Source of the DNA: Gilvimarinus polysaccharolyticus
Lineage (GTDB): Bacteria > Pseudomonadota > Gammaproteobacteria > Pseudomonadales > Cellvibrionaceae
NCBI RefSeq assembly: GCF_001187555.1
Contig: NZ_LFIJ01000001.1
Coordinates: 522,169-586,168 of the forward strand
Length of the DNA stretch: 64,000 nucleotides
Reading direction: 5' to 3'
In this document: one piece after another, positions 1 to 64,000 of the stretch
Position numbering within the stretch: position 1 is the first letter of the stretch
How the letters are laid out: the number at the start of each line of letters is the position of its first letter
Made by a program: the position numbers and the translations under genes
The notes under the pieces: generated by a model
The model's database searches: none
What the model was told of the DNA's origin: nothing
Seen by the model: only the letters and a program-made list of their open reading frames with translations

Positions 1-146
1 CCACCTAAGTGAATATTGTTAAGTTGTTCGACGAATAAAATACCTGCCCCAAAAGACACAGAAAACCAGATACTAAGAAGAATAAGTAGCCAGCGAATGT
101 TGGCTCGCCAGTAAGCTCGGGCGGCCTCTTTAGATGAAAAACTCAT
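1..146 (-). CDS. Sodium/solute symporter small subunit, DUF4212 family (3' part cut by window edge)
   Basis: The reverse strand from the ATG at 144-146 reads through to the window edge and gives 48 residues beginning MSFSSKEAARAYWRANIRWL. This is the conserved opening of DUF4212 proteins: a K-x-x-AYWRANxR motif, then a hydrophobic segment (residues about 20-40, including WFSVSFGAGILFVE) and the LNNIHLGG turn. Family members are two-helix inner-membrane proteins encoded just before a sodium:solute symporter (SSS family, acetate/actP-like), for which they act as a small subunit. The partner gene would lie downstream, beyond coordinate 1, and cannot be seen. It was too short for ordinary ORF calling here; the call rests on the N-terminal motif. 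Confidence 0.8.
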   Translation of the reverse strand, partial: MSFSSKEAARAYWRANIRWLLILLSIWFSVSFGAGILFVEQLNNIHLG

Positions 147-224
147 ATGAAAGCTCCGTTTATTGTGATGTTTTTATCGGCCTATATATTTTTATAATAT
201 GCTATTGCTTGAGTTTAGAAATTG

Positions 225-938
225 TTAATGATTGACTAAAAAACTGTTTATAGATAATCGAGCATTAGCTGGGTCTTGTGAGAAATCAAATTCGGGGGTA
301 ATAACGCCGGAGTGCAAGCTGGTGCAAGAGTAAAGTATTAAACGATTGTAGCGCGCTGGGATCTCGGCAATCTTTTCAAACACTTCGGTGTCGGCAGAAA
401 TATAATCTGCTGCAGGCACTCCCACTTGTTTGGCGTCAGCGTCTAGAGCGCTTATGTAAGGTTTAAAGCGCACGTCGGTAATAGACTCAAAGCCGGTGCT
501 GCGGTGGCGATAAAAAGCGGTTCCGCCATATTGCTCGGTTGATTGGTTACACAAAAAATAAACGCTGGCTAACTCCTCTGGGTGACGAGAATCAAAATGC
601 GGGATGCGTTGCAGCGGTTTGAGTGAACTGGGCGGCTGGGTTACCAGAGAGTAGCTGGATTCTACTCGGCTAATGTCGCCAGGGCGAGTGCCAAATGCAT
701 CGGCCAGTAGTGGTGGCAGGGCCCCCTCTAAAGCATTAGTGTAAGCACTAGGCGCTGGCGCACGATGCCCTGGAAACAATCCTTGATCGGGTTTAAATGC
801 TGCACTGAGAGCTTGCTCGGCAAGCCATTCGGGATTATTTAAAAAATTATCAATAATTAACACAACTTGTCGTTCGCGACCGATATATCGACGCTTGATA
901 CGAGCTGTTGAATTGGTGAATAGCTTAGGTGTTATCAT
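225..938 (-). CDS. DUF6445 family protein (2-oxoglutarate/Fe(II) dioxygenase-like)
   Basis: This 237-residue soluble protein has no signal peptide. I recognise the DUF6445 pattern: an N-terminal segment with FLNNPEWLAEQAL (about residues 32-44), a central histidine-aspartate pair in RIPHFDSRHPEELASVYFL (about 110-129), and a C-terminal LILYSCTSLHSG (about 200-212) whose histidine could complete a 2-His-1-carboxylate iron site. In Cellvibrionaceae and related marine bacteria such proteins commonly sit near tryptophan-halogenase and TonB-receptor genes; neither is visible here. The substrate is unknown. It starts at the ATG at 936-938, is divergent from the phosphatase gene, and shares about 130 bases of upstream DNA with it. 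Confidence 0.65.
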   Translation of the reverse strand: MITPKLFTNSTARIKRRYIGRERQVVLIIDNFLNNPEWLAEQALSAAFKPDQGLFPGHRAPAPSAYTNALEGALPPLLADAFGTRPGDISRVESSYSLVTQPPSSLKPLQRIPHFDSRHPEELASVYFLCNQSTEQYGGTAFYRHRSTGFESITDVRFKPYISALDADAKQVGVPAADYISADTEVFEKIAEIPARYNRLILYSCTSLHSGVITPEFDFSQDPANARLSINSFLVNH

Positions 939-1071
939 GAGTTAGAATACTAAACATAGATAGATTGTTGGCATTATTTTTTGTAATTATCTGGCACTAT
1001 ACGTCCCATCTGGGAGTGGCGCAATTGCCGCTTTCTATATCAATGCTTTTGATTAACTAGTAGGAGCGAAA

Positions 1072-2415
1072 ATGAAACAGACATTGGCCGCCACGGCCCT
1101 ATTATTTATCACTCAAGTGGCCAGCGCTGCAACAGCTCAGCAAGTCGCGCCACAGTCGATTATTTACGTAATTGGCGACGGCATGGGCATGGAGTACATA
1201 ACTGCCTACCGTCACTTTGTCGATGATCCTGCGACAGAAGAAATCGAAGAAACCTTGTTTGATCGTTATTTCGTCGGCACCTCGGCCACTCATCCTCACG
1301 GCCATGAGCTAGTGACCGATTCAGCCGCAGGCGCCACCGCGTTATCGGCTGCTATTAAAACGTATAACGGAGCGATTGGCGTAGACATAGATAAGCAGCC
1401 AGTTGAAACATTGCTAGAGCGGGCCAAAACGCTGGGCTACAGCACGGCGATGGTTACTACTAGCCAGATCAACCATGCAACTCCAGCAAGCTTTGCGGCC
1501 CATATAGATAGCCGCCAAAAGTACGATGAAATTGCCGATCAGTACTTGGATAACCGTATTGCAGGAAAACCATGGGTTGATGTATTAATTGGCGGCGGAG
1601 AAAAATACTTTAAACGTGAGGATCGCGATTTGGTGGCAGGCTTTACCGCACTTGGGTATCAATACGCCGATAGTTTTGCTTTGTTAGACCGTATTGAAGC
1701 TGCCCCAGCGTTGGCACTGTTAGCTGATAAAGGTTTGCCGTTTGCCATAGATGCACCGCCGGCTAATCGCTTGGCGGTAATGACCAGCAAAGCTTTGGCG
1801 TTATTGCCCAAAAATAAACCGTTCTTTTTACTGGTCGAGGCGAGTGAGATCGATTGGTGCGGGCATGCCAATGATATTGCTTGCGCTATGGGTGAGATGC
1901 ACGATGCCGAGCAAACCTTAGGCGTGGTGAGCCGTTATGTCTCCGAGCATAACAATACCGTTATGGTGATGACGGCCGATCACAGCACAGGTGGTTTAAG
2001 TATGGGCGCCAATGGCGAGTACGAATGGCGCGCATCCGTTGTGCGCGGGGTTAAAGCATCGGCTGGCGAGCTGGCCCGCGAACTAAAAGAGGCGGGTAAT
2101 ACATGGCCAGTCAAGTGGCAGGAGCTAACCGGCATTACGCTTAGCGCCGAGCAGCAAGATACTATGGCTAAGCAGGTTAAAGCCTCGGTAATTGCCAATA
2201 CGGAAGCTGAAAAAAATAGCGCAAAAACCACGTTACGCAGCGGCATATTGGCCGCGATAAATACCGCCAGCGCTACTGGTTGGACAACTGGCGGCCATAC
2301 CGGTGGCGATGTTGGAGTCTTTGCCGCTGGGGTTAATCCCGAGCAATTTGCCGGCCACCAAGATAATACCGCTATTGCGCTAAAACTATTTACTCGGTTA
2401 CGTCCGGTGCAATAA
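1072..2415 (+). CDS. Alkaline phosphatase, PhoA superfamily, secreted
   Basis: A 447-residue phosphomonoesterase exported by a signal peptide (MKQTLAATALLFITQVASAA, cleavage near residue 20), so acting in the periplasm or outside to release phosphate. Alkaline phosphatase signatures appear in order: GDGMG at 35-39 (first metal ligand region), DSAAGATA at 83-90 with Ser84 as the phosphorylated nucleophile, SQINHATPAS at 131-140, E256/D261/H265 in VEASEIDWCGH, TADHSTGG at 301-308 (D303, H304), and H409 in TGGHTGGD. A good Shine-Dalgarno (TAGGAG) lies seven bases before the ATG. Its last 26 bases overlap the convergent YihY gene. No Pho box was recognised upstream, so phosphate control is only an assumption. 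Confidence 0.93.
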   Translation: MKQTLAATALLFITQVASAATAQQVAPQSIIYVIGDGMGMEYITAYRHFVDDPATEEIEETLFDRYFVGTSATHPHGHELVTDSAAGATALSAAIKTYNGAIGVDIDKQPVETLLERAKTLGYSTAMVTTSQINHATPASFAAHIDSRQKYDEIADQYLDNRIAGKPWVDVLIGGGEKYFKREDRDLVAGFTALGYQYADSFALLDRIEAAPALALLADKGLPFAIDAPPANRLAVMTSKALALLPKNKPFFLLVEASEIDWCGHANDIACAMGEMHDAEQTLGVVSRYVSEHNNTVMVMTADHSTGGLSMGANGEYEWRASVVRGVKASAGELARELKEAGNTWPVKWQELTGITLSAEQQDTMAKQVKASVIANTEAEKNSAKTTLRSGILAAINTASATGWTTGGHTGGDVGVFAAGVNPEQFAGHQDNTAIALKLFTRLRPVQ

Positions 2416-3781
2416 GCGAATGTTCGGCGGTGGTACGTATCCAGTCGGCCATCGTTTGTTCACCCAGCTCTGCGTATAAGGCGGCCTCAACCCGGGCTTC
2501 TAATACATTGATGGCGGTATTTTTGAGCAGTGATCCAGGGATGTCGCTTTCGTGACGCCTTAGTGTTTGTAAAACCTCTCGCAGGGTAATACGATCGAGG
2601 GAGCGGGCAGGAACCAACCGGTTGGCATCTGTTCCCGAGATCATTATCAGATCGTACTTAAGCATTTTATGGATCATACGCTGGATTTCTTCTGGTCCTA
2701 CCGACAAATGAGATTCCATTTTAGCGATTGAGGTACTGCCTTCATCGTTGTCAAAATTGCAAGCGACCTTGTGCATAATGGCAAGTCCTGTAAGCTCGTC
2801 GATACGAGCCGAGGGGAGATTAACTCGCGATCGGGTAATTTGTTGCGCGTGTTGTGAATAAAACGCAACGGCGGCACCTACCAACAAGATCAGCCAAGCC
2901 AGATACAGCCAAATAAGCAGTAAAATACCAACTGCAAAACCCGAGTAAATCGCGGTGTAGTTGCTTGATGAAGATACGAAAAGCGTAAAGCCAAAAATGG
3001 TGGTTTGCCATATTACACCGGCCACTAAGCCACCTAAAAATGCATGAGGTAGCCTGACGCGAGTATTGGGAATGAAGGTATATAGAAAGGTAAACAACCC
3101 AATAATAATGACATAGGGCATCGCGCTGGATAAAAATCCGTACAGCCAACCAAGAGGCGCAAACTCAATAAGGTTTTGCATCGTCTGGCTGTTAATCAGC
3201 GCAGCAGTGGCGCCCATGGCCGAAAACACCAGTAACGGGCCGATCATAATGACACTTAGATAACTGCTAAAACGCTGACCTAACGAGCGACTTTCACTGA
3301 CGCGCCAAATCTCATTAAACGAGCGCTCGATTTTTTGAATCAGAGAGATAACCGTATAAATTAATACCCCAAGTCCAACTGAGCCTAAAACCCCTACCTT
3401 AATGTTATCGACAAAGCTTAAAATATTTTCGACTACCATTGGGCCGCGATCACCCAATGGGGCTGCCAGCATATGATCAAGAATAGGTTCTAGCTGGTTG
3501 TGCACCCCAAAGCCTTTCAGCACAGAAAAACTTAAAGCTAAAAAGGGCACCAGTGATAACAAAGTCGTGTACACCAGACTCATGGCGTGCAGAGTGATGT
3601 CGCCGCGCACTAAATCGCGTACCACCGCTACAATCACGCGCGATAAATGCCAAAAACGTTGATGCAATTTTGAGCGGTGTGCAGTTTCTACCTGCCATAA
3701 ACCGCGGTCAAGTGCACGCAGGCCGTTCTCGATTTTTTTAGCAATCGATTCTGAGGGAACTTTGTGATCGCTGTCGCTCAT
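2390..3781 (-). CDS. YihY/UPF0761 family inner-membrane protein
   Basis: This 463-residue protein belongs to the YihY family, once mislabelled ribonuclease BN. After a polar N-terminus (about 1-45) come roughly six membrane helices between residues 50 and 320, with the family signature SLVYTTLLSLVPFLALSFSV near 68-87 and an NTRVRLPHAFLGGLVAG loop near 235-251. The cytoplasmic C-terminal 140 residues look like a winged-helix-type extension, as in the longer gammaproteobacterial members. The role is unproven; a transport or envelope function is presumed. The coding region converges on the alkaline phosphatase gene with a 26-base overlap. It is preceded by about 90 bases separating it from the antiporter gene on the same strand. 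Confidence 0.85.
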   Translation of the reverse strand: MSDSDHKVPSESIAKKIENGLRALDRGLWQVETAHRSKLHQRFWHLSRVIVAVVRDLVRGDITLHAMSLVYTTLLSLVPFLALSFSVLKGFGVHNQLEPILDHMLAAPLGDRGPMVVENILSFVDNIKVGVLGSVGLGVLIYTVISLIQKIERSFNEIWRVSESRSLGQRFSSYLSVIMIGPLLVFSAMGATAALINSQTMQNLIEFAPLGWLYGFLSSAMPYVIIIGLFTFLYTFIPNTRVRLPHAFLGGLVAGVIWQTTIFGFTLFVSSSSNYTAIYSGFAVGILLLIWLYLAWLILLVGAAVAFYSQHAQQITRSRVNLPSARIDELTGLAIMHKVACNFDNDEGSTSIAKMESHLSVGPEEIQRMIHKMLKYDLIMISGTDANRLVPARSLDRITLREVLQTLRRHESDIPGSLLKNTAINVLEARVEAALYAELGEQTMADWIRTTAEHSLIAPDVTE

Positions 3782-3870
3782 ACGGGTATCCGATATAAAA
3801 AGTTAAAGTGCGCTGGCTTTGATTAAACGTCATACGCACGAATCGTTTGTTTGTATTGATCGCCATGTGT

Positions 3871-5706
3871 TTAGGCTGCTACGGTTGCATCGTTACCATT
3901 ATCACGGGACTTAGGTTTTGGCTGATGCACTAAGCTTAGCAGGACCCAGTCTTTGCCAGGTGAAAAATCTTCGCCCTCAATAAACGGTTTAAGTTTGCCT
4001 TTGTTGGTAATGACAAACAGTAATTGAGGTTTGCCTTCTTGGCGATCGAAGTCTTCTATGGTGAACTCCTCGGTGAGTCGAGTGGCGCGAATCTCGGCGC
4101 CACTGCCCATTAAACTGGCGAGCTTTGTATAGGTTAAATCCGAGCTAAACAAAGCGGCGCCTTTAAGTTGGGAGGCCACTTGATGCTTTTCGGTTTTTTT
4201 ATTGTCCGCGCTGGTGCGTACCGAAAATATGTGTCGATCGCCAAATTCACTGCGAAAATGCATGCCGGTAATGACGTTAAGCTCGCGCAGTGGTGACAAA
4301 GCAATAAGATTGCCAATGCCAGACAATTCTAATCGTTGCGAGGCAAACTCAGACACTGGATTACCGTAAAATGTTTTCAGCCCATCCATACGTGCTAAAC
4401 GAATATTGTCCCAGTTGGAATCACACATTAATACTGGCAAATCTTGTTGTTTTAATGCTTTACCAATACGACGGGCAACCTGATTGGCCCCCAGAATTAA
4501 TACTCCGCGAGGCTCGGGCTCTACGATCCCGAGCAGTTTTGCCAAGGGGCGTGAAGTGGCGCTTTGAAATACTACGGTGCCGAGAATAACGGCAAAGGTT
4601 AGTGGCACTAATAAGTCGGCACCTTTAACTCCGTTCTCGGCTAAGCGTAAGGCGAAAAGGGCCGATACCGCAGCGGCGACAATACCCCGTGGCGCGATCC
4701 AGCCAAGTAATATTCGTTCGCGAACTTTCACCTCTGAGCCGAGAGTTGCCAGCGCTACCGATATCGGCCGCGCGACAAACTGAATAACCAGTAACAGCAA
4801 TAATGATGCAACCGTAAAAATACCAATAAGCTGCTCTAGAGTTAGACGCGCGGCGAGAATGATAAACAGGCCCGAGATAAACAAGATGGTTAGATTTTCT
4901 TTGAAATTAAGGATGTTGTGAATATGTACGCCGCGCATATTGCCAAGCCACATACCCATAACGGTAACACCCAAAAGGCCTGATTCGTGTGCTAGGTGAT
5001 TACAAAAAGTAAACACCATAAACAAGATACTTAAGGTCGCCAGATTTTGTAAATATTCCGGCAAGCGGCGCTGAATAAGAATCTTACCTAAAGTATAGCC
5101 AGCCGCCGCACCTACTGTAAGGCCGATGACAATAATCTCTAAAAACAGCAATAAGCTCTGACTAAAGGCCTCACCGCCACTTTGAGTGACGATAAACTCA
5201 TACACGACAACCACCAGCAAGGCGCCAATTGGATCGATGATGATGCCTTCCCAGCGCAGGATGTTAGCCACTCTCTCAGATGGCCGAACGGAGCGTAGTA
5301 GCGGTGTCACAACCGTCGGGCCGGTTACGACCATCAGCGCGCCAAACAAAACAGATAATTGCCAGCTCAAGTCAAACAACAGATGCGCCGCCACGGTGAC
5401 AATAATCCAAGTGATGGGGGCTGCGACAGTGATCATTCGTTGTACAACTTTGGTTGTGCTGCCCAGCTCCTCAAAGTTAAGGGTTAGACTACCCTCAAAC
5501 AGAATCACCGCTACCGCCAAAGAGACTAATGGAAACAGCAAGTTGCCAAAAATATCATCAGGGGTAAGCCAGCCTAAGCCGGGGCCTAAGATGAGGCCGG
5601 CAATTAAGAGGAATAAAATGGCTGGTAGACGTGCCTTCCAGGCACCCCACTGACAGGCGAGCGCGGCAATTCCGATAATGGCAATTGCCATGGCTGAGTC
5701 GTGCAT
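3871..5706 (-). CDS. CPA1-type Na+/H+ antiporter with C-terminal Rossmann (TrkA-N/RCK) domain
   Basis: A 611-residue inner-membrane exchanger. Residues about 5-390 form the Na_H_Exchanger domain with some twelve helices, including the conserved stretch LFEGSLTLNFEEL (about 69-81) and APRGIVAAAVSALFAL (about 335-350). Residues about 393-510 carry a nucleotide-binding fold with GVLILGANQVARRIGKAL, the GxGxxG-like loop of TrkA-N domains, which in this family gates transport in response to NAD(H) or related ligands. Expected role: exchange of cytoplasmic Na+ or K+ for protons, useful in sea water. It starts at the ATG at 5704-5706; an in-frame ATG five codons later is possible. It is divergent from the thioesterase gene. 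Confidence 0.88.
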   Translation of the reverse strand: MHDSAMAIAIIGIAALACQWGAWKARLPAILFLLIAGLILGPGLGWLTPDDIFGNLLFPLVSLAVAVILFEGSLTLNFEELGSTTKVVQRMITVAAPITWIIVTVAAHLLFDLSWQLSVLFGALMVVTGPTVVTPLLRSVRPSERVANILRWEGIIIDPIGALLVVVVYEFIVTQSGGEAFSQSLLLFLEIIVIGLTVGAAAGYTLGKILIQRRLPEYLQNLATLSILFMVFTFCNHLAHESGLLGVTVMGMWLGNMRGVHIHNILNFKENLTILFISGLFIILAARLTLEQLIGIFTVASLLLLLVIQFVARPISVALATLGSEVKVRERILLGWIAPRGIVAAAVSALFALRLAENGVKGADLLVPLTFAVILGTVVFQSATSRPLAKLLGIVEPEPRGVLILGANQVARRIGKALKQQDLPVLMCDSNWDNIRLARMDGLKTFYGNPVSEFASQRLELSGIGNLIALSPLRELNVITGMHFRSEFGDRHIFSVRTSADNKKTEKHQVASQLKGAALFSSDLTYTKLASLMGSGAEIRATRLTEEFTIEDFDRQEGKPQLLFVITNKGKLKPFIEGEDFSPGKDWVLLSLVHQPKPKSRDNGNDATVAA

Positions 5707-5807
5707 AAAAAATCCTTTGGTTGTGCGAGATTAGTGCGTAGTCACTACTCATCATAATCGATAGCGTCTATGATGGCTAAAGGCAAATGAGTAAAGAGGA
5801 GACATCC

Positions 5808-6248
5808 GTGACCGATCGTGACGATTTTTTACGCAGCTTTCCAGTAACCATCGAGATTGACGTACAGTGGGGGGAGATGGACGCCTTTGGCCATGTCAAC
5901 AACGCCGTATATCTGCGTTACTTTGAGTCCGCCCGTATCGCCTATATGCGCCGAATGAGCCAAAAAGGGGTGTTTGATACCGGGCAAATACTGCCGGTAT
6001 TGGCCGAGACCGCTTGTCGCTATCGCCGCCCGATACGCTACCCCGACCACTTAATAGTGGGTTGTACCGTCACTGAGGTTCACGAGCACGGATTTTCTCA
6101 AGAGTACGAAATTTATAGCCAAGAGTTAGGTGAGATAGCCGCCACCGGTGTGGGCCGTATTGTATTATTAGACAAACGCTCCCAGCAGAAGTCGTTACTA
6201 GCCCCCGAGCTACACAGCGAAATTAAATTATTAGAGTCATTGAACTAA
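5808..6248 (+). CDS. Hotdog-fold acyl-CoA thioesterase (YbgC/FadM-like)
   Basis: A thioesterase of the 4-hydroxybenzoyl-CoA thioesterase family, 146 residues from the GTG preferred here. The catalytic signature is WGEMDAFGHVNNAVYLRYFE, where the aspartate of MDAFGHVNN is the expected catalytic residue; the rest follows the single-hotdog pattern with ARIAYM and a final beta strand. An ATG lies in frame 21 bases upstream (5787), but the strong ribosome-binding site AGAGGAGA sits five bases before the GTG at 5808 and overlaps the codons after the ATG, so the GTG is the likelier start. The substrate is probably a fatty acyl-CoA, but this is not determined. The DUF6164 gene follows 14 bases downstream. 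Confidence 0.85.
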   Translation: MTDRDDFLRSFPVTIEIDVQWGEMDAFGHVNNAVYLRYFESARIAYMRRMSQKGVFDTGQILPVLAETACRYRRPIRYPDHLIVGCTVTEVHEHGFSQEYEIYSQELGEIAATGVGRIVLLDKRSQQKSLLAPELHSEIKLLESLN

Positions 6249-6262
6249 GTGTAAGGTGCCAC

Positions 6263-6622
6263 TTGCCACAATTATTAATGCGAACCACCGGCGCCAGCGC
6301 CGCAGAAATCGATGGCCTTATAGAGCTATTACAAAGCGAGGGTATAGTTTGTTATACGACCGATGCTGGCCGCTGGCGCTTGGGGGTAGATGGCTTATGG
6401 CTTGCTGACGATAAAGATGTGCCAAGGGCGCGCGAGCTGGGCGCTGGGTTTCAGTACGAGTTTAGCAAAGAGTCACGTGCGGACTTTGAACGCCGATTGG
6501 CCGAGGGAACAGCGCCTACGTTTGCCAGCCAGTTGCGCCAGCGGCCCATGGTGGTCATAGGCACTGTGCTTGCTATTGCGGCTATAGCGATGCTGTCGCT
6601 GTTGCCACTGGCGCTCGGTTGA
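6263..6622 (+). CDS. DUF6164 family small membrane-anchored protein
   Basis: A 119-residue protein that matches DUF6164: an N-terminal MPQLLMRTTGASAAEIDGL segment, a strand-helix core with GRWRLGVDGLWLADD (about 36-50), a polar linker, and one C-terminal membrane helix (about 95-118, rich in Val, Ile, Ala and Leu). The fold resembles small DUF2007-type signal-like domains, so a regulatory role is conceivable but unknown. The start is the TTG at 6263, backed by AAGGTG about five bases upstream and by the family's habit of beginning with a short M-x-x-L-L-x-R motif; the ATG at 6278 has no ribosome-binding site. It probably shares a transcript with the thioesterase. Confidence 0.7.
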   Translation: MPQLLMRTTGASAAEIDGLIELLQSEGIVCYTTDAGRWRLGVDGLWLADDKDVPRARELGAGFQYEFSKESRADFERRLAEGTAPTFASQLRQRPMVVIGTVLAIAAIAMLSLLPLALG

Positions 6623-6675
6623 CGTTTATGCGGTAACGTGGACAACCGAGCGATCCAATGCAGCGCGGATGCTGC

Positions 6676-7497
6676 TTAAGCGTTGCGTTTTACGCGGCGA
6701 GTAATGCCCGCGCTTAATAGTGCGAGTAACATTAGCCAGCTGACGCTACCGCCGCCACCACCACTGCTACCGCCATCACCATCACTAGCTGAGCCGTCAT
6801 CGCGGGTGGTGGGTTTAGGGTTTAGGTTGGCGGCAGTGTCAACAGCCGCGTCGAGGACTACGATGTTTTGCACCAAGACGATATGATCTTCTGTTGGTAA
6901 AAGTTTATCGTTGTAATCATCTTGAGAGTAATCTCGAACAGGCATTTCGTCTAATGCTGAAATGTTTAAAAATTCTTCACTGCTGAAGTTGCCACGGCGT
7001 AATGTGGCAATGGCATCAATAATGGCCATGCCATTGCCAGTCACTTCACCGAATGCTGTAAAGCCACCGTTTTGGTTATCGAGGTTAGCGCTGTTATCGC
7101 CAAGGTTAAAAAACCATTGATTAGTTCCGGTGCTTGGCCCCGCCGCAGTTTTGGCCATTGCAATGGTGCCGCGCTGGTTAGACAGTAGTGGTTCGTTGAG
7201 TACCGGATCATTGCTGGCAATAACGCTAAATTGGTTGGCCTCGGTATTAAACTGAAAACCGCCGCCTTGAACAATAAACCCAGGTACCGAGCGATGAAAA
7301 AAGGTGTCTGTGTAAGCTTCAGCCTCAACATACGCTAAAAAGTTAGCCACAGTCTCGGGCGTGGTCTCATCATAGAGGTTCACTTCAAAATCGCCCATTA
7401 CAGTTTGAAACTGGACGGTAGTCGCTTGGCTAAATGTACTTAAGCCTAATAATGACGCCAAAGTAAAGCCAGTAGCGGCTTTCGATAAATAACCCAT
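6676..7497 (-). CDS. Exported cyclophilin-type peptidyl-prolyl isomerase with GlyGly-CTERM sorting tail (copy A)
   Basis: A 273-residue isomerase in three parts. The signal peptide ends about residue 25 (SQA). The cyclophilin domain (about 27-215) has FHRSVPGFIVQGGGF, GTIAMAKT, NQWFFNLGDN and FTAFGEVTGNGM in the order of the family. A low-complexity Gly/Ser/Asp linker precedes SVSWLMLLALLSAG and a basic end (ITRRVKRNA). That Gly-rich, hydrophobic, basic tripartite tail is GlyGly-CTERM, the signal processed by rhombosortase, so the enzyme is probably released or held at the outer surface after type II secretion. Copy B is its tandem paralogue, 1.1 kb upstream. It probably assists folding of exported proteins; no substrate can be named. 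Confidence 0.9.
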   Translation of the reverse strand: MGYLSKAATGFTLASLLGLSTFSQATTVQFQTVMGDFEVNLYDETTPETVANFLAYVEAEAYTDTFFHRSVPGFIVQGGGFQFNTEANQFSVIASNDPVLNEPLLSNQRGTIAMAKTAAGPSTGTNQWFFNLGDNSANLDNQNGGFTAFGEVTGNGMAIIDAIATLRRGNFSSEEFLNISALDEMPVRDYSQDDYNDKLLPTEDHIVLVQNIVVLDAAVDTAANLNPKPTTRDDGSASDGDGGSSGGGGGSVSWLMLLALLSAGITRRVKRNA

Positions 7498-7549
7498 TGT
7501 GAATCTCCAAGGTAGATATTATGTTTATTAACGATCACTATAACGCGAT

Positions 7550-7655
7550 GGCGCTCAGCTAGGGTGAGAAACCTTATCAGAGCCGTCAGGAAAAAATTGT
7601 TAGAAAATGTATCGGGCTTATTGTCCTTGATACGATTGTAAGAAGACCTGCAGCG
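7550..7655. repeat. Tandem-duplication footprint, copy B (ydiJ tail plus cyclophilin leader)
   Basis: These 106 bases match 8644-8749 along their whole length with scattered substitutions and small indels. Shared blocks include CCTTGATACGATTG and CTGCAGCG. The other copy contains the real 3' end of ydiJ and the leader of cyclophilin B, so this copy is what remains of ydiJ after a tandem duplication with a period of about 1094 bases. It now serves as the upstream region of cyclophilin A. Confidence 0.85.
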
Positions 7656-7656
7656 A
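7618..7656 (-). pseudogene. Vestige of the ydiJ 3' end created by tandem duplication
   Basis: Read on the minus strand, this short stretch encodes LSLQVFLQSYQGQ and a TAA stop. The true YdiJ C-terminus at 8712 onwards is PHPLQIILQSYQGQ and TAA. The stop codons are exactly 1094 bases apart, the same as the spacing of the two cyclophilin starts (1095). Homology to ydiJ is lost above about 7657. It is not an expressed gene. Confidence 0.8.
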
Positions 7657-7698
7657 TAAGGTTAAATGTTAACGAGCGCTACAGGTTATCAAGGCACC

Positions 7699-8592
7699 TC
7701 AAAGCTGTTTAAACGCTAACCTACGGCTTGCGTAACGAGTGGCACTTGCGCCGACTAAAGCCAATAGCATCAGCCAGCCAATGCTACCGCCGCCACCACT
7801 AGAATTGCTAGAAACACTAGAAACACTAGAACTACTAGAACTACTAGAACTACTAGAACTACTAGAACTACTAGAACTACTAGAAACACTAGAACTACTA
7901 GAAACACTAGAAACACTAGAACTACTAGAAACACTAGAACTAGTTCCGGCGAAGGCATTCAACACCACAATACTTTTAATCAACATTAGGTTGTCTTCGG
8001 TCAGGGGCACTTTGCTCCTTATGTCGGCAGCGGTAACATTGCGCAAAGGCAAGTCGGTAAATGCACTGTTGGTCGATTTATAGTTTGCGACACTTAGCTT
8101 GGCAATCGCATCAACAATCTCCATGCCATTGCCTGTGACCTCGCCAAATACGGTAAAACCACTGTTGGTACTGTCTAAAAAATCGTTGCTATCGGCCAGG
8201 TTAATAAACCATTGGCTGGTTGCGCTGTGTGGTTGATTGTTTAGTTTGGCCATGGCGATGGTGCCACGGGTGTTGGAAATACCCGGCTCGTTTTTGATCG
8301 ATGCATTTGGGGTAATATTTTCGATTTGGTTGTTTTCTATATCAAAGGTAAAACCGCCACCTTGAATAACAAAGTTGTCTACTGAACGATGAATGATAGA
8401 GTCCGTAAAGGCTCCGGCTTCAACATACTCTAAAAAATTTGTCGTTGTGATGGGGGTAATCTCGTCAAACAGCTCGACCTCAAAATCACCCAGTACAGTT
8501 TGAAACTGTACCGTAGTTGCTTGGCCGCTGACGCTAAACCCTAATAGTGCTACTAAGGTAAAAAATCCGGTCAGTTTTGATGTGTAACCCAT
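7699..8592 (-). CDS. Exported cyclophilin-type peptidyl-prolyl isomerase with polyserine linker and GlyGly-CTERM tail (copy B)
   Basis: A 297-residue paralogue of copy A with the same layout: signal peptide ending near SGQA, cyclophilin core (about 27-215; IIHRSVDNFVIQGGGF, GTIAMAKL, SQWFINLADS, FTVFGEVTGNGM), then a linker and the tail GGGGSIGWLMLLALVGASAT plus basic residues. The linker differs: about 48 residues made only of Ser and Val triplets, encoded by a 9-bp minisatellite. The GlyGly-CTERM tail predicts rhombosortase processing at the outer membrane. It lies directly downstream of ydiJ on the same strand, 119 bases away, and is the copy still in the ancestral position. Substitutions such as Val-Asp for Pro-Gly after HRS suggest diverging substrate preference. 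Confidence 0.9.
   Translation of the reverse strand: MGYTSKLTGFFTLVALLGFSVSGQATTVQFQTVLGDFEVELFDEITPITTTNFLEYVEAGAFTDSIIHRSVDNFVIQGGGFTFDIENNQIENITPNASIKNEPGISNTRGTIAMAKLNNQPHSATSQWFINLADSNDFLDSTNSGFTVFGEVTGNGMEIVDAIAKLSVANYKSTNSAFTDLPLRNVTAADIRSKVPLTEDNLMLIKSIVVLNAFAGTSSSVSSSSSVSSVSSSSSVSSSSSSSSSSSSSSSSSSSSVSSVSSNSSGGGGSIGWLMLLALVGASATRYASRRLAFKQL
7802..7945. repeat. 9-bp coding minisatellite, 16 units, in the linker of cyclophilin B
   Basis: There are sixteen consecutive 9-base units on the plus strand: eight GAACTACTA, six GAAACACTA and one degenerate unit at each end. On the coding (minus) strand these spell Ser-Ser-Ser or Ser-Val-Ser. The unit length is a multiple of three, so gain or loss of units changes linker length without shifting frame. 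Confidence 0.97.
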
Positions 8593-8643
8593 TGTATAAT
8601 TCCGCCTAAATAGTCTAATGTTTAAATGTTTTTGTAATCTTCT

Positions 8644-8749
8644 GGCGCTCTTATAAGGCTAAAAACCGTATAAAAGCGTCAAGGTAAAAAGTGTTAGAGA
8701 ATCGTCGGGTATTATTGCCCTTGATACGATTGCAAAATGATCTGCAGCG
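8644..8749. repeat. Tandem-duplication footprint, copy A (ydiJ 3' end plus cyclophilin B leader)
   Basis: This is the source copy of the 106-base repeat at 7550-7655. Its right part (8712-8749) is the functional 3' end of ydiJ. Its left part is the leader of cyclophilin B. Equal length and collinearity of the two copies show that the duplicated block began inside ydiJ and ran through one cyclophilin gene. Confidence 0.85.
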
Positions 8750-11700
8750 GGTGAGGCAACCGTTGGTCTTCTATCCGTTTCACCTGACTGCGACAAGAGT
8801 AGCCGGTAGCCACTAGCTTTCCGTGGTTGGCGGGCTCGGTGACGAGGGCTTGCCAACTTTGGGAAAAGATCTTTTTTGAGGTCGCAACGTTGGCGGCCTC
8901 ATGACCGTAGGTGCCGGCCATTCCGCAACAGCCAGTCTCTAACACACTTAGTTCTTGTCCTAATGCAACAAACACCGTTTGCCAATCTTTAATAGATGCG
9001 GCGGCATTGGTTTTCTCGGTGCAGTGTGCCAATAACTTATAATCACTTTTAGCAAACAGTGGTTTGGCGGTAGTTAAGTCTTGAGTGGCTAACCACTCTT
9101 GAATCAATGCAACGTTAGGGGCCTTGTCTCCCAGTACTTTTTGGTACTCACTACGGTACGCCAACGTCATGGATGGCTCTAATCCCACCAGTGTAATCCC
9201 GGTGTTGCTCAACGCATTAAGCATAGAGGCATTGTTGTTGGCTGCTTTGGCAAAAGCTTTTAAAAAGCCATGTACATGCAATGGTTTGCCATTGGGTTTA
9301 AAGGGGGCAAGCATCGGGTTAAAGCCGAGTATTTTTAATAGTTTTAGGCTGTCTAATACCAGCTCGGTTTCAAAATAGCTGGTAAACGCGTCTTGCACCA
9401 CGATCACGGTGTTGGCTTTTTGCTCATCGTTTAAGGTGGCGATATTTTGTGCGCTGGCATAACGTATGCCTAATTCGCGTAGCGCTTTATCTAAGTCGAC
9501 ACCAGTCAATAGCGGGCTGTCTACCATGCCGGCTACTTTAGTCAGAACACTTTGACTTAGTTTCGGTTTCATAACGCCATTGTACAGCCAAGGTGCTCGC
9601 GCCATGGTGGGCATAATATATTCCAGCGCACCAATAAAATAATCTTTTAGCGGGCGCAGGTAACGTGTGTAGTAAAGTTCTAAAAACTTAGAGCGAAATT
9701 CTGGGACATCAACTTTGATGGGGCACTGTCCGACACAAGACTTGCAGGCTAAGCAACCTTGCATGGACTCATTGACTTCGTGAGAGAAATCGTATTCGCC
9801 GCGTTTTTTGTTAATGGTGTTTTTGATGCGCGAAGGTAAAGAAAGTAAGCCTATCTTTTTGCGGCTGGCACTGGCCTCTTGTACGGCATTGACATCCCGC
9901 TCGCTGAGTTGTTTAAGCCATTCCCGTACTAAGGCAGAGCGGCCCTTGGGTGAGTGAACTCGGTCGCGAGTGGCTTTGTACGAGGGGCACATGGCATCGT
10001 TAGGGTTCCAGTTAAAGCAGGCGCCGTTGCCGTTGCAATGCATACCTTCGGCGTAGCCTTCCCATACTTGCACGGCAATTTTTCGATCTTTTTGGCCGCG
10101 TGTCGGTACTGCGTCAATACTCAACAAGGGCAGCTCGTCCGAGGCTGTGGCGATTTTCCCTGGATTTAACTGATTGCGCGGATCAAAGGCGGCTTTGATT
10201 TTTTGCAGCTGTGGGTACAGTTCACCAAAAAATTTCGGTGCGTATTCCGAGCGTACCCCTTTGCCGTGTTCGCCCCATAGCAAGCCGTTATATTTTTGTG
10301 TTAACTCGGCTACTTGGTCGGAAATAATCCGCACTAATTTTTCTTGCTCTGGGTCCTTCATGTCGATGGCAGGGCGCACATGCAACACGCCTGCATCGAC
10401 GTGGCCAAACATGCCGTATTGTAAATTGTGACTATCCAGCAGCGCGCGAAACTCGACAATAAAATCGGCTAAATACTCGGGAGGGACAGCGGTATCTTCT
10501 ACAAATGGAATCGGCCGAGCTTCGCCTTTGGCGTTGCCCAACAGCCCCACGGCTTTTTTGCGCATGCCCCAAATTTTTCCTACTGCGGCATTGCCCATCG
10601 CCACTGAGTAGCCAATACGGCCGGTAGTTTCGCGGTCGCTGTCATTCATGGCGTCCAGCGCGTCGGTTAAGCGTTTAATGCCAGCGGCTAATTCATCGTC
10701 ACTGTCGGCGGTGTACTCGACAAGGTTAATTCCTTTAATGTCCTGTCCCGGCACTGGCGGAAAGAACTCGCTGACACTGTGCCAAACGATATCGTTCATG
10801 GCCAAGTTAAGGACTTTGGAGTCTACCGTCTCAATGGAGGTGGGGCCGGCTTGCATTAGCTGGGTGGCGTCGCGTAAGGCGGCGTTAAAGTCGCGGTAGT
10901 TGACGTTCACCAGAGCTGAACATTTGGGGATAGGCAATACATTGAGCTTGGCCTCGGTAATAAAGCCCAAGGTGCCTTCACTGCCGCACAAAATACTGTT
11001 GAGGTTAAATTCGCCGCCTTCGGTGCGAATATGGGCCAAGTCGTAGCCGGTTAAACAGCGGTTGAGCTTGGGGAATTTGGCATCGATTAAATCGGCGTGA
11101 TTGCGCTGGATATCGTCCACCGTACGCACCACTTGGCCAATGCGGTCTTCGCGGCTGCGCAGGGTGGCAAGAGCGGTATCATCCACGGGTGCCGAGTCAC
11201 AGACGCTGCCATCGAGCAGCACGGTTTTCAGTTCCAGTACATGGTCACGGGTTTTGCCGTATAAGCATGAGCCCTGGCCCGATGCGTCGGTGTTGATCAT
11301 GCCGCCAATGGTGGCGCGGTTGCTGGTGGATAACTCGGGGGCAAAAAATAAGCCGAAGGGCTTGAGCGCTGCGTTTAACTGGTCTTTAACCACCCCGGTT
11401 TGCACCCGTACCCAGCGCTCGGCTTCGTTAATTTCCAGCACTTGGTTCATGTGGCGAGAGATATCCACCACCAAGCCGTCGGTTAACGACTGGCCGTTGG
11501 TGCCGGTGCCGCCCCCCCGAGGGCTAAGCACTACTTGCTGAAACTCGTCGCGCTCGCTCAATTGTGCCAACAGAATTAAATCATCCGTATGACGCGGATA
11601 GACCACACCCTGAGGCAGTACTTGATAAATCGAATTGTCCGTCGCCAATACCGTGCGGTTGGCGTAATCTGGGTTTAAGTCGCCGGCAAAGCCGCACTCT

Positions 11701-11768
11701 TGCAGCGCCTCGATAAAAGCTAAATAAACCGATTGAACAGGTGACGTTTCGCGAATACGAGGGATCAT
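8712..11768 (-). CDS. ydiJ: YdiJ-type FAD/Fe-S oxidoreductase (D-2-hydroxyacid, probably D-2-hydroxyglutarate, dehydrogenase)
   Basis: Collinear with E. coli YdiJ over its whole length and, from the start chosen here, the same size (1018 residues). In order: FAD_binding_4 (about 40-260; PRGGGTGTNGQSL, APELSTSNRATIGGMINTDA), FAD-oxidase C-terminal domain (to about 560; YGMFGHVDAGVLHVRPA), a 4Fe-4S ferredoxin region (MQGCLACKSCVGQCPIKVD and an earlier Cys-rich stretch with CNGNGACFNW), and a CCG-type domain (ETGCCGMAGTYGHEA, LATGYSCRSQV). The open frame extends to 11858, but homology begins at MIPRIRETSPVQ, so the ATG at 11766-11768 is preferred, although its ribosome-binding site is weak. YdiJ homologues oxidise D-2-hydroxyglutarate and feed electrons to the respiratory chain; the substrate here is inferred. 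Confidence 0.92.
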   Translation of the reverse strand: MIPRIRETSPVQSVYLAFIEALQECGFAGDLNPDYANRTVLATDNSIYQVLPQGVVYPRHTDDLILLAQLSERDEFQQVVLSPRGGGTGTNGQSLTDGLVVDISRHMNQVLEINEAERWVRVQTGVVKDQLNAALKPFGLFFAPELSTSNRATIGGMINTDASGQGSCLYGKTRDHVLELKTVLLDGSVCDSAPVDDTALATLRSREDRIGQVVRTVDDIQRNHADLIDAKFPKLNRCLTGYDLAHIRTEGGEFNLNSILCGSEGTLGFITEAKLNVLPIPKCSALVNVNYRDFNAALRDATQLMQAGPTSIETVDSKVLNLAMNDIVWHSVSEFFPPVPGQDIKGINLVEYTADSDDELAAGIKRLTDALDAMNDSDRETTGRIGYSVAMGNAAVGKIWGMRKKAVGLLGNAKGEARPIPFVEDTAVPPEYLADFIVEFRALLDSHNLQYGMFGHVDAGVLHVRPAIDMKDPEQEKLVRIISDQVAELTQKYNGLLWGEHGKGVRSEYAPKFFGELYPQLQKIKAAFDPRNQLNPGKIATASDELPLLSIDAVPTRGQKDRKIAVQVWEGYAEGMHCNGNGACFNWNPNDAMCPSYKATRDRVHSPKGRSALVREWLKQLSERDVNAVQEASASRKKIGLLSLPSRIKNTINKKRGEYDFSHEVNESMQGCLACKSCVGQCPIKVDVPEFRSKFLELYYTRYLRPLKDYFIGALEYIMPTMARAPWLYNGVMKPKLSQSVLTKVAGMVDSPLLTGVDLDKALRELGIRYASAQNIATLNDEQKANTVIVVQDAFTSYFETELVLDSLKLLKILGFNPMLAPFKPNGKPLHVHGFLKAFAKAANNNASMLNALSNTGITLVGLEPSMTLAYRSEYQKVLGDKAPNVALIQEWLATQDLTTAKPLFAKSDYKLLAHCTEKTNAAASIKDWQTVFVALGQELSVLETGCCGMAGTYGHEAANVATSKKIFSQSWQALVTEPANHGKLVATGYSCRSQVKRIEDQRLPHPLQIILQSYQGQ

Positions 11769-11966
11769 AAGGTTCGGAGTCAATATTGCGTGTAGGGAGC
11801 GGTATTTTACGGGCTCGGAGGGCTGAGGGCCAGCGTTACGGCTTGGATTGTGCAGCACTATTTGGGGTTGTTGGTCATTAACCCCCGTGAGCTAAACGAC
11901 CGAGCTGGCTTTTGGGGGCTTTGCCGGTCTGCTAATATGACTATATTTACAACTGAGTAAGCATGC

Positions 11967-12152
11967 ATGAATCGTCGTAAAAGAGGCAATGAGACATTAA
12001 AGGCACGAGCCAAAAAAGCGAATGCCAAATTGGCTCCCAGAAATAAGCCTAAGTACATCAGTAAAGCTGATCGAGAGGCATTAGCGCTGGGGGCGGATCA
12101 AGATGCCAGCGCCAAGCTAGGCGATTCAGTCGATGTGGGTTTAGATAAATGA
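11967..12152 (+). CDS. DUF2986 small basic protein
   Basis: A 61-residue, strongly basic protein beginning MNRRKRGNETLKARAKKANA and continuing with KLAPRNKPKYISKADRE, the complete DUF2986 signature. The family is confined to gammaproteobacteria and has no known function; the high Lys/Arg content suggests nucleic-acid or ribosome contact, but this is a guess. The C-terminal 20 residues are acidic and variable. Its stop overlaps the start of the next gene (ATGA at 12149), so the two are translationally coupled. The upstream 198 bases, up to ydiJ, hold the divergent promoters. Confidence 0.8.
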   Translation: MNRRKRGNETLKARAKKANAKLAPRNKPKYISKADREALALGADQDASAKLGDSVDVGLDK

Positions 12153-12334
12153 CGAACGTCCTACCTTTTAAGCGCCCTAGCCCGAAACAAAAACATAAAG
12201 GTAAAACTTTGTGTAAAAGTGGGTTTCATAAGTGGCAGGTGGTTACTGGCCAGCAGTTTGATACCAAGCAGGGCAGATTAGTGACGCGCTATAAGTGCGA
12301 GCGTTGCGCGCAAGAGAAAGTTGAGGCGCATTAA
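12149..12334 (+). CDS. Small putative zinc-ribbon protein
   Basis: A 61-residue basic protein with one metal-site pattern: Cys22 and His27 in LCKSGFHKW, then Cys50 and Cys53 in YKCERC, giving CxxxxH-(22)-CxxC. This resembles short phage- and plasmid-type zinc-ribbon proteins, but I cannot name the family. The start ATG lies inside the stop of the DUF2986 gene (4-base overlap), a typical operon arrangement and the main reason to accept such a short frame. A hairpin at 12422-12442 lies between it and the convergent slyD. Confidence 0.6.
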   Translation: MTNVLPFKRPSPKQKHKGKTLCKSGFHKWQVVTGQQFDTKQGRLVTRYKCERCAQEKVEAH

Positions 12335-12421
12335 CGGCGCAGCTATTGATGGCTGGTAACTTTGACGGTGAAAAGCAAAAATTAATCGGCGGTGACGAGA
12401 GGGGGTAGAGTGCAGAGGTCG

Positions 12422-12442
12422 GGGCCAGCCGGAAGCTGGCCC
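12422..12442. terminator. Perfect 8-bp hairpin between convergent genes
   Basis: GGGCCAGC, a five-base loop CGGAA, then GCTGGCCC. It lies between the end of the zinc-ribbon gene (12334) and the end of slyD (12453), where a shared terminator would be expected. No T-run follows on either strand, so it may work with Rho or act only as an mRNA 3'-end structure. Confidence 0.4.
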
Positions 12443-12452
12443 TAGGGCAGTA

Positions 12453-12935
12453 TTAGTGCTCCTGGCCGCCGGCACCGTGAGCGTGGCCGTGGGTTTTTTC
12501 TTCCTCGGTCGCTTCGCGGATGTCGGTGATCTCGACGTCAAAGTTCAGGTCAACACCTGCCAGTGGGTGGTTGGCATCAACGGTAACCATATCGCCATTA
12601 ACAGCGGTGATGGTAACAACCTGCATACCGTTTTCTGTTTGTGCGTGAAACTCCATGCCTTCTTCGATTTTATCAACGCCCGAGAACATGTTCGATGGCA
12701 GTTCTTGCATCATGGCTTCGCTGCGTTCGCCGTAAGCATCGGCGGCTGCTACAGCCACTTTTAGCTTGTCGCCAACTTGCTTGCCAACAAGCTCTTTTTC
12801 TAGGCCGGGAATGATGTTTCCGGCACCGTGCAGATACGCCAATGGCTCGCGGCCGTCAGACGAATCGAGTACCTTGCCATCTTTGTCGGTCAGGGTGTAG
12901 TGAAAGCTGGCAACGCAGTTGTCAGAGATAGTCAT
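12453..12935 (-). CDS. slyD: SlyD-like FKBP-type peptidyl-prolyl isomerase and metallochaperone
   Basis: A 160-residue cytoplasmic folding helper. It has the SlyD layout: a split FKBP domain (residues 1-70 and about 125-150; LAYLHGAGNIIPGLEKELVG and DLNFDVEITDIREAT) interrupted by the insert-in-flap chaperone domain (about 72-124, including EEGMEFHAQTENG). The C-terminal tail is short (HGHAHGAGGQEH) with three of its four histidines close together, much less than the long His/Cys tail of E. coli SlyD, so nickel storage should be weaker. It starts at the ATG at 12933-12935. It is a single gene and converges on the small-protein pair. Confidence 0.9.
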   Translation of the reverse strand: MTISDNCVASFHYTLTDKDGKVLDSSDGREPLAYLHGAGNIIPGLEKELVGKQVGDKLKVAVAAADAYGERSEAMMQELPSNMFSGVDKIEEGMEFHAQTENGMQVVTITAVNGDMVTVDANHPLAGVDLNFDVEITDIREATEEEKTHGHAHGAGGQEH

Positions 12936-12996
12936 AAAAATAGCCTTTGCTTTTTAGTGAGTGAACTGTGGCGTTTTTCCTGCCTCGCAGGTCGCC

Positions 12997-13743
12997 TTAA
13001 TTAAATGACGAGATCTTTTTATTGTCGACCTCGGCCTCGTTGATGTTAATGGTGTAGACATCGCCGTCTTCTTCTTGCTGCATGCGCACTAACAGATAGC
13101 CAAACTTGGGCGCCATCCAGGCGTAAGTAACGCGATCGCTGTCTTTGCGGGTGCGCTTAATTTTTACTGTGTCAACTTGGCCCAACGGCGTTTTTAAGCG
13201 CTCATTGCCGATAATGGCAAATTGATACTCTTTGATTTTTCCACCATCGGCGATGGTGTAGGCGAGGTTCTCGGTTTTGCCAGCGATTAAATCGCGCTGT
13301 AGCTGGACCTGAAAACTCACCTTGTCTTGCGTGCCCAGAGGGATTTTCATTTTCCAAGGGTTGTTGTTGATGTCGTTAATCACTTTCTGGTTATCCCAGT
13401 CAAAAGTGATGCGTGCAGTGCGGTCGCGACCTAAACCGTTGCGGTCGTAGGTGTAGAGTTCCGGCTGCAAGTTCTTGTCATCGGACGAGCTAAAAGTGCT
13501 GGTTTCATCGATGCTGGCAACCAGCGAGTCAGCAAAAAAGCGCAATTTGTGGCGCTTGTCACCGAGCGGGATTAGCTCGTGGGTAACGGTGACGGTCATA
13601 CCGTAGACCGATGACTTATAGATGTTGCGAAATTGATTGGGTGCAGTGACATCGTCAGCGGCAAAAGTTTGTGGCAGCCAACAGCTTGAAACCAGTGTCG
13701 CGCCCGTGAGTAAAGCTAGGGTCATGCGTTTTAGTCGAGTCAT
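12997..13743 (-). CDS. DUF3108 exported protein
   Basis: A 248-residue protein with a signal peptide (MTRLKRMTLALLTGATLVSS, cleavage after TFA near residue 28). The mature part is beta-rich and fits DUF3108, including FRNIYKSSVYGMTV near the start, a central LQRDLIAGKTENLAYTIADG, and KIKRTRKDSDRVTYAWMAPK near 195-214. The family is predicted to be a periplasmic beta-barrel or lipocalin-like protein of unknown job. It lies seven bases after purN and is commonly found in this position in gammaproteobacteria, so it is probably co-transcribed with purM-purN despite having no known link to purine synthesis. Confidence 0.8.
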   Translation of the reverse strand: MTRLKRMTLALLTGATLVSSCWLPQTFAADDVTAPNQFRNIYKSSVYGMTVTVTHELIPLGDKRHKLRFFADSLVASIDETSTFSSSDDKNLQPELYTYDRNGLGRDRTARITFDWDNQKVINDINNNPWKMKIPLGTQDKVSFQVQLQRDLIAGKTENLAYTIADGGKIKEYQFAIIGNERLKTPLGQVDTVKIKRTRKDSDRVTYAWMAPKFGYLLVRMQQEEDGDVYTININEAEVDNKKISSFN

Positions 13744-13750
13744 AAGTCCC

Positions 13751-14413
13751 TTATGGTTGTGAGTGCCTTACTTGGTAACCACTAGGCGGCAAAGGTTCAC
13801 CGTCAAGTAGTGCTCGATTTGCAGCCATAGTGAGCCGCCCTTCACAAAACCAGCGCACAGCCTTAGGGTAAATAATATGCTCTTGTTGCTGTACTCGCGC
13901 CGCCAGTGTGTCGGCGGTGTCGGTATCTAGCACTGGCACCACTGCTTGGATCGCGGCGGGGCCACCGTCCAGTTCTGCGGTAACAAAGTGTACGGTTACG
14001 CCGTGCTCGGCATCACCAGCTTCTAGTGCTCGCTGGTGGGTGTGTAACCCTTGGTACTTGGGGAGTAGCGATGGATGGATGTTAAGCATCCGTCCGGCAA
14101 AGTGGTTGGTAAAAGCGGGCGTTAAAATACGCATAAAACCCGCCAGTACTACCAGTTTTGGCTGTAGTTGCTCGAGCTGTTCAGTCAACGCTAGATCAAA
14201 CGCTTCGCGGCTATCAAAGCCTTTGTGATCGAGAGTAATGGCCGTAATGCCGGCCGCACGGGCGCGCTCTAAGCCGCGCACCTCGGGGCGGTTGCTAATA
14301 ACAGCAACAATCTCAATCGGCAGATCACCGCTCTGCTGGCCATCGATCAGCGCTTGCAGGTTGCTGCCGCTGCCCGAGATCAGCACCGCGATGGGCGTTT
14401 TAGGAGGTGTCAT
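13751..14413 (-). CDS. purN: Phosphoribosylglycinamide formyltransferase 1
   Basis: A 220-residue cytoplasmic enzyme for the third step of de novo purine synthesis: it transfers a formyl group from 10-formyltetrahydrofolate to GAR. The N-terminal ISGSGSNLQALID (about 12-24) binds the phosphoribosyl group. The catalytic triad region is present as MLNIHPSLLPKYQG (Asn and His near residues 107-109) and TAELDGGP (Asp near 145). It starts two bases after the purM stop, so the two are translationally linked. Length and motifs are normal. Confidence 0.97.
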   Translation of the reverse strand: MTPPKTPIAVLISGSGSNLQALIDGQQSGDLPIEIVAVISNRPEVRGLERARAAGITAITLDHKGFDSREAFDLALTEQLEQLQPKLVVLAGFMRILTPAFTNHFAGRMLNIHPSLLPKYQGLHTHQRALEAGDAEHGVTVHFVTAELDGGPAAIQAVVPVLDTDTADTLAARVQQQEHIIYPKAVRWFCEGRLTMAANRALLDGEPLPPSGYQVRHSQP

Positions 14414-14415
14414 GC

Positions 14416-15468
14416 TCAGTGTAAACCGTCCAATTGCACCTGTTCTTCACCTTCAAGGGCGTCGGCAATGTGTCCGATCAGCAGTGCTTGCTCCCCGGCA
14501 TCTTGCAACTGTTTTATGGCCTCGTCGGCGCGCTCGGAAGGGACCGCGATGACCATGCCAATGCCGCAGTTAAATGTGCGATACATTTCGCGCGAGTCGA
14601 TATTACCCGCCGTTTGCAGCCACTGAAATACGGGGGGCAATTGCCAAGCGTTGGTGTCGATGACCGCTTTGGCGTTGTCGGGCAATACCCGGGGAATGTT
14701 CTCAAGCAGGCCACCACCGGTAATATGCGATAACGCGTGCACAGGCATAGATTTAATCAGTGCCAGAAGAGGCTTAACGTAAATGCGGGTAGGGGCCATC
14801 AGTGCGTCGGCAAGGCTTTGGCCGCCGCAGTCTTGTTGTAAATCGGCACCGGAGACATCGATCACCTTGCGGATCAGGGAGTAGCCGTTAGAGTGTGGGC
14901 CGCTTGCGGTAATGCCTATAAGTGCATCGCCGGCTTTAACTTTGCTGCCGTCGATGATCTCGGATTTTTCGACCACGCCAACACAGAAACCGGCTAGGTC
15001 GTAATCTTCGCCTTCGTACATGCCGGGCATTTCGGCGGTTTCGCCACCCACCAGCGAACAGCCTGCTAGCTCACAGCCGGCGCCAATGCCGGTTACGACA
15101 TCTGAGGCGACATCGACGTTAAGTTTGCCGGTGGCGTAATAATCAAGAAAAAACAACGGCTCTGCACCGGCTACGATTAAGTCGTTAACACACATACCGA
15201 CTAAGTCGATGCCAATGGTATCGTGTTTATTGAGGTCCATCGCTAAGCGCAATTTGGTGCCAACGCCATCGGTGCCCGATACCAATACGGGCTGGCGGTA
15301 ACCTTCGGGTAACTCGCAGAGTGCACCAAAGCCACCAAGGCCGGCCATAACCTCTGGGCGACGGGTGCGTTTGGCAACGCCTTTAATGCGCTCTACCAAC
15401 GCGTTACCGGCATCGATGTCTACACCGGCGTCTTTATAACTTAACGATTGCGGGATTTTCTCGCTCAT
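14416..15468 (-). CDS. purM: Phosphoribosylformylglycinamidine cyclo-ligase (AIR synthetase)
   Basis: A 350-residue ATP-dependent ligase that closes the imidazole ring to make AIR, the fifth step of purine synthesis. It has the AIRS N-terminal domain with [19 protein letters not shown] (about 8-26), [16 protein letters not shown] (about 62-77) and [12 protein letters not shown] (about 139-150), and the C-terminal domain with [14 protein letters not shown] (about 190-203) and [15 protein letters not shown] (about 250-264). It is the first gene of a purM-purN-DUF3108 transcript. It is divergent from DUF2066; no purine riboswitch or clear PurR operator was recognised in the shared 180-base region. 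Confidence 0.97.
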
Positions 15469-15713
15469 AGCGGCCTATGGTCTCGTTGCTGTGCGCCGGC
15501 CACGACTACCGAAGGGTATCAATGGGTTGGGCGTCGGATCTGAAAGGCGGATATTCTAGCAGTTAATGGCACCCATTTGCAGTTAATGGCGCTGATATTT
15601 CATGGGGGCAGCTATTTTATTGATACTTTTCTCGCGACTATATTGTCGCCGTGACAAGAAAAGCACTACATTGCCTGTTACAATGCGCGACCATTATTAT
15701 CAGAGTTGGGCCG

Positions 15714-16820
15714 TTGGGAGACGAGACGCTGATTATTCGATACTTATTACTTATCTGCGCTTTGCTATTGGCGAGCGCGGCGAATGCCGATCAAGTGATC
15801 GAGCTTTATCGCGCCGATGCATTGGTTAAATCGCAATCTGAGCCGCAGCGCGCCGCGGCGGCTAAGCACGCGTTAGCCGATACGTTGGTGCGGGTGTCGG
15901 GAGCTACCAACGCGGTCGATAACCCAATTGTGCGCCAAGCTTTGGTGCGCGCCCAAGATTTTGTCTACGAATACAGTTACGCCTCTACCGATGAGATGCT
16001 GAGCACCCTCGATGGTGAGCAGGTTGCCGCCTCACGCTTACAGTTTAAGTTCTCGGCGCCTCTTATAGAGCAACTGTTGCGCGATGCTAATCTTACATTT
16101 TGGCCCTCCAATCGTCCTACAGTATTGGTTTGGCTGGTCGCTGGCACTGCAACGGGCCGCGATGTGGTGAGCGACTTGGCGGCCATGACCGTATTGCGTG
16201 ACCGAGCCCACGAGCGCGGTCTACCCTTAATGATTCCACTGTTTGACTTGGAAGATCATCTAGCTATGCCCGCCGATGCGCTGTGGCAAAACCAAGAGTC
16301 GCAAATTCGCGAAGGCTCTGAGCGCTACGCCGCTGATGCGATAGTGGTGGTGCGCGCGCGCGAGTTGGCGGACGCGCACTGGAGCGCCGATTGGCAGTTG
16401 TTGCATGTTGATGGTTCGCCTAGCTTTAGCTCCGAAGGCGATTCGTTAGAAGCTCTGTTGCCGGCGGTGATCGACAACGTGGCGGATTACTTTGCGACAC
16501 GCTACGCGATTAGCCCCAGCGAGGTGGGTGACGCTAACGTGGTATTGCAGGTAAATAATGTTGCAAGCTTTGCCGATTACAAAAAAGTTGAGGGTTATTT
16601 GGCTCAGTTGGCGTTGGTGCGGCGCACACAACTGGCCAGCTTGAACGCCGATGGCCTAACGTTAAAATTGTTTACCGAGGGCGATGTTGCTCGGTTACAA
16701 CATACCTTGGCCTTGGGTGGCGTGCTTATCCCGTCGTCCGATAGCGTCAGCTTACCCAGTAATCGATACATTGTGCCGGGTACTGTTGCGGCGCCTTTGC
16801 AGTATCGTTTGGCTCGCTGA
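15714..16820 (+). CDS. DUF2066 exported protein
   Basis: A DUF2066 protein of about 368 residues, lying divergently from purM as in Pseudomonas and its relatives. A hydrophobic segment (LIIRYLLLICALLLASAANA) followed by ADQVIELYRADALVKSQSEPQ fits a signal peptide and the start of the domain; the mature part is probably periplasmic and its function is unknown. The start is uncertain. The frame is open from a GTG at 15651 that lacks a ribosome-binding site. A TTG at 15714 gives a better length. A CTG at 15729 has GGGAG eight bases upstream and would give the most typical signal peptide. hda starts eight bases after the stop; the PerM-like permease gene often found between them is absent. Confidence 0.75.
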   Translation: MGDETLIIRYLLLICALLLASAANADQVIELYRADALVKSQSEPQRAAAAKHALADTLVRVSGATNAVDNPIVRQALVRAQDFVYEYSYASTDEMLSTLDGEQVAASRLQFKFSAPLIEQLLRDANLTFWPSNRPTVLVWLVAGTATGRDVVSDLAAMTVLRDRAHERGLPLMIPLFDLEDHLAMPADALWQNQESQIREGSERYAADAIVVVRARELADAHWSADWQLLHVDGSPSFSSEGDSLEALLPAVIDNVADYFATRYAISPSEVGDANVVLQVNNVASFADYKKVEGYLAQLALVRRTQLASLNADGLTLKLFTEGDVARLQHTLALGGVLIPSSDSVSLPSNRYIVPGTVAAPLQYRLAR

Positions 16821-16828
16821 GGCCTAGC

Positions 16829-17539
16829 ATGTCAAAACCGCAACAGCTGTCGCTGAGCGTTAGCCTAAAAGATGATGCCACCTTTGATAATTACTATGCA
16901 CCGGCGCACTCGAGTAACGGTCAGGTTATTCGCGCCCTGCGCGAGCAGGTAGAGGGGCAGGGTGAGCATTTTTTATATTTGTGGGGTGCCAGCGGTGTTG
17001 GCTTAACCCATTTGCTGCAGGCCAGCTGTCACAATGCCGAGTCGCGCCGTTTGGTGGTGCAATACTTACCCCTGCATGACATGGCAAGCTTTGCCCCCGA
17101 GGCATTGCTCGAAGGGCTTGAGGAGCTGGATATGGTTTGCCTCGACGGACTTGAAGCTGTCGCGGGTCATCCAGCCTGGGAGCGCGCGCTGTTTAACTTG
17201 TATAACTCATTACGCGATGCTGGCCGTTTGTTGCTGGTCGCCGCGGCGCAAAACCCTCGCGAGCTCAATATAGCGTTACCCGATTTACGTTCACGTCTGC
17301 AGTGGGGCATTACTCTTAAGGTACAGCCATTAAACGATGCCGATAAACAGCAAGCGCTAATGCGTCGCGCCCGCGAGCGAGGCATTGAGCTTAATGAAGA
17401 GGTGGCCAGTTATATTGTGCAGCGGGTGCCGCGAGATATGACTCAGCTGTTTTGTTATTTGCATAAGCTTGATCATGCATCGCTAGCCGAACAGCGTAAA
17501 CTAACTATTCCTTTTGTTAAAAAAACGCTTAATTTATAA
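16829..17539 (+). CDS. hda: Hda, regulatory inactivator of DnaA
   Basis: A 236-residue AAA+ protein that, bound to the DNA-loaded sliding clamp, stimulates ATP hydrolysis by DnaA and so prevents re-initiation of replication. The N-terminal clamp-binding motif is visible as QQLSLSV (residues 5-11). The P-loop region is the relaxed Hda form WGASGVGLTHLLQA (about 53-66), without the invariant lysine of DnaA, as is normal for this family. Sensor and arginine-finger regions follow (LPDLRSRLQWG near 150-160), then the C-terminal lid. It is translated eight bases after DUF2066 and shares its promoter. Confidence 0.93.
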   Translation: MSKPQQLSLSVSLKDDATFDNYYAPAHSSNGQVIRALREQVEGQGEHFLYLWGASGVGLTHLLQASCHNAESRRLVVQYLPLHDMASFAPEALLEGLEELDMVCLDGLEAVAGHPAWERALFNLYNSLRDAGRLLLVAAAQNPRELNIALPDLRSRLQWGITLKVQPLNDADKQQALMRRARERGIELNEEVASYIVQRVPRDMTQLFCYLHKLDHASLAEQRKLTIPFVKKTLNL

Positions 17540-17856
17540 GTCGTTATGCAGCTCATACGTTAAATTTTACGGCGCTTTTAACACATAATAATTTAGGCCT
17601 GTGAATTCACGTTTGCATATCGCGCGATGCAGTTTTAAATACAACCCCTATAAACAGGGGCATTCACTGTTAACAAAACACTTCTTAGCATTGGCTAACA
17701 CACCTCATACAGCTTTATCGTTCGGCTAAGGCTACACTTGGCCAAGTTACCTGCATGTAAAATTTGGTGGTGTCGGCTTAATGTGGCGCTACTAAACGCT
17801 AACGCGACAACAAACCATGCCCAGTCGTAAATACATAACAATATAGAAGGACGACC
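17540..17856. other. Intergenic region between hda and the GH9 gene
   Basis: This 317-base stretch has no convincing gene. It holds one small hairpin, CCCCT-ATAAAC-AGGGG (17645-17660), and an A/T-rich area that must contain the GH9 promoter. The GH9 start has AGAAGGA eight bases upstream as its ribosome-binding site. I could not place a promoter with confidence. Confidence 0.5.
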
Positions 17857-19662
17857 ATGATGACTTTTAAGCCCAGAACTCTAGCGTTTGCCGGCAGCCT
17901 ATGCTTGACGCTCGCAGCTTGTGGTGGTGGCACCTCAAGTAATAATTCCAATTCGGATTCCACATCATCCAGTGTGGTGACATCATCGCAATCAAGTACA
18001 TCGAGTGCGTCGAGTGCGTCGAGCAAGAGCCGGATTCATGTCAATCAAGTAGGTTTTGCTTTAGGTGGGAAAAAAGTTGCAGTTATCCCTCAGTCGGAGG
18101 CTACGCATTTTAGCGTTATTAACGCGGCCACAAATATCGAGGCGGCTAGTGGCGAGATTGATGCGTATCAGCAGTGGTCCTATGCCGCAGAGGCGGTGGG
18201 GCAGGCGGACTTTAGCCAGTTGACGGTGCCTGGTGAGTATTTTGTGCGTGTTGATGGCTTGAATGATTCAGATGTTTTTGTTATTGCCGATGATCCTTAC
18301 AGCGAGCTGAATAAAGCGGTTATTAAAGCCTATTATTATAATCGCGCCAGCACAGCGCTTGAGGCGCAATATGCTGGCGTATGGGCCCGCGAAAGTGGCC
18401 ACCCCGATACTCAAGTCCTGATTCACCCATCCGCGGCCAGTGCAGAACGTCCCGCCGAGAGCGTAATTTCATCACCTAAAGGTTGGTACGATGCGGGTGA
18501 TTACGGTAAGTACATTGTTAACTCTGGCATCTCGACTTACACCTTGCTGGCAGCGCTGGAACACTACCCAGAGCTATACGCCGAGCGCGAATTAAACATT
18601 CCCGAAAGCGGCGATAGCGTGCCCGATTTGTTAGATGAAGTGCGCTGGAATCTGGATTGGATGCTAAGCATGCAAGATCCTGCCGATGGCGGTGTGTACC
18701 ACAAGTTAACCACTAAAAACTTTGTCGGTGTGGTGATGCCAAGCGACACTGCCGAGCCCCGTTACGTGGTGCAAAAAGCAACCGCAGCTACACTTAATTT
18801 TAGCGCGGTAATGGCGGCTGCTAGCCGTGTTGTTAAACCTTACGATACAGCTTTAGCGAGTCAAATGTTAACTGCAGCCAAGCGCGCTTGGCAGTGGGCA
18901 GAGCAAAACCCTAATGTGGCTTATGTACAGCCTGGCGATGTTAATACTGGCGCTTATGGTGATAGTAATTTTGCCGATGAGTTTGTTTGGGCCGCCGCCG
19001 AGCTATACATCAGTAGTGGCGAGGATAGCTACTATCAAGCGATCAATGCAGGGTCGGCGGGCAATGCTGTGCCCAGCTGGTCGCAATCGTTAGGTTTGGC
19101 GTGGATGTCATTGGCGGCACACGCTGACGACTTAACCGCTGTTGCGAATAAAGCACTGATTAATCAGCGTGTCACTGAATTAGCGGATGCCATTATGGCT
19201 ACCGGCGAGCAATCAGCTTATGGCGTATCAATGGCCAGCTCTGATTTTGTTTGGGGTAGTAATGGTGTTGCCATGAACCGCGCGATGATGTTGGTGCAAG
19301 CCTATCGAGTGAGCGCTGATAGCCAGTATATGGATGGCGCTCAGGCGCTGTTAGATTACGTCTTAGGGCGCAATCCAACCGAGTACAGCTTTGTTACTGG
19401 CTTTGGTGCGCGCCCCCCCATGGATATTCACCACAGGCCTTCGGCGGCCGACGATGTTGATGCCCCAGTGCCAGGCTTTTTAGCTGGCGGCCCACACAGC
19501 GGCCAACAAGATGGTTGTAACTATCCGTCGAGTCTCGCGGCCGAATCTTATCTTGACGATTGGTGCAGCTATTCAACTAACGAGATTACGATTAATTGGA
19601 ACGCGCCGTTGGTTTATGTAAGTGGTGCATTAGAGACTTATTACTTAAATCTGAGCAAGTGA
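17857..19662 (+). CDS. Glycoside hydrolase family 9 lipoprotein (cellulase or exo-glucosidase)
   Basis: A 601-residue surface or periplasmic hydrolase acting on beta-1,4-glucans or their oligosaccharides. It has a lipoprotein signal with lipobox LAAC (Cys22), a Ser/Thr-rich linker (about 27-58), the CelD_N immunoglobulin-like domain (about 60-142; RIHVNQVGF), and the GH9 catalytic barrel (about 150-600). Catalytic elements are visible: GWYDAGDYGKY with Asp212 and Asp215, MDIHHRPSA near 522-530 with the conserved histidine and arginine, and the proton donor Glu576 in NEITINWNAPLVY. No carbohydrate-binding module is attached. Lipoprotein anchoring and the CelD_N plus GH9 layout fit enzymes that trim cello-oligosaccharides at the cell; endo versus exo action cannot be decided from sequence alone. 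Confidence 0.92.
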   Translation: MMTFKPRTLAFAGSLCLTLAACGGGTSSNNSNSDSTSSSVVTSSQSSTSSASSASSKSRIHVNQVGFALGGKKVAVIPQSEATHFSVINAATNIEAASGEIDAYQQWSYAAEAVGQADFSQLTVPGEYFVRVDGLNDSDVFVIADDPYSELNKAVIKAYYYNRASTALEAQYAGVWARESGHPDTQVLIHPSAASAERPAESVISSPKGWYDAGDYGKYIVNSGISTYTLLAALEHYPELYAERELNIPESGDSVPDLLDEVRWNLDWMLSMQDPADGGVYHKLTTKNFVGVVMPSDTAEPRYVVQKATAATLNFSAVMAAASRVVKPYDTALASQMLTAAKRAWQWAEQNPNVAYVQPGDVNTGAYGDSNFADEFVWAAAELYISSGEDSYYQAINAGSAGNAVPSWSQSLGLAWMSLAAHADDLTAVANKALINQRVTELADAIMATGEQSAYGVSMASSDFVWGSNGVAMNRAMMLVQAYRVSADSQYMDGAQALLDYVLGRNPTEYSFVTGFGARPPMDIHHRPSAADDVDAPVPGFLAGGPHSGQQDGCNYPSSLAAESYLDDWCSYSTNEITINWNAPLVYVSGALETYYLNLSK

Positions 19663-19973
19663 TAAGCGGCCAGCATTAATCGTAGTGCTTAAGTCGGTCA
19701 TAACTTTTTATTATCGCAAGGTTATTATGCGAGTCTGAAGGGTTATGGCCGCTCAACTACCCACTTCGTTGTCACAATGGCTAAGCGGTTCGACACCGGC
19801 TAAAAACCAAGCGCTTGCGCAGGTTAAGCTCCTCTTGCCTCCCCCATTGTTGAATAATTTATCTTGTTAGGCTCAATTTTTACGCTGCGGTTTTTATTGT
19901 GGCACACAGCTGCATGTGTTTGTTAGGCGAGCGGACTGTATGGCTGTAGTGAATTCGCTCGCCTTATTTCCCG
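19663..19973. other. Intergenic region with two inverted repeats
   Basis: There is no gene in these 311 bases. One nested structure runs from CGGTCATAAC (19695-19704) to GTTATGGCCG (19742-19751), one mismatch, and encloses TCGCA (19714-19718) and TGCGA (19728-19732). A second, GGCGAGCG (19926-19933) with CGCTCGCC (19956-19963), lies ten bases from the end of the peptidase gene. They probably mark the 3' ends of the two convergent transcripts; neither is followed by a good T-run. Confidence 0.45.
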
Positions 19974-21961
19974 CTAGTTGGCGTTGCTGGGTAAGTGCTG
20001 GTTTAGAAAGCTGTCCATGGCTTTAAACGTTGCGACTCGGTTATCTTCATTAGACAGATAGTGGTCTTCGTTTTCTAATACGACATAGGTGACAGGCTTG
20101 TCGAGACTTTTGAGTGCCTGGTGCATGCGTTCGCTGTGCTTGATGGGTACTTGACGGTCGGCGTCGCCGTGCACTAACAGTACGGGCACCTTGATTTTAT
20201 CTGCGTGGTTAACCGGCGAGATATCTTTTAATTGCCCCCCAAGCTTACCTATTTGTTTATCCGCAATGTTGTACTTTGTTCGGAAGTCGCGGTTATCTCG
20301 AACTAAGTCAAATACATCGCTCACCCCGGCAACGCTGAGCGCACAGTGGTAAAAGTCGGGAGTTTTAACTACGCCCATCAGTGCGGCATAACCGCCGTAA
20401 CTGGCACCTGCAAGGCAAATCTTATCGGGATCGGCAATGCCGTCTTTAATCAGTTTTAGTGCGCCGTCCTGGATGTCATCTTGCATTTCTTTACCCCACT
20501 TTTGTAGGCCAGCGTTACGGTGTGCAAAGCCTTCGCCAGTTGATCCACGAAAGTTCATTTGCAAAACAGCGTAACCTTTGTTGGCAAAAAACTGAGACCA
20601 ATAGTCGAATGCATTACTGTCGCGGGCCTGCGGGCCGCCGTGGGGGAATATAATGGTGGGGAGTTTTTTGGGTTTTTGGCCTTTGGGTAAGGTCAGCTTA
20701 GCCTCAATGGCAAGGCCGTCGCGAGCGCTATAAGGGTAATTTTGCACGCTGCTTAGCGTCTCTGGTGGCAAGCTACGATAGCGGTATTCTAACGCCGTTA
20801 GTTTGGCCGGGTTGCGCTGCCCTAAATAATAAGTCCCCGATTCTGTAGCGCCGGTGGTATAGAGCAAGTAATGATTTTTATCGTCGGTTAGATCGTAAAT
20901 ATAATTTTGGGTGTTGGGCATTAGCTTATTAATGCTTTTTTGTAGCAGGTTAAGTTTATCCGAGAAATAAACAGAGCCTTGATTTGATGTTGAGTTAATG
21001 CCAATAACCTCATAGCTGTTCGGGTCGTAAATCAGCGAGCCTGTCACATCGTAATTAGGGTCAGAATAAACCAGATTTTTTTCCAGCTTTGGGTCTTTTA
21101 AATCGACCTTGAAAATCGCAAGGCGGTCATCGTAAGCGGCGCGCAGATAAACAATGTCAGGGTCTTTGCCAAAACCGATGACAGAGGTTTGTTCTTTGGA
21201 TAGTGGTGTGTAGGGCCAAAGTTCACGCCATTTTTTTGTGTTTAAGTCATAAATCCTGCTGGTTAACGTGCCGTCATTAAGGTGCAACCCAACACGGACT
21301 CGGTGTTGCAGGTCGGTACTCCAACTCAGAATACTAGATTCTGAATTTTGCACTGCTACGACGCGTTGATTGCGGATGTTAACCTTATAAATCACGTTGT
21401 GTGGGCCGCCAGAAAAGCCGGGCATTGCCATCAGTAGATGGTCTGGATCCTCGGTTAGCAAGTCGACGATCTGGTCTTGAGCGGTAGGTAAACTTGAAAG
21501 TCGTCGAGGAACGTGTGCTTAAACGGCCGGGTAACTTCTCCAGTTTCGGTGTTAATAATAAGCAGTCGAGTTTCTCGTGTGTCACCGCGCACTTGTGCCC
21601 ATCCAATCCATGTGTCGCGCTGTGCTGGGTAGAAGGTGTGTACCAAGAGTGTATTGTTGTCCTTCCAGTGGATTTTATAAATAAAATATTTGCTGTTGTC
21701 GGTATACAGGTGAAATTTTTTCTCCTGAGTTTCAAGGTTGGTTACCTGAACCGCAATACCTTTTTGATCTTGAGTTTTTATGCGTACTAGTGCGGCAAGC
21801 TTTTTGCCGTTGGGTGTTAGGGTTAGCTCGCCTGCATCAGGCAGTTGGGCAAAATTTTCGATGCTAAGGTTGGCCGCGGCACTGTAGGCACTCAAGATAA
21901 ACGATAACGCTATAAGCGTGTTAATAAATAGATGGGGCAGGGCTCTTGCTGGGGTGGGCAT
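19974..21961 (-). pseudogene. S9 family prolyl oligopeptidase, broken by a single frameshift
   Basis: The gene is in two overlapping frames. The first (21455-21961, 168 residues) has a signal peptide ending near SAAA and the start of the beta-propeller (LSIENFAQLPDAGELTL), and runs out of homology after DDFQVYL. The second (to 19974) picks up with TAQDQIVDLLTEDPDHLLM and holds the rest of the propeller and the alpha/beta-hydrolase domain. Loss of one base near 21488-21496 explains it. The catalytic triad is intact: Ser in GASYGGYA, Asp in HGDADRQVP and His in NEDHYLS. Rejoined, it would be about 660 residues, normal for exported S9 dipeptidyl or oligopeptidases. No slippery heptamer is present, so programmed frameshifting is unlikely; a recent mutation or a sequencing error remain open. 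Confidence 0.88.
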
Positions 21962-22526
21962 ACGTCATCCTTGTTTATTGTTGTCTTTCAGACTAGAAGG
22001 TTTCTCTGGTGTCCGTATTCTCACGAAACTGATGTGAAAGTTCAAGTTATGGGTCTTCCGGTTCAATCCGTGAGGGTTAAGCGTATGTTAGATGGTCGAG
22101 TTAGACGTTAAGCCAGCCCTTGGTGTGTTGTGGCCAGAACACAAAGTCAACCCGGTCTCGCCCTAACTGGTCGGTATATGCGTGAACAAGTAGTAAGTGA
22201 ATATTTGTGGCTATGTTGTAACAGTGCCGGGCCATTACCTTTATTGGCTTTGGCTGTTTTTTTGGGTAAGGCGGAGCTAATGTATTTACTTAGTGCCGCC
22301 TAGGTCATGCTGCCACCTTTAAGCTTCGCGTTAATTGCATCAGGAAATGACGAAGCTGGTGTTTGTGATTTGTTTCCTTGATTTTTATTGTATTTTTTTT
22401 AGGCATTTTCAGGTAATAAGCTATCTCATAGCCCAGTAAATTGCGATAATGGTAAGTTAGCGCAAGCCAGTAATGCTTGATTTGATCTGTTGTCGGCCTA
22501 CAACCGGCACAACCAAGGAATCCGTG
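21962..22526. other. Long intergenic region before the two-partner secretion locus
   Basis: These 565 bases separate the divergent peptidase and exoprotein genes. I see no gene. A possible promoter for the exoprotein is TTGTGA (22363-22368), 17 bases, TATTGT (22386-22391); this is weak. An inverted repeat AGCTTCG (22322-22328) with CGAAGCT (22351-22357) lies just upstream of it and could be a regulator site. The exoprotein's ribosome-binding site is AAGGA, seven bases before the ATG at 22527. Confidence 0.4.
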
Positions 22527-25500
22527 ATGTCAGCTAAGCCAAAATCCACTCATCAATGTGTTTGTCCTCCCTATCGATCGCGTGCTTTGGCACTTACCAT
22601 CGCTCTTATCAGCGGCGCAGCTTATGCTGGGCCTAATGGCGGCGTGGTAATTGATGGCGATGCCAATATTGATATTCGCGGCAAGCTCACCGATATCCTA
22701 CAAAACACCCAAAACACCACCATCGTTTGGGACAACTTTGATATTAACATTGATGAAATCGTTAATTTCATTCAGCCCAACGACACCTCCATCGCCCTTA
22801 ACCGCGTGTTTAGCGCCGATGGTACGCAAATCAACGGCCAGCTTAACGCCAACGGCCGCGTGTTTGTCATGGACGCCAACGGCGTTTTGTTTGGGCAGAG
22901 TGCTAGCGTCAACGTCGGCTCATTGGTGGCCTCTACGTTGGATGTGTCGCATACCGACTACACCAACTTTACCTTTAGCGGCAACGGCGCTCCGGCCTCG
23001 GTATTAAACCTAGGCGCAATCACCGCCGCCGACACCGGTGCGGTAGCACTATTGGGTGGGCAGGTAAGCAACCGCGGTGTGATTCAGGCCAAGCTCGGCA
23101 ACGTAGCGCTCGCAGCGGGTAACCAAATCACTCTCGACTTTGCCGGCGACGGCTTGCTGAATGTACAGGTGGACGAAGCCGCGCTTAACGCCCTGGCCGA
23201 AAACCACGGCCTGATACAAACCCCCGGCGGCCAAGTATTAATGACCGCCCATGCCAGTGATGCGTTGCTGCAAACCGTGGTCAACAACACAGGTGTAATA
23301 GAAGCGCAAAGTCTGCAAGCGCAAGATGGCAAAATTATGTTGCTTGGTGGTTTCAACGGCGGCACGGTTAATGTCAGCGGCACGCTCGATGCCTCTGCCC
23401 CTAACAGCGGTAATGGCGGTTTTATAGAAACCTCTGGCGCGGTGGTGCAAGTAACCGCTAATGCCAACATCGATGCCTCCAGCGCCAACGGCAGCGCCGG
23501 CACCTGGTTGCTCGACCCAACAGATTTGGACATCAGCTACGACGAAATGGGCGCAGACGATGGCGTCAGCCACGTTCATACCCAAGCCCTGCAAAACTCA
23601 CTGGCCGGTAGCAATGTCATATTACAAACCGCCGATGCTGGCGCCGGTAATGGCGATATCACCATTGCTGACCCTATTATTTGGGCCAGCGCCAATACTT
23701 TAACGCTAGATGCTGATGGTGGCATTGTCTTTAATGATTATGTTCAGGCACCCAACGGCGGCCTAAATCTTACCGCATTGGCCGACATTACTAGCGGCGC
23801 TGAGGGCCACATTAATGTGGCGGCCTTCACCTTAGAATCCGGTAACTTTAGCCAAATCATGGCGACCCTGCCGACGTTTATGGCTGACGACTTCACTCTA
23901 AACGGCGGCACCTTTACCCGTGCCACAGGTGGTAATGGCACCGGGTCACCACTACAAATTACCGATATTTTTGGCCTGCAAGGATTGGCAACTACCCTAA
24001 ACCTTAGTGCAACCTTACAAAACGACATAGACGCTTCAGATACCGCGGGCTGGAACAGCGGGGCGGGTTTCGATCCTATTGGCAATTCCAGTATTCCCTA
24101 CAGTGCCACATTTGATGGTGCTGGCTTTGTCATCGACGGCCTAACCATTAACCGTCCAGCAGAGAATTTTGTTGCTCTATTTGGTCACACGAGCTCAACG
24201 GCCTCCATCAGCAGGCTGGGTGTTACTGAGGGTCAAATTACAGGTGATTACTATGTGGGCGGCTTGGTCGCTAGAAACCGTGGTGACGTTAGCCTAAGTT
24301 ACACAACCGGTACGGTGATTGGGGATACGGATGTTGGTGGATTAGTCGGTAATAACACCAATGGATCCGTGGATCAAAGCTACTCGACCAGCGCCGTTAC
24401 TGGTGATGAAAGCGTTGCTGGCTTGGTCGGCAACAATGCCATGGCTACCGTGACGCAAAGCTATGCCAGCGGCTTGGTGACAGGCGGCTTCATCGCTATT
24501 GGCGGTTTGGTGGGCTATAACTTCAACGGGACGGTTAATAATAGCTACTGGGACAGCTTTACCACCAATCAACCTGGTGTTGGGGTTCCAGGTGCGGGTA
24601 GTATCTTTAACGCCACGGCCGTTAACGGCGATTGGTCCGGAGCGACGGATGCTTACGACCAAGCCAGCTATGAAGTAGTCGGTCAAGAATTTGATTTTGC
24701 CAATACCTGGTTTATCGCCGAGGGCAGCTCGCGCCCGATGCTGCGTGCCTTTTTAGACGGCGGCAATATCTCTAACTTGTATCAGTTACAAGGCATGGCG
24801 GCTGATTTAACCGGCAGCTACATTTTACTTAACGATATCGATGCATCGGCCACCGCTTCAACCGACAACGCGGATGTTTGGGGCGGGCGCGGTTTTGCGC
24901 CGGTGGGTCATATAACTCCCGGTGGCGCTTTTACCGGCGAGCTAGACGGCCAAGGTTTTCAGATTGGAGGTTTGACCATTAATCGGCCTGCACTCACTGG
25001 CGTTGGTCTTTTTGGTGTTGCAACTGGCGCGACTTTTTCGGACCTGAGCTTGACCGGTATTAATATTGTTGGCGATGTATATGTCGGGGGGGTAGTGGGG
25101 CAAGATGGTCTATCTTCAATCTCCGATGTTGATGTTGCCGGTGATGTCGCGGGTGGGAGTGGTGTTGGAGGCCTGATTGGTGGGTCTAATACCTCCTCTA
25201 TAGTGGGGAGTTATTCTGACGTTAATGTGGCAGGTGTAGCGTCAAGCGGTGGATTAGTAGGCCTCGCTGATGGACTTACTGTAAATACTAGTTATGCAGT
25301 GGGCGAGGTTAGTGGGGAAACGTACTCTGGCGGTTTGGTAGGCGTATTGCGCGCGGCGGGCTCTATTACTGATTCATTTGCCACAGGGGCTGTAGAGGCA
25401 ACTACTAACTATGCGGGTGGCTTAGTTGGTCACCTAGAAAACGCTACAATAGTAACCTCTTGGGCCAGTGGCGAGGTTGCCACAGCTGGGGCTAGCAGTG

Positions 25501-28373
25501 GTGGCTTGGTGGCTCGGGACAATGGCGGCAATACTTATACTAATAACTACTGGGACTCTTTCACCACTGCGCAAGCCGATGCTACCGGTGCGGGTGGAGT
25601 GGTTGCCGGTATAACCGCGGTTACCGGTGATTGGTCGGTTGCAGAAACCGCCTACAGCGCTGGCAGCTACACAGGCTTTGATTTTGGCAACGCATGGTTT
25701 ATCGCCGAGGGCCACTCTCGCCCAATGCTGCGTGCTTTTTTAAGTGGCGGTGGCGAAATACATAATCTCTACGACTTGCAAGGCATGGCCGCTGATTTAG
25801 CAGGTAGCTACACCTTAATGACCGATATCGACGCCTCGGCCACTGCCTCTACCGATAACGCCGATGTTTGGGGTGGGTTGGGCTTTGCTCCGGTAGGCAA
25901 TTCGGTTGAATTTAGCGGTGATTTTGACGGCAATAACCACGTTATTAGCAATCTAACCATCAACCGTCCCGAGGCCGGTTATGTTGGTCTGTTTGGACGC
26001 ACCAATGGCGCTATTATCTCCGATGTTGGGCTCACCCAAGTGAATATTGTTGGCACTAACACCGTTGGGGCGTTAGTGGGCATGAGCCTTAATGGTTCTA
26101 TCTCGGAGGTGTTTAGTTCTGGGCAGGTAACTGGTGAGAATACTGTTGGCGGCTTGGCTGGCTTGAATGATTCGTCCGTTTCTAATAGTTATTCTGTGGC
26201 CCAAGTGAATGGAGATGATAATGTTGGCGGGTTAGTAGGTACAAATAACTTTATTGGTAGTATCTCGCAAAGCTATGCGACAGGTGTGGTCACTGGCACT
26301 AGTTCAGTCGGTGGGTTAGTCGGTCATAACGAAAATAGTGTTGTTAACAGTTTTTGGAACGTCGATACCACTGGCGTCGGCATAGGGTCCGGCCCGACAG
26401 CGGGGGCCGCCGGCCTCACTACTACCGAATTTACTAACCTAGCAAACTTCACCAGCTGGGGCGCAGACATAGACGCCGAAGGCGGTACAGGTTCTGTATG
26501 GCGTATTTACGAAGGCCAATCTACTCCGTTATTGCGCTCATTCCTAACCGAAATCGATGTGATCGCCTATGACGATTACAAAGTCTACGACGGCGTCGCC
26601 TACGATGGCCTGCACGACATTAACGCCACCACCGGCGCGGGCGTGCGCTACGGCAACAGCTACGCCGAGTTTGTGGCAGCCTTTGGCGAAAATGGCACAC
26701 CGTACGGATCGGACGACATTAACAGCGCCGATTTAGAATACACCGGCGACTCGCAAGGCGCGATTGACGCCGGCACCTACGATATTACCCCCAGCGAGTT
26801 GTGGTCCAACCAAAGCGGTTACGACATTGTGATGAACGACGGTGTGCTCACCATCGATCAAGCCGTGGTCAGCGTTACCGTGAAGATCAACAACGCCAGT
26901 AAAGAGTACGGCGAAGCCGACCCCACCTTTAGCTGGGGAGTCACCTCGGGCTCTCTGGGTGCCGGCGACCGCTTAACCGGTCGTTTATCGCGCGCACCCG
27001 GTGAAAACGTGGGCAACTACGCCATTACCGGCAACGTCACCGGCGATTTAGCCAGCGGCAACTACGACGTCACCCTGATTAACGGCGTGTTTACCATTAC
27101 CCCGCGCGCCATTACCGTCAACATTGCCGACCTAGACAAAATCTATGGCGACGACGACCCAAGCTTTAGCTGGAGCATTACCGGTGGCAGCTTGGCTGCT
27201 GGCGAAACCTTAAACGGCACCTTAACCCGCGTACCCGGCGAGAACGTTGGCGACTACGTGATTACCGGTGCGTTAGAGGGCGACTTGGCCAGCAGCAACT
27301 ACACCGTCACCGTTGATGATGGCGTGTTGAGCATTGCCCCACGGCCACTGGTGATCAGCGCTGACGACTTTGCCAAAATCTATGGCCAAGACGACCCAGA
27401 GCTTACCTGGAGCCAAGGCGGCAGCGTGGTCGAGGGCGACACCCTAACCGTGAGCCTAAGCCGCAGCGAAGGCCAAAACGTGGGTTACTACACCATCACC
27501 CCAGAAGTAACCGGTGATGTCCTCAGCGACAACTACGCGCTTAGTATTAACAACGGCGCGCTGCAAATCACTCCCGCCGCACTGATGGTGACCGCCAACG
27601 ACATCGAGACCTACTGGAACCTGCTGCCACCGTTTAGCGCCACCTTAGACGGCCTAACCAACGGCGACACCGAGCAAGACGTGTTTGGTAACTCGCTGAC
27701 CGTGACATCCGACTTAAGCTTGCCGATACCGGGTGCATACACCTTAACGCCGATGGCAACACTGGCCAGCAGCAACTACACCGTTAGCTTTAACGACGGC
27801 GTGTTAAACCTGCTCAGCTCTAACCCCGGCGGTGGCTACGGCGATGGCTTAACCAGTACCCAACTGCCTGCACGGGAAGCACTGGGTCGCCAAGATCGCG
27901 CCAACCTCTTTGAAGGCCGCGATTTGCTGACCGGTGAGCTGGACGACATATCGCTTGGCGTATACCAAGACGGCGTGCGTGTGCCGGCGGCGGTTCTGGC
28001 CGAGTTTGGTCTACCTATGCCGCGCGCGGTGTTGTTTGCCAACAACAGCGATACCGTCGAGCCCGAATACGTAGAGATGCTGGAAAAATTTGTGGCTAAG
28101 CTCGCGCAATATCCCGAGTTTAACCTCTTAGTAGAAGGCCACACCTCGCACACCGGTCCGCGCTTGCTCAACGAAAAGCTCGCCCGTAAACGCGCTATGG
28201 CGGTGTACAACATACTGGTCGAGTTGGGTGTAGAGCCTGCGCGACTGGGTACCAAAGGCTTTAGCTGGACGCGCCCGATTGCCGACAACAGCACCCTAGA
28301 GGGGCAAGCGTTAAACCGTCGTACCGAGATCACGCCGGATAAGCCCAGCGCCGATCAAGACGCCAGCGAGTAA
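22527..28373 (+). CDS. Two-partner secretion exoprotein (TpsA) with GLUG repeats, YDG/MBG domains and a C-terminal OmpA-like domain
   Basis: A 1948-residue secreted or surface adhesin. From the N-terminus: an extended signal peptide (cleavage after AAYA, about residue 36); the haemagglutination-activity TPS domain (about 37-170; NANGRVFVMDANGVLFG), which is recognised by the TpsB pore; a beta-helical region with three long repeats of GLUG motifs (GGLVGxN; about 480-1320); a YDG-type domain (about 1345-1440); several MBG domains (about 1445-1760; KEYGEADPTFSW, KIYGDDDPSFSW, KIYGQDDPELTW); and an OmpA/Pal-like domain (about 1830-1935; EGHTSHTGP, LARKRAM, NRRTEI). The ATG at 22527 has a good ribosome-binding site; an open frame from 22473 has none. 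tpsB follows after 98 bases. The OmpA domain is very unusual for TpsA. Ser1874 replaces the aspartate that contacts peptidoglycan in OmpA, while Arg1889 is kept. Confidence 0.88.
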   Translation: MSAKPKSTHQCVCPPYRSRALALTIALISGAAYAGPNGGVVIDGDANIDIRGKLTDILQNTQNTTIVWDNFDINIDEIVNFIQPNDTSIALNRVFSADGTQINGQLNANGRVFVMDANGVLFGQSASVNVGSLVASTLDVSHTDYTNFTFSGNGAPASVLNLGAITAADTGAVALLGGQVSNRGVIQAKLGNVALAAGNQITLDFAGDGLLNVQVDEAALNALAENHGLIQTPGGQVLMTAHASDALLQTVVNNTGVIEAQSLQAQDGKIMLLGGFNGGTVNVSGTLDASAPNSGNGGFIETSGAVVQVTANANIDASSANGSAGTWLLDPTDLDISYDEMGADDGVSHVHTQALQNSLAGSNVILQTADAGAGNGDITIADPIIWASANTLTLDADGGIVFNDYVQAPNGGLNLTALADITSGAEGHINVAAFTLESGNFSQIMATLPTFMADDFTLNGGTFTRATGGNGTGSPLQITDIFGLQGLATTLNLSATLQNDIDASDTAGWNSGAGFDPIGNSSIPYSATFDGAGFVIDGLTINRPAENFVALFGHTSSTASISRLGVTEGQITGDYYVGGLVARNRGDVSLSYTTGTVIGDTDVGGLVGNNTNGSVDQSYSTSAVTGDESVAGLVGNNAMATVTQSYASGLVTGGFIAIGGLVGYNFNGTVNNSYWDSFTTNQPGVGVPGAGSIFNATAVNGDWSGATDAYDQASYEVVGQEFDFANTWFIAEGSSRPMLRAFLDGGNISNLYQLQGMAADLTGSYILLNDIDASATASTDNADVWGGRGFAPVGHITPGGAFTGELDGQGFQIGGLTINRPALTGVGLFGVATGATFSDLSLTGINIVGDVYVGGVVGQDGLSSISDVDVAGDVAGGSGVGGLIGGSNTSSIVGSYSDVNVAGVASSGGLVGLADGLTVNTSYAVGEVSGETYSGGLVGVLRAAGSITDSFATGAVEATTNYAGGLVGHLENATIVTSWASGEVATAGASSGGLVARDNGGNTYTNNYWDSFTTAQADATGAGGVVAGITAVTGDWSVAETAYSAGSYTGFDFGNAWFIAEGHSRPMLRAFLSGGGEIHNLYDLQGMAADLAGSYTLMTDIDASATASTDNADVWGGLGFAPVGNSVEFSGDFDGNNHVISNLTINRPEAGYVGLFGRTNGAIISDVGLTQVNIVGTNTVGALVGMSLNGSISEVFSSGQVTGENTVGGLAGLNDSSVSNSYSVAQVNGDDNVGGLVGTNNFIGSISQSYATGVVTGTSSVGGLVGHNENSVVNSFWNVDTTGVGIGSGPTAGAAGLTTTEFTNLANFTSWGADIDAEGGTGSVWRIYEGQSTPLLRSFLTEIDVIAYDDYKVYDGVAYDGLHDINATTGAGVRYGNSYAEFVAAFGENGTPYGSDDINSADLEYTGDSQGAIDAGTYDITPSELWSNQSGYDIVMNDGVLTIDQAVVSVTVKINNASKEYGEADPTFSWGVTSGSLGAGDRLTGRLSRAPGENVGNYAITGNVTGDLASGNYDVTLINGVFTITPRAITVNIADLDKIYGDDDPSFSWSITGGSLAAGETLNGTLTRVPGENVGDYVITGALEGDLASSNYTVTVDDGVLSIAPRPLVISADDFAKIYGQDDPELTWSQGGSVVEGDTLTVSLSRSEGQNVGYYTITPEVTGDVLSDNYALSINNGALQITPAALMVTANDIETYWNLLPPFSATLDGLTNGDTEQDVFGNSLTVTSDLSLPIPGAYTLTPMATLASSNYTVSFNDGVLNLLSSNPGGGYGDGLTSTQLPAREALGRQDRANLFEGRDLLTGELDDISLGVYQDGVRVPAAVLAEFGLPMPRAVLFANNSDTVEPEYVEMLEKFVAKLAQYPEFNLLVEGHTSHTGPRLLNEKLARKRAMAVYNILVELGVEPARLGTKGFSWTRPIADNSTLEGQALNRRTEITPDKPSADQDASE
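24693..25985. repeat. Two adjacent copies of a ~990-bp repeat inside the TpsA gene
   Basis: The block beginning GATTTTGCCAATACCTGG at 24693 recurs at 25680 (GATTTTGGCAACGCATGG) and stays collinear for about 300 bases, encoding FIAEG-S/H-SRPMLRAFL and then LQGMAADL with DIDASATASTDNADVWGG. A third, more divergent copy of the module starts near 23970. The well-matched edges flank faster-changing GLUG stretches. Confidence 0.8.
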
Positions 28374-28471
28374 CACCACAACCGACAAGCGGCGCCGCGC
28401 CATAAACCGTAGGGCGCCGCTTAACCCCGTATTTAACCGCGTATAAAACGCGATGGAGAGGAACGCGTAAC

Positions 28472-30133
28472 ATGAAGTTACCCCTTATATTGAAGCTAAC
28501 GCCGCTGGCCGTGTTAATCCCCCACCTGGTGTTTGCCCAAGCCGTACCCAATGCCGGTACCTTTATTCGGCAGCTAGAAAACGAGCCCGGCGTACAGGCC
28601 GAGCCCAACAACGCCGATATCAGCCTGCCGCAACAACAAGCCCAACCCGCGCCCGCCGAAGGCGGCCCCAGCGTCTTGGTCAATGCCTTTGAAGTGACCG
28701 GCGCCGAGATCTTTACCGCCGATGAGCTCACCGCATTAGTGGCCGACCTTGCCGGTAAAACCCTCACCTTGGGTGAACTGCAAGAAGCCAGCAACCGCAT
28801 TACCCGCTACTACCGCGAGCGCGGCTTCTTTTTAACGCGCGCCTACTTGCCGCAACAAGATGTAAACGACGGCGTTGTCACCATCGACGTGCTTGAAGGT
28901 CGGTTGGGTAAAGTCGCCTTAAACAACGACGCCCATACCCGCGACTTCGTGCTCAAGCGTCCGTTCCGCGCATTAAACGCCAACCAAATGCTCAGCGCCT
29001 CCGACCTAGAAACCCCGCTGCTGCGCTTGTCGGACTTGCCTGGCATAGATGTCACCACCACCCTCGTACCCGGTGAAGAAGTTGGCACCAGTGACCTGCA
29101 AGTGGATGTTAGCCAAGGCCCATGGGTCAACGGCACCGTCGAGCTCGACAATTACGGCAACGAATCCACCGGTGAATACCGCCTAGGCGCCAGCGTGCAA
29201 GTCAACAGCCCATTAGGCTTAGGCGACCGCTTTGATCTGAGAGCCCTTGGCTCCGATGAAGAACAAGTGTTCTTCCGCGCCCAATACCAACTGCCCGTTG
29301 GCCCTTGGGCCACCGAGCTGGGTGTGGCTTACTCCGACATGGACTACACCTTGGGCGGCAACTTTGACGAGCTAGACGCCACCGGTAATGCGCGCATTAC
29401 CACCGCGTTTGTAAAACAATCGTTAATCCGTACCCGCAGCGCCAACCTAAACGTGCAGCTGCAGTACGACAGCAAAGAGCTCGAAGACAAAATTGGTGCC
29501 TTTGCCAGCCACAGCGACAAAGACTCTGAGCTGTACACCCTAAGCATCAATGGCGATTGGCGCGACCAGTGGTTGGGTGGTGGTATCACCCAAGCCTCGC
29601 TGGCCTATACCAAAGGCGAGCTAAACATCAACAGCTACCTCGACCAAGTCATCGACACCGTGACCGCACAAACCGCGGGTGACTTTGAGCGCTGGACCCC
29701 CTCGCTGATGCGTTTGCAAAACCTCGGCGGTAACTGGAGCCTACACGCGCAAATCCACGGCCAGTTTGCCGATAAAAACCTCGACTCGTCCGAGAAATTT
29801 AGCCTAGGCGGCGCCTACGGTGTACGCGCTTACGCCCAAGGCGAAGCCAGCGGCGATGAAGGCTACCTGGCCAACGTCGAAGTGCGCTACGACCTAAACA
29901 GCCAGTGGCAAGCGTTTGCACTGCTCGATCACGGTCAAGTCGACATCAACAAAAGCCCGTGGGACGCCAGCGTCGACAACAGCCGCAGCTTAACGGGAGC
30001 GGGTATTGGGGCGCGTTACAACAACCGCGCGTGGAGCGCCAGCGCCACAGCCGCCGCACCTATCGGCAGTGAAGATATCCACGGCGATGACGACGATGTG
30101 CGTTTGTTTGCGCGGGTAGCGTGGAAGTTTTAA
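28472..30133 (+). CDS. Two-partner secretion outer-membrane transporter (TpsB, ShlB/FhaC family)
   Basis: A 553-residue outer-membrane pore dedicated to the exoprotein encoded just upstream. Signal peptide MKLPLILKLTPLAVLIPHLV, cleaved after AQA near residue 25; a short plug-like N-terminal region; two POTRA domains (about 70-215; VNAFEVTGAEIFTADEL and the conserved YRERGFFLTRAYLPQQ); then the 16-stranded barrel (about 220-553) ending in the aromatic residue of RVAWKF, the outer-membrane assembly signal. The loop-6 motif is visible as SLGGAYGVRAYAQGEASGDEGY (variant of the VRGY motif) near 445-466. A good ribosome-binding site, AGAGGAA, precedes the ATG. It lies 98 bases after tpsA and is probably transcribed with it. 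Confidence 0.93.
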   Translation: MKLPLILKLTPLAVLIPHLVFAQAVPNAGTFIRQLENEPGVQAEPNNADISLPQQQAQPAPAEGGPSVLVNAFEVTGAEIFTADELTALVADLAGKTLTLGELQEASNRITRYYRERGFFLTRAYLPQQDVNDGVVTIDVLEGRLGKVALNNDAHTRDFVLKRPFRALNANQMLSASDLETPLLRLSDLPGIDVTTTLVPGEEVGTSDLQVDVSQGPWVNGTVELDNYGNESTGEYRLGASVQVNSPLGLGDRFDLRALGSDEEQVFFRAQYQLPVGPWATELGVAYSDMDYTLGGNFDELDATGNARITTAFVKQSLIRTRSANLNVQLQYDSKELEDKIGAFASHSDKDSELYTLSINGDWRDQWLGGGITQASLAYTKGELNINSYLDQVIDTVTAQTAGDFERWTPSLMRLQNLGGNWSLHAQIHGQFADKNLDSSEKFSLGGAYGVRAYAQGEASGDEGYLANVEVRYDLNSQWQAFALLDHGQVDINKSPWDASVDNSRSLTGAGIGARYNNRAWSASATAAAPIGSEDIHGDDDDVRLFARVAWKF

Positions 30134-30150
30134 GTTGAGCTAAAGTGATA

Positions 30151-30188
30151 CAGTTAAGGCGGGCGAAGTATTTCGTCAGTCTTAACTG
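30151..30188. terminator. Possible hairpin terminator after tpsB
   Basis: CAGTTAAG (30151-30158) pairs with CTTAACTG (30181-30188) and encloses a second stem, CGAA-GTAT-TTCG. It starts 18 bases after the tpsB stop. There is no long T-run, so its strength is uncertain. Confidence 0.35.
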
Positions 30189-30368
30189 ATTAATTGTTAA
30201 AAGCAGATGCGGTGATAAAAACTGTTCATAGCTTTAAGTATTGTAGCAACATGATTTTTGAGCGATAAGCTTTGTTTGATGAGGTTCGTTTAATCAGTGT
30301 ATGACGGTCAATCTCGCCGTGCTTACCTGAGAACTATTCCGCCCCTTTAAAGCCAGCTGTGCTACCGC

Positions 30369-31796
30369 TCAACCCTCGATTAAATTGATCTCGGCACAAA
30401 ATTCTATAGCGAGCTTTTGTCCTTTTCTTAATGTATCTATTAGAGTTTTTGGAGTCTTGTCTGGGGCTGTACGGAACTCATTCATGGCGGTGCCCAGCTG
30501 CCCCAGAATACCTAAATCTCTATTAAGCAGTATTGGTTGCAGGCCTGCGGCTTCCAGCTCTCTGTTAAGTAGGATAAGTGCAACGCGGCCATTACCGTCT
30601 GAAAATGGATGTATATCCCCGATTGCCATAAGTATCAGGATTGCTCGAGGCAAGCCTGTTTTTACTTGAGGGTAGATTTGTGCAAAGAATACTTGCAGAG
30701 TATTTACCACTTGAATCGGTAACGGTCGCACAAAAGATTTACTGGCGGCTGTTTGATTTTGAAAAAATTTAAATTGTCCCGGATGGAACCTCGTAAGGTT
30801 CTTGGTGGCAAGAGCATGCAGCTCTCTTATTCCGGTTTCGGCTTGGAGTGCAGAGTCTAGGCTAAATGTTTGTGATCTCGCATGATCAATGCTTGAGATC
30901 ATATTTGAAGTCTCGGTATAGCGATGATCGTCTGTCGTATTGTTGAGAACCTCATCTCTTAGGCGCACATAGTCTGCTGCCGAGTCGACTAAAGGAATCA
31001 TAAAAAACGCTTCGTACTCTGCCCAACGACTAGTCAGGGGGATAATCGGTGTTAGTGTGTGCTCGCTAGATTCCAGCACTTGAGCGTATGATTTTAAGCG
31101 ATCTAATGCTTTTAGGTCGATGCCCTGTAGCTCGGGTGAGCTGCTTGATGTGGTAGCTGCCAGAGTGTTGCTGTTTGGCTTTTGAAGAAACTCGCTAATG
31201 CCGGTTTGATAGCGAAGGTATTCACTGGCTAGTATTTTGAGCGATGAGATTTCTTCTAGCTCCTCAGGGTTGGCTGAATCGCTGGAGATTTTAGTTAAAA
31301 TATTTAATGCTTCTTCGGGTTTCTTCAGGCTTAACTTTGTTTTAGTTAATAAAAGGTGTGCGGCGGTGAGCTTGGGGTCAATGGCAATTGATTTTTTCAG
31401 TAAGGTTTCAGCCTCTTGATTCTTGGTTAACAAAATTAGGCTTCTTGCCATTCGGTATAAGCTGCCTGCATTGACGTCTAGTTGCAGTGCTTTTTGGAAG
31501 TAGCCAACAGATTCTTGATGGCGACCACTTTCTAGCAAGGCATCCCCCCATATTTGATAGGCTTGGGGGAGTCTTGCATTAATCGTTAGTGCGTGTTTTG
31601 AATACTCGATAGCTTGTGCATGCCATTGCATTTGATTGGCAGACTCGGCCAAGTTTATCCAGCCTTCAATTCTTAACGGTTTTACTTGGGTGGCATTTTT
31701 AAAGTAATTGTAGGCTGTCTTTATTCGTTTTTGTTGAAAGGCGACTAACCCTTTGTGCATCGTTTTTAACCAGTTTTGCTCTGCGTGAGTTGACAT
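30369..31796 (-). CDS. TPR-Fic protein (Fic-family nucleotidyl/phospho-transferase)
   Basis: A cytoplasmic protein of about 475 residues. The N-terminal half (about 8-200) is a run of tetratricopeptide repeats (for example AYQIWGDALLESGRHQESVGYFQKAL), a scaffold for binding a partner protein. The C-terminal half is a Fic domain with the active-site motif HPFSDGNGR (His at about 396), the base for transferring a nucleotide monophosphate or phospho-group to a target hydroxyl. The usual last arginine of the motif (GNGRxxR) is a leucine. No clear inhibitory [S/T]xxxE[G/N] helix was found. A GTG at 31808 would add four residues and overlap the upstream gene; the ATG at 31796 is preferred. It is last of a three-gene operon with the RuBisCO-like and IspD-like genes. 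The target is unknown. Confidence 0.85.
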   Translation of the reverse strand: MSTHAEQNWLKTMHKGLVAFQQKRIKTAYNYFKNATQVKPLRIEGWINLAESANQMQWHAQAIEYSKHALTINARLPQAYQIWGDALLESGRHQESVGYFQKALQLDVNAGSLYRMARSLILLTKNQEAETLLKKSIAIDPKLTAAHLLLTKTKLSLKKPEEALNILTKISSDSANPEELEEISSLKILASEYLRYQTGISEFLQKPNSNTLAATTSSSSPELQGIDLKALDRLKSYAQVLESSEHTLTPIIPLTSRWAEYEAFFMIPLVDSAADYVRLRDEVLNNTTDDHRYTETSNMISSIDHARSQTFSLDSALQAETGIRELHALATKNLTRFHPGQFKFFQNQTAASKSFVRPLPIQVVNTLQVFFAQIYPQVKTGLPRAILILMAIGDIHPFSDGNGRVALILLNRELEAAGLQPILLNRDLGILGQLGTAMNEFRTAPDKTPKTLIDTLRKGQKLAIEFCAEINLIEG

Positions 31797-31800
31797 AATA

Positions 31801-33057
31801 TTATTCACTTTGAGCCGATGTGCGAAAGCAGCGTGCTGCGTACTCTAATCCTTTTGGATGCTCATCAAGCCAAGTGGCGGCTATGATCATAAAATCAGAT
31901 GAGCCCATATCATCTTTATATTGAGCTAGCTCGGATGGGATTTTTCCACCTTGGATAATAGGGAGGGTTGGTTTGCAGGTGCCTAGCGAATTTTTACAGG
32001 CATCAATAAAGTTTTTATTCTGTTGTTGGTCTTGAAAGCGAGTGGCAATTGGGCCTGGGGCAACGGTTAAGTCCGCTCCGGCGAGTCTATGCAGTGTCGC
32101 CATTGCACTGTCTGTTGCTCCCCATTGCGAAGATCGAGTAATAACATCGCCGCAAGTATTGTGAGCAAGAATCATCATGTCAGAGCGACGCCGAACCTCA
32201 GAGATAAATGAGATTCCTTGAGCGTATGAGCTCACCAGAACACCGTCAACGCCAGCGGCTTGGGCTTGTTCCAGCATGGGGAGGGCTGCCTCTAGGTCAT
32301 CAATAATATTGGCAAAGTACAATTTCTTTTCGCCCGTGGCGTCTTCTACTCGTTTTTTCATTGCGACCATGCGTTGTACCCGGTCTGCAAACGGTGAGGC
32401 TGCACTATTGTATGTAAGCTCGTCATCTTTAATAACGTCAAAGCCACCGGTAAGCACTTGCTCGTTCATTTTTAGCATGCTGTCAGTGCTGAGGCCATTA
32501 GCGGGACGCATAGAACGGCAAAATATTGGGCGGTCGGAGAATTCTAGCTTTGATTGAATGCCGTCGATTCCATAGCGTGGCCCAGAGAGTTTTTGGGTTA
32601 TCGTCGAGGGGAATTTTAAGTCGGTAAGGATGGCACTGCTGAGAAATCCGAGGCGATGAACTTCCCCTAAAACATTGTTCCAAATTCGTGTGAGACGAGC
32701 GTTAAATACGTGTACTGGGTAAGCGATAATAATGCGATAAGCTTTACTGTTGCCTTCTGCTTGTGTGTTGCCGTAGACGCTGGTATTAAGAAAGTAAAGT
32801 GAAGCGATCTTGCTCATATTTATGGGGGCAGGCTCAACAGAGACTACTTTAGCGCAAAACGTTGTAATGTCTTTTGCAATATCGAAGCTGGCAAGAGAGG
32901 TGGCACAGACACTTTGCTCTTTCGCTATACCATAAGCGGCTTGCTCGCCGTCTAAAGGAGTCGCTATGACATAAGTGGCAAAAAGATAATCATCGACATT
33001 ACCGTTGCTCCAAGTAAATAGGTGGTTGTCTGCTGTATTTAAGTTCTCAGAGCTCAT
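31801..33057 (-). CDS. RuBisCO-like protein (type IV large-subunit homologue)
   Basis: A 418-residue homologue of the RuBisCO large subunit. The N-terminal alpha/beta domain starts at DDYLFATYVIATPLDGEQAA (about 22-41) and the barrel at GPRYGIDGIQSKL (about 159-171). The metal-site motif GGFDVIKDDE is complete: Lys210, the position carbamylated in RuBisCO, with Asp212 and Glu213. Carboxylase residues are not all kept: RPANG (Arg184) replaces the KPK lysine, and the loop-6 lysine is absent (VAPGPIATR). So it is a type IV protein, probably an enolase, isomerase or decarboxylase acting on a sugar-like phosphate rather than a CO2-fixing enzyme. The frame is open from 33108, but the ATG at 33057 overlaps the upstream stop by ATGA and is preferred. 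The TPR-Fic gene follows at once. Confidence 0.9.
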   Translation of the reverse strand: MSSENLNTADNHLFTWSNGNVDDYLFATYVIATPLDGEQAAYGIAKEQSVCATSLASFDIAKDITTFCAKVVSVEPAPINMSKIASLYFLNTSVYGNTQAEGNSKAYRIIIAYPVHVFNARLTRIWNNVLGEVHRLGFLSSAILTDLKFPSTITQKLSGPRYGIDGIQSKLEFSDRPIFCRSMRPANGLSTDSMLKMNEQVLTGGFDVIKDDELTYNSAASPFADRVQRMVAMKKRVEDATGEKKLYFANIIDDLEAALPMLEQAQAAGVDGVLVSSYAQGISFISEVRRRSDMMILAHNTCGDVITRSSQWGATDSAMATLHRLAGADLTVAPGPIATRFQDQQQNKNFIDACKNSLGTCKPTLPIIQGGKIPSELAQYKDDMGSSDFMIIAATWLDEHPKGLEYAARCFRTSAQSE

Positions 33058-33725
33058 GCGGGTAGATATCCTAATTTTGGTGCGATGACTTTTTCGGCGA
33101 TATCCCAATCCAATGGCGAGGTGATTTTGATGTTTTCAGCCTCCCCTCGAACGGCATAAAGTGATTGCCCGGCACTCATTACTAATTGAGCGGTCGATTG
33201 AAAGCTTTCGGCTTTAGGTTGTTGCAACGCTTGTGCTAGTACTGAGTAGCTAAATGCCTGAGGGGCTTGAAATATTCCCACTTCGGAATGATGCCAAAAA
33301 TGTGTCACGTGGTTATTGTTAATTTTTCCAATAGGTACAACCGGATCGACAAAGGCACCCGCGGCTTTGTGCTTTTCAGCGGCGGTTAAAACCTCTTCGC
33401 AAAGGGCTTGAGAGGCAAAGGGTCGAGCGGCATCTTGCAGCAGTATGGTTTGTGCATTACACGAATCAAACAGTTTGTTAATGGTGTGGTGGCGAGAGTT
33501 TCCGCCAGTGATGATCAAGCAATTAGGTAATAGGCCGGCGGCGATAGCTTGGTAACCTTCAGGCACGGCAATCACAACAATATCGACAATCGGTTCTAGG
33601 GTATGAGCAACCCATTCAATCAAGGTTCGATCGGCTAGTTTTAAAAAACCTTTTGGCCCTTTATTTAAGCGCGTGCCAAAACCGGCAGCAGGAATTATTG
33701 CTGCACGAGATACAGGTATGGCCAT
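33054..33725 (-). CDS. IspD/TarI-like cytidylyltransferase
   Basis: A 223-residue nucleotidyltransferase of the IspD family. It has the CTP-binding signature AAIIPAAGFGTRLNKGPKGFL (about 8-28), the LLQDAARPF motif (about 94-102) and the late KITSPLDWDIAE region (about 200-211), where IspD has the Lys-x-Thr-x-x-Asp motif. IspD makes CDP-methylerythritol; TarI-type relatives make CDP-ribitol. Housekeeping ispD normally neighbours ispF and ftsB, so this copy beside a RuBisCO-like and a TPR-Fic gene is probably a specialised paralogue making a CDP-activated polyol or other alcohol phosphate. The ribosome-binding site AAGGAT lies six bases before the ATG. Its stop overlaps the RuBisCO-like start by four bases. 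Whether a second ispD exists elsewhere cannot be seen here. Confidence 0.82.
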   Translation of the reverse strand: MAIPVSRAAIIPAAGFGTRLNKGPKGFLKLADRTLIEWVAHTLEPIVDIVVIAVPEGYQAIAAGLLPNCLIITGGNSRHHTINKLFDSCNAQTILLQDAARPFASQALCEEVLTAAEKHKAAGAFVDPVVPIGKINNNHVTHFWHHSEVGIFQAPQAFSYSVLAQALQQPKAESFQSTAQLVMSAGQSLYAVRGEAENIKITSPLDWDIAEKVIAPKLGYLPA

Positions 33726-34077
33726 ATAGGATCCTTAAGGTATAGAGGTTTTGACGCTTAAATCCGCACAATGGCGAGAGTAGTGCATCTGACCTTTGGG
33801 GGCAAGTTGTTCTCTTTGCTTAATTTGGACACTCTATTTTCATCATCAGAGGCTTTGATTGGAAATATAATGGATGGCCAGGCTGGTCATTTTTGAGGTT
33901 TAGGTAAGAGTGCTTATAACTCTCGCCGCCGGTTTATGGCTCAGCCTGCAAAATGAGCTGTCGTAGCTAATGAGCAGGCTGTTAGGGCAGAGAGTTTCGA
34001 TGTGGCCATCCTTACCGTTAAGCTCATTGAGTTATAGCGGGGCATCGGCACTGAGAGCAGTGGCCAATATACTGCTC
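33726..34077. other. Intergenic region between gntK and the IspD-like operon
   Basis: These 352 bases contain no gene that I can support. They hold the promoter of the three-gene operon on the right-to-left strand and the 3' end of gntK. Apart from the hairpin at 34050-34082, no structure was recognised. Confidence 0.45.
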
Positions 34078-34082
34078 TCAGT
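34050..34082 (-). terminator. Perfect 12-bp hairpin at the 3' end of gntK
   Basis: ACTGAGAGCAGT (34050-34061), a nine-base loop, then ACTGCTCTCAGT (34071-34082). The stem overlaps the gntK stop codon. There is no T-run after it on the minus strand, so termination may need Rho, or the structure may protect the mRNA end. Confidence 0.45.
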
Positions 34083-34623
34083 GATCGTCAGATTTACCGA
34101 GTGTAAGTTCACGCTCTGCGTGGGTAATGCAATGGGCGATTACCTGATCTAGCGGTGGTGTAATAGAGACTTCTATTACCTCTGGTTCATCGACTGGCGA
34201 CTGCATGCTCGCCAATTGACTGTCCAGTAAACTGCTGGGCATAAAATGATTTTCACGACTGCTCATCCTTTCTGCGATGGTGGTTTTGTCGCCTGTGAGG
34301 TAAAAGAACAGTCGCTGAAAGGGCAGTTGTCGCAATAGTTGTCGATGATCACTGCGTAGACCAGAAAAAGCTAAGGTACAGCTGGTTCCCGAGTTGGCAC
34401 ATTGACGTAAATAAGTACTAATGTTGTGCACCCAAGGTACACGTATAGCATCGGTTAAGGGGGTACCACTGGCCATCATAGCTTTTGCTTCGTCGCTATG
34501 AAAATCGTCGGCATCGAGATAGCGGTAATTAAAGTGTTGCGCAAGAGCCTCGGCAACAGAGGATTTCCCTGTACCTGAAACCCCCATAACAATTAACAAT
34601 TTAGCGTGTTCAGCACTTGCCAT
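34078..34623 (-). CDS. gntK: Gluconokinase
   Basis: A 181-residue cytoplasmic kinase that phosphorylates D-gluconate to 6-phosphogluconate, feeding the Entner-Doudoroff and pentose phosphate pathways. The P-loop is GVSGTGKSS (14-22), followed by the family stretch YLDADDFHSDEAKAMMASG (about 35-53), GTPLTDAIRVPW, and SGLRSDHRQLLR (about 88-99), with RENHFMPSSLLDSQ near 121-134. All are typical of GntK. It is divergent from the LacI-family regulator, with a shared 164-base region that carries an operator at 34715-34730. Here it probably handles the gluconate released by the GH94 phosphorylase nearby. Confidence 0.93.
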   Translation of the reverse strand: MASAEHAKLLIVMGVSGTGKSSVAEALAQHFNYRYLDADDFHSDEAKAMMASGTPLTDAIRVPWVHNISTYLRQCANSGTSCTLAFSGLRSDHRQLLRQLPFQRLFFYLTGDKTTIAERMSSRENHFMPSSLLDSQLASMQSPVDEPEVIEVSITPPLDQVIAHCITHAERELTLGKSDDH

Positions 34624-34714
34624 GATGGCCTCATTTGACGTCGTTATGCCAGCGCAAGCCAGAAGCGATGCGGTGTGTCACCTGCTGCTCGTTACTCGGT
34701 GACAAGTGTGCCTT

Positions 34715-34730
34715 ATGATAGCGCAAACAT
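34715..34730. promoter_or_regulatory. Operator for the GntR-like LacI-family regulator (gntK/gntR side)
   Basis: ATGATAGCGCAAACAT matches the perfect palindrome ATGATAGCGCTATCAT found upstream of the transporter gene at 13 of 16 positions. It has the central CG and TGxxAxCG half-site typical of LacI-family operators. It lies about 58 bases before the regulator start and 92 before gntK, fitting joint control of both genes. Confidence 0.65.
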
Positions 34731-34787
34731 TCGCCACTGTGCTACCATGCGCGATCGAGAAGTGTAAATTTTTATTAGGGAAGCGTT

Positions 34788-35834
34788 ATGGCCGGCCGCA
34801 CTCGAAACACAAAATCAAAACGGGCGACCTTGGCCGATGTGGCGAAACTTGCCGGCGTCAGTGCCATTACTGTCTCACGCGTGTTGAATCATCCCGATAA
34901 GGTTTCGGGTGATTTGTGCCATCGCGTGCGCGAGGCGATTGATACGTTGGGTTATATTCCTAATCAGTCGGCCAGCTCACTGGCATCGGCGCGCTCACAA
35001 GTCATTGGTGTGGCGATTCCGTCGCTGTCTAATATTGTGTTTAACGATGTATTACGTGGCATTTACGATGTTGCCGGTGCGGGTGGTTACAAAGTGCTCT
35101 TAGCCGATACCCATTACTCGCCTATAGAAGAGGAGGGCATGATTCGCACTCTTCTGAGTCAATCGCCCGAGGCGATCATTGTTACTGGCGGCGATCAAAC
35201 CCGTAGCTGTCAGCGTATGCTGAGCTCGGCGGCGATTCCGGTGGTACAGATGATGGAAATCTTAGAGCAGCCGCTGGATATGAATATTGGCTTTTCGCAT
35301 TTTAACGCCGGTTTTGCGGTAGGCCAAAAACTGATAGCGTGTGGGTATCAAAAGATCGGTTTTATAGGCGCGCGCATGGACCCCCGTGTACAGCAACGTA
35401 TGGCGGGGTTTAAAGAGGCGCTGCAAAATCAAGACTTATATCGCAATGAGTTTTTTGCAACCACGCCGTCGCCATCGTCCATCGCCTTAGGTGGAGAATT
35501 ATTACGTGGCTTGCTTAGTACTACTGGCGGTAAGTTAGACGCCGTGTTTTGCTGTAACGATGATTTGGCGCTGGGGGCATTATTTGAAAGCCAGCGTATG
35601 CGCGTTAGCGTACCCAAAGATTTAGCCCTGTGCGGCTTTAATGATTTTGAAACATCGGCCTTTGTTAACCCATCGTTGTCGAGCGTACATGTGCCGCGTT
35701 ACGAGATGGGCGTTCAGGCGGCACAAATGATTCTTGATGTGCTTAATGATAAGCCACTGGCAAGTAAACAAGTTGATATCGGCTTTGAGTTGCGTATGCG
35801 TCAATCAACTTGTATGCCTGCTAGCGCCCAATGA
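34788..35834 (+). CDS. gntR: LacI-family regulator, GntR (gluconate) type
   Basis: A 348-residue DNA-binding repressor. The N-terminal helix-turn-helix is [21 protein letters not shown] (about 13-33) with the hinge region following, and the periplasmic-binding-protein-like sensor domain (about 70-340) begins [20 protein letters not shown]. It resembles E. coli GntR closely in the HTH and in the first sensor strand, so gluconate or a gluconate-containing sugar is the likely ligand. It is divergent from gntK. Its last 14 bases overlap the convergent GH94 gene. Two matching palindromes, one in its own upstream region and one before the transporter, are its probable binding sites. Confidence 0.88.
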
Positions 35835-38178
35835 TTACCGTTAGTTGGTAGTGTTTGCCGGCTTCTAGACCAGTAATACGATTACTGTTTTGCAGCACGT
35901 TATCCAACCATATTTGTACACCGTGGCTTTCAGTTGTGCGGGTATAGCTGACCTCTAGCTTGGCGCCGCGAAAATCCCGAGTCACCTGGGCGCTGGGCCA
36001 ATCGGCGGGCAGTTGAGGCGTTATGCATAAACTGTCGCCATCGCCCTTTAAGCCCAGTAATCCTTCGATCACCGTGCGATACACCCAGCTGACTGTGCCG
36101 GTATTGAACAATTGGCTAGAGCGTCCAGCTGTGCGTGGGTATTGATGATAAGCGCCGCGATAATAGTTGGGGATATACACCGGCATCTGGCCGCGCTGCG
36201 TAAAATCTTCGAGATCTGGCCCCGGTATCATTTGCCGTAATAGCTTATAGGCGCGTTCGGTCTCACCAATACGGTACAAGCTAAAAATATAAAAAATAGC
36301 GGCGTGGTTGTACACTGAGCCGTTTTCGGCCGAGCCCGGATGTTTTTGCGTTACTCGCCCAACATCATCACGCATGGCAGTATAAGCGGGCGCTAACATG
36401 GCAACGCCATAGGGAGTTTCTAGTTGTTCTTCCACTGCATTGAGCATTTTTTCACGCTGCTCATCAGAGCAAGTGCCAGCCAAGATGGCCCAGCTTTGAG
36501 GGTTAAGAAAAATGCGCCCCTCGTGATCTTTGCTGATACCAAACACGACATTGTCGTCGGTAATGCCACGCCCGTACCAATCGCCGTCCCATAAGTGTTG
36601 GTTGACGGCTGCATTGATGGTGTTGGCACCTGCTCTGAAACGCTCGACTAAATCTGTGTGATTATTTGTCTCGCAAATATCGGCCCACAAGTTGAGCGCG
36701 TAGGCGGTAGCCACCGATAACCAACCCGAAACACCTTTGCCTTTGTAGCCCACCATGTTCATCGGGTCACACCAATCGCCCTGAGCGATATAGGATAAGC
36801 CGCGTTCGTCACGCGCGGCTAACAACCAGCTCATGGCGTTGCTGATGCGCTCAAGTAGGCTTAGGGTTACACCATCGGTGCCGGTGATTTGTTCGGTTAA
36901 AATTGTGTTGTCACCGGTTTCATCTAAATACGCTTGCAGGCACACCGGCAACCATACGCAGTGATCGGTATGGGGGATTTGATTAATGTATTTTAGCTCG
37001 GCTTCTGCGTGCAGCAAGATACCGTCGGGCATAGCGCCGGAGGCTTCTTGCTGGCTGAGAGCATGTAAAAAGGCGGCGCGTGTGACTTCGGGCTTAATGT
37101 AGCTCATGCCCATATTGTCTTGCAGGTAGTTGCGAGTTTGCGGGTCGGTGCTTAGCCGGTTGACATCGCCGTGGTAAAACACTTGGCGGGCGAGCCAGTG
37201 GTTAACAAAGTTATTAAGCCCTGCATCGGGTGTTTGTATTTGCAGGACGCCACTGCCCGAGGCAATGTAGTCGGCGTATTCTGCGCGAGCTTGGGCAAAG
37301 CCTTCGGCGGACAAATAACGCGCGCGAATTTGGCTAATCTCGGCGTCGTCGAGCGCGGGGCCAAATGCTAAACGATAGGTCTGTTGTTCGTTGGCGGCCA
37401 GTGCTAAACGGTATTGCAGCGCCGCGAGTGGGGTCTCATAGCGGGCGTCGTCGCAGGGCAGTTGCTCTTGCTGTAAGGCGTCTGGGTTATGCAGGCCGCC
37501 TTCGCCTTCAAAGGCCTCACGCTGTACTTGCCAAGCGCTCGGGTCGCGCTCGTGCAGCAAATAGGTTTTGTCTTTAAAGTGGCGGTTTTTAAAGTAGTCG
37601 GGATATTTTTGGTAAGGGGTAACACAGCTGGCGACAATGGCGCCTAGGTCTGGGCGATACTCGGCGCTTTGGTTCATCCAGCTCATAAAGCCCGGTGTAA
37701 AGTAGGGGTACAGGCTAATGTTGCGCGCTACATCTGAGAGGTTGGTTACCGAAATTTCCCATAGCTCGACGACGTCCTCGACAGGTAGTGCCACGCGAAT
37801 GTTGATTTCTAGCTCTTTTATAACCACTCGCCAGCTAATGTCGGTTTTACCAGCCGAGAAGGTGAAGCTGTCGTAGGGTGCACGCACCGGCTCGTAAGGG
37901 GCCGAGAAAATCTCGCCGGTATCTTCATCCTTTAGGTAAAAAAAGCGGCCGGGGTGGTGAGCATAATAAGGCTGCTCTGGCTGCATAAATGTTTTTGCTT
38001 CTAGGTTGGGCGCATAGGCGTATTTAGCCGGCTCAGGCTGCATAAACTGGGCCACGGCAAAGCCTCGGCAGTTTATTTGCACCATCATGTTTTTGTTCCA
38101 CAAAAACCCTGCCGCGCGCGGCATTAACACGGGACTGGTTAGATGGTATGACGCACCATCATCGGCGGGAAAAAGCAT
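35821..38178 (-). CDS. GH94 phosphorylase, probably cellobionic acid phosphorylase
   Basis: A 785-residue cytoplasmic enzyme of family GH94: N-terminal beta-sandwich (about 15-280), helical linker, and (alpha/alpha)6 barrel (about 320-720). The catalytic acid is Asp471 in [14 protein letters not shown]94 enzymes split a beta-glucoside with phosphate, giving glucose 1-phosphate. Two points favour cellobionic acid (glucosyl-gluconate) over cellobiose. The neighbours are gluconokinase and a GntR-type regulator. Arg608 and Lys612 (GRVTQKHPG) also have the spacing, and within one residue the numbering, that I recall for the gluconate-binding Arg/Lys of the Saccharophagus degradans enzyme. Length also matches that enzyme. 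It is downstream of the symporter gene by 87 bases and probably co-transcribed. Confidence 0.85.
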
Positions 38179-38265
38179 AATGACCTCGTAAAAAAAAGAG
38201 CGCCCGCATAGTGGCGACGCTCAAGCAAAAGTTTTAATCAGAAAGTTAAGCAGTAACTAGTGGCG

Positions 38266-39897
38266 CTACGATGACTGTTTGCGCAAACTTAACTCTTGTT
38301 GAATGTTGGCCAGCTTGTCGCCGGTTAGATCGTAAAAAAACAAGGCGATAATGGCGATAAGCGCAAAAACACCGGGTGCTAATGTTTGCATATAGACAAT
38401 GCCGTCTAGCGAAGCATTGTTTTGTACTTGGTTGGCTTCGTAACCCAGCATTGCCAATACCGACAACATAAGCGCCGAACCTGCGGCACTGCCTAGCTTT
38501 TGTGAGAAGGTGGTGGCAGAGAACGTCATGCCGGTAGCGCGGCGACCGGTCTTCCATTCGTTGTAATCGGCGACGTCGGCGTACATTGCCCAAGTGATAG
38601 GCGCCTTGGGACCAAGCGCTAAGCTTATTAAAATACTGAGGGCAAACATCCAAAGTATTTCGTTGGGCATTTCGGCGCTGTCTAATACCGAGCCATCTTG
38701 GCGAGTTTTTATGACGCTGATGGTTTCGTTTTCTAATTCCGATAGGTCAAGCGTAGGAGCAGTATTTTCGAGCTCGGTGCGATCTTTTATGATCCAAAAA
38801 ACTTTTTCGTAATGGGTCCAAGTATAAGTGTCGCCCGGTTGGTGTGCTTCACCTAATAAATCATGCGCTTCAACCGTGGTGCGCTCGGTCTGGTTTACAT
38901 CAACCACGCCTAAAGCGTCGGGCTTGGGCACAAACGAAAACGCAAAACACAATAGGCTGACTATGCCCATCAAGATCATCAGTAGTTTTACTTTTTCTAC
39001 GTAGCGGGTCAGGGTGGAGGCCGACATGGCGCCAATCATTAACCCTAATACTTGCAAGCCGACAAAGGTGCCTAGTAGATCTGGACGCTCGACAAAATAC
39101 TTAAAGTAATAAGTGGCAGAGCTGCCGCGTAGTGTGAAGGTGGTCATAATAACCATGGCCAATATAAAGATAATAATCCACGGTTTGCACACTAGCAGAT
39201 TTTTTAAATCTTCTAGTGGTTTAGATTCTTGCTCGGGCGGTGGGGCGATTCGCTCCTTGGTGGTGGCAAAGGTAATCACAAATAAGATAGAGGCTACCAC
39301 CGCATAAATGCTCATGGTTATCTGCCAGCCTAAGGGGCTGTTGCGATCGCCGCCACCAAAATACTCCGCTAAGTCGGGGGTGGCTGCGCCGACAATAATG
39401 CCGGTAAAGTAAGCAAAGAAAAACCGAGTACTGTTAAGGGTGTTGCGCTCTTGTGGGTCGGCCGTTAACACCGCCGATAGCGAGTTGTAAGGCATGTTAA
39501 GGATGGTGTAAGTCAGCATCAATATCATGTAAGTGGCATAGGCCCAAATAAGCTTGCCACTCTCGCCAAGGTCGGGGGTGGTCATGGTGAGCAGACCTGC
39601 GCCCATCATGGGTAAGGTGCCAAACAAGAGGTAGGGTCTAAACTTGCCCCAGCGAGTTTTGGTTCTATCGGCAATCGCGCCCATGGCGGGATCGGTAAAG
39701 GCGTCGACAATTTTGGTGATGGTTACCATGGTGGCAGCGGCTGCGGCCGAAATACCAAACACATCGGTATAAAAGAAGATTAAATAAGAGCCGATAATCG
39801 CCCAGTAAAAATTAAACCCAGCGTCGCCTAAGCCGTAGCCAATGCGCTCGCGCCAGGTTAGCTTGGCTAGTCTGTCGTTGGATGCTTGCTGTAACAC
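38266..39897 (-). CDS. GPH-family sugar:cation symporter (MelB-like), probable cellobionate importer
   Basis: A 543-residue inner-membrane carrier of the glycoside-pentoside-hexuronide family. The hallmark helix-I to loop 2-3 stretch is present: YGLGDAGFNFYWAIIGSYLIFFYTD (from residue 21; acidic and aromatic cation-site residues) and DAFTDPAMGAIADRTKTRWGKFRPYL (about 65-90). About 88 extra residues lie between helices near 324-412 (polar, with several acidic residues and tryptophans), making it longer than the usual 450-480. It is the first gene of an operon with the GH94 phosphorylase, and a perfect LacI-type operator sits 100 bases upstream. Transport of cellobionic acid or a related disaccharide is inferred from this setting. 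Confidence 0.88.
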   Translation of the reverse strand: MLQQASNDRLAKLTWRERIGYGLGDAGFNFYWAIIGSYLIFFYTDVFGISAAAAATMVTITKIVDAFTDPAMGAIADRTKTRWGKFRPYLLFGTLPMMGAGLLTMTTPDLGESGKLIWAYATYMILMLTYTILNMPYNSLSAVLTADPQERNTLNSTRFFFAYFTGIIVGAATPDLAEYFGGGDRNSPLGWQITMSIYAVVASILFVITFATTKERIAPPPEQESKPLEDLKNLLVCKPWIIIFILAMVIMTTFTLRGSSATYYFKYFVERPDLLGTFVGLQVLGLMIGAMSASTLTRYVEKVKLLMILMGIVSLLCFAFSFVPKPDALGVVDVNQTERTTVEAHDLLGEAHQPGDTYTWTHYEKVFWIIKDRTELENTAPTLDLSELENETISVIKTRQDGSVLDSAEMPNEILWMFALSILISLALGPKAPITWAMYADVADYNEWKTGRRATGMTFSATTFSQKLGSAAGSALMLSVLAMLGYEANQVQNNASLDGIVYMQTLAPGVFALIAIIALFFYDLTGDKLANIQQELSLRKQSS

Positions 39898-39997
39898 AGT
39901 TTACCCTCGCAATTATTATCATAGGCTTGCCGCTAGATTGCAGCAGGCTTGGCCTGGCGGTCAAAATATGAATATACGTTGGCCGTGTGGCGAACGG

Positions 39998-40013
39998 ATG
40001 ATAGCGCTATCAT
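39998..40013. promoter_or_regulatory. Perfect palindromic operator upstream of the symporter-GH94 operon
   Basis: ATGATAGCGCTATCAT is a 16-base perfect palindrome with the central CG and TG...CA edges of LacI-family operators, and resembles the GntR operator form. It lies 100 bases before the symporter ATG. A near copy (13 of 16) occurs between gntK and gntR at 34715-34730. Confidence 0.75.
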
Positions 40014-40124
40014 ATTGTTGTTTGAGATAAAAATCTACCCTATCGACAAAACAAGATGAGCCGAGGGGCTAATTAAGCGAGGGCTCTGCCCGCCCAAGCT
40101 GCTGGGCAGGGCGGTAGTGGGTGG

Positions 40125-40412
40125 TTAGGCGCTGCGTTTTAGGCGGTGTTTGGTTTTTTGTTCAGTGATTAATGCATCGTATTTAAGCCAAGCTTGCTCG
40201 ATGGGGTTGGTGGGGGCATTTTTCTGGCTAATGACTTTGACGGTGCGCATATCGGCTAGTGTTGGGTTAAGTACATCGTTGTTAAGCAGGGCGACAATGA
40301 GTGTGCCATGCTTTTTTACTAGTCGAGCCTGTGCACTGCTTAGTGCCTCTTGATTGTGGAGAGCGTGTAGCCCTTGAAAGGGCTGCTTTAGGTAGTGTTC
40401 GCGTGGCAGCAT
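40125..40412 (-). CDS. DUF413 family protein, MaoP-like
   Basis: A 95-residue basic protein. The pattern FQGLHALHNQEALSSAQARLVKKHG, then a loop, then NPIEQAWLKYDALI follows DUF413 (E. coli YifE/MaoP), in which a short EA-x-LLE-x-HG helix is followed by E-x-x-W-x-KY. MaoP works with the maoS site in organising the Ori macrodomain in E. coli; whether that holds here is unknown, and the overall similarity is modest. A TTG at 40442 would add ten residues; neither start has a clear ribosome-binding site, and the ATG at 40410-40412 is chosen for its position just before the conserved block. Confidence 0.55.
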   Translation of the reverse strand: MLPREHYLKQPFQGLHALHNQEALSSAQARLVKKHGTLIVALLNNDVLNPTLADMRTVKVISQKNAPTNPIEQAWLKYDALITEQKTKHRLKRSA

Positions 40413-40535
40413 GGCGGTTGGTCTCTGTGCTGTTTGTTTCAACAGAGTTATACGTTAGCTTTTTGATGGATTCGTGTCAGTTTGGTTAAAACTTTGTGGC
40501 AGCTGGCGCTGTAGATGTGTAGTGGGTTAATTGAG

Positions 40536-40573
40536 GGCACAAAAAAACCGGCCGAAGCCGGTTTTTTTGTGCC
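40536..40573 (-). terminator. Strong Rho-independent terminator of rpsT
   Basis: A 17-bp perfect stem, GGCACAAAAAAACCGGC with its complement, around a CGAA loop. GC-rich closing pairs at the loop are followed by seven T on both strands, so it can stop transcripts from either side. It lies 14 bases after the rpsT stop codon. Confidence 0.95.
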
Positions 40574-40586
40574 TGGAGCGCTTAGA

Positions 40587-40853
40587 TTAAGCGGCCAAGG
40601 CTTTGATTTTGCTGTTTAGGCGGCTCTTGTGACGAGCGGCTTTATTCTTGTGAATAATGCCTTTGTCAGCAATGCGATCAAGGACCGGAACAGCGGCATC
40701 GTAAGCGGCTTTAGCTTGTGCGGCATCACCGGCTTCAATGGCTGCGTCTACTTTCTTCAAGTAGGTGCGTGCCATAGAGCGCAGGCTAGCGTTATGCTTG
40801 CGAGCTTTTTCGTTTTGGCGTGCACGTTTTTTAGCTTGAGGTGAATTGGCCAC
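40587..40853 (-). CDS. rpsT: 30S ribosomal protein S20
   Basis: An 88-residue, highly basic primary 16S rRNA-binding protein that begins [20 protein letters not shown], the family signature, and ends NSKIKALAA. The start codon is GTG with AGGAG ten bases upstream. A non-ATG start is a known feature of E. coli rpsT, where it is tied to autogenous control by free S20, so the same control is plausible here. It is monocistronic: a strong terminator follows, and the sensor-kinase gene on the left-hand strand ends 105 bases upstream of it. Confidence 0.98.
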
Positions 40854-40958
40854 CGAGTTGCTCCTATTGATTACTGCGTATCTGAAATAAGTATGAATAT
40901 GAAAGACGCGGCATTTTACCTAGTTTAGGCTGTATGTCAACTGCTGTCGTCTTGCAAA

Positions 40959-43199
40959 TTAGTTGGGTTGCCGTTGGGCAAACATTCCTGGGCTACGGGC
41001 AGGCAGTTCTATTAAAAAACAAACCCCCGTAGGCGTGTTTTGTGCCCGAGCTCGGCCCTGATGGCTGCGTGCGATAAGTTCGACAATATACAGCCCTAAA
41101 CCCAAATGCACCCGCCCATGGTTGCTACTGTTAATGCTGCTGTGACGTGATGAGGTGAGTGAGTTAAATAGCTGCCCTTCAAGCGAGGCCGGCAGTTCCG
41201 GGCCGGTGTTATTTACGCTTAAGCGATAGCTTGGGCCCCACTCGGCATCTTGGCTTAGCTCTAAGTGCAGCTCGATGGGAGTCTCTGGCGGGCTAAAATC
41301 GGTGGCGTTATCGACCAGCTTATCCAGCAGTTGCACCAATAGCTCGGGTACCGCTAGGGTGCGGTAAGCGTCGGCCGCAGCTGGGGCGATGGTGTGGTTG
41401 AATTGATGTGTGGGGTAGGCGCTGCGGTAGGCTTCGGTCATCTCGCTCAGCAGCTGCCCGAGGTCAATCGGCTGCGGCTCGCTTGCGCGAATGCTCGCCT
41501 CGACTCGGTCGGCTTCGCTCATGGCGGTAATGATGGCGCTTAAACGCTCGCTGCCAAGGCGTGCCCGCTTAAGGTAAACAGGCAGCTGGCTGTTGTTGGC
41601 GCCGTCCATATTGTCGAGCGACGAGCGCACAATGGCCAGCGGGGTGCGCAGCTCGTGAGATAACTTACCGGTGAGGCTTTTAAGGTAGTCGGTATGGCCG
41701 TGTACTTGTGTTAAGAGTGTGCGGTATTGGCTGGCAAGATCGGCCAGCTCGTCGTTTAAGCGGTAGTGTGGCCATAACTCAAGTACCTCGCCAAGGGGTT
41801 GGGCTTGAGCGGCGTTGGCGGCTCTTGATAGCCGCCGAATACGCGCCGAGAGCCAGCTGGCGTAACCAATAAGCACCAGTATTAACAGTGCTCCACTGAG
41901 CGCGCTCACCCAAGCTAAGTGCCCGAGCGTGGCGTGGCCCAAGCCCTGCCAAGGCTGTAAACGTTGCTCGACCATTACGGTGCCGGCCAGTTGCGACTCT
42001 ACGGCGCCAGCATCGGGCCAATCGAGGTACAGCGGTACAGCGACGCTGGCAATGTCGTCATTGCCAGCGCGATACCAGAGGCTACTGTTGTCTATATTGG
42101 TACTTTTGGCGGCATCGCTGACATTGTGATGGTTAATCTCTGGCAGCAGCGGTCGGCCATTGTGGACCGGTTGCCATGGCGCGAGGGTGCGGCGTCGGCC
42201 AGCAAAATCCAATAACCATTGTGTTACCCAGCTGCGCTGTGGCGCTAGCGACTCTAGCTGGCCTGCCTGCGCCACTTGCCAGCCCTGTCGGTCGGTGACG
42301 ATAAAGCGCTTGCCGGGAAGGGCGAACACCTTTAATGCTTCACTGAGCTCATGATTCTGGCGAATAAGCCTGCCCTCGGTGCCGGGCAATACGCCGGCAT
42401 CGGGACCGCCTGCAACACTCGCCCATTGGCCGGCGGTGCCGATGGCGCTTGGTGTGGCATTGCCATCGTTGGCAATAGCCGATAGTGCAAAGTGAGGCTC
42501 GGCCATGTCGAGCGGCATGCGCAGCTCTACCTGATAGCCCGCATCGGTATCGCGCCAGAATCCCCGAATGCGATAATCCGGTCGGATTTTTCCGTGGTCG
42601 TCGCGGTAGACGGCTTGCACTCGTCCGGGTGTGTCGGCACGAATGGCGTAGTAGCGGTTGCCCATGCCTTTTTGTTGATTGGCAATAATTAGGTGATTGC
42701 CACTGGCGAGGTTGTTGCTGTCGGGCTGATGATAGTGGCGTTTGGTGCCCTCGACCTCGACCAGTAAAAATAGGCTCTCGCCGTGAGTGCCGGCAGTAAG
42801 GTGTAAGCTGAAATTGTTGTGCGGCTCGTGATTTGCGGTGCTGTGGTTGGAGAGTGTGCTCGATGTTTGTTGGTCGAGCGCAGCGGCTGTAAATTGTCTG
42901 GACGTTAGTCCATAAATGCCCCAGTCGTCAGTGTAGCCGTCTATTATGGGGGGCGAGGCAAGTGGATGTGCGTAAATCTCCCGCTCGGAGTCAAGGCTCG
43001 CGCGGTTGCTAAGTTGGGCGGCGTTAAGCAGCGTAGCATCGGCCCCCAAGCGTGCCGCTACGGCAAGGGCGGTGGCATTAAGGGCGCGAACTTGCCCCTC
43101 GCGCAGCAGGCGGTCAAACACCTGTAGGTATTGTCCCAGCGCCCAGGGCAGCAGTAATGCGATCAAGCTAACCAATGCCAGCTGGCGGCGTAGCTTCAT
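40959..43199 (-). CDS. pdsS: Sensor histidine kinase of the proteobacterial dedicated sortase type, with CBM9/DOMON-like sensor
   Basis: A 746-residue membrane kinase. One helix (about 8-26), then a periplasmic region of about 400 residues, a second helix (about 435-458), HAMP-like linker, HisKA with the phospho-acceptor His515 in GKLSHELRTPLAI, and a HATPase domain (LVDKLVDNATDFSPP; GRVHLGLGLYIVELIARSHQG). The periplasmic part contains PPIIDGYTDDWGIYG and LFLLVEVEGTKRHYH, the shape of a CBM9/DOMON-type carbohydrate-binding fold. This architecture fits the kinase of the proteobacterial dedicated sortase system. The frame is open to 43253, but the ATG at 43199 lies just after the regulator stop and starts a proper membrane helix. 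The sortase, target and PdsO-like protein usually found nearby are absent here. Confidence 0.8.
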   Translation of the reverse strand: MKLRRQLALVSLIALLLPWALGQYLQVFDRLLREGQVRALNATALAVAARLGADATLLNAAQLSNRASLDSEREIYAHPLASPPIIDGYTDDWGIYGLTSRQFTAAALDQQTSSTLSNHSTANHEPHNNFSLHLTAGTHGESLFLLVEVEGTKRHYHQPDSNNLASGNHLIIANQQKGMGNRYYAIRADTPGRVQAVYRDDHGKIRPDYRIRGFWRDTDAGYQVELRMPLDMAEPHFALSAIANDGNATPSAIGTAGQWASVAGGPDAGVLPGTEGRLIRQNHELSEALKVFALPGKRFIVTDRQGWQVAQAGQLESLAPQRSWVTQWLLDFAGRRRTLAPWQPVHNGRPLLPEINHHNVSDAAKSTNIDNSSLWYRAGNDDIASVAVPLYLDWPDAGAVESQLAGTVMVEQRLQPWQGLGHATLGHLAWVSALSGALLILVLIGYASWLSARIRRLSRAANAAQAQPLGEVLELWPHYRLNDELADLASQYRTLLTQVHGHTDYLKSLTGKLSHELRTPLAIVRSSLDNMDGANNSQLPVYLKRARLGSERLSAIITAMSEADRVEASIRASEPQPIDLGQLLSEMTEAYRSAYPTHQFNHTIAPAAADAYRTLAVPELLVQLLDKLVDNATDFSPPETPIELHLELSQDAEWGPSYRLSVNNTGPELPASLEGQLFNSLTSSRHSSINSSNHGRVHLGLGLYIVELIARSHQGRARAQNTPTGVCFLIELPARSPGMFAQRQPN

Positions 43200-43201
43200 A
43201 C

Positions 43202-43897
43202 CTATGGCGCCTCGCGCCAGCGGTAACCCATGCCATAGGCGGTTTGAATGCAATCAAAGTCGCGGTCGTGTTGGTTAAATTTGCGTCTAATGCGCTTGAT
43301 GTGCGAGGTGATGGTGTTGTCATCCAGCACGACGTTGGCGGCATCCATCAGTTGCTGGCGATTTTTAACATGGCCGGGGTGTTGCGCTAGCGAGTGTAAA
43401 ATCCAAAATTCGGTAACGGTTAAATCGATGGACTGCTCTTGCCAGTGCACGCTCATGCGTGAGGTGTTAATGCGCAGCTCACCGCGGCTTATGGTGTCGT
43501 TGGCGCGGGCCGGTTGACGCAAGGCGTCGATGCGCCTAAAGAGTGCGTTAATACGCGCTAGCATGTGGGCTTGACCGATATCTTTGGTGAGGTAATCATC
43601 GGCGCCTAAGCGCAACCCAGAGATCACATCAAACTCATCGTTACGGGCGGTTAAAAACATAATAGGGAGCTCGGGCGCGCGGCTGCGCAACTCGCGGCAC
43701 AGTTCAAATCCGCCTTCTACGTCATCGCCTAGGCCGACATCGATAATAGCCAAGTCGGGCAGAGCGATGGCAAATGCTGCGGTGGCGCTGGGGCGATCTA
43801 GGTAATGGTTAACCCGATAACCCAGCCGAGTTAAGGCGTCGCGGTAGTTGTCGGCAATGGTCTGTTCGTCTTCTACAATGGCGATGGTGCGGGCCAT
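43202..43897 (-). CDS. pdsR: OmpR-family response regulator of the proteobacterial dedicated sortase type
   Basis: A 231-residue two-domain regulator. The receiver (1-120) has the acidic pair in VEDEQ, the phosphorylated Asp53 in AIIDVGLGDD, Thr in FLTARN and Lys in YLTKDI. A winged-helix DNA-binding domain follows (about 135-230; TVTEFWILHSLAQHPGHVK and HIKRIRRKF). The run DDVEGGFELCRELRSRAPELP and the FLTARNDEFDVISGLRLGADDYL segment are characteristic of the response regulator paired with the dedicated-sortase kinase. The kinase starts two bases after its stop, so both are one transcript. It is divergent from the DUF3592 gene, with a 76-base shared upstream region. Confidence 0.83.
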   Translation of the reverse strand: MARTIAIVEDEQTIADNYRDALTRLGYRVNHYLDRPSATAAFAIALPDLAIIDVGLGDDVEGGFELCRELRSRAPELPIMFLTARNDEFDVISGLRLGADDYLTKDIGQAHMLARINALFRRIDALRQPARANDTISRGELRINTSRMSVHWQEQSIDLTVTEFWILHSLAQHPGHVKNRQQLMDAANVVLDDNTITSHIKRIRRKFNQHDRDFDCIQTAYGMGYRWREAP

Positions 43898-43973
43898 AGA
43901 TTTCTCGGCAGTAAAGAATATTGGCTAAAGATGGTATCTTAAAAAGATAACAGAATACAAAGAGGAATCGGCA

Positions 43974-45728
43974 ATGGCTCAAGGTACAACGTATAGGCAA
44001 GCTGGGGCAAAAGCCTCGGGTGGTTTATGGGCTAAGGTTAAAAAGCGCTGGGTAGTGCTGCTGTTTGGATTGCCATTTGCCGGGGTGGGCGTTGGTATGC
44101 TGTTGTTTGGCGTGTTGCCTCAGTTGTTAGATTGGCAAAGCATGAAGCAGTGGCAGCCGGTTGTAGCGCAAGTGAGTCAGGCCGAGCTAAAAGTAAGTCA
44201 CGGCGATGATTCCACCACCTACAAGCCGACCGCGCAATACTCATATCAGTTTCAGGGGCAGCACTACAGAGGCTCGCGCGTAGCCATTAGTGACTCTTAC
44301 GATAATGTGGGTGATTTTAATGTCGATCTTGGGCGGCGTTTAGAGCGTGCTGCTAGCAGTAATGCTCCGGTAACGGCCTATGTAAACCCGAGCAATCCAG
44401 GCGAGGCGGTATTAAACCGCGAGCTACGATTAGGGATGATCGGTTTTAAAATGGTGTTTGTGGTTCTCTTTGGTGGTGTTGGTATTGGCATAATTGCCTA
44501 CCTTTTATTGGCTCCGCTTGATGAAATAAATGGCGTTACTGAGGGGGATAAACCTTGGTTGACTCGACGCGCTTGGGCGAGCTCATCGATTAAAAGCAAT
44601 GGTAAGCACATGATGATTTTTGTCTGGTGCTTTGCGGCATTTTGGAATGCCATCGCGATACCTACCGGCATTAATTGTATTTACGAATTTAACAAAGGCA
44701 ATAATCTGGCGTTATTTGGGCTGCTTTTTCTTCTGGTGGGCGCTGGACTGTTGTATTGGGCCGTTAAAGAAACCGCCAAGTGGCGGCGGTTTGGCCCAGC
44801 TCCATTGCAGCTTGATCCGTACCCAGGTGCTATTGGTGGGCAGGTGGGTGGCTTTATAGAGGTTGATTTACCTTATGATAGTAACCACCGTTTTAAGGTG
44901 ACCTTGCAGTGTTTAGAGAGCTACTACAGTGGTAGCGGCAAGGAGCGCAAACGACACGAGCGGTGTGTTTGGCAGCGTGAAGGTTACGCCCATACTCAGC
45001 TTAGTGCTCACGGGACACGCTTAGAGATTTTGTTTGATGTTAAAGAGGGCTTGCCAGAATCCGAGCCGGTTAAAAATCGTTATCATTTGTGGCGTTTAAA
45101 TGTTGCGGCGCAATTGCCGGGTGCAGATTTTGATCGCAGCTATGAGGTGCCCGTATTTGCCACTGGCGCTAACGCTATGGGTTTGCGAGAGTCCAGCGAA
45201 GAGCACCGTCACGCGCATCAAGAGCGCGAACAGTTGCTAGAAAGCGCATTGCAGATAAAGCAAATACCCGGTGGTATTACCATGTACTATCCCGCGTTTA
45301 GTCAAGCATTGGCTAAAGTTATGGGGGTGCTATTTGGTGCCGGTTTTTGTGCCGCTGGCTATTTTATCGATGCAACCTTTATGGGGGCTGTCTTCTTTTT
45401 GATAGGAGCACTTGTTGGTCTGGGATGTTTGTATTTTTTGTTGACGAGTCTCGATGTGAAAATCGATCAACAGGGGCTTTTTACTCGACGTAAGTTGTTG
45501 GGTTTTCCTGTTAACACCACCAAGGTGGCTCGCCATGAGTTAACGCATTTAAAAATAGCCGAGAGCTATTCAAGTCAAAGTGGTAAAAGCCATGTCACCT
45601 ACTTTAAGGTTCAAGCCCATCGCAACACCGGAAAACCGGTAACCATTGGTTATAACTTTGCCGGGGAGGCCGTGGCCGAGCAGGCATTGGAGTCGATCAG
45701 TGTGCTCACCGGAGTGCCGCAAGCATGA
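43974..45728 (+). CDS. DUF3592 polytopic membrane protein
   Basis: A 584-residue inner-membrane protein. Helices are visible near 27-50, 155-180, 215-240, 250-270, 445-465 and 470-492. The segment between the first two (about 55-150; WQPVVAQVSQAELKVS, YSYQFQGQHYRGSRVAI, AYVNPSNPGEAVL) is a DUF3592 domain, a small beta-rich extracytoplasmic unit. A second soluble region of about 170 residues lies between helices four and five, and the C-terminal 90 residues (DVKIDQQGLFTRRKLLGFP) look like a PH-type domain. Function is unknown. AGAGGA precedes the ATG. Its stop overlaps the start of the MORN/C13 gene by ATGA, so the two products are probably made together. Confidence 0.75.
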   Translation: MAQGTTYRQAGAKASGGLWAKVKKRWVVLLFGLPFAGVGVGMLLFGVLPQLLDWQSMKQWQPVVAQVSQAELKVSHGDDSTTYKPTAQYSYQFQGQHYRGSRVAISDSYDNVGDFNVDLGRRLERAASSNAPVTAYVNPSNPGEAVLNRELRLGMIGFKMVFVVLFGGVGIGIIAYLLLAPLDEINGVTEGDKPWLTRRAWASSSIKSNGKHMMIFVWCFAAFWNAIAIPTGINCIYEFNKGNNLALFGLLFLLVGAGLLYWAVKETAKWRRFGPAPLQLDPYPGAIGGQVGGFIEVDLPYDSNHRFKVTLQCLESYYSGSGKERKRHERCVWQREGYAHTQLSAHGTRLEILFDVKEGLPESEPVKNRYHLWRLNVAAQLPGADFDRSYEVPVFATGANAMGLRESSEEHRHAHQEREQLLESALQIKQIPGGITMYYPAFSQALAKVMGVLFGAGFCAAGYFIDATFMGAVFFLIGALVGLGCLYFLLTSLDVKIDQQGLFTRRKLLGFPVNTTKVARHELTHLKIAESYSSQSGKSHVTYFKVQAHRNTGKPVTIGYNFAGEAVAEQALESISVLTGVPQA

Positions 45729-47152
45729 ACCAATTTAAAGCTAAGATGATACTGTTGTGGATATTGGCGTCGCTAAATACCGCTTGCGCTTTAACGAACC
45801 ATAAAGAGCAAACTTTAACCTTGCCAGACGGTTCAGTCTATAGCGGAGCATTAAGCAAGGGCATGCTAAGTGGGGCGGGGCGCTTAGTATGGCTTAACGG
45901 CGATATTTATGACGGCCAGTTTAGTGATGGTTTGCTGCACGGCATTGGCACCTTAACCACGGCTGCTGGCGATGTTTACCAAGGTAATTTTCAGTTGGGT
46001 GAGCTAACCGGTAAGGGCGAGTATGTCGGCAGCGATGGCACTCGTTATCAAGGTGAGTTTTTGAGTTACCAATTTAATGGTGGGGGCGAACTGGTCACCT
46101 CATCGGGCGATATTTATCGCGGTGACTTTGAGTTGGGTGAGCTGTTAGGTTTAGGTACTTTTAATGGTGTTGACGGCAGCCAGTACGCCGGTGAGTTTGT
46201 GGACAGCCTGTACGACGGATTGGGTGTTTGGGAAGATGACGAATCCCGTTATACCGGTGAGTTTTTACATGGTTATTTTCATGGCTTTGGCGAGCGAGTT
46301 GATGTTGAAAGTGGCGAGGTGATGGCCGCAGGCGAATGGCAGTATGGCCGTTTTAAAGGGCCGGCAGAGAACGCGGCTGAGCGTCTTGCTCGGCAGCAGA
46401 AAATAGAGCAGGCACTGTTTGATCAGCCGGCTATATTAGCTAAGGCGCTCGATGCCGTGGCGCCGCAAAACCCCAACGTTGTTGAGTTGTACCCGGTGAT
46501 TGTTGCCGGCGATGGCACTCAAGATGTGTTTTCTCTTGAGGCAAAGACTATTCAGGCATTATTAGATGAAAAGTTTTCCAGTAATGCTCGCACCTTAATG
46601 ATGGGTAATCATCCCGATACTATGGGCGATGCACCACTGGTTACTGGTGTGTCGTTACCTCTTGCATTGCAAGGGATTAGTCAAAAAATGGACCCGCAGC
46701 AAGATATTTTATTGTTGTATCTTACCAGTCATGGCTCGTCCGATCATAAGTTTTATCTGGCCACCCCTGGCCATAAATTTTTAGGTTTGGCGGCCCAAGA
46801 TTTAGCTCAAACGATTAATGACTTACCGGTGAAGTGGAAGGTGATTATCGTCTCTGCATGCTATTCCGGTGGTTTTATCGAGCCGCTTAAAGCGCCGGAG
46901 CACCTAATTATTACCGCTGCAAGGGATGATCGCACCAGTTTTGGTTGCTCTGACGAAGATACGATGACTTACTTTGGTCGAGCTTTTTTTGAACAGGCAC
47001 TACCTGCAGAGCAAGGCTTTGTCGAGGCTTTTTATAAGGCCCGTGTGACTATTGCAGGCTGGGAAGAGGAGCAATCATTTGAACACTCTGAGCCGCAAAT
47101 ATTTATTGGTAGCAAGATTGAGGGTGAGTTGAAAAAAATCATGGCCAAATAA
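45725..47152 (+). CDS. MORN-repeat protein with a C-terminal C13 (legumain/caspase-like) cysteine protease domain
   Basis: A 475-residue exported protein. The signal segment MNQFKAKMILLWILASLNTAC ends at Cys21; the lipobox is imperfect (NTAC), so a lipoprotein is possible but not certain. Residues about 31-215 are some seven MORN repeats (YxGxFxxGxxxGxGxL, for example GDIYDGQFSDGLLHGIGTL). Residues about 250-470 are a peptidase C13 domain with the His-Cys dyad in place: His336 in LTSHGSSD and Cys379 in IVSACYSGGF. Bacterial C13 proteins are poorly studied; eukaryotic relatives are legumain and the GPI transamidase. It overlaps the DUF3592 gene by four bases, suggesting a joint envelope function. 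The substrate is unknown. Confidence 0.85.
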   Translation: MNQFKAKMILLWILASLNTACALTNHKEQTLTLPDGSVYSGALSKGMLSGAGRLVWLNGDIYDGQFSDGLLHGIGTLTTAAGDVYQGNFQLGELTGKGEYVGSDGTRYQGEFLSYQFNGGGELVTSSGDIYRGDFELGELLGLGTFNGVDGSQYAGEFVDSLYDGLGVWEDDESRYTGEFLHGYFHGFGERVDVESGEVMAAGEWQYGRFKGPAENAAERLARQQKIEQALFDQPAILAKALDAVAPQNPNVVELYPVIVAGDGTQDVFSLEAKTIQALLDEKFSSNARTLMMGNHPDTMGDAPLVTGVSLPLALQGISQKMDPQQDILLLYLTSHGSSDHKFYLATPGHKFLGLAAQDLAQTINDLPVKWKVIIVSACYSGGFIEPLKAPEHLIITAARDDRTSFGCSDEDTMTYFGRAFFEQALPAEQGFVEAFYKARVTIAGWEEEQSFEHSEPQIFIGSKIEGELKKIMAK

Positions 47153-47205
47153 TTGTTTGTTTTATAAAAGTCTTCCTGCTGGGGTTGATTGGGCGTGGAT
47201 GAGTA

Positions 47206-49284
47206 TTGTTGCCGGGGTGGGGTTTGAACATAAATATAAATATTTTTAGTTTTTTAAAAAAAATAATTTTATTGCTAGGGTTTTGCTGCTTTTCTTTATC
47301 TTCGGTTGCGGCCGATTGTATTGCCCAAACTTTAAGCTCACAGATGAGTGGTCGCTTAAATACGTCCAATATAAAGCTCTTGATGCTGGAGGACCCGCGC
47401 GAACAGCTTAGTATCGCCGATGTTGCCGCACTGCCTAATAAGGCATTTAAAAAATCGACTGGTTCTATAGGTAGCGCGGCAAGAGGCGGGGCGGTGTGGC
47501 TTCGCCTGTGCTTGGTGCGTGGGGCTGATGCGCCGGAGCGCTGGTTGTTGAGTGTGCTACCCGCTTACACCAAGAGAATTACACTGTATGAACCTTTTGA
47601 TGGGGGGTATCGTGCTCGCAAGCAAGGTGCTGTTGAGCCGTGGAGCTCTCGCGAGCTGGGTTATAGGGGGTTCACCTATCAGCTGGATTTAAAAGATCAT
47701 CAGCCTGTGATGTACACCATAAAGATTGATGTCTTTAATCGTATTACGGCAGATTTGTTACTGTTAACTCCTGATAAAATGTACCAATTAATTGCTGTGG
47801 ATTATAGCCTTTTTGGTTTTCATTTGGGGGCGGCTTGTTTGGTTGTGATTATTAATCTATTGTTTTGGTTGTGGTTTCGAGAGCCGATTTACTGGCGTTA
47901 CGCGTTGTCTGTTATTTTTTTTAGTGTGTTCACTACGGTTATTGGCGGTTATGCGTCAAAGCTTTTGTTTTTCCAGGGAGGTTTCGCAATATTTCCTTGG
48001 ATGATGGTGAGCGCTTCATTGTTTTTTGCAAGTTTTCATTTGCTGTTTCAGACAGTGTTTCAGTTGTCTGGCTGTTACAGGAAGTCATATTTCGTTAGTC
48101 GGGTGCTGGCTGTTGCCTACGTGTTATTTGCTTGCGTCTTTTTAGTTGCCAGGGACGTCTGGCTTTACAACGTTTATTCGTATTTTTATATGCTGTCAAT
48201 GGCATTGTTTTTATTTGTCATTATTGACGATGTCTTTATTAAGCGTAGATTTGTTCTTTATTCTGTAGCTTTCCTTCCGTTATTGATTTCTTTGTTGTTA
48301 AGTTCTTTAAAGGCAAGTGGGTTTTCTGCTTGGATGTCATTTGCTGATTACTTCCCAAATGTTGCAGTGTTGATTCATCTGGTTTTAATTAATGTGGTTT
48401 TGGTTAAGCGCGCCTGGCGTTCAGAAGAAGGTAAGATTAATGCAAGTAATGAGCTTTTGAGTCGGGCAGGAGATTATAATAGGGTCTTGGCGCGTGAGGT
48501 TTCTTCTCGGACGAAAACTTTACTGCAGGCGAGCGAGGATTTAAAAGTTGAGGTTGCTAATAGGAAAGGTGCAGAGGAGAAGCTTCGCGAACTGCTACTT
48601 CAGGAGCAGGAGGCACGAAAAGAAAAAGGAGCATTTGTTGCTTTGGTTTCACATGAGTTTAGGTCGCCTTTGGCTGTTATTGATATTGCGGCGCAGAACT
48701 TAGAACGCCAGTTTTACTCGTTTGATCAAGATGTCTTAAAGCGAATTAAAAATATCCGAGAGAGTGTTGGCCGGCTTGATCTGTTGATAATCAAATTTCT
48801 TGAAAATGATAGGTTGTCGGAAGAAGAGCAAAGGAAATTGGCGCTTAAGGATGTGTGTTTAAATCACTTTATTACTAGGGTGTTGCTTAAGTATCAATGC
48901 GATAATCGATTACAAGTGAACATCTCGGAGCAAGAGATTTATTCCAGCATCGATGAGGGTTTGTTGTCTGTAGCGGTGGGGAACTTAATTGAGAACGCTT
49001 TGAAGTATTCGGAAGATGAAACCTTGGTTGTGGTTGACTTTAAGGTTGTAGAGGGATGGACAGAAATTGAAGTTAGCGATGCGGGGCGCTCTATAAAAGA
49101 GCAGGATAGAGACAAGATATTTCTTAAGTATTATCGCTCCGACCTATCTCACGCTCGTTCAGGTTCGGGCTTGGGGCTTTTCTTGGCGCGAGCCATCGTT
49201 GAGCAGCATGGTGGCAGTTTGGTGTTGTTGCCTGCGCCTTCTAGTGGGGTGGGTAATAGTTTTGTTGTTAAATTGCCAATTTAA
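47206..49284 (+). CDS. 7TMR-DISM hybrid-type sensor histidine kinase
   Basis: A membrane kinase of up to 692 residues. It has a signal sequence (to about residue 36), a periplasmic 7TMR-DISMED2 domain (about 60-185), the seven-helix 7TMR-DISM block (about 198-405), a coiled-coil stretch (about 415-465), HisKA with His483 in ALVSHEFRSPLAV, and a HATPase domain (NLIENALKYSEDE; SGSGLGLFLARAIVEQHGG). DISM sensors often detect carbohydrates or other small ligands. No ATG is in frame near the start; the TTG at 47206 opens the frame, and a TTG at 47224 after GGGGTGGGG would give a cleaner signal peptide. The base composition is visibly more A/T-rich than the neighbours. The response regulator follows 116 bases later. 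Confidence 0.87.
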   Translation: MLPGWGLNININIFSFLKKIILLLGFCCFSLSSVAADCIAQTLSSQMSGRLNTSNIKLLMLEDPREQLSIADVAALPNKAFKKSTGSIGSAARGGAVWLRLCLVRGADAPERWLLSVLPAYTKRITLYEPFDGGYRARKQGAVEPWSSRELGYRGFTYQLDLKDHQPVMYTIKIDVFNRITADLLLLTPDKMYQLIAVDYSLFGFHLGAACLVVIINLLFWLWFREPIYWRYALSVIFFSVFTTVIGGYASKLLFFQGGFAIFPWMMVSASLFFASFHLLFQTVFQLSGCYRKSYFVSRVLAVAYVLFACVFLVARDVWLYNVYSYFYMLSMALFLFVIIDDVFIKRRFVLYSVAFLPLLISLLLSSLKASGFSAWMSFADYFPNVAVLIHLVLINVVLVKRAWRSEEGKINASNELLSRAGDYNRVLAREVSSRTKTLLQASEDLKVEVANRKGAEEKLRELLLQEQEARKEKGAFVALVSHEFRSPLAVIDIAAQNLERQFYSFDQDVLKRIKNIRESVGRLDLLIIKFLENDRLSEEEQRKLALKDVCLNHFITRVLLKYQCDNRLQVNISEQEIYSSIDEGLLSVAVGNLIENALKYSEDETLVVVDFKVVEGWTEIEVSDAGRSIKEQDRDKIFLKYYRSDLSHARSGSGLGLFLARAIVEQHGGSLVLLPAPSSGVGNSFVVKLPI

Positions 49285-49400
49285 ATTTGCGCGGATGTGC
49301 AGCTCTTCCTAAGGTGCAACATCACTGATATATTCAATCTCTCTGTTTGAGGTTGGCGAACCTTTACTGATGAATTCATAGTCTACGCAAAGGAAGCTAA

Positions 49401-50111
49401 ATGTTGCACGTTACCATAGTTGATGACGACACCGCATATTGTGAGGAGTTAGCTTTTTCGCTTAAATATTCGGGGTTTAATACTTCGGTTGCCCATAATT
49501 ATTCTCAGCTCGAGAAAGTATTAGAATCTGGTAAGACCGATTTAATTTTATTGGATATTGGTTTGCCTGAAACCGACGGGTTTGCAGTTTTGCAGCGTTT
49601 GCAGCTCGCAGGACGAGGGGTGGGGGTTGTCATGTTGACGGCTCGTAGTGACACCGGAGATCGGGTTCGAGGGTTGATTGGTGGCGCTGATGCATACTTG
49701 GTAAAGCCGGTGGATGTGGCTGAGATATCGGCCACGTTACACGCAGTAGCGCGTAGGCTACCCCATAGACGCACCAAGAATATGCCTTCGCAAAATGGTT
49801 GGCGGCTAGAAAAAAATTCTTGGGTAGTGGTGTCCCCCGAGGGTAAAGAGCATGCGTTAACGGCGCAAGAGCGATTTTTTTTGCAGGCGTTATTGCATAC
49901 ATCAAGAACCCAGCAAACGGTAACGCGAGAGGCGTTAATGAGAGGGTTGCGCCGCGATCCAGCCATTTATGATGATCACTTTATCGATACCATGGTGAGC
50001 CGGTTGCGCTCTAAGTTGGGTAAAGATTTTCCGTTGCAAACTGTCCGTGGAATTGGTTATACCTTGTCAGAGCCATTGGATGACCAAGAGGGGCCAGCTG
50101 CTTCTAGCTAA
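49401..50111 (+). CDS. OmpR-family response regulator
   Basis: A 236-residue two-domain regulator. The receiver has VDDDTAYCEE, the phospho-acceptor Asp52 in LILLDIGLPETDG, Thr in MLTARSD and Lys in YLVKPVD. The C-terminal winged-helix domain has HALTAQERFFLQALLHTSR and DTMVSRLRSKLG, ending RGIGYTLSEP. It is encoded directly after the DISM kinase and is its natural partner. The ribosome-binding site is AAGGAAG before the ATG. Three GTTAAG-like repeats spaced by 11 bases begin 36 bases after its stop, in front of the DUF11 protein gene, and may be its own binding site. Confidence 0.92.
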   Translation: MLHVTIVDDDTAYCEELAFSLKYSGFNTSVAHNYSQLEKVLESGKTDLILLDIGLPETDGFAVLQRLQLAGRGVGVVMLTARSDTGDRVRGLIGGADAYLVKPVDVAEISATLHAVARRLPHRRTKNMPSQNGWRLEKNSWVVVSPEGKEHALTAQERFFLQALLHTSRTQQTVTREALMRGLRRDPAIYDDHFIDTMVSRLRSKLGKDFPLQTVRGIGYTLSEPLDDQEGPAASS

Positions 50112-50413
50112 CCGCTATTATTTCCTGTTATTTTTTATAAAAACTTGTTAAGTCTTCGTTAAAATTCTGCTAAAACCTCATCAATACCGCTACATAAATT
50201 TCATTTCTTATTTGTTAAAACCTTTCAGGTTAGCTCTTTTAGTTTTCCAGTTCAATTGCTGTGAGTTTTTGTGAGTTTGGATAGTTTTCGTTCGCGAAGT
50301 GGGGGCTCCTCTTCACTACACTGCGCGATTAGTTATCCGCCAGTCGAGCCTGTCTGCCTTGCCGGTTCACTTTTCTCGTAAAAATGTAAGTGGTTTATGG
50401 AGCTAACCTTTAT
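50112..50413. other. A/T-rich control region upstream of the DUF11-xrtH operon
   Basis: These 302 bases contain no gene. The left part is A/T-rich and holds the three phased repeats listed separately. The ribosome-binding site of the DUF11 gene is GGAG, about ten bases before the ATG at 50414; an upstream in-frame GTG at 50390 is less likely because it would put GANLYM ahead of the signal peptide. Confidence 0.5.
50147..50174. promoter_or_regulatory. Three direct repeats at exact 11-bp spacing, candidate response-regulator site
   Basis: GTTAAG (50147-50152), GTTAAA (50158-50163) and GCTAAA (50169-50174) start 11 bases apart, one turn of the helix. OmpR/PhoB-family regulators bind tandem direct repeats with this spacing. 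The site follows the gene of such a regulator and precedes the DUF11-xrtH pair. Confidence 0.5.
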
Positions 50414-53400
50414 ATGTGGTTTTTAAGCAACGATTCTGAACGGTGCAGCCCTGCTAAGCTGGGTGCTAAGTCTTCTACCATCTTGGCGTTTTTATTATTA
50501 GCGCTCTTCTCTGGTGCACACGCTGCACCTAACAACGATTTTTCTGTACAGGTCAATACCGGCTCGGGTGATCCCGATACGGTTTATCCTGGGCAAGCCA
50601 CGAGCTTACGCATCACCTTGGCTAACGACTCAGATAGCATTGACCTGACCAATGTGAATTTGAACCAAGCGTTACCAACGACCGCCACAGGCGGACTAAG
50701 AGTGATTGGCGCGGCGACTATTAGTGGTACAGGTTGTACCGGCGGAACACTAACAACCACAGCAGGCATGGCGGACATTCAACTTTCGGGTTTGACGGTA
50801 CCTCATCAGGACCTTGGTGATCCAAGCTTGGGTACTTGTTATCTCGATATTCCGGTTGCTGCTTGGTCGAGCAATGGTGCCAGTACCTCGCATTCTTATA
50901 CTTTGGCGGCGGGCGCTGTGAGTAGCGATCAAGGCGAGAATTTTAGTGGCGGCCCACAGGCCATTACTGTACGCGCTGTGACTAGGCCAACTTGGTCTAA
51001 AGGTTTTCCTAGCGGAAATGGCACGGCTATTTTGGGTGGCGCTACAGAAACCTTGCGAATTACCGTCAATAATAATGACGCTAATGTGCCATTAACCAAC
51101 TTTGGGTTTGTGGATGTGTTTCCTACCAGCGGCGCTGATGGGGCAGTTATCGAACCGACCGGCACACCCGCGACGGGCACCTGTGTTGGCGGTGCAGTGA
51201 ATGCAGTTGTGGGCTTAACTCCGGGCTCTGCCGCGCAAGTGGCGGTAAGTGGCGGCACCTTGGCGCCCAACAGCAGTTGTACTATTGAGGTAGAGATCGC
51301 AGCTCGCCATACCAATGGTGATTATGATATTGGTACCCAAAACAGTATCAATAACGCCAGTTTTACCAGTGATGAAGGCTTGCAGCCTTCGAACAATGCT
51401 AATCGCAATATCACGGTTCGCTCGCCACTGGCGGTAAGTAAAGGTTTTGCGGCAACCCCAGTAGCCAGTGGGGTGCCCAGTACCTTTACAGTAACCTTAG
51501 CTAACAATGGTAATGCCCCGCTTACGGTTGTTGGTTTTGCGGACGACCCTATCTCGGCCGCGCCTTATGAGGACCGCTTGACGGCCACAGGGGTTACCAA
51601 CAGTTGCCCCGGTGGTATTGAATCTATCATCTCTGGCGGGCAAGGCTTTGAGGCGTCGGGTTTTGATATCCCCGCCAATGGCTCTTGTACGTTAACGGTA
51701 GATTATACTGGCTTAACGCCGGCATCTGATCTGCCTACGACATACACCAATAACATTCCTGAAGGGGCTGTTGATGTAGGTGTGCCGGGTATTATTAGCC
51801 AACAGCGCTCGGCTACGGTGATTGTTGCCGACCGTTTGCGCGTGTTAAAAAGCCAAAGTCCAACCAATGTTGCACCGGGTAACCCCGTGCGCTACCAAGT
51901 TACCGTACAGAACTTCTCCGACACTGATGCAACTAATGTTACCGTTGCCGATCAACTGCAAAACGGTGCAACCCTACTCACTAATGGTGGCTTTGCCCCG
52001 ACTCTTTCTGCAGGTTGTGGGGTGTTAGACCTTAATGGCCGGGTAGAGGGAGATAACGATTTATTGTTTTCCATCCCCACATTGCCTCAGCGTACCGATG
52101 CCAGTACCCCAGGCGTTTGTACCATTACCTTTTGGGCCATGATTGACCCGAACAGTACTATAGACACCAGCAATCAGATCGCGGCTTGTGCGGTGCAAAT
52201 TAATGGTAATGCTGCAGATTGTAATGGTAGCGCCTCACAGCAGGTGAATGCTAATCATCAAGCGGTGATCAGCTTGGAAAAAACCTTCGATGGCGAAGAA
52301 AACCGTGCATTGAGCGAAGGTACCGTCTCAAGAATGCGGATTGAGGTCTCTAACTACTCCGATAATCCGCTGAGTACAGTGGCGATTGGTGACACCTTTC
52401 CTACCGGCGGCAGCGCATTTCAACAATTAAGGGTCGCATCACCGGCCAACCCCGGTAACACCTGTGGCGGCACTGTTACCGCCATACCAGGCGATACCTC
52501 GGTTAGCTTAAATGGCGGTGCTGTAAGTGCGCGCAACAGTAGCTCCAATGCTCCTGGGCGCTGTTATATTGAGGTGAATGTTGTCGGGCCGGCGGGCGTC
52601 TATCCCAATACCGCCACGGTTAGCGCGATACAGGCCAATGCTGATGGTACTTTTTTACCGGTTAATACCAATGATACGGCGACCTTAACTTATAACGACG
52701 CACTCAATACGACAAAGAGCTTCTCACCTGCGAGTGTTGGTCCAGGGGGCGAATCGACGGCACGTATTCGTTTGAGTAACTTAGATGCAAACCGTCCGAT
52801 TACCGGTATCAGAGTAGAAGATAGCCTACCTGCTAATATGGTCATAGCAACTCCGGCTAACGCCTACACAACGTGTAATGGCTCGACCGTGGTTACCGCC
52901 ATCGAAGGCGGCTCGACGGTACTACTTGAGGGGGCAAGTCTGGCCCCAAGCGCTACGTGTGATTTATTGTTTAACGTTGCCGTTACCGGCACTGCCGATT
53001 GGACTAACACCTTGGAGCCGGGTGATGTGACGGCCGATGGTGGTTTGTTAAACCGCACCGATGTTAGCGCCACGCTGACTTATGTTGCGCCTTCGGTTCC
53101 TGTTATCTCTAAATCGATTGTTCCGGGTAATATTGCTCCGGGTGAGTCGGCACAGTTAACTATCACCATTACCAACTCGACCCAAGAACTTAGCAATCTG
53201 CGTTTGGCCGATTACTTTACCGATGACGGACTCGTTTCTGGTGTGGCTAATGGTATGACCATAGCGTCATCGGCCCAAGTGTCTACCAGTTGTCCGGGAG
53301 GTGTGGTGAGTGCCGTACCAGGTGGTGATCAGGTATTGTTATCTGGCGCTAATCTTGCGGCCAATGCGGTGTGTACCGTCAGTGTTAATGTTAGCTCGAG

Positions 53401-56002
53401 CCAGGTGGGTACTATCACCAACACCATCCCGATGAACTCGATTGAGACCAATGAAGGCGCCACTAACAGTACAACGCTTGCACAAAGTACTCTTAGTACA
53501 TCAAGCGGTGTGGGTATTAACAAAAACTTTACCCCTAAAGTGGTGGCCGCAGGTGCGGTATCGCGTTTACGAATTACTTTTTTAAATACGCGCGATGAAT
53601 CGTTAAGTGGGTTTGATGTTGTAGACACAATGCCTGCCGGATTGGAAGTGGCAGCCAACCCTAATCCGTTTAGTAATTGTGGCGGTGGCGCGGTTATTAC
53701 TTGGCCGGGCAATAACAGTGTACAAATGACTAATGGTAACCTTGGTCCCGCCATTGCCGGTGAGGCCGCCACTTGTTATCTAGAGATTGATGTCTTCTCC
53801 AGCACCGAAGGCTCTTACGTTAATACGATTCCGGCCAACGCTATCACCATTAGTGCTGTGCCTGTAGATCACCCTGAGACCACCGATACGCTAGAAGTGC
53901 GTCAGCATATTTTGGTGAATAAGGCCATTGGCGGTTTTACCTTAGATGCAGGTAATCCAGTTGGTTTTACTACCGGTAGTGCTAATCGTTTGCCGGGGGT
54001 GGCCGCGCCGTTAGTCATACGTTTAGAAAACCCTAACGACATCGAGCTAACTCAGGTCAGCGTTACCGATTTGCTACCCGAAGGGTTAGTGGTCGGTACT
54101 GTTCCTAATATTCAAACAACCTGTACCAATGCTGTGGTAAGTGCGCCGTCATCGTCGCGCGATATTATTGCTACCGGCATCACCTTAGCCGCCACTGGCA
54201 ATGCAGGTAGCAGCTGTACGGTTAGCGTTAATGTATTGAGTAATATCCCTGGGACTTACGTGAATGAAATTCCAGTGGGTGGTGTTACAAGTTTTGAAGA
54301 AATTGAAAACGAAGAGCCAACTCAAGCTGAGCTAATTGTGAGCGAGCCGGGCACTCTGGGTAAGCAGTTTGAGCCGCCGGTTATACCGCCTAATGGCGTA
54401 TCGCGTTTGACCATTACCATTAACAACAACAACGAAGCGAATATGGTGCTAAGCGCACCGTTAGAAGATGTCTTGCCGGTACTGCCATCGCAGATGGAAG
54501 TTGCCGCGCCGGCTAATCTGTTTACCTCATGCCCAGATGGTAATGCGGCGATACAGGCAAATGCTGGTGCGACTTCGGTGGTATTAGACAATGGTGCGAT
54601 TATCCCGCCCGGTGGTTGTCGTATCGAGGTAGATGTAACTGCCCCCGATGCTGGCGATTACCTTAATAGTTTTGCGGTAGGGGCGTTGCAAAGTAACTTT
54701 GGCCCGAACGAAGATCCTGTCAATGCACCATTGTTAGTCAGCACATTAGGTTATATCTCGGGTAAGGTGTTTTTAGATAACCAAGCCGTACCCGATGGCC
54801 TATTTATACCTGGCGATTCTACCCCGATTGCCAATAACATCATTGAGTTGCGCAGTGGTGCCACCTGTAGTGATGCGCTTTTAGAGACACAACAGACTGA
54901 TACCCAGGGCAATTATTTGTTTGCCGAGCTACCCGCTGGCAGCTACTCGGTGTGTCAGCCGGTGCAGCCTAGCAACACGCTTAACAGCATCACCACTGAA
55001 GGTGTTATTACACCTTACAACGGTAGTGGTGGCACGGTGGGTACGCCTGGCAATCCGAGTGTTACTACCAGCCAGATTGTCGCTATAGAGTTGACAAATA
55101 GCGGCGATGCCCAAGAGGTGAGTGGTTCACCCAATAACAACTTCTCTGAGGTGCTACCTGCGAGTATTGCCGGTAATGTCTATCACGACCGTAACAATGA
55201 TGGCGTGATCGATGCGGGTGAAGAAGGTATTGGCAATGTTACGATTACGTTAACCAACACAACTAATGCCCAAACACTGGTGACTCAAACCGCCGCCGAT
55301 GGTAGTTATAGTTTTACCGATTTGCCTCCGGGCGAGTATACCGTGACCGAAACGCACCCTAACGGTTGGCTTGACGGCATGGATACCGCTGGCAGTCATG
55401 CCGGTGATGATACGGTTGATGACGTTATTAGTGCTGTGGTACTCGCGCCAGGTGACGACGCGACCGAATACAACTTTGGTGAATTCTTAACAGATGGGAC
55501 CGCCCTGGATGGCTTGTCACTGCAATTGAATAGCTACTGTGATAACGACATGTTTATGGTCGATTACGAGGTGTTATCTAATGGCTTAAGCTTTGACAGT
55601 CCCGGTCCGCAATTTACCATCTCGTGGTTTACGGCGGGTGGCCGATTGGTTGAGCAGCTTGTTGCACAAGCCTCCAATGGCACTTTATTGTGGCCCGGTA
55701 CCGAAGTCGATGGCAGCGGTGACCCCGTAAGCTGGCCGGGTTGGTCTTATGTTGCAGGAGAGTGGGTCGAGGTTGTTGATGACCGCACCGAGGACTTAAC
55801 GATTCGCATCGAAAGCCCAGAGGCCGAAGCACTTGCTGAGTATCCTACCAGCTTGGCGCGTTGCGCTGCGCAACCACCGGGCACCTTTAGAGGTGGCGAA
55901 AAAGGCGCGCCTACGCTGTCATTTTGGATGCTATTGGCCTTGTCATTATTTATGGTGGGCACGACCTACCACTGGCGCCGCAGTCATGGCATGAATGCAT
56001 AA
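50414..56002 (+). CDS. Giant DUF11-repeat surface protein with SdrD/Cna-B-like domains and IPTL-CTERM-like tail
   Basis: An 1862-residue exported protein. The signal peptide is long (to AHA, about residue 39). Then come about ten immunoglobulin-like DUF11-type repeats (about 40-1440), each with a recurrent pair of cysteines (TTCNG, ATCDL, SSCTV types) and phrases such as SKSIVPGNIAPGESAQLTIT. Two SdrD/Cna-B-like domains follow (about 1445-1700; SGKVFLDNQ and AGNVYHDRNNDGVIDAGEEG), then a unique domain. The C-terminus is GAPTLSFWMLLALSLFMVG followed by basic residues, a variant of the IPTL-CTERM signal (normally IPTLSEWG) recognised by exosortase H. xrtH starts five bases after the stop, strong support for an enzyme-substrate pair. 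Likely role: a stalk or adhesin held at or released from the surface. Confidence 0.88.
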   Translation: MWFLSNDSERCSPAKLGAKSSTILAFLLLALFSGAHAAPNNDFSVQVNTGSGDPDTVYPGQATSLRITLANDSDSIDLTNVNLNQALPTTATGGLRVIGAATISGTGCTGGTLTTTAGMADIQLSGLTVPHQDLGDPSLGTCYLDIPVAAWSSNGASTSHSYTLAAGAVSSDQGENFSGGPQAITVRAVTRPTWSKGFPSGNGTAILGGATETLRITVNNNDANVPLTNFGFVDVFPTSGADGAVIEPTGTPATGTCVGGAVNAVVGLTPGSAAQVAVSGGTLAPNSSCTIEVEIAARHTNGDYDIGTQNSINNASFTSDEGLQPSNNANRNITVRSPLAVSKGFAATPVASGVPSTFTVTLANNGNAPLTVVGFADDPISAAPYEDRLTATGVTNSCPGGIESIISGGQGFEASGFDIPANGSCTLTVDYTGLTPASDLPTTYTNNIPEGAVDVGVPGIISQQRSATVIVADRLRVLKSQSPTNVAPGNPVRYQVTVQNFSDTDATNVTVADQLQNGATLLTNGGFAPTLSAGCGVLDLNGRVEGDNDLLFSIPTLPQRTDASTPGVCTITFWAMIDPNSTIDTSNQIAACAVQINGNAADCNGSASQQVNANHQAVISLEKTFDGEENRALSEGTVSRMRIEVSNYSDNPLSTVAIGDTFPTGGSAFQQLRVASPANPGNTCGGTVTAIPGDTSVSLNGGAVSARNSSSNAPGRCYIEVNVVGPAGVYPNTATVSAIQANADGTFLPVNTNDTATLTYNDALNTTKSFSPASVGPGGESTARIRLSNLDANRPITGIRVEDSLPANMVIATPANAYTTCNGSTVVTAIEGGSTVLLEGASLAPSATCDLLFNVAVTGTADWTNTLEPGDVTADGGLLNRTDVSATLTYVAPSVPVISKSIVPGNIAPGESAQLTITITNSTQELSNLRLADYFTDDGLVSGVANGMTIASSAQVSTSCPGGVVSAVPGGDQVLLSGANLAANAVCTVSVNVSSSQVGTITNTIPMNSIETNEGATNSTTLAQSTLSTSSGVGINKNFTPKVVAAGAVSRLRITFLNTRDESLSGFDVVDTMPAGLEVAANPNPFSNCGGGAVITWPGNNSVQMTNGNLGPAIAGEAATCYLEIDVFSSTEGSYVNTIPANAITISAVPVDHPETTDTLEVRQHILVNKAIGGFTLDAGNPVGFTTGSANRLPGVAAPLVIRLENPNDIELTQVSVTDLLPEGLVVGTVPNIQTTCTNAVVSAPSSSRDIIATGITLAATGNAGSSCTVSVNVLSNIPGTYVNEIPVGGVTSFEEIENEEPTQAELIVSEPGTLGKQFEPPVIPPNGVSRLTITINNNNEANMVLSAPLEDVLPVLPSQMEVAAPANLFTSCPDGNAAIQANAGATSVVLDNGAIIPPGGCRIEVDVTAPDAGDYLNSFAVGALQSNFGPNEDPVNAPLLVSTLGYISGKVFLDNQAVPDGLFIPGDSTPIANNIIELRSGATCSDALLETQQTDTQGNYLFAELPAGSYSVCQPVQPSNTLNSITTEGVITPYNGSGGTVGTPGNPSVTTSQIVAIELTNSGDAQEVSGSPNNNFSEVLPASIAGNVYHDRNNDGVIDAGEEGIGNVTITLTNTTNAQTLVTQTAADGSYSFTDLPPGEYTVTETHPNGWLDGMDTAGSHAGDDTVDDVISAVVLAPGDDATEYNFGEFLTDGTALDGLSLQLNSYCDNDMFMVDYEVLSNGLSFDSPGPQFTISWFTAGGRLVEQLVAQASNGTLLWPGTEVDGSGDPVSWPGWSYVAGEWVEVVDDRTEDLTIRIESPEAEALAEYPTSLARCAAQPPGTFRGGEKGAPTLSFWMLLALSLFMVGTTYHWRRSHGMNA

Positions 56003-56007
56003 TTGCC

Positions 56008-56547
56008 ATGACCAGCAACACTTTAGCGGCGCCTCAAGCCGAATTTAAAATAGGTTTGTTTTGGCTAAAGTTTTTAGTGTTGCAAGGGGTGTTGTTTGTC
56101 ACTGAGTTACTGCAGCCGGTACAGCAGCATGTAATTAAACCTTTTAATTACATGCTGGCTCAGTTGTCGGCGAGTATCTTGCAAATATTTGATTCCAGCG
56201 TGTACGCTCGTGACGCTATTATTTGGAACACCCACACAAATTTTGGTATTGAAATACTGGCCGGTTGCAATGCTGTAGAGGCCAGTATTTTATTAGCCTC
56301 GGCAATACTCGCATTTCCAACCTCATTAAGTTACAAGCTCAAAGGCTTATTGGTTGGCATGGTGGCCTTACACGGCGTTAATCTACTGCGTATTATTAGC
56401 TTGTTTTATTTGGGGCAGTGGAGCGAGACGGCGTTTGAATGGGCGCACTTGTATGTATGGCAAGCACTGATTTTTGCCGATGCGGTCATCGTGTGGCTGT
56501 GGTGGATGTACCGGTCGCCACGCAATTTCAGGGTCAAAAAAGCCTAG
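56008..56547 (+). CDS. xrtH: Exosortase H (IPTL-CTERM-specific)
   Basis: A 179-residue inner-membrane cysteine transpeptidase-like enzyme that cuts and transfers or releases proteins bearing an IPTL-CTERM tail. The exosortase triad is visible: Cys87 in EILAGCNAVEAS, Arg128 in HGVNLLRIISLFYLG and His147 in EWAHLYVWQ. Several membrane helices surround them, and it is short, as expected for XrtH. The ATG at 56008 lies five bases after the stop of the DUF11 protein gene; the frame is open further up, inside that gene, but the downstream ATG is natural for coupled translation. It appears to serve chiefly its neighbour, though other targets may exist elsewhere in the genome. Confidence 0.92.
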   Translation: MTSNTLAAPQAEFKIGLFWLKFLVLQGVLFVTELLQPVQQHVIKPFNYMLAQLSASILQIFDSSVYARDAIIWNTHTNFGIEILAGCNAVEASILLASAILAFPTSLSYKLKGLLVGMVALHGVNLLRIISLFYLGQWSETAFEWAHLYVWQALIFADAVIVWLWWMYRSPRNFRVKKA

Positions 56548-56582
56548 TAGGGTTAACGCTTCTAAAGTTTAAAACACTAAAA

Positions 56583-56622
56583 AATCATCTTAATGCTCAG
56601 TGTTTTGAGCATTAAGATGATT
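56583..56622 (-). terminator. Rho-independent terminator of the mnh operon
   Basis: A perfect 17-bp stem (AATCATCTTAATGCTCA and its complement) with a six-base loop. On the minus strand it is followed by six T, so it ends the mnh transcript; it begins inside the mnhG stop codon. From the other side it may also slow readthrough from xrtH, though no T-run follows there. Confidence 0.85.
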
Positions 56623-56968
56623 AATTGTCAGTGTCGTCTGTTGGCCAAGGGATATTTTTAGTGCGCTCTTCACAGGGCAGTTGCATATGTAATGCGGCCT
56701 TGCCAACAATATGTGCACTTACCGGGGCTGTGATAAACAAAAACATCGCTATCAGTAGCTCGTGTAAACTTAGCCCTTGCGTTTGGCTTGAGAAAAAAAC
56801 AATCGAGCCGATAATAATACTGCCTACGCCTAGTGTGGTGGCTTTGGTGGGGCCGTGTAGGCGCATAAAAAAATCTTGCAGCCGAGCCAACCCAAGTGAG
56901 CCCACCAAGGCAAAGCAAGCGCCTGCAAATAATAACAGACTGATTAAAATCTCTAGTGCTACGCTCAT
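56621..56968 (-). CDS. mnhG: Na+/H+ antiporter subunit G
   Basis: A 115-residue subunit of the multi-protein Mnh/Mrp monovalent cation:proton antiporter. Three helices are visible, with the family stretch GSLGLARLQDFFMRLHGPTKATTLG (about 24-48). It is the last gene of the operon: a terminator overlaps its stop, and mnhF ends 36 bases upstream. The C-terminal 20 residues are polar and face the cytoplasm. Confidence 0.9.
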   Translation of the reverse strand: MSVALEILISLLLFAGACFALVGSLGLARLQDFFMRLHGPTKATTLGVGSIIIGSIVFFSSQTQGLSLHELLIAMFLFITAPVSAHIVGKAALHMQLPCEERTKNIPWPTDDTDN

Positions 56969-57004
56969 AATGTGCCCTTTAGCTTAATGTTCTGAATCAT
57001 TTTT

Positions 57005-57274
57005 TTACTCAATGATATCGCCGCGCAGTAAGTATTTAGACAGCGCCACTGTGCCGACAAAGCCCATCACTGCAACCAATAGCGCCGCCTCAAAGAAAAG
57101 GCTGTTACGCTCGTGCATGCCAAATAATATCAGCAGGGCAATAGTGTTTATGTACATGGTGTCGAGCGCCAAAATACGGTCGGGCAGCGACGGCCCGATA
57201 CACAGGCGCCAAAGATTAAGTGCCAGCGCCAGCGCGATCATAAACAGGGTGATTCGAATTACGGAGTCGAGCAT
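57005..57274 (-). CDS. mnhF: Na+/H+ antiporter subunit F
   Basis: An 89-residue membrane subunit with three helices. The conserved RLCIGPSLPDRILALDTMYIN (about 23-43) is the MnhF/MrpF signature. The start overlaps the end of mnhE by 16 bases. It is required for complex assembly in studied Mrp systems. Confidence 0.92.
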   Translation of the reverse strand: MLDSVIRITLFMIALALALNLWRLCIGPSLPDRILALDTMYINTIALLILFGMHERNSLFFEAALLVAVMGFVGTVALSKYLLRGDIIE

Positions 57275-57774
57275 TCAAAAATCTCCTTTAAGGGCGCTTC
57301 ATAGCGCCGCTTGATCTCGGCAATGGCGGCATCTATGTCGGTGACGTGCAGGCTGTGTACCAGCAAGTAGCCCTCTTGCATTTGTAAATCCACAGTGACC
57401 GTTCCCGGTGTTAGTGAGATGGTGTTAGCCAGCAAGGTAATGGTGAAATCTTGCTTTAATGCTAAGGGGACCTTCATAAACGCGGGTTGTAGTTTTTGGC
57501 GCGAACCTAAAATGAGTACCGCCACTTGAAAGTTAGCGAAAACGATGTCCCACAACACTAAAAGAATAAAGCGCGTGGCAAGCAGTGGCGATGATAGCAC
57601 CATCGATTGCGGCCAAAACGATTGCGTAAGATACGGAATTCCCCACGCTAAAAGCGCACCCAGTAGCCACTGCCCAGGGCTGATGCTGTTAACCATAAGC
57701 AGCCATAAAAACAGCATAAACAGGCTGAGAAGTTTGTGTGGAAACAGTGTTTTTTTGTGCGTTAAGTTAGTCAT
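57259..57774 (-). CDS. mnhE: Na+/H+ antiporter subunit E
   Basis: A 171-residue membrane subunit. Two to three N-terminal helices (LLSLFMLFLWLLMVNSISPGQWLLGALLAW) are followed by a cytoplasmic domain with FTITLLANTISLTPGTVTVDL, the family's hallmark. The frame is open to 57798, but the ATG at 57774 has AGGAG six bases upstream and overlaps the mnhD stop by eight bases, so it is the better start. Confidence 0.92.
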   Translation of the reverse strand: MTNLTHKKTLFPHKLLSLFMLFLWLLMVNSISPGQWLLGALLAWGIPYLTQSFWPQSMVLSSPLLATRFILLVLWDIVFANFQVAVLILGSRQKLQPAFMKVPLALKQDFTITLLANTISLTPGTVTVDLQMQEGYLLVHSLHVTDIDAAIAEIKRRYEAPLKEIFECSTP

Positions 57775-59305
57775 GCGCAGCTCCTGGTGCGTGAGCACGG
57801 CTAATAGGTTGGTGACCTAGCACGGCATTAATGTATAAAGAGGGCGTCATGGTTTGCTGCGCCAGTGCTTGGGTAAAACGCACCACCGGATCACCGGCTA
57901 GGCTTAACACTAAGGTTAAACTTAACATGCAAATGACCGTCAATAAGGCGCCGCGGTCAGCTTTGTCGGCTTTTGCTACGCGGTTCTCGGTGCGCCAAAA
58001 AATAGTGCTGCCGCTGCGGCTTAGGGCAATGATCATGACAAAGCTTGCCAATAGCACGATACTCCACAACCAAAACGTTTGTTGATCGGTTTCGGCTGAC
58101 TTTAAAATCATCAGCTTGCCGATAAAACCCGACAGCGGCGGCATACCAATAATGGCGGCGGCGGCGATAAAAAATAAGCCTCCAAGTTTTACCGCTTGAC
58201 GTACGGCGGGGCCGGTAATGATTCGATCGGCAGTTGCTCCACGTTGGCGCATGATAATGTCGGCCAGTAAAAACAATGCACCACACACCCAAGTGGAGTG
58301 CACTAAGTAATATAGCGTAGCGCCTAGGGCCGCAGTATTGTTAAGCGCAATACCTGCCAACAGGGTGCCGACCGAGACAATAACCAAATAGGCAATTTGC
58401 AGCCGCAACTCGCGCGCCGCGAGCGCGCCAGTGGCACCCAGAGCTAGCGTGATCAATGCCAGCGGCCATAAAAATGGTTGAGCGATATTGGCCAGCGCAC
58501 CGGCATCATTGCCAAAAACAAGCGTGTAAAATCGGATGATGGCGTATAGACCAATTTTGGTCATGATACAAAACATTGCGGCTACTGGAGCCGATGCCGA
58601 TGCGTAAGCGCGCGGCAACCAAAAATACATAGGGACCATAGCCGCTTTAAGGCCAAACACTACCAGCAGCAATAATGCCCCAGCGGTGAGCAGGGGGATT
58701 TGCGCCGGTGTTGCATTGGCCACCTTTACCGCCATGTCGGCCATGTTAAGTGTGCCAGTTACACTGTATAAAATGGCGGCCGCTATTAAAAATAAGCTAG
58801 AGCCAAACAAATTAAGCAGCACATAGTGCAGCCCCGATTTAATACGTGCCGCGCCGCCGCCGTGTAATAGCAGTGTGTAAGAGGCAATAAGTAGCACCTC
58901 AAAAAACACAAACAAATTAAATAAATCGCCGGTTAAAAACGCGCCGTTTACGCCCATTAATAAAAAGTGCACAACGCTGTGTAAGCTGTCGGCGGGCTTG
59001 TCGTTGTTGCGCACCGCGTAGCAAAGACTAAAAAACGCCAGCACTACCGTGGTAAACACCATTAAGGCGCTCAGTCTGTCGACCACCAAGACGATGCCAA
59101 ACGGTGGTGCCCAGTTGCCCAGTGCGTAAACGGTATAGTCGCCCCTAGCGGCGCCAACAATAAGCGCGGTGGCGACACACAGCTGGGCGGTAACGCTTAA
59201 AAAGCTGATGCTGCGCTGAACCTTAAGGGGGCGGCCGGTGCCGAGCAATAATAAGATGCCGGTAAGCAGCGGGATAAGTATCGGTGCAATAGCCAAATGA
59301 CTCAC
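57767..59305 (-). CDS. mnhD: Na+/H+ antiporter subunit D
   Basis: A 512-residue, roughly 14-helix membrane subunit homologous to complex I NuoN/NuoM. The proton-channel helices contain the conserved motif FLTGDLFNLFVFFEVLLIASYTLL (from about residue 120, with the key glutamate in FFEVLL) and GLKAAMVPMYFWLPRAYASASAP (about 218-240, with the conserved lysine). It starts at an ATG overlapping the mnhC stop by four bases. Confidence 0.95.
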   Translation of the reverse strand: MSHLAIAPILIPLLTGILLLLGTGRPLKVQRSISFLSVTAQLCVATALIVGAARGDYTVYALGNWAPPFGIVLVVDRLSALMVFTTVVLAFFSLCYAVRNNDKPADSLHSVVHFLLMGVNGAFLTGDLFNLFVFFEVLLIASYTLLLHGGGAARIKSGLHYVLLNLFGSSLFLIAAAILYSVTGTLNMADMAVKVANATPAQIPLLTAGALLLLVVFGLKAAMVPMYFWLPRAYASASAPVAAMFCIMTKIGLYAIIRFYTLVFGNDAGALANIAQPFLWPLALITLALGATGALAARELRLQIAYLVIVSVGTLLAGIALNNTAALGATLYYLVHSTWVCGALFLLADIIMRQRGATADRIITGPAVRQAVKLGGLFFIAAAAIIGMPPLSGFIGKLMILKSAETDQQTFWLWSIVLLASFVMIIALSRSGSTIFWRTENRVAKADKADRGALLTVICMLSLTLVLSLAGDPVVRFTQALAQQTMTPSLYINAVLGHQPISRAHAPGAAHD

Positions 59306-59643
59306 GAGTTTACATCCTCTACGCTAATGCGACCGTCTACGTGATCGTTGCCAAGCTCGGCTCGCGCCCGTAGGGCCAAGACCAGTACAAACGCGGTCAT
59401 GGCAAAACTAATCACAATGGCTGTTAGTACCAGTGCCTGAGGGATCGGGTCGGCGTATTGCTCACCCACACCAATAATGGTGCTGCTGCCAGGGCTGAGT
59501 CGACCCGAAACAAAGATAAATAGATTGACGCCATAGGTAAGCAGCGTTAGTCCGAGAATAATCGGGAAAGTACGACCGCGCAGCAACAGGTAAACCCCGC
59601 AACTGGTCAGCACGGCAATCACAGTAGCCATTAACAGTTCCAC
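59302..59643 (-). CDS. mnhC: Na+/H+ antiporter subunit C
   Basis: A 113-residue, three-helix subunit homologous to NuoK. Visible family segments are LRGRTFPIILGLTLLTYGVNLFIF (about 21-44) and DPIPQALVLTAIVISFAMTAFVL (about 66-88). The GTG start shares one base with the mnhA stop codon, so translation is coupled. Its own stop overlaps the mnhD start. Confidence 0.95.
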   Translation of the reverse strand: MELLMATVIAVLTSCGVYLLLRGRTFPIILGLTLLTYGVNLFIFVSGRLSPGSSTIIGVGEQYADPIPQALVLTAIVISFAMTAFVLVLALRARAELGNDHVDGRISVEDVNS

Positions 59644-62480
59644 TACGGCTCTCCTTTGGTCAGTTCATTGCTACGGTAGGGCATACTGGTAGCGGGGCGG
59701 GGTGAGTGGCTGGTTTGCGCCAGCCGACCCAAGTGCGCCAAGATCAGCATGGTGGCTCCTACAACGGTGGTGTAGACACCAATATCAAACATCATGGCCG
59801 AGGCGATCTCAACTTCGCCAATTAACGGAATATTAAAGTGACCAAATGCCGAGGTTAAAAACGGGTAGCCAAAAAACCAGCTGCCGATGCCGGTAAGTGC
59901 GGCAATTAACACCCCCGATACCGCAACCCGGCGATAGCGCCAGCGCAAGCGTTCTTGCATCCAGCCGGTGCCCGAGGCGACGTATTGCAAAATAAGTGCA
60001 ACCCCGGTAACCAGTCCGGCAATAAATCCGCCGCCCGGCGCATTGTGGCCACGCAAAAAGATAAACACCGACACCAGTAACGCCAGCGGCAGTAAGATGC
60101 GCGCCATTACCGCCAAAATAGGGGGGTGAGGCTCTTTGTCCCAGCGCCGGCCTTCGCCATCGGCACCCGGAAGGGGTAGGTGTAAGCCGTTGAGCATGGC
60201 GTAAATACCTACCGCTGCAATCGCTAAAACGGTAATTTCGCCCAGAGTGTCAAAGCCCCTAAAGTCGACCAAAATAACGTTGACGACATTGGCACCACCA
60301 CCACCGCTCACACTGTTGGCAAGGTAGTATTCAGAAATCGATGTGAACGGTTGGGTGAGCATGGCGAGGGTTATTAAGCCCATGCCGATACCCGCTGCGC
60401 CAGCTAGGACTATATCGCGGCTAACGCGTTTGCCACCCGATTCGTTGGGTGTAAGTTGTGGCAAAAAGTACAGCGCCAGCATCAATAGCACGATGGTGAC
60501 CACCTCGACTGACAACTGCGTGAGCGCTAAGTCGGGGGCCGAGTATCGGACAAAGATGAGCGAGACAATCAAGCCCACCACGCTTAGCAATAACAGCGCG
60601 GCTAAACGGTTGTGGTGTAGCAATACCGTGCCTAAAGCGCCGACAATTAAAATCACCGCGCATAACAAACTCACCGGTTCGAGCTCGGTGATGGCGATAG
60701 GCCCAAACAATTGCGGCATGCCCCACAGCGCATAACCAATCGCCGCTACCGCTGTGGCTATTAGCAGCGCCATATAGCGTTGCAGTGAGTTGTTTTGAAC
60801 GAGGTCGGTAATGTGTTGCGCGATGCGTACCGAAAACTGCACTCGGGCTTCAAACACGGCTTTTTCGTCGTGGCGGTATTTGCGCTCGTAAAAGGCAAAT
60901 AGGCCTTTGCGTTGGCTGTACATTAGAACGCCGCCGGCCATTGCGATAAAGCTCATGATCAAGGGCAAGTTAAGGCCGTGCCAAATCGCAATATGGTACT
61001 CGGGCATTTGCTCGCCCAACACCGCGAGACTGGCGGCCTCTAAAAAGGGGGCGACGGTCAGGTTGGGGACAATGCCCACCAGTAAACACAGGCCTACTAG
61101 AATCTCGACCGGCACAATCATATAGCGCGGTGGCTCGTGGGGCGGAAACTTGGGCAGGTCGATTGGTTCGCCGTTAAAGAAGACGTCGTGAATAAATCGT
61201 GCCGAGTAGGCCACCGAGAATAGGCCTGCAAGAGTCGCCAGCAGTGGGAATACCCAGCTAAACATCCCCATAGACTCTAGGTGCAGTGCCTCGGAAAAGA
61301 ACATCTCTTTGCTTAAGAAGCCGTTAAGTAGCGGCACGCCGGCCATTGCCAGTGCTGCCACCATGGCCAGTAGGGCGGTATGCGGCATGTACTTCCACAT
61401 ACCGTTGATTTTGCGCATATCGCGAGTGCCGGTTTCATGGTCGATAATACCGGCCGCCATAAATAGCGAGGCTTTAAAGGTGGCGTGATTAATAATATGA
61501 AAAATACCGGCGGCTACCGCGAGTGGGGTGCCAAAGCCAAATAGCATGGTAATCAGGCCTAAATGACTGATAGTAGAGTACGCCAGCAGGCCTTTTAGAT
61601 CGTGCTTAAACAGCGCGTTGTAAGCGCCAAACAGCATGGTCGTCATGCCGGTAAAGGTGACGATATAAAACCACCAATCGGTACCCGCTAGCGCCGGATA
61701 CATACGCGCCAGTAAGAATACCCCAGCTTTAACCATCGTGGCCGAGTGCAAATAGGCTGAAACTGGGGTGGGGGCGTTCATGGCGTGAGGCAGCCAAAAC
61801 TGAAACGGAAACTGTGCCGATTTGGTAAAGGCGCCCAGTAGCACCAATATTAAAATAACCGGGTAGCTTGAGTGCGCGCGAATTTCATCGCCAGCGGCAA
61901 AAATAGCGCCCATCTCAAAACTGCCAACAATGCGCTCGATTAACAGAGCCCCGGCAATTAGACATAAACCGCCGGCACCGGTTACCGCTAATGCCATGCG
62001 CGCGCCCTTGCGGGCATCTGACTGGTTGGACCAGTAACCGATCAGTAAAAACGACACGAGGCTGGTGATTTCCCAGAAGACGATCAGCAGCATCAGATTA
62101 TCGGACATGACGATGCCGAGCATCGCCATCATAAACAATTGCAGCAGTGCGTAAAGTTTAGCCAGTGAGTCGCGCGGCGATAAATAATAGCGGGCGTAGA
62201 GCGTTACCAGTAGACCAATGCCGACAATCAGAAGGCCGAACATCAGGCTTAAGCCGTCGAGGCGTAAATTGAGGTTGAGCCCTAGCGACGGCAGCCAGCT
62301 TAATTGGCTGTAGAGGATGGTGCCGTTGAAAATGGTGGGTGCGCTACCGATCAGTAAGCCTAACGCAATCAGTGGGCCGATTGCCGCCGAGTAGGCGCAA
62401 ATCGTGCGCCCCATACGCTCGGTCATAAAGGGTATAGCGGCACCTATTAAAGGCAACAAGATAATAATTAATAATGTCAT
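59643..62480 (-). CDS. mnhA: Na+/H+ antiporter subunit A with fused subunit-B-like C-terminus
   Basis: A 945-residue subunit and the largest of the antiporter. Residues about 1-640 are the NuoL-like channel ([22 protein letters not shown] with the key glutamate; [34 protein letters not shown]). Then comes the MrpA-specific region with [23 protein letters not shown], and finally the MnhB-like domain (about 790-930; [17 protein letters not shown]). The A-B fusion explains why no separate mnhB gene is present; the operon is A(B)-C-D-E-F-G, the six-gene type common in proteobacteria. It drives Na+ efflux and pH balance. A short inverted repeat (GGTGT-TAAG-ACACC) sits directly before the start, and no clear ribosome-binding site is visible there. 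Confidence 0.95.
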
Positions 62481-62919
62481 GGTGTTAAGACACCCCAGTT
62501 ACTTGGCGCGAGCGGCTGCAGCACCAATATTAAATAATAGTTAGATAACAGCGAGGGGTTAGCATGCTGGGGGATCGAGGTAGTAGGGATGATAGTGTCT
62601 GCTTTGACGGCTGTGCACCGGCACGCCGGCAGATGCCGACTGTCGCAGAGTTGTGCCTGTTGGTCGATTATTCTGTTGTACCATAATTAGGTATTATTCA
62701 AATCGGCTTTGAGGTGCATTAGGGTAGCCGATTAAGATCTGTACAAGCGATATTTTGCGCTTGTCGCTTTCATATTGAATCGGCTGAGCTACGACAACTT
62801 TATACACAAAGTCGCCCTTAAGTACCAGCCCTAGGCGGTCTTAAAGCAGCTGCAGATGACTTGTGCCGCACCGAGACGGCCGTCGTTAATGCTTGCTCTA
62901 GAGTGCTCGGCGCGGGTAG
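62481..62919. other. Intergenic region with repeated AATCGGCT motif
   Basis: These 439 bases carry no gene that I can support. The octamer AATCGGCT occurs at 62701-62708 and 62778-62785, and inverted at 62726-62733, the first two forming a perfect inverted repeat with a 17-base gap. Between them and the third lies another perfect stem, ACAAGCG (62743-62749) with CGCTTGT (62758-62764). The mnh promoter must lie in this region on the minus strand. Confidence 0.5.
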
Positions 62920-63462
62920 TTATTGTTGCGGCCGGCTAATCACTAGCTGAATGGTGCCAACGGTAAAGCCCCATTTACTGAGGGTCGATTGGTTGATGAC
63001 GGTGTGCTCATCAACTCGCCACATCCAATCGTCTACCGCTAGGTTGAGTTTACGGTTTTTATAATCGACCTCTAACACATAATTAAGGTTAAGTGCGTTG
63101 CCAGAGGTGGCGCCGGTACCGGTACCAATCACATCGCCCGCGGTTGCGTTAAATGTGGTGTTTGAAGTGGGGGTGAGCGTCCAGGTGCGGTGTTGTATTT
63201 CGCCATCGTCAAACACAAAACGCTCTGCCAGCGTACCAATGCCATTGCTCCAGCTGGCGTCAATGGTGGCGTTAAAGTAGCGCGTGACTTGGCCCGAACG
63301 ATTCTTCAATACCCCGTGGGCCGTTAATGGCCCCTGAAAAAATTGCTCGGGGGCAAAGTTGGGGCGATTGGTTTGATATTGCTCTATGTTTGGACCGGCG
63401 CAGCCGGTTAATGCAATAAGAAACGTTATAAGTACGGGGCTAAACCAAGGGCGGGCGCGCAT
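62920..63462 (-). CDS. DUF3833 family lipoprotein
   Basis: A 180-residue protein with a lipoprotein signal, lipobox LTGC (Cys21), followed by AGPNIEQYQTNRPNFAPEQFF. DUF3833 proteins are outer-membrane or periplasmic lipoproteins with a beta-barrel-like fold; the visible core is FFQGPLTAHGVLKNRSGQVTR (about 41-61) and LNYVLEVDYKNRKLNLAVDDWMW (about 127-149). Function is unknown. It lies 49 bases after the phospholipase A gene on the same strand and may be co-transcribed. Confidence 0.82.
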   Translation of the reverse strand: MRARPWFSPVLITFLIALTGCAGPNIEQYQTNRPNFAPEQFFQGPLTAHGVLKNRSGQVTRYFNATIDASWSNGIGTLAERFVFDDGEIQHRTWTLTPTSNTTFNATAGDVIGTGTGATSGNALNLNYVLEVDYKNRKLNLAVDDWMWRVDEHTVINQSTLSKWGFTVGTIQLVISRPQQ

Positions 63463-63511
63463 GGGCTGTCTCCTAGAGTTGTAGGCTATAACAACTGATA
63501 CGCAGCTCGGG

Positions 63512-64000
63512 CTAGAATAGATCGCTAAACACGACCCCTAAACCAATTGATTGGGTCTCGACGTTGTAATCGATCAAGCTGGCACCGTAGCCATGAAAAT
63601 ATTTTAAATAGCCGCGAACGGTGGGACGCAGCGGAAAGCTCCAACCCAACTCTACCGAGCCTTTGTCGCTAAAAGGACGGCGTGTTGTGGTGTCAATAAT
63701 ATGTCCTTTATAGGCGTAGGCTGCGGTTATTTCGTAGTGACCTAGATAATCTTCAATATCTGGGTTGTCGTCATCTTCGAGCTTCTCGGGCAGGCGATAC
63801 CAAGGGGCGAAAGCCAGCGCTAAATTGCCCCGCTCAAACACCGAGCGTGCTCGAATACGGTTCCAGCTGCGCGACAAGGTGCCAGATTGACCGTTGGACT
63901 GGTGCACCAAGCCAACTTGGTTTAACACGTTGCGAAACCCAAAAATTTGCCAATCGTTGGTGGCTGAAAAAAGCAGCTCGGGTTCGTGGTTAGTCTCGCG
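63512..64000 (-). CDS. pldA: Outer membrane phospholipase A (3' part; start lies beyond the window)
   Basis: The C-terminal 162 residues of an OMPLA-type barrel. The frame continues without a stop from the internal methionine at 63928 to the window edge, reading ETNHEPELLFSATNDW, the conserved region before the active site. The catalytic centre is GLVHQSNGQSGTLSRSWNRI, with the His and Ser of HQSNGQS and the Asn of SWNR. The end, GLGVVFSDLF, closes with phenylalanine, the outer-membrane assembly signal. It hydrolyses phospholipids that have reached the outer leaflet after envelope damage and is calcium-dependent in studied members. The 5' half cannot be seen. Confidence 0.9.
   Translation of the reverse strand, partial: RETNHEPELLFSATNDWQIFGFRNVLNQVGLVHQSNGQSGTLSRSWNRIRARSVFERGNLALAFAPWYRLPEKLEDDDNPDIEDYLGHYEITAAYAYKGHIIDTTTRRPFSDKGSVELGWSFPLRPTVRGYLKYFHGYGASLIDYNVETQSIGLGVVFSDLF

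What the first reader, a model, noticed from the sequence alone, without database searches (positions are those of the whole stretch)
30369..33725. Three-gene operon of an IspD-like cytidylyltransferase, a RuBisCO-like protein and a TPR-Fic protein
Seen: three genes on one strand, IspD-like then RuBisCO-like with a 4-base ATGA overlap, then TPR-Fic starting four bases after the RuBisCO-like stop. This is tight, coupled and not a metabolic neighbourhood that I recognise. Known: IspD/TarI enzymes make CDP-alcohols from CTP; at least one Fic enzyme, Legionella AnkX, uses CDP-choline and transfers phosphocholine to a protein; type IV RuBisCO-like proteins act on sugar- or polyol-like phosphates. 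Inference: the operon may make a CDP-activated small molecule (substrate shaped by the RuBisCO-like enzyme, charged by the IspD-like one) which the Fic domain then attaches to a protein chosen by the TPR half. That would be a previously undescribed protein-modification system.
Basis: partly seen in the sequence, partly recalled or inferred. Interest (0 to 1): 0.88.

Follow-up and report, generated by a model that had tools for sequence, protein, structure and literature searches.

The report
Fic enzyme with own CDP-donor maker
A marine bacterium carries a small operon in which one enzyme probably makes a CDP-activated small molecule and an unusual Fic enzyme probably attaches that molecule, with its phosphate, to another molecule, most likely a protein; this would be a new kind of self-supplied tag, but no activity has been measured.

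Summary
In detail: IspD-like (33725-33054), RuBisCO-like (33057-31801) and TPR-Fic (31796-30369) form a tight minus-strand operon in a Gilvimarinus genome. An ordinary ispD sits beside ispF elsewhere in that genome.

The core is IspD-like plus TPR-Fic: both present in 5 of 8 Gilvimarinus genomes, both absent from the other 3. The RuBisCO-like gene is present in only 3 of the 5.

Two independent results favour a CDP-dependent Fic. (1) The IspD-like proteins form their own clade, apart from IspD and TarI. At five loci outside the genus their neighbour is TPR-LicD (2), TPR-Glyphos_transf (1), a sulfatase-family protein (1) or no recognisable transferase (1). LicD and Glyphos_transf are CDP-alcohol phosphotransferases; TPR-Fic sits in their slot. 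(2) All five TPR-Fic proteins lack the second motif arginine, which binds the ATP gamma-phosphate, and the aligned inhibitory Ser/Glu. The arginine that contacts CDP-choline in a known Fic is kept.

Best reading: a CDP-alcohol cytidylyltransferase feeding a Fic phospho-alcohol transferase. The alcohol, the acceptor (protein or glycan) and the RuBisCO-like protein's role are unknown.

The parts
33054..33725 (-). IspD-like cytidylyltransferase, first gene; glycine-rich loop, R19, K25, K200 kept; seven near-invariant IspD columns changed
   Evidence: PF01128 116.5 bits; own clade; type-specific columns
33054..33057 (-). ATGA overlap of IspD-like stop and RuBisCO-like start
   Evidence: sequence
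31801..33057 (-). RuBisCO-like protein, middle gene, optional (3 of 5 loci); KDDE motif kept (K210-E213), place of RuBisCO K175 (numbering recalled) is R184
   Evidence: PF00016 84.7 bits; invariants; motif table
30369..31796 (-). TPR-Fic protein, third gene (alternative GTG start 31808)
   Evidence: PF02661 37.6 bits and TPR families; models
30984..31001 (-). degenerate inhibitory helix of TPR-Fic: MIPLVD (residues 266-271) where class II Fic relatives have SN[YF]IEG
   Evidence: alignments
30585..30611 (-). Fic signature HPFSDGNGR (residues 396-404), R1 kept
30576..30578 (-). Leu407 at the position of the second motif arginine (R2)

Best explanation
The operon encodes a self-supplied CDP-alcohol tagging system. 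The IspD-like enzyme couples CTP to an unidentified alcohol phosphate (X-P) to give CDP-X. The TPR-Fic enzyme, a class II-like Fic whose ATP gamma-phosphate site and auto-inhibition have decayed, uses CDP-X as donor and transfers phospho-X to a hydroxyl of an acceptor, most likely a protein bound by the TPR half. Where present, the RuBisCO-like enzyme alters the phosphorylated precursor X-P. Shown: the genes, their linkage, the distinct IspD-like clade, the partner swap with LicD and Glyphos_transf, and the residue losses. Inferred: CDP-X as donor, phospho-X transfer, protein acceptor, and the role of the RuBisCO-like protein.
For: TPR-Fic and IspD-like both in 5 of 8 Gilvimarinus genomes and both absent from 3 of 8; the site without the module seen in G003 and G004. 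Ordinary ispD beside ispF in the same genome; one ordinary-scoring IspD in each of the other 7. IspD-like clade split from 50 IspD/IspDF/TarI rows, SH-aLRT 98 (quick tree). Seven columns near-invariant in 47 ordinary rows are kept in 0 of 8 IspD-like proteins, while the nucleotide-side ones are kept in 8 of 8. Partner swap: TPR+LicD in G638 and G625, TPR+Glyphos_transf in G569. LicD/fukutin proteins use CDP-ribitol or CDP-choline (PMC4873967, passages); TPR-LicD-like and TPR-TagF-like enzymes use CDP-glycerol (PMC11666461, passages). R2 lost in 5 of 5 TPR-Fic; kept in 17 of 17 other Fic loci of the class sample and in 63 of 63 viral-contig Fic rows with a parsed motif (duplicates inside, unparsed rows not counted). 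Aligned inhibitory Ser and Glu lost in 5 of 5; present in 16 of the 17. R2 binds the gamma-phosphate and the inhibitory Glu competes for R2 (PMC3667792, passages); [quoted passage not shown] Fic fold modelled with pLDDT 94.
Against: No activity has been measured and the donor is inferred. All five TPR-Fic genes are in one genus; 17 other Fic loci found in 369 class genomes had no IspD-like gene within the flanks held, up to 1.5 kb. Of five IspD-like loci outside the genus, G719 has no recognisable transferase beside it and G633 has a PF00884 sulfatase-family neighbour. The LicD matches cover only 33 (G638, score equal to the cut-off) and 35 (G625) of 227 profile positions. G569 and G633 are long branches. 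In 4 of 5 TPR-Fic an acidic residue (D, E, E, E) stands one place after the lost inhibitory Glu, so a shifted inhibitory acid is not excluded. The G001 Fic has N where the motif has D/E. The best solved match by profile, 7cb8, titled as a CDP complex, keeps R2, so R2 loss is not needed to hold CDP. The link to a surface exoprotein is loose.
Confidence: 0.55

Rival explanations
1. Same chemistry, different acceptor: TPR-Fic transfers phospho-X to a glycan, lipid-linked or polymer acceptor, as capsule transition transferases do, and not to a protein.
For: TPR-LicD-like Cps7C and TPR-TagF-like capsule polymerases act on glycan acceptors and the TPR part is needed for elongation of the linker (PMC11666461, passages); the partner-swapped relatives are TPR-LicD and TPR-Glyphos_transf.
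Against: The Fic enzymes whose activity is given in the passages read modify target proteins. No capsule gene among the flanking genes named; capsule genes were not searched for elsewhere in the genome.
Confidence: 0.2
2. TPR-Fic is an ATP-using AMPylase, or a toxin or defence protein, and the IspD-like and RuBisCO-like genes are unrelated neighbours.
For: Fic enzymes mostly adenylylate (PMC5033356, abstract start); PADLOC gives weak SoFic, PDC-S04 and PDC-S24 matches; a shifted inhibitory acid is not excluded.
Against: R2 and the aligned inhibitory Ser/Glu lost in 5 of 5; IspD-like and TPR-Fic together in 5 of 5 carriers, overlapping by 4 bases in G001 and G006; in the window no ORF of 30 aa or more lies in the gap after TPR-Fic, and only 30-60 aa ORFs lie before the operon, so no antitoxin gene is evident.
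Confidence: 0.1
3. TPR-Fic transfers a bare phosphate (Doc-like kinase) or is catalytically dead and acts as a binding protein.
For: R2 loss; N at the metal-ligand position in G001. That Doc also lacks the second arginine is recalled, not from a call.
Against: The motif His, Asn and R1 are kept in 5 of 5; a kinase or a dead enzyme would not explain the dedicated cytidylyltransferase.
Confidence: 0.09
4. The IspD-like and RuBisCO-like genes belong to isoprenoid synthesis or the MTA-isoprenoid shunt.
For: A RuBisCO-like MTRu-1P isomerase feeds DXP in Rhodospirillum rubrum (PMC10663253, passages).
Against: An ordinary ispD-ispF pair exists; no mtnA match in 5 of 5 genomes; IspD-typical columns changed; the pair occurs without the RuBisCO-like gene.
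Confidence: 0.03

Closest known systems
ISPD with FKTN/FKRP (human CDP-ribitol system) and bacterial ISPD-LicD fusions (PMC4873967, passages)
   Same: IspD-family cytidylyltransferase paired with a CDP-alcohol phosphotransferase; the IspD-like relatives in G638 and G625 sit beside TPR-LicD
   Different: In Gilvimarinus the transferase is a Fic domain, not LicD; alcohol unknown; clade differs from TarI
AnkX, the Fic phosphocholine transferase (described in PMC5033356, passages; not fetched)
   Same: Fic fold, CDP-linked donor proposed, R1 kept
   Different: TPR in place of ankyrin repeats (ankyrin recalled); here the donor would be made by a gene of the same operon
Cps7C / Cps7D / Cps3D capsule enzymes (PMC11666461, passages)
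   Same: TPR region joined to a LicD/FKRP-like or TagF-like CDP-glycerol transferase
   Different: Fic domain instead; no capsule gene among the flanking genes named
TarI-TarJ
   Same: IspD-family enzyme coupled to a precursor-making enzyme
   Different: Optional RuBisCO-like protein instead of a ribulose-5-P reductase; the one TarI row lies outside the IspD-like clade
Class II Fic AMPylases (FICD, SoFic)
   Same: Fold and place of the inhibitory helix
   Different: R2 and the aligned inhibitory Ser/Glu lost in 5 of 5
RuBisCO-like proteins 2qyg (labelled RuBisCO-like protein 2) and 1tel/1ykw
   Same: Best solved chains by profile, KDDE motif kept
   Different: R in place of the conserved K (RuBisCO K175, numbering recalled) in 3 of 3; the 37 rows from other loci, 30 distinct, keep K

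Membership tests
IspD (MEP cytidylyltransferase) | Groups with true IspD in a tree | tested here: not met
   split with SH-aLRT 98
IspD (MEP cytidylyltransferase) | Nucleotide-side residues conserved (R11, K18, K205) | tested here: met
   8 of 8; that these bind CTP is recalled
IspD (MEP cytidylyltransferase) | Other near-invariant IspD columns (Q19, Y20, H100, D133, T134, T181, D182) | tested here: not met
   0 of 8 keep any of the seven; that T134 and T181 touch MEP is recalled, for the rest inferred
IspD (MEP cytidylyltransferase) | Passes the NCBIfam TIGR00453 cut-off | tested here: not met
   123.2 against 181.3 bits
TarI (ribitol-5-phosphate cytidylyltransferase) | Groups with TarI; reductase neighbour | tested here: not met
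   (one TarI row in the tree)
Fic family | Fic fold and Pfam Fic above cut-off | tested here: met
Fic AMPylase (HxFx[D/E]GNGRxxR) | Second motif arginine | tested here: not met
   0 of 5
Class II Fic | [S/T]xxxE[G/N] inhibitory motif at the aligned place | tested here: not met
   0 of 5; acidic residue one place later in 4 of 5
Fic phosphocholine-type transferase | Uses a CDP-linked donor | not testable with these tools
   needs assay
RuBisCO (carboxylase) | Active-site K175 | tested here: not met
   R in 3 of 3; numbering recalled
RuBisCO-like protein | RuBisCO_large domain with KDDE motif | tested here: met
ISPD-LicD pair | LicD domain in the partner | tested here: not met
   Fic, no LicD; LicD present in two relatives' partners
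Methionine salvage / MTA shunt | mtnA in the genome | tested here: not met
   0 of 5 genomes; the control rings in 9 of 14 known genomes

The most novel reading that the evidence does not exclude
A dedicated protein modification system in which a Fic enzyme attaches a phospho-alcohol, possibly never described on proteins, using a CDP donor made by its own operon partner; bacteria have plugged Fic, LicD and TagF-type transferases interchangeably onto TPR modules beside one IspD-like family, and a RuBisCO-like enzyme has been recruited to change the alcohol.
Probability: 0.4. Interest if true: 0.9.

Novelty: new variant of a known kind. Interest (0 to 1): 0.74.

Why it matters
If true, it is a Fic enzyme whose unusual donor can be read from its operon, so donor and chemistry become directly testable in a marine bacterium. 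It would extend Fic chemistry beyond AMP, UMP, phosphate and phosphocholine (list partly recalled), join it to the CDP-ribitol/fukutin world, and suggest a new role for a RuBisCO-like protein. The residue signature (R2 and the inhibitory Ser/Glu lost together) could be used to look for other non-ATP Fic enzymes.

Tried and rejected
The genome-contig scan with the RuBisCO-like alignment used N-terminal patterns and returned only two same-genus loci, so it says little about wider spread. The viral-contig scan with the same alignment found no relative. Plasmid and phage tblastn with IspD-like proteins gave, in the rows listed, identities of at most 32.3%; those that carry an annotation read ispD or ribitol-5-phosphate cytidylyltransferase (30 of 45, 20 of 37 and 13 of 13 records listed). 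Among 69 viral-contig loci none held both an IspD-like and a Fic match. A search with the eight IspD-like proteins in 215 class genomes gave five hits besides the window at E 1e-25; I read only the best, G290, an ordinary-looking IspD. The fetched neighbourhoods of 8 RuBisCO-like relatives, and the shorter flanks of 29 loci (7 of them the same genes), hold no IspD-like or TPR-Fic match. The TPS exoprotein as target was considered: present beside the module in the window and G006, as a remnant in G007, LuxR gene only in G001, nothing in G005, and present without the module in G002; too loose to claim. The first TPR-Fic model, 3 sequences, was unusable in the Fic half. Promoter-like and terminator-like sites were at the level of shuffles.

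Counts to read with care. The 63 viral-contig Fic rows hold duplicates and were found with a pattern that ends before R2; rows without a parsed motif were not counted. The 26 relatives in A10 were picked for having R2 and the inhibitory motif, so A10 is not used as a control. In the tree three duplicate rows were dropped and 60 kept. In one search, 16 of 17 other Fic loci were parsed by the pattern; the 17th (L070) was read by eye. One search found 49 of 398 genomes with a match at E 1e-20; I fetched neighbourhoods only of G638, G625, G719 and G569 and read the short flanks of G633, G650 and G762. G762 has an IspD-SDR fusion beside a LicD protein; G650 lies beside an epimerase-like and a flippase-like gene (by inspection).
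Full report
What is there. On the minus strand are an IspD-like gene (33725-33054), a RuBisCO-like gene (33057-31801, sharing ATGA with it) and a TPR-Fic gene (31796-30369, four bases after the stop). All three domains pass Pfam cut-offs.

Not the isoprenoid ispD. The genome has another IspD gene scoring 240.8 bits against 116.1 for this one; a third, weak match (36.3 bits) lies beside or in genes that read as atpD and glmU (names by inspection). The strong one lies beside ispF- and truD-like genes (names by inspection). The IspD-like protein is 25% identical to it and falls below the NCBIfam IspD cut-off.

The core is two genes. The RuBisCO-like gene is in 3 of 8 Gilvimarinus genomes (window, G005, G007). 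The TPR-Fic gene is in 5 of 8, and the IspD-like gene in exactly the same 5. In G001 and G006 the IspD-like gene overlaps the TPR-Fic gene by four bases, with no RuBisCO-like gene between them. In the four other carriers one side of the module is a gene that I call gpgS-like by inspection (Pfam gave no match); the other side is a GH13-like/gntK/LacI/GH94-like cluster, with a LuxR gene or TpsA piece between in some, and in G006 the contig ends before that cluster. In the window the gntK side is the same, but the gpgS-like gene is not detected in the genome and TpsA/TpsB lie on that side. G003 and G004 show the site without the module. All frames are open. Amino-acid identity to the window is 69-70% for the IspD-like protein and 71-73% for the RuBisCO-like protein in G005 and G007, but 46-51% for TPR-Fic; in G001 and G006 it is 44-46% and 25-28%. 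The transferase drifts fastest.

The partner swap. A profile of the five IspD-like proteins was run over 398 genomes of the phylum. Three hits outside the genus stand clear (E 3e-47 to 7e-56: G719, G625, G638), followed among the short genes by G633 and G569 (E 4e-28 and 1e-25). G638, G625, G719 and G569 each also carry a second, ordinary-scoring IspD; G633 was not tested for that. Neighbours: G638 and G625 have a TPR protein with a LicD match (22.6 and 32.5 bits, cut-off 22.6, over 33 and 35 of 227 positions); G569 a TPR protein with a Glyphos_transf domain (64.8 bits); G633 a sulfatase-family protein; G719 two ORFs without Pfam match. So 3 of 5 have a TPR-fused CDP-alcohol phosphotransferase in the place where Gilvimarinus has TPR-Fic. 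In a quick tree of 60 rows the eight core IspD-like proteins with G569 and G633 are split from 50 IspD, IspDF and TarI-type rows (SH-aLRT 98); the core eight are apart from G569 and G633 with 84; the five Fic-linked proteins (96) group next to the LicD-linked G638 protein (95). G569 and G633 are long branches. Among the rows that group with TarI, G762 has an IspD-SDR fusion that overlaps a LicD gene. This pairing logic is known: ISPD makes CDP-ribitol for the LicD-domain proteins FKTN and FKRP, and bacterial ISPD-LicD fusions exist (PMC4873967, abstract start and passages). TPR-LicD-like and TPR-TagF-like enzymes use CDP-glycerol in capsule synthesis (PMC11666461, abstract start and passages).

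The IspD-like pocket. Against 47 ordinary rows, the columns that I take as nucleotide-side (recalled: R11, K18, K205 and the glycine loop) are kept in 8 of 8 IspD-like proteins, while seven near-invariant columns (Q19, Y20, H100, D133, T134, T181, D182; 40-47 of 47) are kept in 0 of 8 (numbering of the trimmed own IspD). The three TarI-grouping rows keep Q19, T134, H100 and D182 in 3 of 3, D133 in 2, T181 in 1 and Y20 in none. Two further positions (D101, R104) are kept in the three RuBisCO-linked proteins, in both LicD-linked ones and in G719, but are N and S in the two Fic pairs without the RuBisCO-like gene. The alcohol is thus probably neither MEP nor ribitol phosphate, and may differ with and without the RuBisCO-like enzyme (inference).

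The Fic site. R1 of HxFx(D/E)GNGR1xxR2 is kept in 5 of 5; R2 is L, Q, I, M, M. The inhibitory helix of related class II Fic proteins, E[AS]YF-SN[YF]IEG in most, aligns with E[AS][FL]F-MIPxxx, so the inhibitory Ser is Met and the Glu is V, V, T, I, I. Against a full loss: in 4 of 5 the next residue is acidic (D, E, E, E). Among 17 other Fic loci of the class sample R2 is kept in 17 and the inhibitory motif in 16; among 63 viral-contig Fic rows with a parsed motif R2 is kept in 63. In AMPylating Fic proteins R2 salt-bridges the ATP gamma-phosphate and the inhibitory Glu competes for it (PMC3667792, passages; [quoted passage not shown]). Losing R2 and its partner together fits a donor without a gamma-phosphate. 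The fold is modelled with pLDDT 94 and pTM 0.92; nearest by Foldseek are FICD chains, with a Mycobacterium marinum Fic entry titled as a CDP complex at rank 6, which is also the best match by profile. That entry keeps R2, so it shows only that a Fic pocket can hold CDP. G001 has N at the metal-ligand position, which is unexplained.

The RuBisCO-like protein. The KDDE motif is kept. The lysine equivalent to RuBisCO K175 (numbering recalled) is R in 3 of 3, and K in the 37 rows, 30 distinct, from other loci. By this test it is not a carboxylase. The methionine-salvage reading is disfavoured: no mtnA in 5 of 5 genomes. Its relatives' neighbourhoods, as far as fetched, hold neither an IspD-like gene nor TPR-Fic. 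Its role here is the weakest link.

Literature. Searches for RuBisCO-like protein with Fic domain, Fic with CDP-choline, cytidylyltransferase, operon and phosphocholination, IspD with Fic domain, Fic domain with nucleotidyltransferase and genomic neighborhood, LicD, TPR, ISPD and fukutin, TPR with LicD and cytidylyltransferase, Fic with CDP-ribitol, RuBisCO-like protein with IspD and operon, Fic domain with tetratricopeptide and cytidylyltransferase and Fic protein with CDP and phosphotransferase terms (10 of 29 papers listed) showed no description of such an operon in that open-access library; most subscription papers are not held there.

Verdict. The RuBisCO-like step and the protein acceptor remain inference.

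Noticed in passing
window 22473-30133 (+): TpsA exoprotein with TPS, GLUG, MBG_2 and C-terminal OmpA domains and its TpsB transporter lie beside the operon; TpsA genes or pieces with LuxR-type genes occur at the same site in G002, G006 and G007.
   Followed up: partly
L111 8622-15740: Beside the TPR-LicD/IspD-like pair of G638 is a giant protein with DUF4347 and Calx-beta domains, open at the contig end; it could be an acceptor.
   Followed up: no
L095 829-3652: IspD-SDR fusion overlapping a LicD gene in G762, a likely CDP-ribitol-type pair.
   Followed up: partly
L016 7002-9323: A Thiodictyon plasmid RuBisCO-like gene overlaps a YjbQ gene and follows idi inside a photosynthesis cluster.
   Followed up: no
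L047 441-2860: The best-scoring RuBisCO-like relative outside the genus in the class sample (G204) follows a gene that reads as glyceraldehyde-3-phosphate dehydrogenase (by inspection).
   Followed up: no
window 30134-34077: The gpgS-like gene that flanks the site in the 7 other Gilvimarinus genomes is not detected in the window's genome.
   Followed up: no
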